From contig NZ_JACJRJ010000047.1 in NCBI RefSeq assembly GCF_014697195.1, forward strand, positions 1 through 49,643: DNA of 49,643 bases. Reading direction: 5' to 3'. Of this stretch, positions 1 to 49,643 are shown piece by piece. Position 1 is the first letter of the stretch. Each line of letters begins with the position of its first letter. A model generated the notes under the pieces. The model was not told where the DNA came from. It was given only the letters and a program-made list of their open reading frames with translations, and ran no database searches. Both the position numbers and the translations under genes were made by a program. Origin of the DNA: Cylindrospermum sp. FACHB-282 (GTDB taxonomy: Bacteria; Cyanobacteriota; Cyanobacteriia; Cyanobacteriales; Nostocaceae).

Positions 1-1
1 A

Positions 2-475
2 CATCAAATTGGTGTAGTGGTATTTGGGTGGAATCAGGGACAAAGACAAGAAGCGCAGTTAGGTAGAACAACGCAATCATTTGTGCAGATACCAACCGCC
101 AAACTCAAAAAACGAGTTAAACAGTTATGCGAGTACCACGGCATCAAATTTGTAGAAACTGAAGAATCCTATACCAGTAAAACTAGTTTTTTAGATGGTG
201 ATTTTCTACCTACTTTCGGCGCAAAACCTGAAGGGTGGAAACCAAGTGGAAAACGAGTAAAACGCGGTATGTTCCGCACAGGAAAAGGACTATTTATTAA
301 CGCTGATTTAAATGGTGCAGCGAATATACTTCGCAAGGTAGAGACACAATTAGGACTCGTCCTAGTCAAGGTCTGTAGGCAAGTTTTGACCCTTGCTACC
401 AGATTTCGTATCTGGGAAACCAAAACTAAAAAGCGAAGTGGTACGGCTTCAGCCTACCACGTAGTATCAGTTTAG
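2..475 (+). CDS. tnpB: IS200/IS605-family TnpB (RNA-guided nuclease), C-terminal part, cut by the window edge
   Basis: The reading frame is open to the left edge, so this is only the C-terminal ~157 residues of a normally ~400-residue protein. It resembles the end of TnpB/OrfB: a charged K/R-rich stretch, the EESYTSKTSFLDGD segment of the RuvC-like nuclease core, and the late DLNGAANILRK segment (DxNxAxN), which carries the last catalytic Asp of the family. The usual zinc-finger cysteines are not obvious, which occurs in some TnpB lineages. TnpB is an RNA-guided DNA nuclease whose guide RNA overlaps the 3' end of its own gene. The stop codon is followed directly by the right-end hairpin (476-508). 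The N-terminus and left end lie outside the window, so activity cannot be judged. Confidence 0.85.
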   Translation, partial: HQIGVVVFGWNQGQRQEAQLGRTTQSFVQIPTAKLKKRVKQLCEYHGIKFVETEESYTSKTSFLDGDFLPTFGAKPEGWKPSGKRVKRGMFRTGKGLFINADLNGAANILRKVETQLGLVLVKVCRQVLTLATRFRIWETKTKKRSGTASAYHVVSV

Positions 476-508
476 AATCCCCGTGTCTTTAGACCGGGGA
501 GAGGTCAA
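476..508 (+). mobile_element. Right end (RE) of the IS605-type element, hairpin
   Basis: Directly after the tnpB stop the sequence folds into a GC-rich hairpin (CCCCG, then GTCT-TT-AGAC, then CGGGG) and ends in GAGGTCAA. The same tip recurs at 5040-5076, 14951-14990 and 48258-48296, which defines it as an element end. By analogy with IS605 elements it is the transposase target and the 3' part of the TnpB guide RNA. The MFS gene on the other strand stops being recognisable at this junction, so insertion between about 508 and 509 is inferred. Confidence 0.7.
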
Positions 509-1108
509 CTCGGTTTCTTCTTCAAAATCACTGGGGTTTGGATAAATACGTTGTAAAAACAATAACACTATCAATCCCAGAACGGCAGGCACAATCAAAA
601 TTGTGAAGCTATTGCGGTATTCTCCTTGAAAATAAACCATTGCCGCTACAGCCAAAGGCCCCAGGACTGCTCCTGTTTGATCCATTGCCTCATGTAGACC
701 AAAACCAAAACCTCTGCCGATTTGACTTACACCGTGAGAAAGTAGGGCATCACGTGGGGGTGTACGAATTGCTTTTCCTGTGCGTTCAGCCATCATTAGC
801 CCGGCGGCAGCTTCCCATCTGCCTGTGAAGGCTAAAAGTGGTACAACGGCGGTGTTCAAAATGTAACCTAAAGTTGTAATTCCCCAGTATTTACCTGTCT
901 GGTCGCTGAGATAACCAATAGCTAGGCGCAAGCCGTAACCAATTAATTCCCCAAAACCAGCTACTAGACCCACCACAGTGCCGCTAGCTCCCAAAACTTG
1001 GAGATAAGCGCCCGTAATGCTACGCGCTCCTTCATAAGTCGCGTCAGCACAGAGGCTAACAAAACCAAGTAAAATTACAAATTTCAAAGCGGCTGTTTTC
1101 TGTGCCAT
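509..1108 (-). pseudogene. MFS transporter, N-terminal half, interrupted by the IS605-type element
   Basis: About 200 residues match the first six membrane segments of a major facilitator superfamily permease that is normally about 400 residues. The cytoplasmic loop motif between segments 2 and 3 reads GYLSDQTGKYWG, and MAERTGKAIRTPPRDAL is typical of a subgroup common in bacteria and archaea. Homology runs to YPNPSDFEEETE; the last residues before the stop (LTSPRSKDTGILN) are encoded by the right-end hairpin of the transposon. The gene is therefore disrupted in the middle, and its second half should lie to the left of the element, outside the window. Substrate unknown. Confidence 0.8.
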
Positions 1109-1175
1109 TCCCCATGATGTGTAAATTGCTGCCTTAATATTGAAGCATGGGGTAATACAAAAAAACCGTTGATGT

Positions 1176-3002
1176 TCACTCCATCAAAATTAAGCACAGG
1201 GGATCTAAACGCACGTACCAAGGAAAAGGTTGGTCTTTCATAGTTATCCATTTTTCCTTGAATACTTCTGCTTGCAGATGGTAGTCCTGAGAATTATTGG
1301 CAGCGGAATGTAGTTTTAAAAATAACGTCATGCGGTGGGGCGTTTCGCTTGTGCGTACTACCCAGCACTTAAAGGTATTTTCTTGGTTGGGGTCTTTGGT
1401 AAAGAGTATCTGATGGGCGCGAATGCCGATGTAGGATAATTTGCTATTGATTGGTTCGAGGATTTGGAGCGTACAATCCCAATCGGTTGCTTCTACCTGT
1501 TGCAATGACTGGATAACAGCATGGGAGAAGTTCTTGCATCCAGTGATTTGGGCAACACCCACAGTAGCGGGACGCTGGAAAATTTCATATTTAGAGCCAT
1601 GGTGTGCTGTTTCACCACGCTCTAATACCAATAGATTAGGGCAAAGGCGATAAGCTTCTTCCATATTATGGGTAACAAAGAGAGTCACACCCTGGTAGTT
1701 AGCTAATGTTTTTGCCATTTGCTGTTCTAATTGACTACGCAAGTGGGTATCGAGTGCGGAAAACGGCTCATCTAAAAGTAATGCTTCCGGTTGACTGGCT
1801 AATGCTCTTGCTAAGGCTATCCGTTGTTGTTGACCCCCAGAAAGTTGATGGGGATAGCGATCGCCTAATCCCTGTAACTGCATGGCTAATAGTTGCTCTT
1901 CTACCTGCACCCGAATACTCGCGGTAGATAGTCCCTTGGGTAAACCGAAGGCGATATTTTGCGCCACGGTCATGTGTGGGAAAAGGGCGTAGTTCTGCAC
2001 TAAAAAACCAATGTGGCGATCGCGACTGGGCAGATTAATGCCTTTTTCCGAGTCAAATAACACCCTGTCATTTAAGACTATACGTCCCTTGGTTGGCGTT
2101 TCAATCCCGGCAATACAGCGTAAAATCATACTCTTACCCGCACCAGAACCTCCCAACAATCCCAATGGTTGCTCATTAGTATTGAAGGATATTTGAAGAT
2201 GAAAACTTGGCAATCGTTTTTCGATGTCTACATATAGTCCAGCGTTGAAGGACTGTGCAGCTAAGGAAGAGGATTCTCTTTCTTGTCCTATTTGTCTGCT
2301 TTGTCTTGCTTCTTCTCTTGTCACCCCATCTCTTCGTCTACCTTTCTCCCTCAGTTCTTGCCAGAAGTTGACCGCAATAATTCCCGATAGAGAAATTATC
2401 ATGATGGCGATCGCCCAAAACCAAGCTTCCTCCATTGCACCGGCTTCCACAGCAAAATAAATTGCCATTGGCATCGTCTGGGTTTGTCCGGGAATGTTAC
2501 CAGCAAGCATCAACGTCGCACCGAATTCACCTAAAGCGCGGGCAAAAGCTAAAGTCGTGGCGGCTACGATGCCAGGAAGTGCTAAGGGTAAACTGATGCG
2601 CCAAAAGATTGTTGATTCATTAGCGCCCAAGGTTCTCCCTACCCGTAGAAGATTAGTATCTATTTGTGCTAAAGCTCCCAGTGCAGTTTTATACATTAAT
2701 GGGAAAGAAACCACTGTAGCTGCGATCGCCGCACCGTACCAAGTAAAGACAACAGTGAAGTCAAAACGCTCCATGAGTTTTCCCACTGGGCCATTTTTGC
2801 CAAAAAATAGCAGCAATAAGAACCCAACAACCGTAGGGGGCAAAATCAAAGGTGCTACAAAAATGCCCTCAATGAAAGATTTTGCTTTGCCATCATATCC
2901 CAGCATCCAGTACGCAGCAGCAAGTCCCAAAAAGAAGGTGATCACTGTGGCAAGTAATGAGGTTTTGAGTGATATCCAGAGAGGCGATAAATCAAGTGGC
3001 AT
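1176..3002 (-). CDS. modBC: Molybdate ABC transporter, fused permease and ATPase (ModB-ModC)
   Basis: A single 608-residue chain holds both cytoplasmic-membrane parts of a molybdate importer. Residues 1-220 are a ModB-type permease with about five membrane helices and the EAA loop (LGANESTIFWRISLPLALPG). Residues 240-460 are a ModC-type ATPase with Walker A GGSGAGKS, signature LSGGQQQRIALARAL and Walker B LLLDEPFSALD. The C-terminal ~130 residues fit a TOBE/Mop-like molybdate-binding tail. Fusion of modB and modC is known from Anabaena. Molybdate feeds nitrogenase and nitrate reductase. No modA binding-protein gene lies next to it. A tungstate or sulfate specificity is less likely because of the fusion architecture. 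Confidence 0.92.
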   Translation of the reverse strand: MPLDLSPLWISLKTSLLATVITFFLGLAAAYWMLGYDGKAKSFIEGIFVAPLILPPTVVGFLLLLFFGKNGPVGKLMERFDFTVVFTWYGAAIAATVVSFPLMYKTALGALAQIDTNLLRVGRTLGANESTIFWRISLPLALPGIVAATTLAFARALGEFGATLMLAGNIPGQTQTMPMAIYFAVEAGAMEEAWFWAIAIMIISLSGIIAVNFWQELREKGRRRDGVTREEARQSRQIGQERESSSLAAQSFNAGLYVDIEKRLPSFHLQISFNTNEQPLGLLGGSGAGKSMILRCIAGIETPTKGRIVLNDRVLFDSEKGINLPSRDRHIGFLVQNYALFPHMTVAQNIAFGLPKGLSTASIRVQVEEQLLAMQLQGLGDRYPHQLSGGQQQRIALARALASQPEALLLDEPFSALDTHLRSQLEQQMAKTLANYQGVTLFVTHNMEEAYRLCPNLLVLERGETAHHGSKYEIFQRPATVGVAQITGCKNFSHAVIQSLQQVEATDWDCTLQILEPINSKLSYIGIRAHQILFTKDPNQENTFKCWVVRTSETPHRMTLFLKLHSAANNSQDYHLQAEVFKEKWITMKDQPFPWYVRLDPLCLILME

Positions 3003-3330
3003 AGTTTTTTGAACGAAAATTGAGGTGCGGAGCGCCCACTGTCAGGGATCGGCTGTAATTTTATTAAGTTTCCGAGAGAGTGTCAGAAGATGGAAACTAT
3101 CACGATCAACAATTAAAGGAAGGCAATGACATAAAATTAGGAGGAAAGAGGAGAAGGTCAGGGGCGATGAGTTTTGAAAAAGAAGATCAAGATGTGCATC
3201 ACAATATCAAAAATGCTATCACGATGTGTTATCTACAACATCGCCTTCTGATTGACCCAGAGGTAGGGGAACACTAGTGTAGTTGCATTCTCCCCTGCAT
3301 AAAACAAATCTAAGAAGTAGTAAAAACCTA
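3003..3330. other. Divergent intergenic region between modBC and the methyltransferase gene
   Basis: 328 bases that must hold both upstream regions. A short open frame on the plus strand (3080-3277) has low-complexity composition and no recognisable family, and I do not call it. I found no molybdate-type operator or riboswitch that I could defend. Confidence 0.4.
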
Positions 3331-4050
3331 ATGTCTAAAAAGCCGATTACAACCCCTTCTACAACAAATACTAACCAATCAGATAAATGGCAAGAGAGAT
3401 TAGCACAAGTAGCATATCGCTTCAATCAACAATATCAAAATCAAACCTTTGAACTACCAATAGAAGTGCAATCAATGCCAATTTATCGCGAATGGATGAC
3501 TGGCATATTAACTGATAAAATTGTTTCCCCTTTCTGGGAAATTGCCCAACCTCAGAAGAACCAACACTGTTTGGATATTGGCTGCGGTGTCAGCTTTTTA
3601 ATCTATCCTTGGCGAGATTGGCAAGCATTTTTTTATGGACAAGAAATCAGTAATCTGGCACGAGATACTCTCAATTCCCGTGGTTCGCAGTTGAACTCAA
3701 AACTTTTCAAAGGTGTTGAATTGGGGTCATCTCATCACTTAAACTACCTCTCAAATCAGTTTGACCTAGTAATTGCCACGGGATTTAGCTGCTATTTTCC
3801 ACTTGAATATTGGAGTGCTGTTTTGGTGGAAGTCAAACGGGTGTTAAAACCAGGTGGACATTTTGTGTTTGACATCCTCAACCCAGAACAACCTTTAGCA
3901 GAAGATTGGGCAGTTCTGGAAACTTATTTAGGTGCTGAGGTGTTTCTAGAGCCTGTAACTGAGTGGGAAAAAACGATTAAAGCTGGGGATGCTAAGATAG
4001 TTAAACGGCAATCAGGAGAATTATTCGATTTGTATAAAGTGCGGTTTTGA
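3331..4050 (+). CDS. Class I SAM-dependent methyltransferase
   Basis: A 239-residue protein with the Rossmann methyltransferase signature: motif I LDIGCGVS binds S-adenosylmethionine, and post-motif segment VLKPGGHFVFDILNP is the usual strand 5 region. The N-terminal ~70 residues are specific to the group. I prefer the ATG at 3331 (MSKKPITT) over an in-frame ATG at 3283, because the extra 16 residues look like non-coding sequence; neither has a strong ribosome binding site. The methyl acceptor cannot be told from the sequence. It stands alone, divergent from modBC. Confidence 0.8.
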   Translation: MSKKPITTPSTTNTNQSDKWQERLAQVAYRFNQQYQNQTFELPIEVQSMPIYREWMTGILTDKIVSPFWEIAQPQKNQHCLDIGCGVSFLIYPWRDWQAFFYGQEISNLARDTLNSRGSQLNSKLFKGVELGSSHHLNYLSNQFDLVIATGFSCYFPLEYWSAVLVEVKRVLKPGGHFVFDILNPEQPLAEDWAVLETYLGAEVFLEPVTEWEKTIKAGDAKIVKRQSGELFDLYKVRF

Positions 4051-4353
4051 AACAAAATCATAGCAGCAAGCTCATACAAACTTTTGAGCTATTACTTACT
4101 ACCATTAGTGAACCCAGACAGACTGCTAATTACTCCGATGCTCAGGAATTTCATCGGAAAATGGACTCTTTCACACCATCAAATGAGATGAACGTTATAC
4201 CGTTTCTTTATGAAGATGCGCTTGATTCCTAACTGTAGAGAAGTTATATGTGAGGTCTCTACGAGATTCATTTGGCGCCACCTCACATAGAATTGGTATT
4301 ACAATTTATTAATACTAAGCCAAAAGCAAAAAGAGTTCAATTAAGAGTGCCCG
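4051..4353. other. Intergenic region with a perfect 10-bp inverted repeat
   Basis: TATGTGAGGT at 4247-4256 pairs perfectly with ACCTCACATA at 4280-4289 around a 23-base loop. There is no T-run, so it may be a processed hairpin or a weak terminator after the methyltransferase gene. A 61-codon frame starting at 4047 with TTG is not supported by composition or a ribosome site. Confidence 0.45.
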
Positions 4354-4995
4354 ATGACAGCTAATTTGACATCTACAACTACACCTGATTTTGCCAGCTT
4401 ACTCTTCCAGGCTGCGACTGCGTATAGAGGAGAAGGGGGTGAACTTCCTACTCCCTCCTTATTGGTTAATGCATTGCTACAAGCAGAAAAAGTTGCCAAG
4501 CAGCAACGGCTGAATTATGCATTTGAGTCTCTTGTGGGAAAATGGCGGCTTTGCTTTGCCACTGGCACTCGTAAAGTCAGAAAACGCGGGGGAATTATCT
4601 TGGGTCAGGGATTCTATCTGCCCAAATTTGTTCCAGTATATATTTCCTTTAGTGCTGCTTTAGAATCCTTTAATGCCACCTTAGAAAAGGATTCAGGCAA
4701 AGGCGAAATTGGTAATCAGGTGCAATTAGGTTCGTTGTTGTTGAAACTCACCGGGCCTGCTCAATATTTGGGCAAGAAAAATTTACTGGCCTTTGACTTT
4801 ACTCAGATGCTCTTCAGTCTGTTTGGTCTTGTTGTTTACAATGGGCCAATTCGCTCTGGTAAAGTTCAGGGAGAGGATTTCTATAACCAGCCTATAGCTA
4901 AACTGCCTTTCTTTGCCTTCTTTTTGGTGACTGAAAATTTCATTGCCGCTCGTGGTCGTGGGGGAGGATTAGCACTCTGGATTCGAGAAACTTGA
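4354..4995 (+). CDS. PAP/fibrillin family protein (plastid lipid-associated protein)
   Basis: 213 residues matching the PAP/fibrillin fold, a lipocalin-like barrel found in cyanobacteria and plastids and associated with thylakoids or plastoglobules. Diagnostic stretches are VGKWRLCFATGTRK near residues 61-74, and the C-terminal LVVYNGPIRSGKVQGEDFY and GGLALWIRE. There is no signal peptide; the protein is expected to be peripheral on thylakoid membranes. The family is thought to bind small lipophilic molecules and to help in photoprotection; the exact ligand is unknown. The start at the ATG fits the expected length. Monocistronic, followed by a transposon relic. Confidence 0.85.
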   Translation: MTANLTSTTTPDFASLLFQAATAYRGEGGELPTPSLLVNALLQAEKVAKQQRLNYAFESLVGKWRLCFATGTRKVRKRGGIILGQGFYLPKFVPVYISFSAALESFNATLEKDSGKGEIGNQVQLGSLLLKLTGPAQYLGKKNLLAFDFTQMLFSLFGLVVYNGPIRSGKVQGEDFYNQPIAKLPFFAFFLVTENFIAARGRGGGLALWIRET

Positions 4996-5039
4996 AGGTC
5001 AGTTGTTGTGTGGTTAACTATAAGCTATCTTTGTTAATT

Positions 5040-5076
5040 GGGACTCTCCGGTCTAAAGACGCGGAGATTCTTGGTT
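5040..5076 (-). pseudogene. Orphan right end and last codons of a tnpB element (relic 2)
   Basis: On the minus strand the sequence reads EPRISASLDRRV and folds as TCTCCG-c-GTCT-TT-AGAC-CGGAGA, the same tip as at 476-508. No tnpB body remains next to it. It is the decayed 3' end of a TnpB element. Confidence 0.6.
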
Positions 5077-5103
5077 CCTGAATCCCTGACTTAAAACACG
5101 TTC

Positions 5104-5185
5104 ACCGCTCAACCAAACCTACTCAAACTTACTCAAAGTCTTAAAGTCTAGTCATTCGTAGTGGATCAACCACCACAGGGTTAAA
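5104..5185 (+). repeat. 82-bp dispersed repeat, copy 1
   Basis: Identical over all 82 bases to 15008-15089. It contains a small inverted motif GTGG-ATCAA-CCAC near its 3' end. Each copy lies within about 30 bases of a tnpB right-end relic, but the relic points in opposite directions in the two places. The repeat may be a separate mobile unit or a left-end fragment. Confidence 0.85.
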
Positions 5186-5392
5186 CGGCAAACCCTTTAT
5201 TCCTTGGTCAAAGACATCAGGAATTACTTTTTTGATAATAGTGCCGCTTCTCTACGAGAGGCTAGGTTTATGGGGAATTTAAAATTTAAAATTCTTATGA
5301 TGTAGGCTTTTGGTCTATTTTGAATGGTAGCTTTATTTCCGCCGTGATGTACTAGTTAGTTAGCTTTTATCCCATACTTGACATACAGCATA
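5186..5392. other. Spacer with short palindromic repeat
   Basis: Together with the relics before it, this fills the gap between the fibrillin and DUF3146 genes. It contains the palindromic segment CTTCTCTACGAGAGGCTAGG (5245-5264) of a type scattered in Nostoc genomes. No gene is visible. Confidence 0.4.
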
Positions 5393-5656
5393 GTGAGTGC
5401 CAAGCGTCTGCCAGAAACCATTGCCCATGTCAGAATTACCCGCCAATCTTGGCAACACGGCTTTCTTGAGGGTGAAGTGAGCGCTGGTAATTTTGAGTGG
5501 CATTTCCAGTGGCATTTCCGCCGGGGAGAACTTGCAGTTCACCCTTCCCAAGGTCGTGCATTAATTAAAGAACCCCTTGGTCGCTTTTTGGAGCAACAAG
5601 ATTACCAGCTAGAGCCTGGAGGAGACTATGCTTTTACTATTCGGGCTGAGTTATAA
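5393..5656 (+). CDS. DUF3146 family protein
   Basis: About 87 residues, a small family of unknown function restricted to cyanobacteria. Recognisable core: HVRITRQSWQHGFLEGEV, then FEWHFQWHFRRGEL, GRALIKEPLGRFLE and a C-terminal LEPGGDYAFTIRAEL. It has no signal peptide or membrane segment, so it is presumably soluble. The frame starts with a TTG at 5378, but a GTG at 5393 gives MSAKRLPET, close to how I remember family members beginning; the ribosome site is poor for both. It converges on the YqgF-like gene with only one base between the stop codons. Confidence 0.8.
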   Translation: MSAKRLPETIAHVRITRQSWQHGFLEGEVSAGNFEWHFQWHFRRGELAVHPSQGRALIKEPLGRFLEQQDYQLEPGGDYAFTIRAEL

Positions 5657-5657
5657 G

Positions 5658-6104
5658 TTAGTTGTTAACTGATTCAGTGAGACGATTTAAGTATCTTTCG
5701 ATCAAGAGAATGGCAACAATATCATCTATGGGTCTTGGTGGCTGCCGCAAACCCTTTGGTAATAGCTTTTTTAGTCCTTTGGGGGGGTACATTTGCCAAT
5801 AGCGATCGCGTGCTTCTAAGGTGCTATAGCGCTCATCCACTAAAATAATATTCAGCGGCTGGGCCAATTGCTGTTGCAGTTGCTGTTTCCACTGCTTGGC
5901 TGTAGTTTGGTTGCCCATCACCAATAAGGAAATGGGAAATTTTTGGCGTAGTGTCTCAATATTGGCGATCGCCAATGCAGCAATCACCACCTCATGATAA
6001 TATAGCTGCCGATCCAGTCCCATCACCGCTATACCACACTTATCTTTACCTGGATCAAAGCCTAAAATGACTGGTTGCGTCGGCGAAAATTCACGGTAAG
6101 TCAT
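5658..6104 (-). CDS. YqgF/RuvX-like RNase H-fold nuclease
   Basis: 148 residues with the RNase H fold of Holliday-junction resolvase-like proteins. The N-terminal ILGFDPGKDKCGIAV carries the first catalytic Asp, ILVDERYST carries the acidic residue of the second motif, and RPIDDIVAILLIERYL carries C-terminal Asp residues. It is a cyanobacterial branch distinct from canonical YqgF; a role in pre-16S rRNA processing or in resolving DNA junctions is possible. It follows the DUF3084 gene by 51 bases in the same direction, and the spacer is an AT-rich short repeat (AAAATTAAAAATT), so the two may be co-transcribed. Confidence 0.82.
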   Translation of the reverse strand: MTYREFSPTQPVILGFDPGKDKCGIAVMGLDRQLYYHEVVIAALAIANIETLRQKFPISLLVMGNQTTAKQWKQQLQQQLAQPLNIILVDERYSTLEARDRYWQMYPPKGLKKLLPKGLRQPPRPIDDIVAILLIERYLNRLTESVNN

Positions 6105-6155
6105 AAAAAATTAAAAATTAAAAATTGAAAATTGAAAATGCAATTAGTTGATTTT

Positions 6156-7646
6156 TTAAGTGCTAAAAATAATTTGTCCGTTGATGATTGCCACTAATTT
6201 GACTCTCAGCGGCCCGGCGGTAAAAGTGTCCTCTGCGGCGATCGCTTTAATCTCCAATGGCTGATCATACAACCTCAGTTGGGCGACAAAGCGCAGGAAA
6301 GTACCTTCTATTTGCACATTTTCGACAATTCCGGCATTTCGGGCGCGAAATTGCGAAGCAGAAATCAGCAGATCCAGTCGCTGCCGCAGCTGATAAGATG
6401 TCATGGTTTTGGGATCAGCCGTAGTTGTTGCCAGTATTTCGCCTACCGAAAAGACCCGTTGATTTCGTGCTGTATCGGCAAAAAATTCAATTTGCTTTTC
6501 TCCCCTGACATAATTCCCCGCAGAGAAAATTCGCACCACGTATTCTCGACCATCATCAATCTGCTTGATTAATTGCTCAACTCTATCCTGGGTAATATGC
6601 AGGATCTCTACCTTTGACGGATTTGCGCCAGGTTCAGTTAATTCAAGATTGGCATTCCGGTCAGCTTCCTGTAAAAGCTTGATCACCGCTTGACGGGCAG
6701 CGTTCGCTTGTTCAACGCGAACAACAGCAGCAGCTAGAACTTGACCGCGAATTATAGCCAGCTTGCCTAGACGCAGGTCACGGTAAGACTGGTAATATTT
6801 TTCTAGCCTTGCCACTTCCTGTTCTAGAGATTCTTGTTGTTTTTCTAATTCTTTGAGGCGAGATTCCCGTTTAGCAATGACTTGCTCTCGCTCTGTAATT
6901 TCTAGATTGCGATTTTGAATCACTTGATCTAATTGGGCAATTTTGCGATCGCGCTGTTCAATAGCTGCTTGACGGTTGGTAAGTTCGCGATCGCGTTTTT
7001 CAATAGCTGTTTTGGCTTCGTCAATCGCTTTTTTAGCTTCGGCGTACAGTCTTTGGCGTTCTGCCTTCAGTTGTTCAACTGCCGCCTGTAATGCCTTTCG
7101 CTGATCGTAAACGCTTTGCAGTTCGGCGATCGCTTGTTGATAGCGAATTACCACTTGACCCAAATGGCTTTGGGTGCGTTGTAGTTGAGCTTGGGTTTGA
7201 GCCTGTCGGCCAATGGTGCGTTTGAGTTGGGCTTCAGTTGCTTGCTGCTTGGCATTTGCCGCCTGCAACGACTGATTAATTTTCTGTAAATCTTGCTGTG
7301 CTTGAGTTTGTTCTTTCCTAGCTTGGTTTAGTTCAGTCTCTACCTGGCTTTTTTGGGTTTCTGCTGTTTTTAGCTGTTCCCGCTTGTGCCTCAAATCTTT
7401 TTGAATATCTTCTAACTCAAAGACTCCCTTGCGCAAACCTTCATCAGCAGTAAACAAAATCGCTAGAGTTGAGGCCGAAATCAAACCGCCAGTAAAAATA
7501 GTTATCAGTACAGCCGTGTTTTTAGGACGCAGGTTGAATAGTGAGAGGCGTGCTTTGCCAACTCGTGTGCCAATGCGATCGCCCACAGTGGCAATCACAC
7601 CTCCCAGAATTAAAATTGCTGCAATGAGGATGTACCCGGTGGCCAT
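6156..7646 (-). CDS. DUF3084 domain protein, membrane-anchored coiled coil
   Basis: 496 residues. Residues 1-22 form a first membrane segment (ILIAAILILGGVIATVG), and a second spans about 47-66 after the conserved RVGKARLSLFNLRPKNTAV loop. Residues ~75-285 are a long coiled coil rich in Q, E, K and A with repeated AIEKRD/AIEQRD/VIQNRN units. The C-terminal ~200 residues are the globular DUF3084 part. The family is almost confined to cyanobacteria and has no proven function; the architecture suggests a scaffold at the inner membrane. First gene of a probable unit with the YqgF-like nuclease downstream. Confidence 0.88.
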   Translation of the reverse strand: MATGYILIAAILILGGVIATVGDRIGTRVGKARLSLFNLRPKNTAVLITIFTGGLISASTLAILFTADEGLRKGVFELEDIQKDLRHKREQLKTAETQKSQVETELNQARKEQTQAQQDLQKINQSLQAANAKQQATEAQLKRTIGRQAQTQAQLQRTQSHLGQVVIRYQQAIAELQSVYDQRKALQAAVEQLKAERQRLYAEAKKAIDEAKTAIEKRDRELTNRQAAIEQRDRKIAQLDQVIQNRNLEITEREQVIAKRESRLKELEKQQESLEQEVARLEKYYQSYRDLRLGKLAIIRGQVLAAAVVRVEQANAARQAVIKLLQEADRNANLELTEPGANPSKVEILHITQDRVEQLIKQIDDGREYVVRIFSAGNYVRGEKQIEFFADTARNQRVFSVGEILATTTADPKTMTSYQLRQRLDLLISASQFRARNAGIVENVQIEGTFLRFVAQLRLYDQPLEIKAIAAEDTFTAGPLRVKLVAIINGQIIFST

Positions 7647-8222
7647 CTTCAGCTACCGTTCACGTAGTGTGCGGTCGGCATAATGCTTCCAGATACAGCC
7701 TACTACTTTCAACCATTGTTTGTGGGGTTTCATTAAAGTTATCCTTTCATTGGCGGTTCCTGAGCCAAAATCTACTCGTTAGATGGGTAAACTCGGTGCG
7801 CAGCGCGGCATCACCCAAGATCCTGTGTGAAAACGAGATTATCTAAGCCGCCAACAAGCGTTGGAACCGCCAATTTTGGACAGGTTCTTCCCAAGGGGAG
7901 TAAAGATTGGCAAAAGCTGAAATTACTCAATTTTTAGATTTACCTCCAACTGTCGGTGTCACTCAATTTTAGATTTTGGATTGACGATTTTGGATTGTTA
8001 AGTTTCCGTTGATGCAGTGCTGGAGAATCAGGATACCTTGTGTTGTTTGCCTGGATGTCTTTGATGCTGGGCGTTATATCCAGATAATTTTGGATTCTGG
8101 CAGATAAATTCTCAATCCAAAATCGCGCCACTTGGTACAAGGTAGGAAACCTCCGCAACCCAGTGGCTCCAAAGTCTAAAATCCAAAATTGCACCGTGCC
8201 ACCTCTATACCCCCAGTTATTT
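7647..8222. repeat. Gene-free spacer with inverted-repeat elements
   Basis: Between DUF3084 and ntcA. ATTGGCGGTTCC at 7749-7760 is perfectly inverted at 7863-7874 (GGAACCGCCAAT), bounding a 126-bp MITE-sized unit. A second unit, about 7960-8195, has several copies of the motif TTTTGGATT and their complements (ATCCAAAA), which are common dispersed repeats in Nostoc. Open frames here are low-complexity and not called. Confidence 0.6.
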
Positions 8223-8894
8223 TTAAGTGAATTGCCTACTCAAGGTAACAGGTTTATGCACAGTAATTTTCTTTTTGTGGATCGAAATCATCTTCTTTTC
8301 ACGCAAATCCCCAAGTAACCTGGTAACAGTAACGCGAGTAGAACCAATTGCTTCAGCGATCGCCTGATGAGATAGCTTCAGATCAATTGTGATGCCATCG
8401 GCACAAGGAACGCCAAAATCCCGACAGAGAATTAACAGAAAACTCACCAACCTGGAACCCATATCTCGGTGAGCAAGGGTTTCAATCATCATCTCTGTCT
8501 GTAAAATCCGCGAAGACAGACCCCGCAGCATTAACATTGATAATTCTGGATTTTCCTTGAGTGCTTGCTCCACTTGTTCAATAGGAGCTGACAGCAATTC
8601 TACAGGCGTAAAAGCCACCGCATGGTAAAACCTATCTGACTTATTTCCCGTCAGCAGTGATAACACACCAAAAACACTATTTTCCCGTAGCAGTGCTACC
8701 GTTATTTCTTCTCCTGCCTCGTACACCCTGGAAAGCTTAACAGCACCCTTGAGAAGAAAATAAACTCGTTCGGCAGGATCGCCGGGAAAAAAGATCGTTT
8801 TATTGCGTTCAAAAGTTTCCACAACCGGCGGAAACGCTCCGGTCGCCATCTGACGAAAAACATTTGCTAGGGCTTTATCTTGTGTCACGATCAT
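8223..8894 (-). CDS. ntcA: Global nitrogen regulator NtcA
   Basis: 223 residues, a CRP/FNR-family DNA-binding activator that senses 2-oxoglutarate and turns on nitrogen assimilation and heterocyst genes. Residues ~25-115 are the cyclic-nucleotide-like effector barrel ([18 protein letters not shown]), followed by the dimer helix and a winged helix-turn-helix with [20 protein letters not shown] as the recognition region. As far as I recall it is identical or nearly so to Anabaena NtcA. I choose the ATG at 8894 ([13 protein letters not shown]); an upstream in-frame start at 8912 adds six residues not seen in the family. An NtcA box lies upstream, so it is likely autoregulated. Divergent from fabI. 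Confidence 0.97.
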
Positions 8895-9273
8895 CTCCCT
8901 TCCCCTACCCAATGCCGGAAAAACAAAAACTGATTACCTAAGAATACACCCGAAAAATCAAGAAGACACCGTCAACCTTTCTGTACTTTCCTATACTCAA
9001 ACTCAATACTTCATAGCTATTTGTTTATTATGATACATAATTATTGTTCTTTTCAGCTATTTGTTGTTGATAACTAGTTCATTTGTCTGTTGATCAAAGG
9101 ATTTTTGCCAAAAAATTCCCCATATCTTGAGAATATCTTAAGGAATAACTGGCCATTTTGTTGCCGCCAACACCCCTACCAATAATCATTTTTGCAAATC
9201 CTCTACTAAACAAAGACAAAGTCGCCTCAGATTCTAGTATGCTCCTAAATGATTGATCGGATTTACAATTTTT
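8895..9273. other. Divergent ntcA/fabI regulatory region
   Basis: 379 bases carrying the promoters of ntcA (leftward) and fabI (rightward). It is AT-rich and holds one clear NtcA box (8983-8996). No other gene is seen. Confidence 0.6.
8983..8996 (-). promoter_or_regulatory. NtcA-binding box GTA-N8-TAC
   Basis: The sequence GTACTTTCCTATAC fits the NtcA consensus GTA-N8-TAC on both strands. It lies 89 bases upstream of the ntcA start codon, where positive autoregulation is known in heterocystous cyanobacteria. A well placed -10 box 20-24 bases downstream is only weakly matched. Confidence 0.65.
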
Positions 9274-10050
9274 ATGCTTAATCTGTCCGGAAAAAACGCC
9301 CTTGTTACAGGTATTGCCAATAAACACTCCATCGCCTGGGGGATTGCCCAACAATTGCACAAAGCAGGAGCTAACATAGGCGTTACCTACTTGCCAGATG
9401 AACGAGGCAAGATGGAGAAAAAAGTTGCAGAATTGGTAGAGCCCCTAACTCCTAGCTTATTTCTTCCCTGCAATGTCCAAAACGATGAACAGATTCAATC
9501 TACCTTTGAGACTATCCGCGATCAATGGGGCAGAATAGACATCCTCATCCATTGTCTGGCCTTTGCTAACAAAGACGATTTGAGTGGAGATTTTAGCCAA
9601 ACCTCTCGTTCTGGCTTCAAAACAGCCCTAGAAATTAGCACCTACTCACTGGTGCAGTTAAGTGGTGCGGCTAAACCCCTGATGACAGAGGGGGGTAGTA
9701 TTATTACCCTCACCTATTTGGGCGGTGTCAGGGCGATTCCTAACTACAATGTTATGGGCGTAGCCAAAGCAGGTTTAGAAGCAAGCGTGCGTTACTTGGC
9801 CGCTGAACTAGGGCCGCAAAATATTCGGGTGAATGCCATATCCGCCGGGCCCATCCGCACTTTAGCATCCTCCGCTGTAGGCGGCATTTTGGATATGATT
9901 CATCATGTAGAGCAAGTGGCCCCCCTACGCCGGACTGTAACTCAGCAAGAAGTGGGTAATACTGCGGCTTTCTTGTCTAGTGATTTGGCAAGCGGAATTA
10001 CTGGGCAAGTTCTGTATGTAGATGCTGGATATGAAATTATGGGAATGTAA
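9274..10050 (+). CDS. fabI: Enoyl-[acyl-carrier-protein] reductase (NADH)
   Basis: 258 residues, the short-chain dehydrogenase that carries out the last reduction of each fatty-acid elongation cycle, trans-2-enoyl-ACP to acyl-ACP. The nucleotide-binding loop is GIANKHSIAWGIA, typical of FabI rather than ordinary SDR enzymes. The catalytic YxxxMGxxK is present as YNVMGVAK, with the other tyrosine in LTYLGG. The ATG at 9274 (MLNLSGKNALVTG) gives the family length; the longer frame from 9253 adds seven unlikely residues. ntcA-fabI-hisB is an order I remember from other Nostoc genomes. hisB follows after 96 bases. Confidence 0.96.
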   Translation: MLNLSGKNALVTGIANKHSIAWGIAQQLHKAGANIGVTYLPDERGKMEKKVAELVEPLTPSLFLPCNVQNDEQIQSTFETIRDQWGRIDILIHCLAFANKDDLSGDFSQTSRSGFKTALEISTYSLVQLSGAAKPLMTEGGSIITLTYLGGVRAIPNYNVMGVAKAGLEASVRYLAAELGPQNIRVNAISAGPIRTLASSAVGGILDMIHHVEQVAPLRRTVTQQEVGNTAAFLSSDLASGITGQVLYVDAGYEIMGM

Positions 10051-10146
10051 CCATAAAGAGAATGCCTAGCTGAATTAGCGGGCATTCCCGCCTGGGCGAC
10101 AAACATGGATAATAGATTTACAAATTTTTCCAAGTAGGCAGCTGCG

Positions 10147-10797
10147 ATGGAACCACAAAAAGCTGAGATTTTTCAAAAAATGAGTGAAGCTTTAGCTCAG
10201 AGAGCAATTGCTAGAACTGCCTCAGTTCAGCGTACCACAGGTGAAACTGATGTCCAAGTTACCATTAACCTAGATGGTACAGGAATCTGCAAAGCAGCCA
10301 CGGGTATTCCATTTTTGGATCATATGTTGCAGCAAATTGCCTCCCATGGTCTGATTGACTTGGATGTCCAAGCCCAAGGAGACTTAGAAATTGACGACCA
10401 CCACACCAACGAAGATGTGGGTATAACCCTAGGACAAGCTTTAAGTCAAGCATTAGGTAACAGAAAAGGTATTGTCCGCTTTGGTAATTTTCTCGCACCT
10501 CTAGATGAAGCTTTAATTCAGGTTTCCCTAGACTTTTCTGGACGTCCCCACATCAGTTACGGGTTGCAAATTCCTACCCAGCGAGTGGGAACCTACGACA
10601 CCCAACTAGTGCGCGAATTTTTTGTAGCGGTGGTGAATCATAGCCAAATGACCCTGCACATTCGCCAACTCGATGGTATTAATTCCCATCACATCATTGA
10701 AGCAACGTTTAAAGCCTTTGCTAGAGCAATGCGGATGGCGGTAGAAATTGATTCTCGTCGTGCCGGGATGATTCCCAGTTCCAAAGGCGTTCTTTAA
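10147..10797 (+). CDS. hisB: Imidazoleglycerol-phosphate dehydratase
   Basis: 216 residues, the histidine pathway enzyme converting imidazole glycerol phosphate to imidazole acetol phosphate. The two metal-binding repeats are visible: [11 protein letters not shown] followed by [11 protein letters not shown], and later NHSQ followed by [17 protein letters not shown]. The C-terminus ends in SSKGVL as usual. It is the monofunctional form without a phosphatase domain. The ATG at 10147 is used; one at 10180 ([10 protein letters not shown]) is equally possible and closer to the usual 209 residues. It follows fabI in the same direction and may share its transcript. Confidence 0.96.
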
Positions 10798-10798
10798 A

Positions 10799-11059
10799 AA
10801 AAAAGCCGCCTCGTACCTCCGCCCTTCCCACCGTGTGCCTCTGGGTTTCAATTTCAACCTTACCGAAACTGGAGATATTATTAAAGCCATTGTAACTAGG
10901 GGCAAAAAAATCGGTGAATACATTGGACGAATAGCAGTCAGTACTAGTGGCAGTTTCAATATCTCAACCGAGAATTGTCTAGTTCAAGGAATTAGTTACA
11001 ATGCTTGCAAACACATTCACAAAAAAGATGGCTACGAATATGGAAAATCAAAGATTTAG
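10799..11059 (+). pseudogene. IscB-like (RRXRR/HNH) protein, C-terminal relic
   Basis: An open frame beginning at the hisB stop reads RPSHRVPLGFNFNL, then GDIIKAIVTRGKKIGEYIGRI, AVSTSGSFNI, VQGISYNACKHIHKKDGY. This order (G-D-I-x-KA-V-T-x-GKK-G-x-Y-x-GR-x-AV, SGSFNI, VQGI, H-x-x-DGY) matches my recollection of the C-terminal domain of IscB proteins, RNA-guided HNH/RuvC nucleases. The RRXRR, RuvC and HNH parts are absent and there is no sensible start codon. It is read as the 3' scar of a lost IscB element next to hisB. Confidence 0.6.
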
Positions 11060-11180
11060 AAATTACTCAACGGTTTCTGCTATCCAGAAAAATTATCAGG
11101 AAACGTTGAGTAATTTCTCTCCCATTCCTCCCGACACTAATCGGAGTAACGATATAGTATGGGTCTCCTGGGAGGTTTAG

Positions 11181-12164
11181 ATGAATTCTGTTGCAGACAC
11201 CTCTGATTTTCAAGTAAATCCGACAAATACTCCACCAGTAGTCCTAACTTCGGAGTTGCGAAAAGTCTATCGCACTGGCTTTTGGATGAATCAAAAGGTC
11301 GTATCTCTGAAAAGCTGTTCTTTACAAGTTTACCAAGGAGAAACTTTTGGATTATTGGGGCCAAACGGTGCTGGTAAAACCACGCTTTTAAAACTATTGC
11401 TGGGAATTATCCGTCCCACTTCTGGACGGGGATTATTGTTGGGTAAACCACTAAGTGAGCGCAGTGTCAAGCAGCGGATTGGCTATCTGCCAGAAAATCC
11501 CTATTTGTATGACTATCTCACTGGCTGGGAATTTTTGCAGTTAGCCGCTGGGCTGTTCCAAATACCTCAGACTGTCCAACGTCAACGCATTCCTCAACTG
11601 CTAGAATTAGTGGGTTTATCCCAAGCTGATGCCCGCAAAAAGCTTCTGCGTCGCTACTCCAAAGGAATGCTACAGCGTGTCGGTATGGCTCAGGCTCTAA
11701 TTAACGAACCAGACTTGGTATTTTTGGATGAACCGATGTCTGGTCTTGATCCCCTAGGACGCTACCAAATGCGGGAAATTATATTGGCACTCAAAGCCGC
11801 TGGCAAGACGATCTTTTTTAACAGCCATATTCTCAGTGAAGTGGAACAAATTTGCGATCGCATTGCTATCCTCGTTCAAGGGGAATTAATTTGCTCTGGC
11901 TCCCTCAATGAACTCTTAGGCAGTCAAAATACATATCACGTCAAAGGTCAAGGTGGCGACACAGAAATTATTAAAAAATGGATACCTAGTCTAGAATTTG
12001 CCCCAGATGGTTCTTGGCAAGGTACATTACAAGACAATTACTATGATTTTCTTGCTAGTCTCCGTCTAATGGGGGGGCAAATTGTGGGGATGAACTTATC
12101 CCGTCAATCGCTGGAAGAGTTTTTTATCCAACAAATTCAAAAACAGAATAACTCGGTTGACTAG
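11181..12164 (+). CDS. ABC transporter ATP-binding protein (CcmA/DrrA-like)
   Basis: 327 residues. The ATPase domain covers about 22-245: Walker A GPNGAGKTT, Q-loop IGYLPENP, signature YSKGMLQRVGMAQAL (a variant of LSGGQ), Walker B LVFLDEPMSGLDP and the H-loop FNSHILSEVEQ. The ~80-residue C-terminal extension is typical of exporters of the CcmA/NatA type. It should act with a membrane permease, but none is adjacent, so the substrate is unknown. The ATG at 11181 sits 7 bases after GGGAGG, a strong ribosome site. Confidence 0.9.
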   Translation: MNSVADTSDFQVNPTNTPPVVLTSELRKVYRTGFWMNQKVVSLKSCSLQVYQGETFGLLGPNGAGKTTLLKLLLGIIRPTSGRGLLLGKPLSERSVKQRIGYLPENPYLYDYLTGWEFLQLAAGLFQIPQTVQRQRIPQLLELVGLSQADARKKLLRRYSKGMLQRVGMAQALINEPDLVFLDEPMSGLDPLGRYQMREIILALKAAGKTIFFNSHILSEVEQICDRIAILVQGELICSGSLNELLGSQNTYHVKGQGGDTEIIKKWIPSLEFAPDGSWQGTLQDNYYDFLASLRLMGGQIVGMNLSRQSLEEFFIQQIQKQNNSVD

Positions 12165-12791
12165 TTTTGTTTCTAAATTCACTTTGCAAGGCATAAATAA
12201 ACGTAAACACTCGTTATCATCTTCAATAGTGATTTTTACTGCTTAATACCGAATCAGCACAAGCTACAAAGTGGGACTGTTATAAAATTTGCCGTTTTTA
12301 GAGATTTTCTAGAAGTAGTAAAACATCAGTAACGATTTAACTGCTGTTTTTCTGGCTAACTTATCCCTAGCTCTGTATAAAATATATGTTATTTAAGCTA
12401 CTAATTCATCTGTAAAAAAATAGTCAAAAGGCAATAACTATCATAACTGTATTTATCATTATCCTGTATCTAATTGATTAGGGTATTCCGTAGATAAAAG
12501 CCCTTATTTCTAGCATAAACCTGGACTTGCTAATATCCAGATTCTACAGGCAGTTGCTACAAATGCATTTTCCCCAGGGCACTCATTAATTTTGACTCTT
12601 GACTCTTGGACTTTTTAAGGCTAAGTTTGCTATTTATTGATGGTTGCTGTATTCATGCAACATGGTTTAACTTTAAACTAAGTTCATTAAAAATTTAAGT
12701 TTAATAAATAAGTTACCTCCGGAAAGTCAAATGTTTAGAGGAAAATAAGATTGTCGGGGAACTTGAATATTTAAGTATAGTCAACAATCAA
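12165..12791. other. Long AT-rich leader region before the polysaccharide export gene
   Basis: 627 bases without a convincing frame in any direction. It contains a short direct repeat (GACTCTTGACTCTTGGAC near 12595-12612). It presumably carries the promoter of the downstream export gene. I see no transposon end or RNA. Confidence 0.45.
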
Positions 12792-14291
12792 ATGTTTAGA
12801 CAGTACTTTACAGATGTAGTCTCAGAGTCTCAGGTAAATATGATTAATATAGGTTTACGGAAATCCCTCACCCAGTCATTTGCAGGTGTGGCTTTATTAA
12901 CCGCTGTCAATGTCGCTTTGCCATCTGCCAGCCTAGCTCAGAGACAACCAGCATTACCAACTACACAACCAGCATTATCAAATACAAGACTAGTTACAGA
13001 TTACTCTTTAGGGGGTGGCGATCTCATACGTGTTAATGTATTTGAAGTACCCGAATATACAGGTGAATACCAAATTCCCCCAGGCGGTGCAATTAACCTA
13101 CCTTTAATTGGCAGTGTACCTATTCTCGGATTAACAACCGAACAGGCTTCTGATGAAATCGCCAAAAGATACGCTCGCTTTCTCAAACGTCCCCTAATCT
13201 CAGTCAACCTATTATCGCCTCGTCCGGTAAATATTTTCGTTGCCGGCGAAGTGACACGTCCAGGGTCTTACACTCTGAGTTTAAGCGGCGGCGCGGGAAA
13301 CAATCCAGGGGTACAATATCCAACTGTATTAGCCGCACTCACGACAGCGCAAGGGGTGACCCTAGCAGCGGATGTGACTCAAGTTGAATTACGTCGCAAA
13401 ATAGGACGATCTTCTGAGCAAGTCGTCACTCTCAATTTGAAACAACTCGTGCAAACAGGCAATATACCCCAGGATATTACCTTACGGGATGGAGACACCA
13501 TCTTTGTGCCAACTGCAACTAGCTTCAACGTGGCAGAAGCACGCAATTTGTTTGCAGCTAACTTTGCCGCCAGCCCAAGCACACCCCGCACAGTAGCAAT
13601 AATTGGTCAAGTTAACCGTCCCGGTTCCTATCTTGTCACAGCCGGCACTACAGATGGAGGGGCAGGGGGAGCCGCTGGTAGTGGTCTGCCAACGGTGATG
13701 CGGACAATTCAACTAGCTGGGGGAATCACATCACAAGCTGATATTCGCAATCTCAAGTTACGGCGACCCACGAGAACGGGGTCAGAACAAACTATAGATA
13801 TTAATCTGTGGCAACTATTAGAGAGTGGTGATATCAATCAAGACATAGTTGTCCAAGACGGAGATACAATTGTTGTGCCTCTAGCAACTGAGATTAGTTC
13901 AGCAGAAGCTACTCAATTAGCTACTACTACTTTGTCTCCTACAAGAATTCAAGTTGGTGTAGTGGGTGAAGTCAAATCACCAGGGGTAACAGCTCTTCAG
14001 CCGAATAGCTCGTTAAATCAGGCACTGCTAGCTGCTGGCGGATTCAACGATTCTAGAGCTAAAACAGCTACTGTAGATTTGATTCGCCTCAATCCTAATG
14101 GCACTGTCACTAAACGTGCAGTCAAAGTGGACTTTGCTCAAGGAATTAATGAGGAACGTAATCCTATACTTCGCAATAATGATGTTGTGGTAGTCAATCG
14201 TTCTGGTTTAGCTAGGACTGGTGATACCATCGGCACTGTAGCCGGGCCTCTAGGAACTATCTTGAATTTCTTGAGGTTTTTTGGGCTTTAA
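12792..14291 (+). CDS. Periplasmic/outer-membrane polysaccharide export protein (Wza-like, SLBB domains)
   Basis: 499 residues. A hydrophobic signal segment (SFAGVALLTAVNVALPSASLA) precedes a mature start near QRQPALP. The Poly_export domain follows (YSLGGGDLIRVNVFEVPEYTGEYQI). Three SLBB-like ligand domains each carry a proline-glycine hairpin: GEVTRPGSY, GQVNRPGSY and GEVKSPGV, each followed by a DGDTI(F/V)VP or NNDVVVVN strand. Such proteins form the outer-membrane channel for capsular or exopolysaccharide. No lipobox cysteine is seen. The ATG at 12792 is the longest; an ATG at 12840 gives a shorter, more standard signal peptide. No polysaccharide genes are adjacent. Confidence 0.9.
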   Translation: MFRQYFTDVVSESQVNMINIGLRKSLTQSFAGVALLTAVNVALPSASLAQRQPALPTTQPALSNTRLVTDYSLGGGDLIRVNVFEVPEYTGEYQIPPGGAINLPLIGSVPILGLTTEQASDEIAKRYARFLKRPLISVNLLSPRPVNIFVAGEVTRPGSYTLSLSGGAGNNPGVQYPTVLAALTTAQGVTLAADVTQVELRRKIGRSSEQVVTLNLKQLVQTGNIPQDITLRDGDTIFVPTATSFNVAEARNLFAANFAASPSTPRTVAIIGQVNRPGSYLVTAGTTDGGAGGAAGSGLPTVMRTIQLAGGITSQADIRNLKLRRPTRTGSEQTIDINLWQLLESGDINQDIVVQDGDTIVVPLATEISSAEATQLATTTLSPTRIQVGVVGEVKSPGVTALQPNSSLNQALLAAGGFNDSRAKTATVDLIRLNPNGTVTKRAVKVDFAQGINEERNPILRNNDVVVVNRSGLARTGDTIGTVAGPLGTILNFLRFFGL

Positions 14292-14942
14292 TTGAAGATA
14301 TAGCAGAAGGCAATAGGCAAAAGTAAAACCCTTGTCATGACTGAGTTTGAGCTTTTAAGAATGTCCTAATCGCCTGATCTACTGCTATAGATTAGTGAAG
14401 TCTCCCACATCATACCCTTTGCGGTTGATGTGGGCTAATCGCAGTCTTGTTAAGGATGTACAAGATTTCCTTCATGGTACTTTCAGTCATAGTGCCAACT
14501 ACAACAATCTTTTCGCTACGGCGTTTTATAAAAAAGTAGGCTGAAAACCCTGGAATCAAAACCTAAAAACCCAAAAAGTTTTTAGGTTTTGGTGTCTTTT
14601 AAGCCAGGGATGAAAGCCAGGTAGGGGATTTATCCCCCAGTGACGTTTGATGTTATGCTATTTATAACAGGAAAGGTAATCAACCTGTATAAAAACCCAA
14701 CTGCCTAGTGGCAATCTGTACCTTGACAACTGAATCTATGCGGTTCTACTGCATTGTTCTAGTTTCCTCCTAGCAGTAGGTAAAAGATTCATAGGAGCTA
14801 GACGAATCAGAATTTTGAAACAAGAAAGTTTCAGTTAAACAGGAATTGCACTCATGCAACTACGGTCGGGCAGACCGAAAGTTAACGCTCGGGGAGAGTC
14901 CCACCTCTGGGCTAGATAACGCAAGGAATCTAGTTTAAGTGG
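14292..14942. other. Gene-free stretch with two strong hairpins
   Basis: CCCACATCA/TGATGTGGG (14404-14412 with 14426-14434) lies about 115 bases after the export gene and may be its terminator, though without a T-run. CAAAACCTAAAAAC/GTTTTTAGGTTTTG (14557-14570 with 14578-14591) is a perfect 14-bp stem with a 7-base loop, framed by CCCTGG and CCAGGG (14548-14609). The stretch 14700-14942 has the character of decayed transposon or structured-RNA sequence. No gene is visible. Confidence 0.5.
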
Positions 14943-14990
14943 TCTCGTTGAACCAAGAATCCCCGTCTATGAGAGAGCGGGGAGTGTCAA
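14943..14990 (+). pseudogene. Orphan right end and last codons of a tnpB element (relic 3)
   Basis: The plus strand reads VSLNQESPSMRERGVSN, close to the C-terminal tails of cyanobacterial TnpB proteins, and folds as CCCCG-loop-CGGGG followed by GAGTGTCAA. It matches the ends at 476-508 and 48258-48296. Upstream coding sequence is no longer readable. Confidence 0.6.
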
Positions 14991-15007
14991 ACTGGGGAAA
15001 ACTCCCA

Positions 15008-15089
15008 ACCGCTCAACCAAACCTACTCAAACTTACTCAAAGTCTTAAAGTCTAGTCATTCGTAGTGGATCAACCACCACAGGGTTAAA
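15008..15089 (+). repeat. 82-bp dispersed repeat, copy 2
   Basis: Perfect copy of 5104-5185. Here it starts 17 bases beyond the tip of a plus-strand tnpB right end, whereas copy 1 lies on the body side of a minus-strand right end. Confidence 0.85.
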
Positions 15090-15099
15090 TCTGATTTAG

Positions 15100-15371
15100 C
15101 TATAAAAATGAGTAGTATTGAGGAGAATTAGCTAGATTTTTGATAACTGCATCTACCCCCAGTCTTTTCAAATTAATAGCAGAGTTAACATCTCTATCAA
15201 CCACCAAAAAGCTTTTCTATATTTAACTTGTATATTCTGGGCAGGCGTTAGCGTAGCGGCACGTAGTGCGACGCCTAGCCTACAAGATTTGATTTCAAAG
15301 CGATCGCGCACCTGAGATGGTAGCAAGGACAACCCAAGTAGCATCGCAGCACCGTTAATAATCTGAAACAC
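15100..15371 (-). pseudogene. tnpB C-terminal relic, frameshifted (different lineage)
   Basis: The minus strand encodes VVDRDVNSAINLKRLGVDAV and ends in a stop at 15100. DRD-N-x-A-x-N is the last RuvC motif of TnpB. Upstream the frame shifts by one, and a palindromic repeat (GCGTAGCGGCACGTAGTGCGACGCC on the plus strand, about 15250-15276) has intruded. Only about 90 codons are left, so it is not functional. Confidence 0.6.
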
Positions 15372-15658
15372 TTTAGGGGGTTAAATCTCTGGGTGTATGA
15401 GATTCAATCCAGAACTCCCATAAATAAATACTGGTCGTTTGTGTAAAGTGGATCATAGAAACACTGCTTGCCAGTATGTGATCAAAGTGCTTTAATAGCG
15501 ATCGCCATCCGGCAAATTTTCCTGCCTACACAGAAGATATCAGACATTGCTGCTGATGTGCAAAAAATTACAAACTTAAAATATTAAACTTAAAGGTAGA
15601 ACAAGCTAGTACTATGTCCTTTATACTAAATTCTCCCAAAAGCTAAATAGGAGCATCT
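15372..15658. other. Spacer before the SPFH gene
   Basis: 287 bases, AT-rich towards the gene, with one HIP1-like GCGATCGC near 15500. No frame, hairpin or transposon end stands out. It should hold the promoter of the SPFH gene. Confidence 0.35.
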
Positions 15659-16501
15659 ATGGAACCAATCATTTTTATAGTCTTAGTGCTCATAGGTTAT
15701 GCATTAGGATCTGCAAAACTGATTAATCAAGGTAATGAAGCCCTAGTGGAACGCTTGGGGCGGTTTCATCGCAAACTTAAGCCTGGACTGAACTTCATTG
15801 TTCCCTTCATCGATCAAATTGTGATGGAGGATACAACGCGAGAGCAGTTTGTAGACATCAAGCCTCAGAATGTGATCACCAAAGATAACATCTACTTGGA
15901 AGTTGACGCTATTCTCTTCTGGCGGATCAGCGATATTGAGAAAAGCTTTTACGCCATAGACGATCTCCAAGGGGCACTGGCACAATTAGCTACAACTACA
16001 CTCCGGGAAATTATTGCCCAGAACACTGTAGAGGAAACCAATGTCTCTCGTTCTGATATGGACAAAGCCATCTTAAACCAGTTAAATGATACAACGCTAG
16101 ATTGGGGCGTGCAAATTATCCGCTTAGATATTCAGCGAATTACACCCCCTGAGAGTGTGCGGAAGTCAATGGAAGAGGAGCGAGCTGCCGTGATTAAAAA
16201 ACGGGCAGTAATTACAGAAGCAGAAGGGGAGAATATAGCGGCGATTAAAAGAGCAGAATCGACTAGAACCTCAGTACAGATTATTGCGGAAGCTTTACGT
16301 TCCCATCCAGAAACTAAGGATATTTTGCGGTATCTCGTCGCTCAAAATTACGTAGAGGCTAGCCAAAAACTTGGTGAGAGCAATAATGCCAAAATTGTGT
16401 TTGTAGATCCAGCCAACTCCAGTGAGATGTTTCAGGAACTGATTGCAGAGTCGGTAACTCAAGAGGGTAATGGCAAAAACACTGAAAATGGCGCTAATTA
16501 A
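15659..16501 (+). CDS. SPFH/band-7 protein (stomatin-like, QmcA/HflK-type)
   Basis: 280 residues. One N-terminal membrane segment (IIFIVLVLIGYALG), then the SPFH domain from about 22 to 180 (NQGNEALVERLGRFHRKLKPGL as its opening) and a coiled-coil region with ERAAVIKKRAVITEAEGE. Stomatin-like proteins make large rings in the membrane and modulate proteases or channels. A partner NfeD gene is not adjacent. AATAGGAG just before the ATG is a good ribosome site. It converges on folP with 8 bases between stop codons. Confidence 0.9.
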   Translation: MEPIIFIVLVLIGYALGSAKLINQGNEALVERLGRFHRKLKPGLNFIVPFIDQIVMEDTTREQFVDIKPQNVITKDNIYLEVDAILFWRISDIEKSFYAIDDLQGALAQLATTTLREIIAQNTVEETNVSRSDMDKAILNQLNDTTLDWGVQIIRLDIQRITPPESVRKSMEEERAAVIKKRAVITEAEGENIAAIKRAESTRTSVQIIAEALRSHPETKDILRYLVAQNYVEASQKLGESNNAKIVFVDPANSSEMFQELIAESVTQEGNGKNTENGAN

Positions 16502-16509
16502 GAGTTAGG

Positions 16510-17358
16510 CTACCCTTGTTGTCGGCATAGTGCATCAGCAACCAGCGACACATCGCGCATTTGCTGAACATCGTGAACTCGGAGGATATCAGCACCATTA
16601 AAAATGGCCGCACTACACGCCGCTGCTGTTCCCCAGACTCGTGCTTTGGGGTCTGGTTGATTTAAAATTCGGCCTATGAAACTTTTGCGGGATGCTCCTA
16701 CCAAGATAGGGCTGTTGAGCGATCGCAAAAATGGCAAGCGGCGAAAAATTTCTAAATTTTGCTCATAGTTCTTTGCAAAACCAATACCAGGATCAATGAT
16801 AATTTTTTTCTGCTCAATGCCCGCAGTTGTGGCTGCGGTAATTTGCCTAGACAAAAAACTATAAATCTCCCCCATCAAATCCTGATAATCAGTTTGTTGC
16901 TGCATTGTCTGGGGTTTTCCTCGGATGTGCATTAACACAATTGGCACACCTAGCTTTGCTACTACAGGCAACATTTCTGAGTCAAATGTGCCACCAGAAA
17001 TATCATTCACCATATCCGCCCCAGCTTCTATAGATGCCTTGGCTACAGATGCCCTGGTTGTATCTACAGAAATCGGGACACAAATCTCTGGTCGTAGTAA
17101 ATGCAATACCGACAGCACTCGGTCAAGTTCTTCTTGAAGGGTGATTTCTTTCGCCCCTGGCCGAGTTGATTGACCACCGAGATCAATAATGTCAGCGCCA
17201 GCAGCTACCATCCCTTGAGCCTGTGCTACAGCCGCAGAGGTAGTGTTAAAATCACCGCCATCGCTAAAGCTATCAGGGGTGACATTTAAAATGCCCATCA
17301 AATACGTCCGTTGTCCCCACTTGAAACCGCGTCCTCGAATAATTAAGTTGGTTGACAT
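16510..17358 (-). CDS. folP: Dihydropteroate synthase
   Basis: 282 residues, a TIM-barrel enzyme joining p-aminobenzoate to the pterin pyrophosphate in folate synthesis. Signature 1 is LMGILNVTPDSFSDGG and signature 2 is ADIIDLGGQSTRPGA; the pterin-binding DPGIGFAKN and the substrate lysine in LVGASRKSF are intact. The ATG at 17358 gives the normal length. It lies 119 bases downstream of tpiA in the same direction; the spacer holds a GC-rich imperfect hairpin (CCCCTCCTCGTTGGCGGGGAGGGG, 17425-17448) that could attenuate read-through. Confidence 0.96.
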   Translation of the reverse strand: MSTNLIIRGRGFKWGQRTYLMGILNVTPDSFSDGGDFNTTSAAVAQAQGMVAAGADIIDLGGQSTRPGAKEITLQEELDRVLSVLHLLRPEICVPISVDTTRASVAKASIEAGADMVNDISGGTFDSEMLPVVAKLGVPIVLMHIRGKPQTMQQQTDYQDLMGEIYSFLSRQITAATTAGIEQKKIIIDPGIGFAKNYEQNLEIFRRLPFLRSLNSPILVGASRKSFIGRILNQPDPKARVWGTAAACSAAIFNGADILRVHDVQQMRDVSLVADALCRQQG

Positions 17359-17477
17359 AAATTCGTGATTGACACTTGTGACTGGGGGTTGGCGTTGCTG
17401 ATAACTTGAAGCACCTCACCCCTGGCCCCTCCTCGTTGGCGGGGAGGGGGACTGGATAAAAGGTTATAAATCGTTTT

Positions 17478-18203
17478 TTAGTGATAATTCACAATTCTGG
17501 CAAAACTATCAGCTTCTAGACTTGCTCCTCCCACTAGCGCACCATCAATTTCTGGTTGAGCCATAATCTCATCAATATTATTTGGCTTGACTGAGCCACC
17601 GTATTGAATCGATACATTGGGATTACTCAACTGACTGCGAATTAGGCCAATTACCCGATTCGCTTCTTTTGATTCACAGGTGTCACCGGTGCCAATCGCC
17701 CAAATTGGTTCGTAAGCAATGACCAAGTTATACTGATCAACGTCTATTAAGTCTTTTTCTAATTGGGCGAAAATCAGTTTTTCCGTCTCCCCCGCATCTC
17801 GCTGTTGTTTAGTTTCGCCAACACAGAGAATCGGCGTCAGTCCATGCTTTTGAGCAGCTTTCAGCCGTAGATTAACGGTGGCGTCTGTTTCTCCAAAAAA
17901 TTGCCGGCGTTCGCTATGACCGACAATCACAAAACGAACGCCAACTTCTGTCAGCATGGGAGCGGCGATTTCACCTGTGTAGGCTCCATTTTCTTCCCAG
18001 TGGACGTTTTGCGCCCCTAATTGGATACGGCTACCATGTAAATATTTTGATATTACGCTTAGGTCAGTGAAGGGAGGACACAGTACTACTTCTCGCTCTG
18101 AGGGCGTATCCTCTAAGTGGGGCAGAAATCCGCGTAGGAAATCTTCGGATTCTGCCTGGGTTTTGAACATTTTCCAGTTACCGGCAATAACGATTTTCCG
18201 CAC
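17478..18203 (-). CDS. tpiA: Triosephosphate isomerase
   Basis: 241 residues, interconverting dihydroxyacetone phosphate and glyceraldehyde 3-phosphate in glycolysis and the Calvin cycle. Catalytic residues are Lys11 (AGNWKMFK), His96 (IVGHSERR) and Glu165 ([11 protein letters not shown]). The phosphate-binding loop near the end reads QYGGSVKP. The ATG at 18203 ([12 protein letters not shown]) is the standard start. Upstream gene of a probable tpiA-folP pair. Confidence 0.97.
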
Positions 18204-18516
18204 AGGTGATTTAGTCGAGTCCTAACGCTACTAGATGCATTCTTCACTCTACTACTTTTTATGACTCTCCTTGTCCACCAAGAGGTTAAAGGCTGCTCCG
18301 GGGGGATATCAAGATTTTTGTCTCGCGCACCAGCGAAGCGAAGCACGAAGTGCGTTAGGCGCAAAGGCGCGGAGAAGAGCGAAAATTTTAGTACGCAACT
18401 GGGGAAAGAGGTCAAATCCTTGACAAAACGACACCTTCTAGAGAAGATTAGTATAAGATTGTATATTAAACTCTATAAAATTACTAATAATTGGTCAAAA
18501 GATAAATCTAAAAATC
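18204..18516. other. Spacer between tpiA and the methylase block
   Basis: 313 bases. GCGAAGCGAAGCACGAAGTGCGTTAGGCGC (about 18333-18362) is a Nostoc-type short palindromic repeat. The last 100 bases are strongly AT-rich and include TATAAAAT (18474-18481), a plausible -10 region for the 18517 unit. Composition changes here from genome-like to AT-rich. Confidence 0.45.
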
Positions 18517-18726
18517 ATGGAAAATATAATCCATAATGATGTAAACAATCAAGATTATGCATTTCTAGACGGTTTATGCAAGGCAGGATTTGGAAACTTG
18601 CCCTTTTGTGTATTACGTCAATTTAATGTTTTGATAATTAACAGGTTTGGTTATACTCCTTTACCATTAGATGATAGATGGGAAGAAGTGTTAAATCTTG
18701 CTGAGGAGATATTTGTAGGAGATTAA
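18517..18726 (+). CDS. Small protein of unknown function, leader ORF of the methylase
   Basis: 69 residues, family not recognised. The stop codon overlaps the methylase start (TAATG), so the two are translationally coupled. Visible features: a hydrophobic middle (LPFCVLRQFNVLIINRFGY) and an acidic C-terminal helix (DDRWEEVLNLAEEIF). No signal peptide. Its AT-rich codon use matches the methylase. It could be a small partner or regulator of the methylase, or the remains of a longer gene; the coupling is the main argument that it is real. Confidence 0.55.
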   Translation: MENIIHNDVNNQDYAFLDGLCKAGFGNLPFCVLRQFNVLIINRFGYTPLPLDDRWEEVLNLAEEIFVGD

Positions 18727-19613
18727 TGAAGTTTAAACGTATTTATAAATCACCTCTTCGTTACCCCGGAGGAAAACAGAAGGATATTCCCCGTTTATCT
18801 GATTTTTTGCGCCCCTGTAAGGAATTTAGAGATCCTTTTTTAGGAGGAGGCAATATACTTCTTTACGCTGTGGAAAATTCTCTGGCTGAAAAATATTGGG
18901 GAAACGATCTAAATACTTCGGTAATTGATTTTTGGGAAGAAGTAAAATTTGATGTAAATAGACTTGCCGATTTAGCTGAGTCGCTTAGAGAAGAATACAG
19001 AGGTGAACAAGCAAACTGTAAAGCATGGCAAATATTTCGGAAAAAGTTTATATTGAAGCTTAACAAATTACCTACAGATAATCGACTAAACAAAGCAGCT
19101 AAATTTTTTATTTTAAATCGTAGTACATCTGGTGGTTCTACTGAATCTGGAGGAATGACTCAGGCCGCTTATTGTGAGCGTTTTACATTATCTAGTATTA
19201 AGACTCTACGAAGTTTAACAAATATTCTACAAGATGTCCGTCTTACTCATTTAGATTATGAGGAAGTTATTAGAGAGCCTGGTGAAGATATACTTATTTT
19301 TTTAGATCCACCTTATTTGTCAGCTAAATCTTCAGGATTGTACGGAAAGAATGGAGATTTACATAAAACATTCGACCATCGACGTTTAGCAAAAGTATTG
19401 AAAGATTGCAGCCATAAATGTGATTGGTTAATGACAATTGATAATTGTCCAGAAATTAGAGAACTATATGATTGGGCTGATGATAAATTAGAGTGGGAAA
19501 AGGCTTATGGTATGACTAATGTTAGTGGACAAAAATCTAGACGAGGTGCAGAATTACTTATAGCAAATTTTCCTATTAAAAATTACAGTGCTAAGGAACA
19601 CTATTTTATATGA
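18726..19613 (+). CDS. DNA N6-adenine methyltransferase, D12 class (Dam-like)
   Basis: 295 residues. Motif order is that of the alpha group: motif X in SPLRYPGGKQK (residues 9-19), SAM-binding motif I as DPFLGGG (36-42, usually DPFxGxG), then a target-recognition insert, and catalytic motif IV as DPPY (194-197). The protein should methylate adenine; the site is unknown, although Dam relatives use GATC. It is cotranscribed with the 69-codon ORF and converges on herA. Its position beside nurA-herA suggests self-marking in a defence locus, but it could equally be an orphan methylase. Codon use is AT-rich, as in the neighbouring nurA-herA block. Confidence 0.88.
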   Translation: MKFKRIYKSPLRYPGGKQKDIPRLSDFLRPCKEFRDPFLGGGNILLYAVENSLAEKYWGNDLNTSVIDFWEEVKFDVNRLADLAESLREEYRGEQANCKAWQIFRKKFILKLNKLPTDNRLNKAAKFFILNRSTSGGSTESGGMTQAAYCERFTLSSIKTLRSLTNILQDVRLTHLDYEEVIREPGEDILIFLDPPYLSAKSSGLYGKNGDLHKTFDHRRLAKVLKDCSHKCDWLMTIDNCPEIRELYDWADDKLEWEKAYGMTNVSGQKSRRGAELLIANFPIKNYSAKEHYFI

Positions 19614-19634
19614 AATAAGTTTGCTGAGTTATCA

Positions 19635-19699
19635 ATAGATCCAATTCAAAGGAGCATTTTTGTATTCAAGTTTTTTTAAATAACCTGAATTGGATCTAT
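19635..19699. terminator. Perfect 14-bp inverted repeat between the convergent methylase and herA genes
   Basis: ATAGATCCAATTCA at 19635-19648 is inverted at 19686-19699 with a 37-base T-rich loop. Position between two convergent genes suits a bidirectional terminator, although the stem is not followed by a T-run outside it. Both arms contain GATC, a possible site for a Dam-type methylase. Confidence 0.5.
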
Positions 19700-19718
19700 C
19701 TTATCTTTTAGATTGAAT

Positions 19719-21848
19719 CTATTCAGTTATACGAATTACCCAAGTAGTCCCACCTCCTCCTCTTTTCGGCCCTTTTTCGGACTTCCAAAACTTTCCTTCT
19801 TCACCCAAAGTTTCAATGAGTGTTCGTTTTATGCAAGTGTTTATTGTGGACGTATCATCATGTAAGGAATCTGGAAGAAATTCTTTAGTAAAGCCCATTA
19901 GAACTCCCCAAGGTAAACCTTTACCATTAATAACTTTCTGCTTAAATTCACTATGTTGTTGAAGCTTTTGGATGGCGGAATTGATACTGTCTACATAAAA
20001 ATCACCTTTTTCTGGTAATACAGAATTGTCTACTTCTTCCTCTAAATTTTCACCAGTTTCTTCTAAATCTTGAGCATCTACATCAGGTGTATTACGCAGT
20101 TGTCCGTTCAACTCTGCCTTGAGTTCAGTAGCAAAAGTCTTAACAGATTCCTTGTCATATTGGGGATCTAGCGGTTGTTGATATATCCGCTCAAATGAGA
20201 GCGCACGAAAGGAAACGGGATAAGGATTAGCACTCACACTACTCCACATTACTCCTTGACCAGGTAACGGCTCGTTCAAAAGACCACCAAGTAAATCATC
20301 ACTAAAATGGGAATTGGCTCTTTGTAAACTCTTTAAATCAGAAGCAGAAAGTAAGTGGAAAACAAACCAATTATCACCTTGGCTAAGTAATTCGACAGGA
20401 ATACTACCAGGTTGCTGAGTAATCATTACAGCACCTAAATCATATTTACGTCCTTCTTTGAACCAATCCACAAAAGGCCCATCACTTGAGCCAGTTCCTT
20501 TACTTAGTACACTTTGTGCTTCCTCTAAGACTGCAATAGTAGGAATAGTTTTGGCATCTTTTTCAGTAAACTTATCCTGGTTGTGATTAAATATTTCTTG
20601 CAGAATCAAGCTTGACAAAGTTAGTCCTTGTTCTCCACGCATCTGTGAAATATCCACAATACAGAGCTTGCCTTCCTTTAAGCTTTTGAACAAGAAATCC
20701 ATAAGCCGACTGTTAGGATCATGCAAGGTTCTAACAATATAAACTATGTTGCTTAAAGCGGCTCCAGCTTCTGCTTCAGATTCATTGCTTATACTTAGCA
20801 ACCTCTTCACTTGGTTTATGTCTGCGCTATAGCCATCTTTGTACGCCAAATCAACAAGTTTTATCCAATTTTCACGGGATAATCCTCTAAGCTTCCGAAC
20901 GTTTTGTTGTTCCTGCCGCTCTGGTGATAATGCAACACCAATAATACTTGCAGGAGGTAAGCGGCGAATATCGAGCTTAACACCACCTGCAACAAAGGAA
21001 CCATAGAAGGCGCTTGGAGCCTGACGACGAGTGAAAATTACAAGTTTATCTTGTAAATGAGGGACATCAGTAAAACCTGGTCTTCCATTATCATCTGGCC
21101 AGAAATATTCTCCTTCTGGGTCAAAGATTAGAGTTCCAACTGGGACATCTTGATCTCGTTTCTTTTTAGTCGGTGTTGTTTTATATAGTTCGCTGAACAA
21201 CAGCTTGATTAAGTTAGACTTTCCATAGCCTGCTCGTGCAAAAACAAAAGACCTTCGGGAGGCTAGATTATCCACTGGAAAATGGGTAATGATATCTGGA
21301 GATTTAACCTGCATCCACTCTTCAACCTTAAGCCGTGAATCACTACCGGCATAAACAAATTCTCCTAGTGCAAAAAAACCAAGGTCTGCTCCTTGAGTGT
21401 TATGTCCTGCTATTTCTCTAAGAATTTCATTACTTGGAAAAGCGACCTTACTACCAACATGAGGAAGCCGACGGTGGGATGCTACAAACACAAACTTTCC
21501 ATTCGAGTGCCGTATTACTCCGAGAACGCGGATATTAACTCGATATTTTACATATTGTTCACGCAGGTCTTCTGGAATTTCTCGGTCTTCCCCCATCGCG
21601 CGCAAACTGAAATCTTCCCCATGTTCTCTAGTAAGTTTTCCGTCTGAGAAGAAAGATGTAATTCTTCCTAAAACTGCCTCATCTTCACTAGCCAGTTGTA
21701 CCAGAAGAAATTGTCCATGCATAGGAATACTTTGAAAATCATTGCGGTATGGCAATACAATATCTGCATGAAATTCAAGTCCTCCTTCACTGAAGCCCCG
21801 AAAGATACCTGATATATTTTCTTTAGGAAATAATGGTGTTTTATTCAT
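19719..21848 (-). CDS. herA: HerA-like hexameric DNA translocase
   Basis: 709 residues. An N-terminal HAS-barrel-like region (about 1-170) precedes a FtsK/HerA ATPase core. Walker A is FARAGYGKSN (204-211; the first glycine of GxxxxGKS is alanine), LIFDPEGEYFW is the HerA motif after it, Walker B is TIAVLEEAQ (437-445), and QQPGSIP with LLSASDLKSL follows as sensor regions. Residues ~590-640 are acidic and probably disordered; the last ~70 look like a helical add-on. HerA pumps DNA and works with the nuclease NurA. The start overlaps the end of nurA by 8 bases, so the two are coupled. Confidence 0.9.
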   Translation of the reverse strand: MNKTPLFPKENISGIFRGFSEGGLEFHADIVLPYRNDFQSIPMHGQFLLVQLASEDEAVLGRITSFFSDGKLTREHGEDFSLRAMGEDREIPEDLREQYVKYRVNIRVLGVIRHSNGKFVFVASHRRLPHVGSKVAFPSNEILREIAGHNTQGADLGFFALGEFVYAGSDSRLKVEEWMQVKSPDIITHFPVDNLASRRSFVFARAGYGKSNLIKLLFSELYKTTPTKKKRDQDVPVGTLIFDPEGEYFWPDDNGRPGFTDVPHLQDKLVIFTRRQAPSAFYGSFVAGGVKLDIRRLPPASIIGVALSPERQEQQNVRKLRGLSRENWIKLVDLAYKDGYSADINQVKRLLSISNESEAEAGAALSNIVYIVRTLHDPNSRLMDFLFKSLKEGKLCIVDISQMRGEQGLTLSSLILQEIFNHNQDKFTEKDAKTIPTIAVLEEAQSVLSKGTGSSDGPFVDWFKEGRKYDLGAVMITQQPGSIPVELLSQGDNWFVFHLLSASDLKSLQRANSHFSDDLLGGLLNEPLPGQGVMWSSVSANPYPVSFRALSFERIYQQPLDPQYDKESVKTFATELKAELNGQLRNTPDVDAQDLEETGENLEEEVDNSVLPEKGDFYVDSINSAIQKLQQHSEFKQKVINGKGLPWGVLMGFTKEFLPDSLHDDTSTINTCIKRTLIETLGEEGKFWKSEKGPKRGGGGTTWVIRITE

Positions 21849-22965
21849 ATCGCAGCATACTCACATCAGATTGAAGCATAACTCGATCCACAACATCTTG
21901 TTCTTGAGGAATAAATGATTTACGAACAGCCCCGACGATCATATCTTCCATCACTTCCATATCAAAACCCACTAGAGCAGCTTGTTCATGAGCTTTCTGC
22001 AAGCATCTAGGATAAAAGGGAACAGGAAAACCATCATTAGCATCTGCCAATAAATACCCCATAACTTGGGAAGCTTGCTCAAGCTGAGGTAGAAAAATAT
22101 CAATTGGCCAGATTGGGTCATTTATACGACTACCAAATCTCACCATAAACAAACGCCCACCTACAAACTTTTCAGCCTCACTTCCTGTAGCATACTCTTC
22201 CCAAATATAGGCTTTTTTCTGTATATCTGGCAATATTTCTACATAGCAGGGATAACCTTGAGTTAATATTCCTTCTAGTGCAAATGCTAATCTATATCGC
22301 GCAAGTACCTTGCTTTTTTTAGAAAATCCAACTAGATAAACACGCCTTTTAGTACGACGATAAATTTCTTTGATAGCATCATCAATTTTGCTTAAAAGAA
22401 CTGTGAAGAGTTTTTGGGTAAAAATTTTGCTTCGTAGAAGTCCATCACGAACAATTAAAGTATCTGTATTAAAACCTTCCTGTTTAACAAGCATCTCATA
22501 CAAAGCAGCCCATTCTGCCAAATCACGATACACTTCAACCCATGAAGGTTTAGGATTTTCTTCATCAGGCTTAGGTATCATTGGGCTAAGTTCCCAAAGA
22601 GTTCTTACTCCCAAATCTTTCATCATTAGACCTAAAGCTGATTTAGAAGTACCATCTTTGTCTAGATGACTGCTTGACAATTGATCAGTATTAGTCGTGG
22701 GAGAAGCTAAATCTAGTAACAATTCCCTCCCGTAAGAATCTACCACCCTAACCAATTGAAAGAAGTATGGATCAAAATTAACCTTATTGTTTCCACCGTC
22801 AGCGGCAACAAGAGAAATAGATGTAGTGCTTCTAGGGTTAATTCGCCGCACTTCACTTCTCAATGGTCGAATTTCACTGCGTAGTTCTTCTATTACCCGT
22901 TTATCTGTCGTGGATCTTTCTTCAAGCTTCCTCCGTATCTCATTCAAGGTTTCGGGTGTAATCAT
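21841..22965 (-). CDS. nurA: NurA-family nuclease
   Basis: 374 residues. The NurA domain is seen as VAADGGNN (Asp56, first metal ligand), then LIVRDGLLRSK (Asp174) and C-terminal FYPRCLQKAHEQAAL with the usual conserved histidine. Residues 1-40 form a charged helix. NurA is an RNase H-like exonuclease that acts on DNA fed by the HerA ring, in archaeal end-resection and in bacterial anti-phage pairs. It is the first gene of the nurA-herA unit, overlapping herA by 8 bases. Genes of the pair are AT-rich compared with the neighbours. Confidence in the family is good because of gene pairing as well as motifs. Confidence 0.85.
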   Translation of the reverse strand: MITPETLNEIRRKLEERSTTDKRVIEELRSEIRPLRSEVRRINPRSTTSISLVAADGGNNKVNFDPYFFQLVRVVDSYGRELLLDLASPTTNTDQLSSSHLDKDGTSKSALGLMMKDLGVRTLWELSPMIPKPDEENPKPSWVEVYRDLAEWAALYEMLVKQEGFNTDTLIVRDGLLRSKIFTQKLFTVLLSKIDDAIKEIYRRTKRRVYLVGFSKKSKVLARYRLAFALEGILTQGYPCYVEILPDIQKKAYIWEEYATGSEAEKFVGGRLFMVRFGSRINDPIWPIDIFLPQLEQASQVMGYLLADANDGFPVPFYPRCLQKAHEQAALVGFDMEVMEDMIVGAVRKSFIPQEQDVVDRVMLQSDVSMLRYE

Positions 22966-23215
22966 CGTTGATGCTGGGTTGATACTGGTCAGATTATAGT
23001 ATAAATGTATTTGTATTTGAGGATAAATTTGCTTCTACAGGCAGATAAAAATAATACTTGTCTCAACATTTCACACTTAGTCAATTGCTACAAGTCTCTC
23101 ATTTTTATCTACTGGTGCTTTTATCCTCCAATCAAGCAGCAGCGATAGCACTGGTAACACTAACCACCAAAATCCTTATTCTTTGCGACTTTGCGCGAAA
23201 CAAAGACAAATTCAC

Positions 23216-24037
23216 CTAAACTTTTTTAGCAACCTGAAAAGCAGAGATGTAGTTTATCTGAATACTTCCCCCGTAGTTTTGTTCTATCTTTTCCCGCAAA
23301 GCTGCAAATAAAGCATCCCTAGTTGGTGTATCTAGCTTTAAATACGGTGTGAGAGTGCTTAAAAGCAGCAAATAATTATCAGCGCTATAGGTGGCTTGAC
23401 AGGGAATTTGCTCAGAATATATATCTTTAAATCTTCCTGATTCAATGGCTGTTTTTCCTAAAGCTTTGACTATCTCTTCTTGGGTTTTTGTATCTTCATA
23501 TCGCGCTAATGAGGGAGCATTAATTTTATAAACCTCATGTAAATCTTGGTATACCTCATAATTAGGTTGAGGTGTCATATTCCACAGCAAAATCAATGAA
23601 CCATTACTTTGTAAAGTATCAGCAGCTTTTGCACAACCAACATCAGGATTTATCCAATGAAAGGAAGTCGCTGCTAAAACTGCGTTAAATCTCTCAGTCT
23701 CTAATTCCCATTCTTCAAATGTGGTTTGCTGAATCTCTACTTTTGGATATGCTGCACAATTTTGTCTGGCAAAATTACAAGCTTCTTTGCTGGGTTCTAG
23801 ACAGAGAATAGAAAAGCCTAATTTGGCAAAGGGTACAGTTGCAATACCAGGGCCACAGCCTAACTCAAGAATGGCGGCTTCAGCAGGAATTTGGGATACT
23901 TCCACAGCACGATTAATGAGTTTTTTTGGATAGCGTGGTCTGAATTTGTTATAGGCTTCTGCTACATTTGAATACCAGTTTTTTCTCTGTTCTAACTCTT
24001 GAGGAAATAAGTTTTTTAGTTGTTCTAATTCTTTCAT
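23216..24037 (-). CDS. Class I SAM-dependent methyltransferase
   Basis: 273 residues. Motif I is ILELGCGPGIA (about residues 57-67), followed by the acidic strand-2 end ILCLEPS and the post-motif FNAVLAATSFHWINP; SFHW is typical of the UbiE/trans-aconitate-methyltransferase-like group. The N-terminal WYSNVAEAYNKFRPRYP also fits that group. The acceptor is unknown. The ATG at 24037 is used. It is separate from nurA-herA by 250 bases and has more usual codon use, so I do not link it to the accessory block. Confidence 0.85.
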   Translation of the reverse strand: MKELEQLKNLFPQELEQRKNWYSNVAEAYNKFRPRYPKKLINRAVEVSQIPAEAAILELGCGPGIATVPFAKLGFSILCLEPSKEACNFARQNCAAYPKVEIQQTTFEEWELETERFNAVLAATSFHWINPDVGCAKAADTLQSNGSLILLWNMTPQPNYEVYQDLHEVYKINAPSLARYEDTKTQEEIVKALGKTAIESGRFKDIYSEQIPCQATYSADNYLLLLSTLTPYLKLDTPTRDALFAALREKIEQNYGGSIQINYISAFQVAKKV

Positions 24038-24112
24038 GATATATTCTCACTGATGGTTGCTTAACTGAGCAATTGGGGTAATCTCTGAGTTAATCCCATT
24101 TTCAGGGTATTG

Positions 24113-24163
24113 AAAAAAAGCGGATCGCCTTTCCGAAGAATTGGAAAAGTGACCGCCTTTTTG
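24113..24163 (-). terminator. Intrinsic terminator of the 24264-24527 gene
   Basis: On the minus strand AAAAAGGCGGTCACTTTTCC pairs with GGAAAGGCGATCCGCTTTTTTT around a short loop, ending in a run of seven T. It lies 100 bases after the small gene's stop codon and before the next minus-strand gene. Confidence 0.7.
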
Positions 24164-24263
24164 TGGGTTGATTTTCAGTGAAAGTAGTAGAGCTTCTGAT
24201 AGGTAGCTTTCAGATGCAAATATTGCCCAATAAAGTTACCCAGTCAAACTTTTCGGACATTGC

Positions 24264-24527
24264 TTATTGCTTTCCTTCCCCAGCATCAATTAATTTAGCT
24301 AGGGATTTAGGATCGAAGTAATGCAATGATTCAGCTAACTGCAAAAATTTGTTATATTCCTTTTTGGTGTATTCAGTTGGCTCATAGCCTAAAACTTTAC
24401 AGAACTTAAGATAATCAGACCTCCAGCGGAAATCATTGATGGCGGTACTAAACCGCTTTGCTATTATCTTAGCTTCAGGCGAGGTAGTGGGTCTATATAA
24501 GTCGTAGCTCTCATCTATGTCGGTCAT
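24264..24527 (-). CDS. Conserved-looking small protein of unknown function
   Basis: 87 residues from the ATG at 24527 (MTDIDESYDLYRP), which has AGGGTG six bases upstream; a GTG at 24536 would add three residues. Soluble, mostly helical, with aromatic-rich segments (DFRWRSDYLKFCKVLGYEP and FLQLAESLHYFDP). No family recognised. A terminator follows it, which supports a real transcript. Its start is divergent from the GTPase gene. Confidence 0.55.
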   Translation of the reverse strand: MTDIDESYDLYRPTTSPEAKIIAKRFSTAINDFRWRSDYLKFCKVLGYEPTEYTKKEYNKFLQLAESLHYFDPKSLAKLIDAGEGKQ

Positions 24528-24673
24528 GCTGTTCACCCTGTTTGCTTAATCGTGGCTTAGAGATGAGGTGTAATACTGGGCAGTGCAATCACCTACCTAT
24601 AAACCAAATAAAGTATATTCACTTAATATATTACAACATCATAGTACTGAGTGCTAACAATTATCGTAACTTC

Positions 24674-26284
24674 ATGCTAGGAGTGTTAAGTGCGGTATTA
24701 CTCAATGGATTTTTTCTCTATCTCCCCAATGTCCTGGTAAAAATAACTAGGATCAGAAACGAGGTCAATCCAAAAGTCAAAATTGATATGCCTTCAACAT
24801 TGCCCGAACCCCATAAAAGCGATTCACCGAACACTGAAGCCAATTCTCTTAGCTGGGAAGAAGAACTGGATAGCGCCATTTTCACTTTTGAAGATATTCA
24901 GACAGAACTCAATTACAAACAAGCAAAAACGGCGCTGCGAAATTTGGTTAGCAATCTCGACCTCACAGCCCAGGAAAAATCCGGTTTGGAAGAAGAAATC
25001 GCTGATTTAGAAACTATGCTGGGGAAGTTAGAAGGCATGGTGGTGCAGATTGCGGCCTTTGGTATGGTGGGACGTGGTAAGTCTTCCCTACTCAATGCCT
25101 TAGTTGGGCAATCGGTGTTTGAAACAGGGCCCTTGCATGGTGTTACCCGTGCGGAACAACGAGTTAATTGGAGTATTAGTGAAGAGGTGATTGGCAAAAC
25201 TGAACGCGCTTTTAGAGTTACCTTACCTGCCATTGGTCAATCTCAGGTGGAATTAATTGACACACCTGGATTAGATGAAGTAGATGGTGAAACCCGCGCC
25301 ACATTAGCCCAACAGGTGGCAAAACAGGCAGATTTAATTTTGTTTGTGATTACTGGTGATATGACAAAGATAGAACATGAGGCCCTTTCCCAATTGCGGG
25401 AAGCGGGTAAACCCATCATTCTCGTGTTTAATAAAGTAGACCAGTATCCAGAAGCTGACCGGATGGCAATTTACCACAAAATCCGGGATGACAGAGTGCG
25501 GGAGTTAGTTTCACCGGAAGAAATTGTCATGGCAGCTGCTTCACCGCTGCTGAAGACGGCAGTTCGTCGCCCTGATGGTACTAGGGGTGTACAGTTGCGT
25601 TCAGGTAATGCCCAAGTTGATGATCTGAAGCTGAAAATTTTGGAGATTCTGCACCGTGAGGGTAAAGCTTTGGTGGCCCTCAACACGATGCTTTTTGCCG
25701 ATAACGTCAATGAGCAATTAGTGCAGCGGAAACTGATGATTCGGGAAGAGAATGCTAATCAGTTGATTTGGAAGGGTGTGATGACGAAGTCCGTGGCGAT
25801 CGCACTCAATCCTGTAACTGTAGTAGATATACTCAGCAGTATTGTTATTGATATTGCTTTAATTTTGGGTTTATCCCAACTCTACGGCATCCCGATGACA
25901 GAAGCCGGTGCTGTAAAATTGCTACAAAAAATCGCCCTGAGCATGGGCGGTATCGGTGCTAGTGAACTGTTAGCAAACTTAGGCTTGAGTGGACTAAAAA
26001 CTTTACTGGGGATCTCTGCATCAGCCACAGCTGGTCTTTCCCTGGGGCCCTATATCTCTGTAGCGCTAACTCAAGCAGGGGTAGCTGGTGTTTCTTCTTA
26101 TGGAATTGGACAAGTAACCAAAGCTTATTTAGCCAATGGTGCGACTTGGGGAGATGATGGGCCAAAAGCTGTAGTTAATCGGATTTTAGCAACCCTTGAT
26201 GAGACTTCTATTCTCAATCGCATCAAAGATGAATTGCAACTCAAGCTAAAACTAAAAAGACGAAAAACGGGGATTAGCGATTAA
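24674..26284 (+). CDS. Era/dynamin-like GTPase with C-terminal DUF697-type membrane domain
   Basis: 536 residues from the ATG at 24674. An N-terminal hydrophobic segment (GVLSAVLLNGFFLYLPNVLV) is followed by a helical region and a GTPase domain: G1 GMVGRGKSS (130-138), G3 DTPG (196-199), G4 NKVD (253-256). The last ~190 residues, starting around WKGVMTKSVAIALNPV, are hydrophobic and fit DUF697. Such proteins sit on the inner membrane and may remodel it. The start is uncertain: the frame is open back to 24542 and another ATG at 24788 removes the first membrane segment; none has a clear ribosome site. Confidence 0.82.
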   Translation: MLGVLSAVLLNGFFLYLPNVLVKITRIRNEVNPKVKIDMPSTLPEPHKSDSPNTEANSLSWEEELDSAIFTFEDIQTELNYKQAKTALRNLVSNLDLTAQEKSGLEEEIADLETMLGKLEGMVVQIAAFGMVGRGKSSLLNALVGQSVFETGPLHGVTRAEQRVNWSISEEVIGKTERAFRVTLPAIGQSQVELIDTPGLDEVDGETRATLAQQVAKQADLILFVITGDMTKIEHEALSQLREAGKPIILVFNKVDQYPEADRMAIYHKIRDDRVRELVSPEEIVMAAASPLLKTAVRRPDGTRGVQLRSGNAQVDDLKLKILEILHREGKALVALNTMLFADNVNEQLVQRKLMIREENANQLIWKGVMTKSVAIALNPVTVVDILSSIVIDIALILGLSQLYGIPMTEAGAVKLLQKIALSMGGIGASELLANLGLSGLKTLLGISASATAGLSLGPYISVALTQAGVAGVSSYGIGQVTKAYLANGATWGDDGPKAVVNRILATLDETSILNRIKDELQLKLKLKRRKTGISD

Positions 26285-26386
26285 GATATTTAGTCAGCCT
26301 TGATCTTTGGAAACAATCTAGCCAATCTGCTGGCAATGCTTGATTTTGCGCTAATCTAAATTCAGCAACAGCATCAAAGATGTAGA

Positions 26387-26833
26387 ATGTCCCAAGTTTT
26401 GGAGCAATCGATTCAAATTAATGCCCCAGCTACGGCAGTAGAGCGCTGTTTTACCGATCTAGCTCTCATGCACCGTTGGCTGAACCCCGTTCTCAGCTGT
26501 GAACCGGTAGGGGGAGTTTGGAGTACTGATATCGGCAGTCAAAGCCGCTTTGTGATTCAAATTCCTTTACTAAAGCCCACGTTAAACAGCGTTGTCGTAG
26601 AACGACAGCCGGGTTTAGTCGTCTGGAAATTCCAGGGATTTTTCCAAGGATGCGATCGCTGGGAATGTCAACCAGTAGAAAACGGTACACTTCTACTGAA
26701 CCGCTTTGAGTTTAAGGTTCCCAACCCTCTTGTGAGTTGGGGTTTCCAAACCTTTGCTGCATCTTGGACAAAACAAGATATGCAAGCCCAACTGCGTCGT
26801 CTCAAACGAGTTGCAGAACAACAATCCAATTAA
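26387..26833 (+). CDS. SRPBCC-family protein (START-like ligand-binding fold)
   Basis: 148 residues. It opens with VLEQSIQINAPATAVERCFTDLAL, the standard first strand and helix of polyketide-cyclase/START-type folds, and ends with the long C-terminal helix (TKQDMQAQLRRLKRVAEQ). The cavity probably binds a hydrophobic molecule; no catalytic residue can be assigned. Soluble, no signal peptide. It converges on the SirB1-like gene, with 15 bases between the stop codons. Confidence 0.8.
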   Translation: MSQVLEQSIQINAPATAVERCFTDLALMHRWLNPVLSCEPVGGVWSTDIGSQSRFVIQIPLLKPTLNSVVVERQPGLVVWKFQGFFQGCDRWECQPVENGTLLLNRFEFKVPNPLVSWGFQTFAASWTKQDMQAQLRRLKRVAEQQSN

Positions 26834-26848
26834 AAATGTTTGAGTAGT

Positions 26849-27673
26849 TCACGCATCTTTCCCCAATTTAGCCAGCAATCGGCGAATCATTACTGCATCC
26901 TCGGCATCAGGAACCTTGGCTAGATAACCTTGGAAGTCTTCTATAGCTTGGGGATAGCGATGTAGTTGATAGTAGAGAAGACCGCGATCGCGCAATTCTA
27001 TGGCTACATCAGGAAACAGGAGCAAAATTCTTTCAACAACAGCTAAACTTCTTTTTAAATCCTGTTGTTTGAGGTAAATATATTTCAAATTCGTCAGCAT
27101 CCGCGCCAAAAATTGCCGATGGCTGACTACGGCAAAAAACTCTGGTCGTAGCGTCACCGGTTGCTGATAAATTTGCTCAAGCCTTTTCTGACAATCTTGT
27201 GCAAATATTACTTCACCACTATTGAAGGCATCAACAAAAATTTCTATATCTGGAATATCTGGACGAATTAGGAAATGTCCTGGCATCCCCACCCCAACCA
27301 TTGGGAAATCAATCCTGCGGGCAACTTCCAGATAAACCAGCGCCAAAGTAATGGGAATTCCTTGACGGCGTTCAATTACATCATTTAAAAAACTGTTGCG
27401 CGGGTTGTAATAGTCTGTTTCATTACCACTAAAACCCAAATCTTCGTATAAATACTGGTTAATAGTTTGAATCAGCCGCAGCGGATAACGCGAAGATGGC
27501 AAGCGTTCCTGTAATTCCACTGCCATTGTATCAAGAGCATTGAGGTATTCCTCTGGGTCAAGATTAGGGTATTCTTCCTGAGCGATGTACAAAGCTGCCT
27601 TTGCCAAGTTGATACACTCGTCAGGTCGTTGAATCTCTTGGTAAAAATACTGTCGTGCTGAAGAGAAATTCAT
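26849..27673 (-). CDS. SirB1-like transglutaminase-fold protein with TPR tail
   Basis: 274 residues from the ATG at 27673 (MNFSSARQYFYQEI); an upstream TTG would add two. Residues ~70-180 match the SirB1 N-terminal domain: NSFLNDVIERRQGIPITLALVYLEVARR and GVGMPGHFLIRP. Family members lack the full transglutaminase catalytic triad and are probably scaffolds. Residues ~190-265 form one or two TPR-like helix pairs (RGLLYYQLHRYPQAIEDFQGYL). Function unknown. Confidence 0.85.
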   Translation of the reverse strand: MNFSSARQYFYQEIQRPDECINLAKAALYIAQEEYPNLDPEEYLNALDTMAVELQERLPSSRYPLRLIQTINQYLYEDLGFSGNETDYYNPRNSFLNDVIERRQGIPITLALVYLEVARRIDFPMVGVGMPGHFLIRPDIPDIEIFVDAFNSGEVIFAQDCQKRLEQIYQQPVTLRPEFFAVVSHRQFLARMLTNLKYIYLKQQDLKRSLAVVERILLLFPDVAIELRDRGLLYYQLHRYPQAIEDFQGYLAKVPDAEDAVMIRRLLAKLGKDA

Positions 27674-28191
27674 AAACAATAGGATGAAGCGACAGGGGTC
27701 AAAGTCAATAGTTTTCTGTATATACCCTTATGTTAAAGATATTGAGAGGATTTGGAACTATGAACCGCCAAAAATCACAGAAAAAGGAGAATGTAAAGAT
27801 GGTTCATGAAACGTCTATTTTAGAGAAAAAGTGAGAATTTATTATGGATCAAGAATAATTGCTAGATTTCATCCCTATTTTTGAGCAAAAACACCCAAAA
27901 TATCAGAATTAGTCAATAAAAAGCTTTTTAAGCGACTTCTGCCTAAACAAGATTTTCACTAAACTTCATGATTATTTTATGTATAAGCACCGCTTCTAAC
28001 TTTTGATAGATGCAGTTATAAGCCTTTTTACGTAAATGCTTTGACCCTTACTCTTCTATACTAGTAGCTTTTTTGTCAGCAAATATTCTGTGAAGTAGGC
28101 GAAAAAAGCTTTCCAAGCCTTAGATGACCGTAATAGTATCAGCAGTATTGATCGATGCCAAAAAAATTTGTTTCCAAGAGAAAATAACAGG
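27674..28191. other. Spacer before the PEP-CTERM gene
   Basis: 518 AT-rich bases. I see no frame with family features, no perfect hairpin above 8 bp and no transposon end. It contains the upstream regions of two divergent genes. Confidence 0.4.
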
Positions 28192-28839
28192 ATGGCGATT
28201 GTAAACATATTGACAAAATTATCACTAGCTACAACAGGAGCAGCAGTTGTTGCTCTGGCTGTAGCAGGAACAGCACAAGCTGGAACTCTCAATAACAGTA
28301 CCGGATTAAATAATCCTACTCAAACCATCAACTTTAATGAGTTTCCTCTTGCTCAGGGCGAGCAGGTCACAAACCAGTTCTCCAGCTTGGGAGTAACTTT
28401 TACCAATCTCTATAACCTTAGTGTACCCAATAATGTTTATCCCAAAATAGCAGGTAATACCCTCACAAACTATGATTCCAATACTTCTACTATCAATAAT
28501 CCATTTTCCATTAAATTTAACAATACTCTAACTGAAGCAGCATTTACACTGGTAACCAACCCAGGGACATCAACATTAACTGCTTGACTGAATAGTGTAG
28601 TCGTTGAAACATTTACTGCCACTACCGATATATCAGGGAATTTCTATGGGTTCACAGGTATTAACTTCGACGAAATTGTAGTTAACGCAGGAGGATTTAA
28701 TAATGCAGCTATTATTGACAACATTCAAACCTCCAAATCTGTCCCAGAACCTGCGTCTCTCATGGGTATCTTAGGCTTAGGTGTTTTCGGCATTACCTCA
28801 CTTCACAAACGCAGACAACAAGCCGCAATTAAAGCATAA
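28192..28839 (+). pseudogene. PEP-CTERM anchored secreted protein, interrupted by one in-frame stop
   Basis: A 216-codon frame with a single TGA at 28585-28587. Residues 1-32 are a signal peptide (LATTGAAVVALAVAGTAQA). The body is a beta-rich NxT-rich domain typical of PEP-CTERM proteins. After the stop the same frame continues (LNSVVVETFTATTD) to the C-terminal sorting signal VPEPASLMGILGLGVFG with the basic tail HKRRQQ. Exosortase would cut at the PEP motif and export the protein to the cell surface. The stop leaves a 131-residue product without anchor. Recent inactivation, readthrough or a sequencing error are possible. Confidence 0.8.
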
Positions 28840-29062
28840 ATCTATTATTCAATATAATTCAACCTTTGCCGTGTCAACTCCAGACATGGCATTTTTGATT
28901 GTGGGTCGGAATCAGCCCGGCTCTATTAGTCGTTTAAAATCAAGTTATTTGGAAAAATCACCCAGCTACTTTTTAAGGAATTGCTAAGGGCGTTAGTCCT
29001 CCTCCAGTGGTAGAGTGTAAGGTGACATCGCTTGATTTTATGTCTTCTAAGACCCTTTCTGA

Positions 29063-30538
<1,476 letters not shown>

Positions 30539-30540
30539 TC

Positions 30541-30570
30541 GGTAATCGGTAATTGGTAATTGGTAATCGG
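30541..30570 (+). repeat. Heptamer STRR repeat in the atpD-atpC spacer
   Basis: Four and a bit units of GGTAATC/GGTAATT, the complement of the unit in the array at 36734-36866. It sits just after the atpD stop codon inside a transcribed spacer. Confidence 0.8.
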
Positions 30571-30638
30571 TTTTCTCATTACCCATTACCTTTTTCCTAG
30601 TTACCTTTTCCCCAATCACCAATGAGCAATTAGTGAAT

Positions 30639-31052
30639 ATGCCCCTAACCGTTCGTGTAATTTCCCCAGATAAGACAGTTTGGGATGCCGTAGCTGAAGA
30701 GGTAGTTTTGCCTAGCACTACTGGTCAAGTAGGTATCCTCAGTGGACACGCGCCTCTGTTGACCGCCCTAGATACGGGTGTGATGCGAGTCCGTGCCAGC
30801 AAAAATCAAGATTGGCAAGCGATCGCACTTTTGGGTGGCTTTGCCGAAGTAGACGATGATGAAGTGACAATTCTGGTAAACAGCGCTGAACGTGGCGACA
30901 AAATTAACCTAGAAGAAGCCCGTACCGCTTTTAACGCAGCACAAACTCGCCTAAATCAGGTGGCAGCAGGCGATCGTCAAGCACAAATTCAGGCAGCCCA
31001 AGCCTACAAACGTGCCCGCGCTCGTTTTCAAGCCGCTGGCGGTTTGGTGTAA
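30639..31052 (+). CDS. atpC: ATP synthase F1 subunit epsilon
   Basis: 137 residues. N-terminal beta-sandwich ([15 protein letters not shown] and [20 protein letters not shown]) and C-terminal helical hairpin ([17 protein letters not shown]), which inhibits ATP hydrolysis in the family. The ATG at 30639 (MPLTVRVIS) fits the family; a GTG at 30633 adds two residues. It lies 100 bases after atpD and is followed by a terminator. Confidence 0.98.
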
Positions 31053-31078
31053 ATCATTACTTATTAAAAATCGTATTT

Positions 31079-31113
31079 GTAGGGTCAGTCAATAGCTTGC
31101 CCTACTTTTTTTT
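31079..31113 (+). terminator. Intrinsic terminator of atpD-atpC
   Basis: GTAGGG pairs with CCCTAC around a partly paired loop, followed immediately by nine T. It starts 27 bases after the atpC stop codon. Confidence 0.8.
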
Positions 31114-31508
31114 AATGAAGATATCAGCCTTGGGAAGACTTTTAATAAGTCCTCTTTAAGGCAATAGATAATTATACAAGCTAATAAACAGTGTCAAGTC
31201 GCTTCGCTCCAATTCAAAATTCAAAATTCAAAATTCCCCGAAGGGGTTGACTTTGTTGCTTATCTTGCCCAGGACTTACGCAACTGGCATGGCTTTGTAG
31301 GGTGCGTCAGACTCGATAATTCGGTAACTATCAATAGATTTTCGATATCTGACGCACCCCACAATCTTATATTGAGTGTGACAGGTAGCTTTAGCCCTAT
31401 TGCCATTGGGCTGAATGCTGATAAAAATTACACCAAGTTTAAGAAAACTAGCTTGACCCTTGTGAAGTGATAACTTGAATAATTTAGTTGCCCTGAAGGG
31501 CACATATT
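31114..31508. repeat. Spacer with MITE-like inverted repeat
   Basis: GGGTGCGTCAGA (31300-31311) is inverted at 31348-31359 (TCTGACGCACCC), giving a 60-base hairpin-forming unit that I recognise as common in Nostoc intergenic DNA. Near 31207-31250 are copies of ATTCAAAATTC and a small CCCCGAAGGGG palindrome. No gene. Confidence 0.65.
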
Positions 31509-33623
31509 ATGAAAAGTTTTTCATCTTCCCTTGGTAAGAGTAAACAAAATAAAGTAGCTCGTTTGGCAGCCTCTGTGGTAGCGACATTAGCGCTAGCCGG
31601 CGGTATTAATTCGGCACTTGCCACTGTAAAAATACCTGCTGCAAAACAAGTTTCAGCCTCATCAGTCCAACCGGCTCAAATTGAACCCCCCACTACCCAG
31701 TTAGCAACCAGCCAGACTCAATATCAAGCAATGGGAATCGAGCCGTTTACGCTGATTCCTATTGTGTTAGTAGGTGGTTTCGTCATCTTTATCCCCCTAT
31801 TCTTTGGCGGACTGGTGGTCATCAGTGAACGTGAAGTCGGCATTGTGGTGAGAAAGTTTACCCTTTCCGGGCGTGGACTGCCTGCCGGACGGTTGATTGC
31901 CCTCGACGGTGAAGCAGGCTTGCAGGCAGATACTCTAGCGCCTGGTTGGCACTGGGGTTATTGGCCTTGGCAGTATTCGGTGCGAAAAGAGTCGGTAGTT
32001 GTTGTCCCCCAAGGTGAAATCGCCTTAATTGTGGCAGCAGATGGCGCATCCAACCCACCGGAGCGGATACTGGGTAAAATAGTTGATTGTGACAATTTCC
32101 AAGATGCCCGGAAATTCCTCACCCACGGTGGGGAAAAAGGTCGGCAAATGGGTTTTCTCACAGCAGGTACATACCGCATCAACACTGCTCTGTTTAAAAT
32201 CATCATTGCGTCAAATGCCTCTACTCAGGGGATGAATCCAGAACATTTGCGGGTGTACAACCTGGCATCTGATAAAGTGGGTATCGTCACCACCCTGGAT
32301 GGTTTGCCCATTACCGCTGGTGAACTGGCAGGCCCCATCATTAACGGACACGATAACTTTCAGAATGGTCAGAAATTTATTAACGGTGGTGGAAGACGGG
32401 GTTTGCAAGAGCAGACTTTACTTTCTGGTTCTTGGAACTTAAATCCTTGGTTTGTTCAGGTTGAACAAGTGCCGATGACAGAAATTCCGATTGGGTATGT
32501 GGGGGTGGTGATTTCCTTCGTTGGTAAAGCGAATCAAGATGTCAGCGGTGCAGCTTTCACCCACGGTAACTTGGTGAATCAGGGACATAAGGGTGTGTGG
32601 GTGGAACCTCTGTATCCTGGTAAGCATCCGATTAATTCTCGGATTATGAAGATTGAATTGGTGCCAACGACCAACATCGTTTTAAACTGGTCAGGTCGCA
32701 CCGAACGCCACAGCTATGATGCTAAACTAGCATCCCTAACGGTGCGATCGCGTGATGGGTTTGCTTTTGATTTGGAAGTAGCGCAAATTATCCATGTCGG
32801 TGCTTTAGATGCCCCAAAGGTAATTTCCCGCGTTGGTGTGATGCAAAATTTGGTAGACCATGTACTAGAACCTACCATCGGCAACTATTTCCGCAACTCT
32901 GCTCAAGACTATACTGTATTAGACTTCCTCACTGCCCGGAGTGAACGACAAGCAGAAGCGGCTGATTATATTAAAACAGCACTGCGGGCTTATGACGTGC
33001 AAGCGATTGACACCCTCATCGGTGATATTCAGCCGCCAGCAACGCTAATGCAAACACAGACAGACCGGAAAATTGCGGAAGAAGAACGCAAAACTTATGA
33101 AGTCCAGCAGATGGCGCAAACCCAACGTCAGCAACTTGTCCGGGAGACAGCCTTGGCTAATATTCAGCAAGAAATGGTGAAATCTGAGCAGAGTGTGCAG
33201 ATTGCTGACTTGAAAGCCCAAGCGCAAATTAAGCAGGCCAATGGTGAGGCAGAATCAACAAAAATGCGGGCAATTGCCGAAGCTGAAGGTATTCGAGCCA
33301 CAGGTAACGCTAAAGCCGAAACCTATCGTGCTGGTGTGGAAGCTTTGGGTTCACAAGGTTACACAGCAATGCAGTTGATGCAAATTATTGGTGATGGTCA
33401 TGTCCGCCTAATTCCCGATATCCTTGTTGGTGGCAGCAACGGCAGCACTAACGGTTTGGTGGATGGGCTGCTGTCGATGATTTTGTGGAATCAAAATCAA
33501 ACTGGTAAGCCAGGTGAAGGCACACCCACGCCTTTGCACACACAACCTGTAGTTAGTAAAACACAAGCGATCGCACAAAATGGTAATCCGCCTATAGTTC
33601 TGGAATTACCGACAGATAAGTAA
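31509..33623 (+). CDS. Large flotillin-like SPFH protein with N-terminal beta repeats
   Basis: 704 residues. Residues 1-39 look like a signal or first membrane segment, and 80-105 is a clear membrane helix (LIPIVLVGGFVIFIPLFFGG). Residues ~127-392 hold repeated modules of the type DNFQ-x5-FL-x2-GG-x2-G-x-Q-x3-L-x2-G-x4-N, best seen at 188-230 and 275-315. The SPFH domain follows (~390-520, LTVRSRDGFAFDLEVAQIIHV). Residues 525-640 are an Ala/Glu/Gln coiled coil with EAESTKMRAIAEAEGIRATG as in flotillins. A membrane-organising scaffold is likely. No NfeD partner adjacent. Confidence 0.85.
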   Translation: MKSFSSSLGKSKQNKVARLAASVVATLALAGGINSALATVKIPAAKQVSASSVQPAQIEPPTTQLATSQTQYQAMGIEPFTLIPIVLVGGFVIFIPLFFGGLVVISEREVGIVVRKFTLSGRGLPAGRLIALDGEAGLQADTLAPGWHWGYWPWQYSVRKESVVVVPQGEIALIVAADGASNPPERILGKIVDCDNFQDARKFLTHGGEKGRQMGFLTAGTYRINTALFKIIIASNASTQGMNPEHLRVYNLASDKVGIVTTLDGLPITAGELAGPIINGHDNFQNGQKFINGGGRRGLQEQTLLSGSWNLNPWFVQVEQVPMTEIPIGYVGVVISFVGKANQDVSGAAFTHGNLVNQGHKGVWVEPLYPGKHPINSRIMKIELVPTTNIVLNWSGRTERHSYDAKLASLTVRSRDGFAFDLEVAQIIHVGALDAPKVISRVGVMQNLVDHVLEPTIGNYFRNSAQDYTVLDFLTARSERQAEAADYIKTALRAYDVQAIDTLIGDIQPPATLMQTQTDRKIAEEERKTYEVQQMAQTQRQQLVRETALANIQQEMVKSEQSVQIADLKAQAQIKQANGEAESTKMRAIAEAEGIRATGNAKAETYRAGVEALGSQGYTAMQLMQIIGDGHVRLIPDILVGGSNGSTNGLVDGLLSMILWNQNQTGKPGEGTPTPLHTQPVVSKTQAIAQNGNPPIVLELPTDK

Positions 33624-33901
33624 CATCTTCTGTTATAGCAACGGACAGGAAGCTTAGGACAACAATCAGTTCACAATGTACGCTTGTTGAAGGTGTCTAC
33701 CGCCGGCTTGTCCTAACGGCTTTGTCTACTGCTATAGTTGTAAAACTTACCCATCAAGTAATAAATGTAGGGGCAATTCACGAATTGCCCTTACAGAAAA
33801 TCAAGGGTTTCACATCATTTTTGCGTAAGTCCTATAAGCAAACAACTGACATTTGCAGACAAATTATTTTTTGTGGGGTGGGACAAAAAGCCCACCCTGT
33901 A
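33624..33901. repeat. Spacer with two short inverted repeats
   Basis: GGGCAATTC-AC-GAATTGCCC (33771-33790) and GGGTGGG-ACAAAAAG-CCCACCC (33876-33897) are small hairpin units of the dispersed Nostoc type. They are read through by the frame of the WD40 remnant, which is why its N-terminus is not believed. Confidence 0.65.
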
Positions 33902-34294
33902 ACTTTGGTAGAAAATTGTGCTGATACAAGAACGTTATTAAGCACCCTTTCAGGTCACCCATGGGCGGTTTTGACAGTCGCTTTTAGTCCCGACGGAAAA
34001 ATTTTGGCCACGGGTAGCGACGATAACACAATTAAATTCTGGAACATCAACACTGGTCAGCTAATTGGCACACTTTTAGTCCATTCTTCGTCGGTTGTGG
34101 CGTTGGCTTTGACTGCTGATGGTGAAACGCTGATCAGTGCAAGTTGGGATAAGACAGTTAAACTCTGGAGGGTCAGCAGAGCCGAAGAAATTACTACTGC
34201 CGTTGCTGTTAGCCCTGTTGCACAATTGATTGCAAGTGGCAGCAGGGACAAGACCATGAAACTATGGCAACTTGTGGAACAGCAGGGGAGTTAA
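33902..34294 (+). pseudogene. WD40-repeat protein remnant
   Basis: About 130 codons with two good WD40 blades, VLTVAFSPDGKILATGSDDNT/IKFWNINTG and ALALTADGETLISASWDKTVKLW, and a degenerate third that ends in SGSRDKTMKLWQL. A propeller needs about seven blades, and genuine cyanobacterial WD40 proteins are several hundred residues. The frame runs upstream only through repeat DNA. It is read as the 3' end of a lost gene; a tiny functional protein is unlikely. Confidence 0.7.
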
Positions 34295-34305
34295 TTAGAC
34301 AAGAA

Positions 34306-34605
34306 TCAAGCGCTACCTGTAAAGGCAACTTCTGGGAATTTGGATTGTGCTTCTACCATGGGACGGTTTCTGCCTTCCTCTTGCCAGTAGTTAATCACTT
34401 CTGTTGCTTTGTTGAGCAACTCGACGCGATCAAGGTCAGTAATCCAGTGTTTTGACTCTAGCTCTTTTTTTAGCTCTTCCCAGGCATCATTTCTGGGCCA
34501 GAAAAAGTACTTAGTCAAAGGACTGGTGCCTTTGCCGACAACTTGATCGACTGCTAGGGCGACGTTTTCGTCTAACCAAAGAATTTTTAAAATGAACTTG
34601 GTCAA
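34306..34605 (-). CDS. 30S ribosomal protein PSRP-3 (Ycf65-like)
   Basis: 99 residues. The family signature is [22 protein letters not shown], followed by [21 protein letters not shown] and the C-terminal half [23 protein letters not shown]-3 is a small-subunit ribosomal protein found in cyanobacteria and plastids. The start is a TTG (MTKFIL), supported by GGAGG five bases upstream; there is no ATG in a suitable position. It converges on the WD40 remnant. Confidence 0.93.
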
Positions 34606-34841
34606 TTACACCTCCGGGAAATATCCGGGTTTTACTTACTAATTTTGCGATCGGCACCAGCGGGGATGACGACAAATTCGCCTTTTCCATACACGCTTGG
34701 CGATGCCTGGGTTGGGCTATGCCAACGCCTATTTTAACCCAATACCTCACGAGATGACGAGATAGTCATTGGGAATTGGTCAATAGTTGACAGTCTACAG
34801 CCAAAAAAACAAAAATAAACAATCTTAAATTTAACTAATCC
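34606..34841. other. Spacer upstream of PSRP-3 with a possible gene remnant
   Basis: On the minus strand a short frame ends VYGKGEFVVIPAGADRKISK (stop near 34636), which looks protein-like but is interrupted upstream by stops and a GGCGTTGGCATAGCC repeat. I cannot name it. It may be the tail of a lost gene that once preceded PSRP-3. Confidence 0.3.
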
Positions 34842-35630
34842 ATGACTCAACCAACAAGAGCTATCGTTGTTTTCGATATTGACGGGGTTGTGCGCGATGT
34901 CGGTGGCTCCTATCGCCGAGCGCTCGCTGATACTGTAGAGCATTTTACCGCCCAAGCCTATCGCCCAACATCACTAGATATTGACCAGTTGAAATCTGAA
35001 GGCATCTGGAATAACGATTGGGAAGCCTCCCAAGAATTCATTTACCGCTACTTTCAAACTCAAGGGCAGACCCGCGAACAACTACAACTGGACTACAAAA
35101 CAATTGTGGCTTTTTTTCAATCCCGTTACCGAGGCACAGACCCTGAAAATTGGACAGGGTATATCTGTAATGAACCTTTACTGCTACAGCCTAGCTATTT
35201 AGATCAACTTACCCAAGCTGGGATTTCCTGGGGATTTTTTAGTGGTGCTACTCGTGCTTCTGCTACTTATGTTTTAGAAAAACGCCTGGGCTTGCAGTCT
35301 CCATTATTGATTGCAATGGAAGATGCACCGGGTAAACCTGACCCCACTGGACTTTTCACCACCATTCGCCAGTTAGAAAATGGACTTGACAACAGACGAA
35401 CTATATTGTATGTGGGGGATACGGTAGCAGATATGTACACCGTAGAAAAAGCGCGGGCTTTGGATGATTCTCGTACTTGGATTGGAATAGGAATTTTACC
35501 ACCCCACGTCCAGGAAACAGCGGCCCGTCGTGATGCCTATGAATCGTCACTAATCGCAGCTGGAGCAGCGGTGGTTTTTAGCAACGTCCAGGAATTGACT
35601 CCTCGACAAATTCAGGCACTGGAAAGCTGA
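34842..35630 (+). CDS. HAD-superfamily hydrolase (TIGR01548-type)
   Basis: 262 residues. Motif I is VFDIDGVVRD with the nucleophile Asp, motif II is FFSGATRAS, motif III lies around KPDPTGLF, and motif IV is YVGDTVADM. The long insert between motifs I and II is the cap domain. I recall such proteins as a cyanobacterial/archaeal TIGR01548 family once thought related to histidinol phosphatase; the substrate is unknown. The ATG at 34842 is used. Single gene. Confidence 0.85.
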   Translation: MTQPTRAIVVFDIDGVVRDVGGSYRRALADTVEHFTAQAYRPTSLDIDQLKSEGIWNNDWEASQEFIYRYFQTQGQTREQLQLDYKTIVAFFQSRYRGTDPENWTGYICNEPLLLQPSYLDQLTQAGISWGFFSGATRASATYVLEKRLGLQSPLLIAMEDAPGKPDPTGLFTTIRQLENGLDNRRTILYVGDTVADMYTVEKARALDDSRTWIGIGILPPHVQETAARRDAYESSLIAAGAAVVFSNVQELTPRQIQALES

Positions 35631-35853
35631 AACGCCCCATTAATATTTTCTGGGCAATAACTTGTAATAGTTGTTACTAAAAATTATTACTTAGACTCTC
35701 CTGTTTCGGTTAAGGCCTCAGTTCTACAAATAGCAAATAACTATGAAAGTATTTGATGGACCAAAAACTCCCGCCTTTTTACAAGAAACAGACGGGAGTT
35801 TGAAAGCCCCGGAGAAACAGGCGCACAGCGCCATATTAGGAATATAAATGCCT

Positions 35854-36660
35854 CTACTGGAGTTTCAAGAACTTATCCAAAGCTGCCACCATGCTGGGAG
35901 GCCAACGGCGGATATTTGTCACCCAGTCCATATCTTTATAGCGGCTATCAAGTCCATAGGCGGCTACCCAGTTGCTTTCGGCTTCGCCTTTTTGTCCAGC
36001 TACCCAGTAGGCTGCTGTCAAGGCGGCACGCATATCGGCAAACTTGGGATATCTGCGGACGATATTCCGCATCTCGCGGATAGCTTGGTCTATTTGACTA
36101 GTTTCATACAAGGCAAGGGCATAGTTGGCACGGGCAAAAGCAAAATTTGGGGCGATTTCCGTTGCTTTTTTGTAGTCGGCGATCGCATCAAGCCATTTCC
36201 CTAAACCTGCTTTGGCATTGCCGCGATTATTATAAGCCATTGCATCATTGGGATCTAGTTCTAAAACACGATTATAATCGGCGATCGCATCAACCCATTT
36301 TCCTAAACCCTCTAACGCCGTACCACGGTTTAAATAAGGGTCTGTTACATTGGGGGCTAGTTCTATAGCTTTGTTGTAATCTGTCAGTGCTGCTTGCAAT
36401 TTATTCTGACTAACGCGGGAATTTCCCCGATTACTCCACGCCCCGGCATTAGTGGGAAACGAATCTATAATCTCTGTCCAATAGCGTTCGGCCGTCGCAA
36501 AATCACCTTTATTCGTGGCTACAAAAGCTCGAGTTGCCAACTCATCCCCTTGTTGTAACTGCTCTTGAGTAATATTTGGTGGTTGGGATTGTGCCATAAC
36601 TGGTGTACCCCAGCCAAACACAAGTAACAGACTGAGAAAAATACCAATTAATTTAATCAT
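35854..36660 (-). CDS. Secreted TPR-repeat protein
   Basis: 268 residues. A signal peptide (LIGIFLSLLLVFGWGTPVMA) ends near residue 23. About five TPR units follow, of the type AWSNRGNSRVSQNKLQAALTDYNKAIEL, PYLNRGTALEGLGKWVDAIADYNRVLEL and AYNNRGNAKAGLGKWLDAIADYKKATEI; the last two are nearly identical and probably arose by internal duplication. A periplasmic or lumenal adaptor is expected. Related proteins are common in cyanobacteria; no partner can be named. Confidence 0.88.
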   Translation of the reverse strand: MIKLIGIFLSLLLVFGWGTPVMAQSQPPNITQEQLQQGDELATRAFVATNKGDFATAERYWTEIIDSFPTNAGAWSNRGNSRVSQNKLQAALTDYNKAIELAPNVTDPYLNRGTALEGLGKWVDAIADYNRVLELDPNDAMAYNNRGNAKAGLGKWLDAIADYKKATEIAPNFAFARANYALALYETSQIDQAIREMRNIVRRYPKFADMRAALTAAYWVAGQKGEAESNWVAAYGLDSRYKDMDWVTNIRRWPPSMVAALDKFLKLQ

Positions 36661-36733
36661 TTAGCTCTTTGTGGTGTGCAATCCAAAATTAATCATAGGG
36701 CATTGGTGATTGGTGATTGGTGATTAGAAAAAA

Positions 36734-36866
36734 CCGATTACCGATTACCGATTACCAATTACCGATTACCGATTACCGATTACCGATTACCAATTACCGA
36801 TTACCGATTACCGATTACCGATTACCGATTACCGATTACCGATTACCGATTACCGATTACCGATTA
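36734..36866 (+). repeat. STRR array, 19 tandem CCGATTA heptamers
   Basis: 133 bases made of exactly 19 seven-base units, all CCGATTA except units 4 and 9 (CCAATTA). This is a short tandemly repeated repetitive sequence of the kind known from heterocystous cyanobacteria. It lies just after the ruvB stop codon, between ruvB and the TPR gene. The same unit in complement is seen at 30541-30570, and a variant at 46234-46275. Confidence 0.95.
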
Positions 36867-36875
36867 CCCAGTCCT

Positions 36876-37976
36876 TCACAGCAAAGACAACTGTTGATTA
36901 GGCGGCTTGAATCCCAAATGCTTATATGCAGCGGTTGTTGCCAACCTACCACGGTGAGTCCGGCTTAAATAGCCAATCTGCATGAGGTAAGGTTCATATA
37001 CTTCTTCAATTGTTTGGGTATCTTCACCTGTGGCGGCGGCGATTGTTTCTAACCCGACTGGGCCACCATTAAATTGTTCAATAATCACACTTAGCATCCG
37101 GCGGTCTGTCCAATCTAAACCGCAGGGATCTACTTGAAATAGATGCAGTGCTTCGGCGGCAACAGTTTCTGTAATTTCTCCTAATTTTTTTACCTCTGCA
37201 TAATCACGGACTCGCTTTAGTAGGCGATTAGCAATACGTGGTGTGCCTCTAGCACGTCGGGCAATTTCGGCGGCACCATCTTCCCTAACGGGGGTTTGGA
37301 GAAATTGAGCGGTTCGCAGTACAATCTGGCTGAGTTCATCAACTTCATAAAATCGCAGTTTTTGAATTAAGCCGAAGCGATCGCGTAGTGGTGAAGTCAG
37401 GGCACCTGCACGAGTTGTTGCCCCCACTAGGGTAAATTGTACCAAGGGTATACTTCTAATGCGAGCGCTAGAACCCTTGCCCACAGTAATATCTAAGCGA
37501 TAATCCTCCATCGCTGGATAGAGAATTTCTTCAGTCATGCGCGAGAGGCGATGAATTTCATCAACAAATAAAATATCTCCAGGTTTGAGGTTTACCAATA
37601 GCCCGACTATATCCCGTGGACGTTCTAGGGCTGGCGCACTGGTAATTTTATAGTTGACCCCCATCTCCGAGGCTAAAATCATCGCCATTGTGGTTTTACC
37701 CAACCCCGGTGGGCCATACAACAATAAATGATCCAGCACTTGACCCCTAGACTTAGCCGCTTTGATGGCAATATCCAGCACGTCCTTTAAGTCTTTTTGG
37801 CCAATATAATCAGCAAATCGCTGGGGACGAATACTATCTTCCTGCTTACCTTGTTCATCAATAGCGGCTTCGGGTTGCAGCATATTTTGCTGGGGGGGTG
37901 CTGTCACCGACTCTCGACGCTGTTTTGGTTGTCTGTCGGGATCTGGAGGCTGTTTTTTCGAGGAGATGATCGCCAT
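36876..37976 (-). CDS. ruvB: Holliday junction branch migration helicase subunit RuvB
   Basis: 366 residues, the hexameric motor that works with RuvA to move Holliday junctions. Walker A is GPPGLGKT (88-95), Walker B is [11 protein letters not shown], sensor 1 is LVGATTRAG, arginine finger region [10 protein letters not shown]. The C-terminal winged helix ends near [18 protein letters not shown]. The N-terminal ~45 residues ([16 protein letters not shown]) are a charged extension seen in Nostoc RuvB. The ATG at 37976 fits. Confidence 0.98.
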
Positions 37977-38172
37977 AACTCAGCTATTGGGGTTTGGGTT
38001 TTGGGTTTTGGGGATTAGGGATTGGGGTTTGGAAAATTCTTCCCCAGTCTCCAGTCCCCCATTTACGCCGTAATCAGGAGAATAAGCAAGGATGAGAAAA
38101 TTTTCGGCTGGAAACACGCAAGGCAATTTAGAATTTAAATTCTAGACAATTACCGGGAGTGCAAAATTTATT

Positions 38173-38946
38173 ATGTTATCTAAAAGAATCTTACCGTGCT
38201 TGGATGTCAAGGCGGGCAGGGTTGTCAAAGGAGTTAACTTTGTCAACCTGAAAGATGCAGGCGATCCGGTAGAACTGGCTAAGGTCTATAACGAAGCCGG
38301 TGCTGATGAGTTAGTGTTTCTGGATATTACGGCGACTCATGAAGACCGAGACACGATTATTGATGTGGTGTACCGCACCGCAGAACAGGTCTTCATTCCC
38401 TTAACTGTGGGTGGTGGTATCCAATCCTTAGAAAATGTTAAAGGTTTGTTACGAGCCGGTGCAGACAAGGTTAGTATTAATTCTGCGGCAGTGCGCGAAC
38501 CAGACTTGATTAATCAGGCAAGCGATCGCTTTGGTAATCAGTGTATAGTGATTGCAATTGATGCTAGACGAAGAGTTGATCCTAGTAACCCTGGTTGGGA
38601 TGTGTATGTGCGCGGGGGTAGAAAAAATACTGGCATTGATGCCTTACTGTGGGCGCAGGAAGTAGAAAAGCGGGGGGCTGGAGAACTGTTAGTTACAAGT
38701 ATGGATGCTGATGGTACTCAAGCAGGTTATGACCTGGAGTTAACAAAGGCGATCGCAGAATCTGTAGAAATTCCTGTTATTGCTTCTGGTGGTGCAGGTA
38801 ATTGTGAACATATTCATGCTGCTTTGACAGAAGGCAAAGCAGAAGCGGCATTACTCGCATCCTTGTTACATTATGGGCAATTAAGCGTAGCGCAGATTAA
38901 AAACCATTTGCGCGATCGCTCTGTACCAGTAAGATTGCCCTTCTGA
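38173..38946 (+). CDS. hisF: Imidazole glycerol phosphate synthase, cyclase subunit
   Basis: 257 residues, the (beta-alpha)8 barrel that closes the imidazole ring with ammonia from HisH. Catalytic Asp11 ([14 protein letters not shown]) and Asp130 (VIAIDARR) are in place; phosphate sites are TVGGGIQS and the C-terminal ASGGAGN. The ATG at 38173 is standard. hisH is not adjacent; his genes are scattered in cyanobacteria. Confidence 0.98.
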
Positions 38947-39045
38947 GCGAAGATGTGTCAACCTCCTACATATATCTCAGGTTAGACACAGTTTTCCAAA
39001 AGAGTGTTAATATAAGTTCACAAGTATTAAGTAATATTAAGAAAT

Positions 39046-39237
39046 ATGTTGATTCCTATTTTAGTTTTTGATGTGGCACTAGTGGCCTGGTCGTTGCACC
39101 TGATGGAAAAAGCCTACCAGCATAAAGAATTTTCTTTGATGTTGGCTGGTACATTGGTTGCTCTGGCAGCTGCGGCGATGTTAGTAGTATATTTCCTCAT
39201 GGGGCATTGTATGACCTATTTGTTGCAAGTCTCCTAA
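39046..39237 (+). CDS. Small two-helix membrane protein, unknown function
   Basis: 63 residues. Helix 1 is LIPILVFDVALVAWSLHLM and helix 2 is MLAGTLVALAAAAMLVVYFLMG, joined by a short charged loop (EKAYQHKEFS). It looks like a conserved cyanobacterial small membrane protein, but I cannot name a family. The ribosome site is weak. It lies 100 bases after hisF and is followed by tRNA-Ala in the same direction. Confidence 0.65.
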   Translation: MLIPILVFDVALVAWSLHLMEKAYQHKEFSLMLAGTLVALAAAAMLVVYFLMGHCMTYLLQVS

Positions 39238-39346
39238 GTGAGTACTCGCTGCCCAGGAGCAAAAAAAATATAGTTCAGATTTAATTAATAATGACTTGAC
39301 AAACTAGCACTAATTAAGTAAATATTAAAGTATTATTGAACTGTAA

Positions 39347-39419
39347 GGGGTTATAGCGCAGTTGGTAGCGCACCTCAATGGCATTGAGGGGGTCAGCGGT
39401 TCGAATCCGCTTAGCTCCA
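39347..39419 (+). tRNA. tRNA-Ala (anticodon GGC)
   Basis: 73 bases that fold as a complete cloverleaf. Acceptor GGGGTTA/TAGCTCC with discriminator A, anticodon stem CCTCA/TGAGG with loop ATGGCAT (anticodon GGC, reads GCC/GCU alanine codons), T-loop GGTTCGAATCC. CCA is not encoded. Confidence 0.97.
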
Positions 39420-39726
39420 TTTATAAAATGACAATTAAGGATTGTTAGCGGGAGTTTAACTCTGCCGTTACAAAAAGCCGCAGTCACGCTGCTAGAAGCG
39501 ATGAAAGCCTGATACAGAGAGTATTCTGCTAATTCTCAAGGGTATGGATTGTGCGATTACCTGCGGTAGTCCGAGTGCACATCGCCCCCGCAGCATCAGT
39601 TTATCATTGGGAACGGTATAATCTCTAAAGCTATTTGGCACAGCTTTTTTGTACGGCACAGCAGTGGTTTGAGGCTCCTAAATTTCAGAGGCTTCAATTG
39701 GTACAGGTTTCTGGTAGGTGGAAAGG
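39420..39726. other. Unexplained spacer with possible pseudoknot and promoter
   Basis: Two stems interleave as in an H-type pseudoknot: GCGAT/ATCGC (39553-39557 with 39581-39585) and CTGCGG/CCGCAG (39561-39566 with 39588-39593). TATAAT stands at 39617-39622. On the minus strand a 60-codon frame (…VPNDKLMLRGRCALGLPQVIAQ…) looks protein-like but has no start or named family. Together these may be remains of a mobile element or an unrecognised RNA. Confidence 0.35.
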
Positions 39727-39864
39727 ATGTTGAAAACAGGTCATCAAGTCCTTAGCGTAAGTTTCGCAATGGATGCTTATTTCACCCCTACCTCGGCGGA
39801 GACTCTTGCGGATACTCTTATTGATGCCCTGAATGGATTTAAACCCTTTTATCGTTCAGGATAA
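39727..39864 (+). CDS. Possible 45-residue protein, unknown
   Basis: ATG preceded by GGAAAGG; 45 residues (MLKTGHQVLSVSFAMDAYFT, then PTSAETLADTLIDALNGFKP and FYRSG). Protein-like composition with an amphipathic C-terminal helix. A strong terminator lies 47 bases after the stop, and TATAAT lies 105 bases before the start. No family recognised. It may instead be the 3' end of a decayed longer gene. Confidence 0.35.
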   Translation: MLKTGHQVLSVSFAMDAYFTPTSAETLADTLIDALNGFKPFYRSG

Positions 39865-39910
39865 AAAGGTTTATTTATTACTTGCTTAATCCGGAAAGTG
39901 TCAAAAGAGG

Positions 39911-39948
39911 GATAGGTCTTGTTGACATAAGTAGACCTATCTTTTTTT
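39911..39948 (+). terminator. Strong intrinsic terminator
   Basis: GATAGGTCT/AGACCTATC (39911-39919 with 39933-39941) is a perfect 9-bp stem followed by seven T on the plus strand. It shows that something is transcribed rightwards from the tRNA-Ala or the 39.6-39.9 kb stretch. Confidence 0.85.
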
Positions 39949-39989
39949 ACCACAAAACGCTACACTCTTTGCCCTATAAGATTTTAAGG

Positions 39990-40835
39990 CTATGTTGTCG
40001 CCCCATCAGCCTCCAGGAACTTGAAGGGTTCTGCCGGCTCGAACTGCGCTGCCACGTTCCCGGCGAAGACTGTTCCGTTGGTTAGTGTGAGTTTCTTCGT
40101 CGATCTTCCCTCAGCGAAGTCGATGTCAGCTATATCTACCCAGAACACGTTCGGGCTGATCGTTGACTCGAAGTAGTAGCACTTGTTCTTGTGATCAGAC
40201 ACAGTTCGCCAGAGCGTAGATGAGATGTTGGGTTCGCCGCCTGGTACTGAGATTCCGCGAGGCACCGATACGTTGCGAATCACTGAAAAGGCGTTGGCTA
40301 TGGCTTCTTCGGTGCTATCTGGATTGTCAGGAATGGCATTGATGTAGAACGAGGCTCGTACAAACCGATCTGCCGCGCGATTAGTGCCAGGAAGCATGAT
40401 GAGACCACCAATCTGCTGCCAATAAGCGTTGAGGGCGAGTTGCTGATCGTAGGTCGGCGAGTTGGTCATGACCTGATAATTGCGATCATGATGAATCTTC
40501 AGCTCACCGCCGATATATTCAAAGATAGCGGAATCACCTGTAGGGTACGAAACTGCCAGGTGCACGGTGCCGGGGTGGCCGTCTGGCGTGGTTACCGCCA
40601 CAACATAAAACGGCTCCTCGCTGAGTGAGTTCACGGCTTCTGCAACCGTTGCATAGTTGTCGAGCACGTATTGCGCCCAAGCTGAAACGCACAGAAGCGG
40701 ATGTTTCTCAACCTTCGATGTCGGCGGGTACTCAGATTCCACGAGATACAGAAGGCTAGCTACCAAACCTTTCTCGTTTATACCGTCGCACGTACCGGCA
40801 TCGGGTTCAAACCCGCTAGTTATAACGCTAATGCA
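39990..40835 (-). pseudogene. Choloylglycine hydrolase/penicillin acylase-like protein lacking its catalytic N-terminus
   Basis: The frame is open from 40835 to 39990, about 281 residues. It matches linear amide C-N hydrolases (Ntn fold): TCDGINEKGLVASLLYLVES near the start, then FYVVAVTTPDGHPGTVHLAVS and FIEYIGG-like and QQLALNAYW regions. In the family the nucleophile is the N-terminal Cys (MC-T/S-R), about 60-70 residues before the DG-x-NEKGL motif; here a stop codon (TAA) sits at 40836-40838 and that part is missing. The remaining frame has no internal stop. GC-richer codon use than its neighbours suggests transfer. Broken at its 5' end next to cysC. Confidence 0.75.
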
Positions 40836-40874
40836 TTAGTAAATATAAGTTGTCTAATAGCAGGTATCGGACAA

Positions 40875-41405
40875 TTAGCAAATATATCCCTTGTGTTCTA
40901 GCTTGACAATTACTTTGCTCACACTTTCTGTAACTGTTTCTAAGTCTGTAAAGCAGACAATTTCAGGATTAAGTGGTGCTTCATAGGGGTCGTCAATTCC
41001 TGTGAAATTTTGAATTTTGCCTGCTCTAGCTTTAGCATACAAACCTTTAACATCACGAGCTTCGCAGATTGCCAAAGGTGATTTAACATAGACTTCAAAA
41101 AAGTTAGTTGTATTCTGGCGAATTTCTTGGCGAATTTGCCGATAGGGACTGATAGCAGCTACTATGGCAATGATACCATTTCGACTTAGCAAGCCTGCCA
41201 CAAAACCCAGTCTGCGAATATTAGTATCTCTGTCTTCTTTGCTAAAACCTAAGCCTTTTGATAAATGGGTGCGCACTATATCACCATCTAGCATTTCAAC
41301 CCGACAATTTCTGCTTTGGAGAACAGTCATCACGCCTAAAGCGATGGTAGTTTTGCCTGCTCCACTCAACCCTGTAAACCACAGTGTCACACCTGAATGA
41401 TTCAA
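40875..41405 (-). CDS. cysC: Adenylylsulfate (APS) kinase
   Basis: 176 residues, phosphorylating APS to PAPS in sulfate activation. Walker A is GLSGAGKT (residues 12-19), followed by VEMLDGDIVRTHLSKGLGFS with the APS-binding region, and FVEVYV-like FFEVYVKSPLAICEARDVKGLYAKARAG, IDDPYEAPLNPE at the lid. The frame is open back to 41531, but the best start is the TTG at 41405 (MNHSGVTLWFTG), with AAGGAGA nine bases upstream, and it gives the family length. Confidence 0.93.
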   Translation of the reverse strand: MNHSGVTLWFTGLSGAGKTTIALGVMTVLQSRNCRVEMLDGDIVRTHLSKGLGFSKEDRDTNIRRLGFVAGLLSRNGIIAIVAAISPYRQIRQEIRQNTTNFFEVYVKSPLAICEARDVKGLYAKARAGKIQNFTGIDDPYEAPLNPEIVCFTDLETVTESVSKVIVKLEHKGYIC

Positions 41406-41886
41406 GTTTTTTAATCTCCTTATGCCCTCTTTTTTACTCAGTTTATCTGCAATCTTCCTCTCTGTGTCTGGAGCCTCTGGAGATAAGATTTTAGGACTTA
41501 CGCATTGACAAAAAATGGTAAATATGTTCATTGGTTTTATTCATTGAAAGTCCTATAAATTGTGCGTTAGGGAACGCACACTACGTGTAGGATGGGTAAA
41601 CAGACGCATCGAAAAAGATTGTGCGTTAGGGAACGCACACTACGTGTAGGATGGGTAAACAGACGCATCGAAAAAGCCGGAAAAGAGGGTAAATTTATAA
41701 AGGAAAGTAAGTCCTAAGCTATAGCGTCTCGTATCGCCAGAGGTGAGGCTGCGCCAGCGCGGTAGCGTTGCGGAGCAAGATGAGGTAAGATTTCTACTTC
41801 CGGTCTTGAAGACTAGGGGAACTGGTGAGGGTCTGGTGCTAGTCTAATCAAGCTGGAAGCTACATATTGGGTAGGAAATTGAATAA
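41406..41886. other. Spacer with direct and palindromic repeats
   Basis: 481 bases between cysC and the glycosyltransferase gene. Besides the 59-bp tandem repeat (listed separately) it contains GGCTGCGCCAGCGCGGTAGCG (about 41748-41768), a short repeat of the Nostoc palindrome class. No gene is visible. Confidence 0.5.
41559..41676 (+). repeat. 59-bp unit repeated twice in tandem
   Basis: 41559-41617 and 41618-41676 are identical. Each unit contains the inverted motif TGCGTT-AGGG-AACGCA and the words ACACTACGTGTAGGATGGG, CAGACGCATCG. A recent tandem duplication of a dispersed hairpin element. Confidence 0.9.
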
Positions 41887-43566
41887 ATGCAAATAGCTCA
41901 GAAATGGTTGGCTGAGAAAACTAATCAGTCAGTGCTTTTATTGCTGGTTGGGGGGCTGCTGTTTCGAGCCGTGATTGCTTTCTGCTTTTACCCTACCTTT
42001 GATGAAGCTTATTACTATATTTACAGCCTGCATCTAGACTGGAGTTATTTTGATCATCCAGTGCTAGTGGCGCTGACAACTGGTTTTGGCCCGTGGTTGA
42101 CTGGGGAAGTATCCCAATTTACGATTCGCTTAGGGGCGCTGATTTGTCACACGGGCAGCTTGATACTGTTGTATTTAACTAGCTTAAGACTATTTTCTGC
42201 TAAAGCTGCGCTTTTGACATTAGCGATCGCCACTATTTGTCCCATTTTTCAAATTGGCTTTGGCATCCTCAGCTTACCAGACAGTCCATTGATACTTTTT
42301 TGGTCAGCTAGTTTATATTGTGCCGTCGATGAATTTTTACCACAACCAGAGAATCAAAAACACAGTTTTTTATACCAACCCACTTACCGATTAGCCATCC
42401 TGAGTATTTTGGTGGGATTAGCCTGTTTGAGCAAATATCACGGGTTTATTCTCGGCTTTGGTTTAATCGGTTTTTGTTTAACGAGTCCACGCCATCGTGC
42501 TGCTCTTAACTCCCCTTGGGCATGGCTAGGACTAGGCTTATTTATCCTCACTATTTCCCCAATGTTGTTTTGGAATATACAACACGATTGGGTATCATTT
42601 CGGTTTCAGTCAGAGCGAGCAGTACCCAAGAGCGGCTACAATTTGCTAAGTGTCGCACTCACCTGTTTACTGGGAATAGCTTATATGTTCCCAACCATCG
42701 GCTTTCCCCTTTGGTGGGTGAGTATGCGATGGGCTACGCCCCGCCGTTGGCGATCGCTAATAACTCAAATAAAGCAACTTTTTTCGCAGAAATCACTCAC
42801 CAAAAGCGGAGATTTAGACACTACCAAGCTATTAATTTTATGGGTATCTCTCCCCCTAATTTTAGGGTTTACACTTATGGGAGGATATCGGCAAATATTG
42901 CCAGCTTGGACAATGCCAGGATTTTGGGGGATAACTTTGCTATTAGGGCAACAAGCTATCATTTGGGAGCAGATGTCCCGGCGATGGGTGCGGCGATGGC
43001 TTTTAGGTTCGGCAATTATGGTTAGCAGCATATTACTTATTCTCTTGCTGCAAGTAACAACCGGAATCATCCAAAAGCCTGGACAATACGCCCTAATGGG
43101 AGGGTTTTTACCTCCCAAAGACGACCCCTCTACAGAACTAATTGATATTCAACAACTGCGGCGCGGCTTTGCTCAATCTCCTGTTCTCACTGCGGCTTTA
43201 AAAAAAGCTAGCTTTATCTTCACCAATCGCTATTACATAGGTGGGCCAATTGCCATGTCCCTAAAATCCATAGCGCAGATACCGATTACTTGCTTTGATA
43301 TTGGCAATGATCAGGGTGTTAAAGATCAACGTGGTTTTGCTTTTTGGTCAAAAGCTGATCAATGGCTGGGAGAAGATGCGCTGTACATCACTACGGCCCC
43401 CTTTAATCTGAGAAAAGACTTGATGGCTAACTATCGAACTTACTTTAGTAGCCTAAATGAAATCGAAACAATCCCGATTCGCCGGGGTGGGGTAGTGATC
43501 AACAACATTTATGTCTATCAAGCTAAGACACTCCTCAAGCCTTATCCCCGATCTTACGGGATTTGA
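41887..43566 (+). CDS. Integral-membrane glycosyltransferase, family 39 type (ArnT/PMT-like)
   Basis: 559 residues with 10-12 predicted membrane helices. The first periplasmic loop has the catalytic acidic motif FDEAYYYIYSLHLDWSYFDHP, as in lipid-linked sugar transferases of the GT-C fold. The C-terminal ~150 residues (from about GGFLPPKDDPSTELIDIQQL) are a soluble periplasmic domain. It would transfer a sugar from a polyprenyl-phosphate donor to lipid, polymer or protein; the acceptor is unknown. The ATG at 41887 is used. No polysaccharide cluster around it. Confidence 0.88.
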   Translation: MQIAQKWLAEKTNQSVLLLLVGGLLFRAVIAFCFYPTFDEAYYYIYSLHLDWSYFDHPVLVALTTGFGPWLTGEVSQFTIRLGALICHTGSLILLYLTSLRLFSAKAALLTLAIATICPIFQIGFGILSLPDSPLILFWSASLYCAVDEFLPQPENQKHSFLYQPTYRLAILSILVGLACLSKYHGFILGFGLIGFCLTSPRHRAALNSPWAWLGLGLFILTISPMLFWNIQHDWVSFRFQSERAVPKSGYNLLSVALTCLLGIAYMFPTIGFPLWWVSMRWATPRRWRSLITQIKQLFSQKSLTKSGDLDTTKLLILWVSLPLILGFTLMGGYRQILPAWTMPGFWGITLLLGQQAIIWEQMSRRWVRRWLLGSAIMVSSILLILLLQVTTGIIQKPGQYALMGGFLPPKDDPSTELIDIQQLRRGFAQSPVLTAALKKASFIFTNRYYIGGPIAMSLKSIAQIPITCFDIGNDQGVKDQRGFAFWSKADQWLGEDALYITTAPFNLRKDLMANYRTYFSSLNEIETIPIRRGGVVINNIYVYQAKTLLKPYPRSYGI

Positions 43567-43596
43567 AAAGAATGCTCAATTGAAAGCTGCGATCAA

Positions 43597-44331
43597 TCAA
43601 TCTTCCACAATCTGAATTTCATCAAGTTGGTTAATTACCACATCCGCACCTCGGACATGATCTGACTTACCCACCCAAGTGATACCAATGCAGCCGGCGG
43701 CTTGAGCATGACGCGCCATTTGCATATCACCGACAGAATCACCTACCATTAATGTAGTCCCCGGTTCCACTTCCAAGGCTTGGCAAGCTTGTAAAAAGAG
43801 TATTGGATCTGGTTTACTTGGCCCCTCATCTACTCCCATTTCTAGTTGGATGTAATCGCTTAACTGGTGATTGGCAACAAATTTCTCCACTTCTTGAGTT
43901 GTGGCTGCTGAAAGAATGCCGAGTTTTAACCCTGCTGCTGAGAGAGACTTCAACACTTCTAAACTACCCACAAACAGCGGTGAGGGAGTTTTACCAATGA
44001 ATTGTTCCGCTTCTGCTAAAGCTTGACGGGCGATTTTTAAGGACTCAAACCAGCCTCTACCAGTTTCGGCTATATATGCCGCTGCTGCTATTTCTGTTTC
44101 TCTGCGACTGGCTACGGAGATTAAACCGGCTGGATCTAGGCGATCGCTATTTATCCCAAAAGCCATTAACAACGGTTCCCCAATTCCGGGAATTTGGGCA
44201 TCGATCATCCTAGCACCTCTTTGTCCAAGCGATCGCAAATAAACTTCTGAGTCTTCTAAAGTCCCATTTTTATCAAACAAAATCGCCTGGATATTAGAAA
44301 ACGTGCTGTTTCTACATTTAATAGTTGCCAA
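43597..44331 (-). CDS. HAD-superfamily hydrolase (phosphoglycolate phosphatase-like)
   Basis: 244 residues. Motif I is ILFDKNGTLEDS, in which the second acidic residue of DxDGT is replaced by Asn (DKNGT); motif II is GILSAATTQ, Lys region GPSKPDPILF, motif IV MVGDSVGDMQMA. The DxN variant is recurrent in a cyanobacterial HAD group. The general acid/base role is then unclear, so phosphatase activity is likely but not certain. It converges on the glycosyltransferase gene. Confidence 0.85.
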   Translation of the reverse strand: MATIKCRNSTFSNIQAILFDKNGTLEDSEVYLRSLGQRGARMIDAQIPGIGEPLLMAFGINSDRLDPAGLISVASRRETEIAAAAYIAETGRGWFESLKIARQALAEAEQFIGKTPSPLFVGSLEVLKSLSAAGLKLGILSAATTQEVEKFVANHQLSDYIQLEMGVDEGPSKPDPILFLQACQALEVEPGTTLMVGDSVGDMQMARHAQAAGCIGITWVGKSDHVRGADVVINQLDEIQIVED

Positions 44332-44620
44332 AATATTTCACCCCACAAAGATCAATTTTAGATTTTAGATTTTGGATTGGGAATACTCATGATTAGACTA
44401 AGTAAGTAGGCGAAAAGAAATTAAAGTATGTTAAGCAAAGTAAAAACTATTGAAATTTCCTCGTCGTGAGGGCTTCAGCCATCTTTCGTAGGGCTAAAGC
44501 CCTCACTACCAACCTTGAATTATTTACGCCAACCTACTTAGTTCATCGATTTGAAACAGCCTATGCCAATGTGATATAAATCAATTCAAAATTCAAAATC
44601 CCTAAAAACTATTCTCCATA
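44332..44620. repeat. Spacer with MITE-like inverted repeat
   Basis: GTGAGGGCTT (44466-44475) is inverted at 44497-44506 (AAGCCCTCAC), enclosing TCAGCCATCTTTCGTAGGGCT; a common dispersed unit. Further copies of ATTTTAGATTTTGGATT lie near 44357-44376. No gene. Confidence 0.6.
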
Positions 44621-44643
44621 AAAAAAGAGGGAAAATCCCTCTT
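44621..44643 (-). terminator. Intrinsic terminator of rpsA
   Basis: On the minus strand AAGAGGGA-TTT-TCCCTCTT is an 8-bp stem followed by TTTTT(T). It lies about 50 bases after the rpsA stop codon. Confidence 0.8.
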
Positions 44644-44694
44644 GATATAATGCTGTAATGCTGTTAGTTGCAGTTACCTGCAACTATAAATCTA

Positions 44695-45771
44695 TTACTC
44701 TTCAATAGCTGCTGGAATCTCTTCTTCAGTTTCCGTTGCTGCTGGAATCTCTTCTTCAGTTTCCGTTGCTGCTGGAATCTCTTCTTCAAGTTCCATTGCT
44801 GAGGGGATATCTTCCTCAGCTAAAGCTTCCACAGCTTCTACCGGTGCAGCCGGCGCAGCAGTAGCACCCTGCTGTTTGGCTAGCAGCTGTTCCCGATACT
44901 TAGCTGCCATTTCTTCAGCCTTATCATAAACCAAATCACGGTTCTTAATCATATCACCGGGTTCGGGTTCTAGCTGTTTAGTAGACAGAGAAATCCGACC
45001 CCTTTCTGCATCCAAGTCAATGATCATGACTTTGACTTCATCATTGACATTGAACACGCTATGGGGTGTATCAATATGCTCGTGGGAAATTTCCGAGATG
45101 TGTAATAGTCCGCTGACGCCACCGATATCGATGAAGGCACCATAAGGCTTGATACCGCGAACAGTACCAATCACTACCTCGCCAACTTCCAAGCGGTTCA
45201 TCTTGCGCTCAACCAGGGCCCGACGGTGGGAGAGAACTAGGCGGTTACGTTCTTCATCTACTTCTAGGAATTTCAATGGTAGTTCTTCACCTACCAATTC
45301 TTCTTTCGGTTTGCGAGTACTGATGTGAGAACCGGGGATAAAGCCGCGGAGTCCCTCAATTCGCACCAAAGCTCCACCACGATTAGTCGCAAACACGCCA
45401 GAACGGACAGTAGCATCTTCTGCTTGCAACTGCCGTACTCGCTCCCAAGCCCGCATATATTCAATCCGACGAATCGAGAGGGTTAGCTGACCATCTTCGT
45501 TTTCATCGGTGAGAATGAAAAATTCCCGTGTTTCGTTTGATTGTAAGACTTCTTCCGGGCTATCCACCCGGTTAATAGACATTTCTTGTATGGGTATATA
45601 TGCTGCTGTTTTAGCACCAATGTCAATCAGAGCGCCGCGCGGCTCTATACTGAAGACAGTTCCTGGCACAATATCGCCAGGGCTAAAGTGATAATCGTAT
45701 TTGTCAAGTAGAGCAGCGAAATCTTCGTGAGTAAATCCAATTTCTGTAGCGGTTAAGTTCTGATTGACCAT
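44695..45771 (-). CDS. rpsA: 30S ribosomal protein S1 (short, three-domain form)
   Basis: 358 residues with three S1 RNA-binding domains: GDIVPGTVFSIEPRGALIDIG (31-), the second around DATVRSGVFATNRGGALVRIEG, and GEVVIGTVRGIKPYGAFIDIG with SGLLHISEIS. Cyanobacterial S1 has three to four domains rather than the six of Escherichia coli. The C-terminal ~45 residues are an acidic tail made of a 10-residue unit (EEIPAATETE) repeated about four times, encoded by a 30-bp tandem DNA repeat (about 44700-44820). The tail is probably disordered. A second rpsA paralogue is usual in these genomes. Confidence 0.95.
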   Translation of the reverse strand: MVNQNLTATEIGFTHEDFAALLDKYDYHFSPGDIVPGTVFSIEPRGALIDIGAKTAAYIPIQEMSINRVDSPEEVLQSNETREFFILTDENEDGQLTLSIRRIEYMRAWERVRQLQAEDATVRSGVFATNRGGALVRIEGLRGFIPGSHISTRKPKEELVGEELPLKFLEVDEERNRLVLSHRRALVERKMNRLEVGEVVIGTVRGIKPYGAFIDIGGVSGLLHISEISHEHIDTPHSVFNVNDEVKVMIIDLDAERGRISLSTKQLEPEPGDMIKNRDLVYDKAEEMAAKYREQLLAKQQGATAAPAAPVEAVEALAEEDIPSAMELEEEIPAATETEEEIPAATETEEEIPAAIEE

Positions 45772-46074
45772 GCTGATTCGTTCCTGGTTCTAGTCTCCGT
45801 AAAGGTTTTGCCACAACTCTCGATGTATTTGCAAGCGCTTCATATAGTAGTCTACACTTACATCCGTTTTTATCGTAGCGCAGAAAAGCTAGTATTATCA
45901 CATATTAACTTCCAGATAGAAAATTATATCATAAATCAAAAAATTATTAATAGGTGATGGCTAAAAGGCAATATTGGAGGATCTTAAAAAATACACAAAC
46001 GCGAATATCCGTTGCTACCATGCTCAGTAACAACGGATAGAAGGTTTATTTTTCCTTACCAGTCTGGTGTTGAC
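45772..46074. other. Spacer between psbT and rpsA
   Basis: 303 AT-rich bases holding the rpsA promoter and a hairpin: TATCCGTTG/CAACGGATA (46006-46014 with 46031-46039), partly extended by CTAC/GTAA. It lies 36 bases after the psbT stop codon and may end the psbB-psbT transcript, though no T-run follows directly. No gene. Confidence 0.5.
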
Positions 46075-46179
46075 CTACTTATCTTTTTTCTCAAAGCGAG
46101 GGGGTTCGCGAAATGCGATCGCAAAAAAGAGAACACCTATTGCCAAGGTCAAAATCAAGATGTATGCAACGCTTTCCAT
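46075..46179 (-). CDS. psbT: Photosystem II reaction centre protein T
   Basis: 34 residues, too short for ordinary gene finding: [20 protein letters not shown] followed by [14 protein letters not shown]. One membrane helix starting at the N-terminus, then the conserved FREPPR. PsbT sits at the photosystem II dimer interface and helps bind the D1/D2 core. It is downstream of psbB, the normal order in cyanobacteria and plastids, 141 bases away. Confidence 0.95.
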
Positions 46180-46233
46180 ATTATAAGTTCCTATTTATCT
46201 AGCCAGCTATATTTAGTGTACCAAGCTTGGGGA

Positions 46234-46275
46234 TTGGTAATTGGTAATTGGTAATTGGTAATTGGTAATTGGTAA
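46234..46275 (-). repeat. Heptamer STRR, six units, in the psbB-psbT spacer
   Basis: Six exact TTGGTAA units on the plus strand, a variant of the array at 36734-36866. It lies between the two cotranscribed genes, just as another copy lies between atpD and atpC. Confidence 0.9.
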
Positions 46276-46320
46276 AAACTATTACCCATTACCTATCACC
46301 CATTACCCATTACCTAAAAG

Positions 46321-47853
46321 TTAGAGAGCTTCCTTCCGGCGGCGGGTTGACTTGTCACCCACTTTCTGGAACAGACCCCACTCAACTTGTTCTTCTAGAT
46401 CCGCCTCAACACCAGCAAACACATCTCGGTAGATTGTCCGAGAGCCATGCCAGAGGTGACCAAAGAAGAATAGCAGAGCAAATACAGCGTGTCCAAAGGT
46501 AAACCAACCTCTAGGACTGGTGCGGAATACACCATCAGAGTTCAAGGTTTCCCGGTCAAATTCAAAGATTTCACCGCCTTGAGCCTTACGAGCATATTTC
46601 TTGACGTCAGCTGGCTCTGTAAAGGTCTTGCCATTCAGATTACCACCGTAGAAGCTGACAGTAACACCAGACTGTTCAAAGCTATACTTGGATTCTGCTC
46701 GACGGAAAGGAATATCAGCGCGGATAACTCCATCTTTGTCGGTCAGAATTACTGGGAAGGTTTCAAAGAAGTTGGGCAGACGACGTACGGTCAACTCCCT
46801 TCCTTCAGAATCTTTGAAGACCGCGTGGCCTTGCCAAGACTGAGCAATGCCATCGCCCTTGTCCATAGCACCTGTGCGGAATAGACCGCCTTTAGCGGGG
46901 CTATTACCTACATAATCAAAGAAAGCAAGTTTTTCGGGGATTTGCGCCCAAGCTTGTTCAAGGGTAGCACCTTGAGCAACGCTAGTTTGGACGCGGCGCT
47001 CAATTTCCTGACGGAAGTAGCCCTGATCCCATTGATAACGGGTAGGCCCAAACAGTTCAATTGGGGTGGTAGCGTTACCGTACCACATAGTACCAGCTAC
47101 GATAAAAGCGGCGAAGAAAACCGCAGCAATACTGCTAGAAAGTACTGTTTCAATGTTCCCCATCCGCAGGGCTTTGTAGAGCCGTTCGGGGGGACGAACT
47201 GTGAGGTGGAATAAACCAGCGATAATGCCAACAACACCAGCGGCAATGTGGTGAGCCACGACGCCACCAGGGTTAAATGGGTTAAACCCAGCTGGCCCCC
47301 ACTCTGGAGCTACTGGCTGGATGCTGCCACCTACACCATAGGCGTCAGAAACCCACATTCCCGGACCAAATAGTCCGGTTAGGTGAAAAGCACCAAAGCC
47401 AAAACAGAGAAGACCGGATAAGAACAGGTGAATGCCAAACATTTTTGGCAAGTCTAGGGCAGGTTCACCGGTACGGGGGTCTCTAAAGATTTCCAAATCC
47501 CAGTAAACCCAGTGCCAAACGGCAGCTAGGAATAACAGACCAGAGAGAACAATGTGAGCTGCTGCAACGCCTTCAAATGACCAGAAACCAGGATCAGTAG
47601 CTGCTGCGCCAGTGACGCTCCAACCACCCCAAGATTCGGTGACGCCTAAACGTGACATGAAGGGCAAAACGAACATCCCTTGACGCCACATTGGGTTGAG
47701 AACTGGATCACTGGGGTTGTAGATAGCCAGTTCGTATAGTGCCATCGAACCGGCCCAGCCTGCCACCAAAGCAGTGTGCATCAAGTGTACAGAAATCAGC
47801 CGACCTGGATCGTTCAGAACGACTGTATGTACTCGGTACCAGGGTAGTCCCAT
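46321..47853 (-). CDS. psbB: Photosystem II CP47 chlorophyll apoprotein
   Basis: 510 residues, the inner antenna that passes excitation energy to the photosystem II reaction centre. Six membrane helices with chlorophyll-binding histidines, start [19 protein letters not shown] as in all cyanobacteria, and the large lumenal loop between helices 5 and 6 (about residues 260-450, ending [20 protein letters not shown]). GAGGAGGAG eight bases before the ATG is a strong ribosome site. The C-terminus ends in a basic RRRKEAL tail. Confidence 0.99.
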
Positions 47854-48841
47854 TGACTACGCTCCTCCTCGATGAATGAATTTATGTTTACAAAGCAATT
47901 TTCTTACCTAGGTTCACCAAGGGCGGAATCCACCGCTTAGAGAACTTTCTGAGTTTTTGTTATTGCCAAGAGCCTGAGTTTTACCACAGCTTAGTCTTTC
48001 TTAATAAGTCAGACACTGTGGGTAGTTTGGCAATGGTTATCCGCTTTACATAGCTTTACCCTGTGAAGTGGCGATCGCCTTTGGCGGGCCGAGTGCCCAT
48101 GGCCAATATTTAGTCCTAGCGGGTTCATAATGAAGACGTTTGGACTATAGGAGGTGCTAACTTTCAGGAAATCGCCTGTTGGGCGTCTACGCAATCACCA
48201 AGCAAAAATGAGAATGTTTTAAAAAGTGTAACTATTGATGGCACTGTTTGCAAGTGTTTGACACTCTCAGGTCTAAAGACACCCTCGATTCTTTAATCAA
48301 CGAGCTAACTTGCTCCTGCTGGATTACTCCAACCGGAGTAGAGGTCAATTCTCCTAAAGCGTGAATGACCGTATCCCTACTGTACTCAATTATTTTTTTT
48401 AGATTTTAAGTCTTGTCAAAATTTAGCTTTCCTAAACTGCTACACCGTTAGGTATGACTACGCACTCAACCAATTTAGTTAAGTTTTTACGTTGTTTAGT
48501 TATACTTAGATTTTAGACTTATTCTAACCCTAATATTATCACATTCACCGAGAATTAGGCGACTAAAGTCGCATGAGTTGCTTATCTTTCAGCACTCTTC
48601 GTGTCTGAGCTTTACGCTTACTGAGTAATCCTGTAAATAGTTGCAACTAAGTAGCCTGTCGCCGGAATTTGCCCACCAATCTCCGTCACAGGTTAAATTT
48701 TTTGATTATTTTCTTATTTTTAATCATAAGTTTGAGGTATGGGGCAGATCAATCAATTCTAGTTCTCCCCTTCTCCCTTAAGTCGCCGAAAGAGTGCTGT
48801 TTGGAATCCCCACCCTAGCCAAGCTGGTGGGTGGGAAAATG
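47854..48841. other. Long psbB upstream region
   Basis: 988 bases, AT-rich, holding the psbB promoter and leader. A GGCGATCGCC site lies near 48069. A tnpB relic at 48258-48369 is listed separately. The stretch 48380-48780 has no frame or structure I can name. Confidence 0.45.
48258..48369 (-). pseudogene. Orphan 3' end of a tnpB element (relic 4)
   Basis: The minus strand reads VIHALGELTSTPVGVIQQEQ, then VSSLIKESRVSLDLRVSN, the typical tail of a cyanobacterial TnpB, with no upstream catalytic part. The end carries the right-end tip (GTCTTTAGAC, then GAGAGTGTCAA). It lies about 400 bases upstream of psbB. Confidence 0.65.
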
Positions 48842-49168
48842 TCAATGAACCATCAGTTGGATATTTTGCAACTGACACTTTGCCTCAGCTGCACCTAGGC
48901 GTTCTATTACCTGCTCGGCACTCATCAAACGCTTGAGTACTACTTGGCCAATGGCGTCACTAGTATTTACTGGTGTGATTGGCTTGACTTCTACGGTGAC
49001 AATTGCATCTTCAACTCGATAAAGCCATAGCAATTCTTTGTCTTCCATTAGGCAAATATTCAGTTGCTGAATATCTGGTTGGCGTCGCCATGCGGTTATT
49101 TGCCATAGTCCATCAGATGCCCAGACTCTGCCAATTGCCCATCCCTCAGATAGAAAGAAATACTTCAC
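48842..49168 (-). CDS. Conserved cyanobacterial protein, unknown function
   Basis: 108 residues, soluble. Visible features: an N-terminal SEGWAIGRVWASDGLWQITAW, a central LLWLYRVEDAIVTVEVKP strand pair and a C-terminal helix (SAEQVIERLGAAEAKCQLQNIQ). I believe relatives occur in many cyanobacteria, but I cannot give a family name. The ATG at 49168 (MKYFFLSEGW) is used. It points the same way as psbB, nearly 1 kb upstream, so it is probably transcribed separately. Confidence 0.65.
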   Translation of the reverse strand: MKYFFLSEGWAIGRVWASDGLWQITAWRRQPDIQQLNICLMEDKELLWLYRVEDAIVTVEVKPITPVNTSDAIGQVVLKRLMSAEQVIERLGAAEAKCQLQNIQLMVH

Positions 49169-49643
49169 TGTCTTGGTCTCACTTTTAGACTCTCAATTTG
49201 CGGTTCAGAACATGGCAGTCATCTTAGTCGCTGATGTATAAAAACGAGATGCGTAAGTAAAGCTATTTAGTTGCTCACCCAAGCAGCAGGCAAAACCCCT
49301 GCTTTATACTTCTTTAGCTACTATGCAAGGCTGACAAACCTATTGCCTGATAACTATGAATTTACGACAAATTTAGCCAATGTTGTAAATTTTAATTAAA
49401 TAAAAACTTTTGTTTAATCAACTTAGTCCAAACTCTATATTTTTGTCATCAAGCTGGCTAAATTATCCGCAGTTTATTGCACTCCCCTATCTTAAATAAA
49501 CTTAATTGTAAAGTTTAGTAACCGTAATCATATAGGACTAATATTTGATTTTTGAAAAAGCTCCGTACATCTGAAGGGTGGGAAAATCAAAGGTAGTGTG
49601 TCGGATAAACCATTCAAACATCCATTTTAAATGAGAGAATGTT
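49169..49643. other. Right edge, no gene seen
   Basis: 475 AT-rich bases. No frame longer than about 60 codons that looks like protein, no tRNA or transposon end. It contains the promoter region of the 48842-49168 gene. Confidence 0.4.

What the first reader, a model, noticed from the sequence alone, without database searches (positions are those of the whole stretch)
18517..22965. NurA-HerA pair with a D12 adenine methylase and a coupled small ORF: candidate defence module
Seen: nurA and herA overlap by 8 bases; a Dam-type methylase (DPPY, DPFLGGG) with a TAATG-coupled 69-residue protein converges on them; the whole block is AT-rich between core genes. Known: HerA-NurA pairs occur as bacterial anti-phage systems and in archaeal end resection. 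Inferred: the methylase could mark self DNA while NurA-HerA degrades unmarked DNA, a restriction-like arrangement that I cannot match to a named system.
Basis: partly seen in the sequence, partly recalled or inferred. Interest (0 to 1): 0.8.

Follow-up and report, generated by a model that had tools for sequence, protein, structure and literature searches.

The report
HerA-NurA nuclease with swappable DNA methylases
A travelling gene set in a cyanobacterium pairs a DNA-marking enzyme with a motor-driven DNA-cutting pair, and similar pairings with other marking enzymes in distant microbes suggest an unnamed kind of self-versus-foreign DNA defence.

Summary
The methylase is not a Dam-type adenine enzyme: its nearest solved relative is M.CbeI, which makes N4-methylcytosine in GGCC. 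NurA of this lineage occurs in 3 of 217 family genomes, each time with HerA and this methylase, once at a different locus. The four genes are about half as diverged as the neighbouring tpiA, so the set moves horizontally as a unit. In G714, at the same site, HerA-NurA is reduced to a 35-bp scar while the methylase stays open. The 69-aa protein's family lies directly upstream of this methylase clade in 9 of 10 places. A second HerA-NurA lineage sits by DNA methylases of three architectures in 12 of 17 loci (11 of 16 without G681, found through its sORF), reaching Deferribacterota and a haloarchaeon. Best reading: an ATP-dependent restriction-modification system with HerA-NurA as restriction engine and a replaceable methylase; nearest named relative TdpAB. 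No activity was tested. New variant of a known kind.

The parts
18517..18726 (+). 69-aa sORF; member of a small family (core F..GF..L..F...P.P....WEE....A) found directly upstream of this methylase clade
18726..19613 (+). D12/alpha-class DNA methyltransferase; nearest solved relative M.CbeI (N4-cytosine); DPPY at 194-197
19635..19699 (.). 14-nt perfect inverted repeat with a 37-nt spacer between the convergent genes; a similar repeat lies in the same interval of the two other modules (possible bidirectional terminator)
19719..21848 (-). HerA-type DUF87 ATPase; GKS at 209-211, LEEAQ at 441-445; nearest solved structure TdpA
21841..22965 (-). NurA-like nuclease; D56 (AADGG), D174 (VRDG), GFSKKSK, YPRCLQKAH

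Best explanation
The module is an ATP-dependent restriction-modification system. Shown by sequence: an M.CbeI-related methyltransferase, a HerA-type ATPase and a NurA-like protein that occur, move and decay as a restriction-modification unit would. Inferred: the methylase marks the host's own sites (probably N4-methylcytosine). HerA, a ring motor, feeds DNA into NurA, which cuts or degrades DNA that lacks the mark. How the mark is read is not shown. Either the methylase, perhaps with the sORF protein, is the site-reading subunit (the library scans of HerA and NurA gave no sequence-recognition domain), or methylated sites block the HerA-NurA complex directly, as phosphorothioate is thought to do for TdpAB (recalled). 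The sORF is most likely a methylase-side accessory (regulator or adaptor), and dispensable.
For: (1) Unit: window, A. silvestris (same site) and G302 (a different locus, between ORFs that look by eye like a glycogen-debranching enzyme and uvrA) share methylase-> <-herA <-nurA. (2) Co-transfer: window-A. silvestris dS is 0.40 methylase, 0.49 herA, 0.45 nurA, 0.42 sORF against 0.96 for tpiA. (3) Rare and accessory: NurA in 3 of 217 family genomes and 2 of 291 order genomes, own genome included; in 11 of 30 tpiA loci the GTPase lies within 0.55 kb of tpiA with no module, 2 hold the module, 17 are unclear. (4) Asymmetric loss: G714 at the same site keeps a 293-aa methylase (dN/dS 0.18-0.22), a 23-codon sORF stump and a 35-bp nurA scar at 94% identity; in the second lineage G198 keeps a 343-aa methylase with only a NurA fragment and no HerA in 12 kb. 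(5) Recurrence: 12 of 17 loci of a second HerA-NurA lineage have a DNA methylase next door, of three architectures, in cyanobacteria, Deferribacterota and a haloarchaeon; 11 of 16 without G681, which was found through its sORF. (6) In G681 the same sORF-methylase clade sits beside that other HerA-NurA lineage. (7) Relatives of the methylase are type II modification enzymes: M.CbeI is cognate to a GGCC endonuclease, and Nostoc plasmid genes adjoin HaeIII-family endonucleases. (8) Both HerA lineages hit TdpA best in the PDB.
Against: No methylation, cleavage or phage data. Only three full modules of this lineage are known. 5 of 17 loci of the other lineage have no methylase next door; three of those are plasmids with an HTH gene instead, so HerA-NurA can persist without a linked methylase. 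The host already has an orphan methylase of the same broad family (C58), so the mark would be redundant unless the specificity differs. The NurA call is just below Pfam's threshold in all three members (19.5-20.3 of 21 bits); profile comparisons with other NurAs and TdpB are weak, and the second lineage's NurA profile finds no PDB chain at all. PADLOC gives no hit for this NurA. The first glycine of HerA's Walker A is alanine in all three members (ARAGYGKS).
Confidence: 0.65

Rival explanations
1. Co-located but independent parts: HerA-NurA is a stand-alone nuclease (defence or plasmid-type) and the methylase is an orphan or anti-restriction gene that happens to travel in the same accessory cassette.
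For: Methylase without HerA-NurA in G714 and on the 11-kb G238 contig; HTH-HerA-NurA without a linked methylase on three cyanobacterial plasmids and HerA-NurA without one in G169.
Against: Same three-gene order at two loci; NurA of this lineage never found without it (3 of 3); recurrent pairing with three methylase architectures in 12 of 17 loci and re-pairing in G681. The host genome has 3 matches to this methylase in 6.1 Mb, so by that rate chance adjacency is of order 1 in 200 per 10 kb.
Confidence: 0.18
2. DNA end-resection repair pair as in archaea and Deinococcus, with a bystander methylase.
For: HerA-NurA is known for resection (PMC9960219, passages); the Pontibacillus plasmid pair is followed by genes annotated metallophosphoesterase and SMC family ATPase, and the Priestia HerA has similar-looking neighbours by eye.
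Against: 3 of 217 genomes, horizontal spread, deletion in G714; no Mre11/Rad50-like ORF seen by eye beside the three modules (no profile search made).
Confidence: 0.07
3. Compact RM-plus-abortive system in which the methylase (or sORF) restrains HerA-NurA and phage interference releases it, as suggested for PD-lambda-5.
For: PADLOC PD-Lambda-5_B matches the methylase (8e-30); of the sORF-linked long methylases the one scanned against PADLOC matches PD-Lambda-5_B (1.8e-32) and weakly PD-Lambda-5_A (0.0084); PMC9519451 says PD-lambda-5 appears to be a compacted RM+Abi system (passages).
Against: The methylase matches MTase_II far better (6e-80); PD-Lambda-5_A hit none of the seven window proteins scanned.
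Confidence: 0.09

Closest known systems
TdpA-TdpB (Thermus phosphorothioate-linked system; PDB 8wet/8wfd/8y1k)
   Same: HerA-type ATPase plus a separate partner of nearly the same length (TdpB 375 aa, NurA here 374); TdpA is the best PDB hit of both HerA lineages and TdpB the best, though weak (E 0.49), hit of this NurA. Self-marking restriction logic is recalled; searches found no held Tdp paper.
   Different: The linked marker here is a DNA methyltransferase, not a phosphorothioation enzyme (TdpC, recalled; not searched for by sequence); a small ORF is added; the second lineage's NurA does not hit TdpB.
M.CbeI/CbeI and HaeIII-family type II systems
   Same: Methylase family (M.CbeI E 1.4e-57); HaeIII-family endonuclease beside relatives in Nostoc plasmids.
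   Different: The site-specific endonuclease is replaced by HerA-NurA; the methylase lies in a separate clade (100/100).
HerA-Sir2 (Nezha) and HerA-DUF4297
   Same: HerA ring plus an effector enzyme in defence (PMC12948488 table, passages).
   Different: NurA-like effector and a modification gene; 50.8 of 800 bits against the NCBIfam antiphage HerA model.
DndFGH, HerA/FtsK capture systems, BREX-related capture
   Same: HerA/FtsK motor joined to modification or restriction genes (PMC10853773, PMC12839542, passages); PADLOC's DndH model hits this HerA weakly (1.6e-4).
   Different: The word NurA occurs 0 times in either main text; the seven window proteins scanned hit no other Dnd or BREX model at E 0.01.
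MADS (PADLOC mad1-8)
   Same: PADLOC mad8 hits the HerA (8.4e-10) and mad2 the neighbouring SAM-methyltransferase at 23216-24037 (1.3e-14).
   Different: HerA models score better (8.5e-17); the SAM-methyltransferase is not found at the A. silvestris or G302 loci; no other mad model hit the seven proteins scanned. My paper search for MADS returned nothing relevant.

Membership tests
Restriction-modification (general) | Modification methylase and restriction nuclease linked | tested here: met
   3 of 3 modules; nuclease by homology only
Restriction-modification (general) | Modification gene can survive loss of the restriction arm, not the reverse | tested here: inconclusive
   G714 and G198 fit; in the second lineage 5 of 17 loci have HerA-NurA and no linked methylase
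Restriction-modification (general) | Cleaves unmodified, spares modified DNA | not testable with these tools
   needs biochemistry
Type II RM | Site-specific endonuclease without ATP motor | tested here: not met
   partner genes are a HerA ATPase and a NurA-like protein
Dam-family adenine methylase | NCBIfam TIGR00571 cut-off | tested here: not met
   83.3 of 114.85 bits
M.CbeI-type N4-cytosine methylase | Sequence clade and product base | tested here: inconclusive
   nearest solved relative (1.4e-57 against 1.2e-4 for DpnM) but a separate clade; product base not testable
NurA | PF09376 gathering score | tested here: inconclusive
   20.0, 19.5 and 20.3 of 21 bits in the three members; D56 and D174 invariant (catalytic role recalled)
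HerA | DUF87 domain with Walker A/B | tested here: met
   69 of 23.2 bits; GKS and LEEAQ invariant, though the first Walker A glycine is alanine
NCBIfam antiphage HerA | NF042943 cut-off | tested here: not met
   50.8 of 800 bits
Tdp | TdpA/TdpB homology | tested here: inconclusive
   HerA E 1.2e-17, NurA E 0.49
Tdp | Linked phosphorothioation enzyme TdpC | not tested
   no reference TdpC at hand; the neighbours scanned by Pfam are a SAM-methyltransferase and a GTPase
MADS | Set of mad genes | tested here: not met
   only mad8-like and mad2-like hits among seven proteins scanned

The most novel reading that the evidence does not exclude
HerA-NurA is the restriction engine of a whole class of methylation-based, ATP-driven restriction-modification systems. 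The methylase arm is interchangeable: alpha/D12 M.CbeI-like with a small adaptor, beta-type N6_N4 (SPPF...DPFAG), and permuted N6_N4 (DPFAG...SPPY). The class runs from cyanobacteria to Deferribacterota and haloarchaea and is the methyl counterpart of the phosphorothioate Tdp system.
Probability: 0.5. Interest if true: 0.8.

Novelty: new variant of a known kind. Interest (0 to 1): 0.64.

Why it matters
The role of bacterial NurA-HerA pairs is called uncertain in the literature (PMC9960219, passages). If one branch is a methyl-gated restriction engine, it gives those pairs a testable role, adds an ATP-dependent restriction class built on a HerA ring motor, and shows the same engine working with different self-marks. 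It would also be a barrier to transformation in the strains that carry it.

Tried and rejected
Rejected: Dam/GATC reading. Rejected: sORF hit in Shinella (inside an ORF that looks like glgB by eye). Dropped from the sORF count as chance: G269 and G568 (stops inside); also G299. Weak NurA hits in G019 and G604 (E 0.006-0.007) dropped. MADS considered and not met.

Led nowhere: the AlphaFold model of NurA was unusable (mean pLDDT 38.8), so no fold search was made. The sORF model was accepted and still unfinished. HerA profile in viral contigs found no relative; no phage record matched this HerA. The 297-aa ORF upstream of the sORF in G727/G732 and the 187-aa ORF in G681 could not be identified. 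Promoter scan near chance (20 found, 17.7 expected). The dN/dS script stopped with an error; the window-A. silvestris GTPase value came from a wrong frame and is not used. In some searches the P0002 row carried one gap character, so the DPPY position is taken. HerA hits L086-L088 have no NurA by either profile and are not in the count of 17. L132 is the same plasmid as L084 (same record length and position) and is counted once. G681 entered through its sORF, so the unbiased methylase count is 11 of 16. The methylase tree carries a long-branch warning that involves the window clade. No DmtB or M.Ssp6803II sequence was at hand; 'DmtB-like' for the widespread relatives is inference from the literature.

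Full report
1. What is there. One search gives the four ORFs at the stated places: 69 aa (18517-18726, +), methylase (18726-19613, +), HerA (19719-21848, -) and NurA (21841-22965, -), with the TAATG coupling and the 8-base overlap as described. Pfam: MethyltransfD12 9.6e-27; DUF87/HerA 8.4e-19; NurA 5.4e-4, 20.0 of 21 bits. The two other members score 19.5 and 20.3. NurA-type motifs are invariant in the three members: D56 in AADGG, D174 in VRDG, GFSKKSK and YPRCLQKAH (the motif assignment is recalled). Alignments to two annotated NurAs and to the second NurA lineage each fall on one or two of these motifs but have very low probability. PADLOC names the methylase MTase_II (6e-80) and the HerA, has nothing for NurA or the sORF, and also lists mad8 (8.4e-10) and DndH (1.6e-4) for the HerA. 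Names for tpiA, folP, stomatin and other flanking genes are mine by eye; only the GTPase and SAM-methyltransferase were scanned.

2. The methylase is not Dam-type. It fails the NCBIfam Dam cut-off (83.3 of 114.85 bits). Its nearest solved relative is 7M6B (1.4e-57; DpnM 1.2e-4; profile). 7M6B is M.CbeI, an alpha-class N4-cytosine methyltransferase (PMC8616854, passages) that acts on GGCC, is cognate to the HaeIII isoschizomer CbeI and has a homologue in Anabaena DmtB (PMC3425538, passages). M.Ssp6803II of Synechocystis makes GGm4CC and has homologues in almost all cyanobacterial clades (PMC6560206, passages). The widespread 39-47% relatives found are probably those enzymes, but no DmtB or M.Ssp6803II sequence was at hand to test it. 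The host has one such orphan beside a trpD-like gene (G000 C58). Plasmid relatives in Nostoc overlap or adjoin a HaeIII-family endonuclease (three rows; one opened). In a 39-row tree the window methylase, its orthologues, the sORF-linked methylases and G238 form one clade of 11 (100/100) apart from the widespread relatives, the HaeIII-linked one and M.CbeI (midpoint root, long-branch warning). Target base and site are therefore inferred, and the site may differ from GGCC.

3. The module is a rare, mobile unit. NurA of this type: 3 of 217 family genomes (G000, G017, G302), 2 of 291 order genomes, 2 of 386 phylum genomes after dropping two weak hits. HerA at full length: own genome and G017 among the 60 genomes; in G302 it is next to NurA. 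There the four genes sit at the same site, between tpiA/folP and the DUF697 GTPase. In G302 methylase, herA and nurA have the same arrangement at another locus, without the sORF. Of 30 tpiA loci examined, 11 have the GTPase within 0.55 kb of tpiA and no module, 2 have the module, 17 are unclear because the GTPase is not close by within the 1.5 kb held. Window-A. silvestris dS is 0.40-0.49 for the four module genes and 0.96 for tpiA: later common ancestry than the flanking gene, similar for all four.

4. Loss of the restriction arm. G714 has the same site with stomatin, folP and tpiA on one side and the GTPase on the other. Between them are the last 23 codons of the sORF, an open 293-aa methylase (86% identical) and no HerA-NurA, except a 35-bp stretch 94% identical to the 5' part of A. 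silvestris nurA. The scar has E 2e-11 in a direct test; 1 of 500 base shuffles gave any hit at E 1e-3. No NurA of this type is elsewhere in G714 (the second type was not sought there). The methylase is still constrained (dN/dS 0.18-0.22). This is the direction of decay expected of a restriction-modification pair, but it is one event in this lineage.

5. The small ORF. A profile of three members finds 12 of 217 family genomes. Two with stops inside were dropped. Of the other 10, nine have it (G714 as a remnant) directly upstream of a methylase of the clade above; the tenth, on the Nostoc HK-01 plasmid, lies beside a C5 methylase and a Cfr10I-type endonuclease. In five genomes (G615, G673, G691, G727, G732) that methylase ORF is about 580 aa long; the two scanned (G727, G732) carry a ParB_N domain after the methylase. 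G727 and G732 also have a 297-aa ORF upstream that no library names. Invariant residues are few, with a P-P...WEE...A core (eight members). dN/dS 0.39 between the two full copies. The association with modification genes is clear; its action is unknown.

6. The pairing recurs. Distant HerA hits led to a second HerA-NurA lineage (A6, A7). Pfam recognises its NurA in G021 (3.4e-13) and in the Tolypothrix plasmid (4e-5), but not in L081, L082, L131 or L134 and only faintly in L130 (0.04); those are called NurA by profile similarity and, for L129, L130 and L132, by the record's annotation. Distinct loci examined: 17 (L141/L073, L080-L085, L128-L131, L133-L138). A DNA methylase gene stands in or next to the cluster in 12: beta order SPPF...DPFAG in L081, L082, L083, L133, L138 and, broken, L137; permuted order DPFAG...SPPY in L080, L135, L136, and of that family in Halorarius L131 and Deferribacter L130; D12 clade with sORF in G681. 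None next door in 5: L084, L085, L128, L129, L134. G681 was found through its sORF, so the unbiased count is 11 of 16. Three loci are visibly decayed (L085, L137, L138); without them 10 of 14, and 9 of 13 if L130, whose HerA is split by an insertion element, is dropped too. G198 (L138) repeats the G714 pattern: methylase open, no HerA in the 12 kb, NurA a fragment. In G681, HTH-HerA-NurA is divergent from sORF-methylase; its NurA is sister (37% identity) to the haloarchaeal one, whose methylase is of the permuted type. So the methylase arm seems to be exchanged both within and between HerA-NurA lineages. Of three genomes with no methylase next door that I searched, G005 and G020 hold a beta-type methylase elsewhere, G169 none. 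HerA(-NurA) loci on Pontibacillus, Priestia and Methanocaldococcus plasmids have no match to my three methylase profiles nearby.

7. Mechanism. Shown: gene content, co-transfer, asymmetric loss, recurrence. Inferred: the methylase marks self; HerA translocates; NurA cuts unmarked DNA. Not known: where recognition lies. As scans of HerA and NurA gave no target-recognition domain, I favour the methylase (with the sORF protein where present) as the site reader, or direct blocking by the mark as recalled for TdpAB. The conserved inverted repeat between the convergent genes may be a shared terminator.

8. Known systems. Best PDB relatives by sequence: TdpA (both HerA lineages) and, weakly, TdpB for this NurA; the second NurA lineage finds no PDB chain. 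The held library has no Tdp paper that my searches found, so Tdp biology here is recalled. Searches for HerA, NurA and methylases or restriction in defence (listings; passages read in PMC12839542, PMC10853773, PMC12948488, PMC9960219 and PMC9519451) showed me no description of a HerA-NurA-methylase system; this covers open-licence papers only, and most listed papers were not opened.

9. Verdict. I rate it a new variant of a known kind: HerA-nuclease restriction of the Tdp sort, with methylation as the mark.

Noticed in passing
L077 2678-5473, L078 2764-5550: Five Nostocaceae genomes (G615, G673, G691, G727, G732) carry the sORF plus a roughly 580-aa methylase (ParB_N domain in the two scanned); G727 and G732 also have an unnamed 297-aa ORF upstream: a second candidate restriction-modification or PD-lambda-5-like system.
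   Followed up: partly
window 19635-19699: 14-nt perfect inverted repeat with a 37-nt spacer between the convergent genes; similar repeat in the same interval of A. silvestris and G302.
   Followed up: partly
L130 1126-4924: In the Deferribacter plasmid the HerA gene of a methylase-HerA-NurA cluster is split by an IS200/IS605 TnpA-TnpB element.
   Followed up: no
L128 2655-6335, L129 2658-6335, L132 2659-6335: Cyanobacterial plasmids with HTH-HerA-NurA and no methylase next door: perhaps a regulator-controlled version of the same engine.
   Followed up: partly
L056 3826-6201: Nostoc HK-01 plasmid: Cfr10I-type endonuclease, C5 methylase and the sORF homologue in a row.
   Followed up: partly
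window 23216-24536: AT-rich SAM-methyltransferase (PADLOC mad2 1.3e-14) and a 90-aa ORF between nurA and the GTPase, not found at the A. silvestris site; accessory content of the same spot.
   Followed up: no
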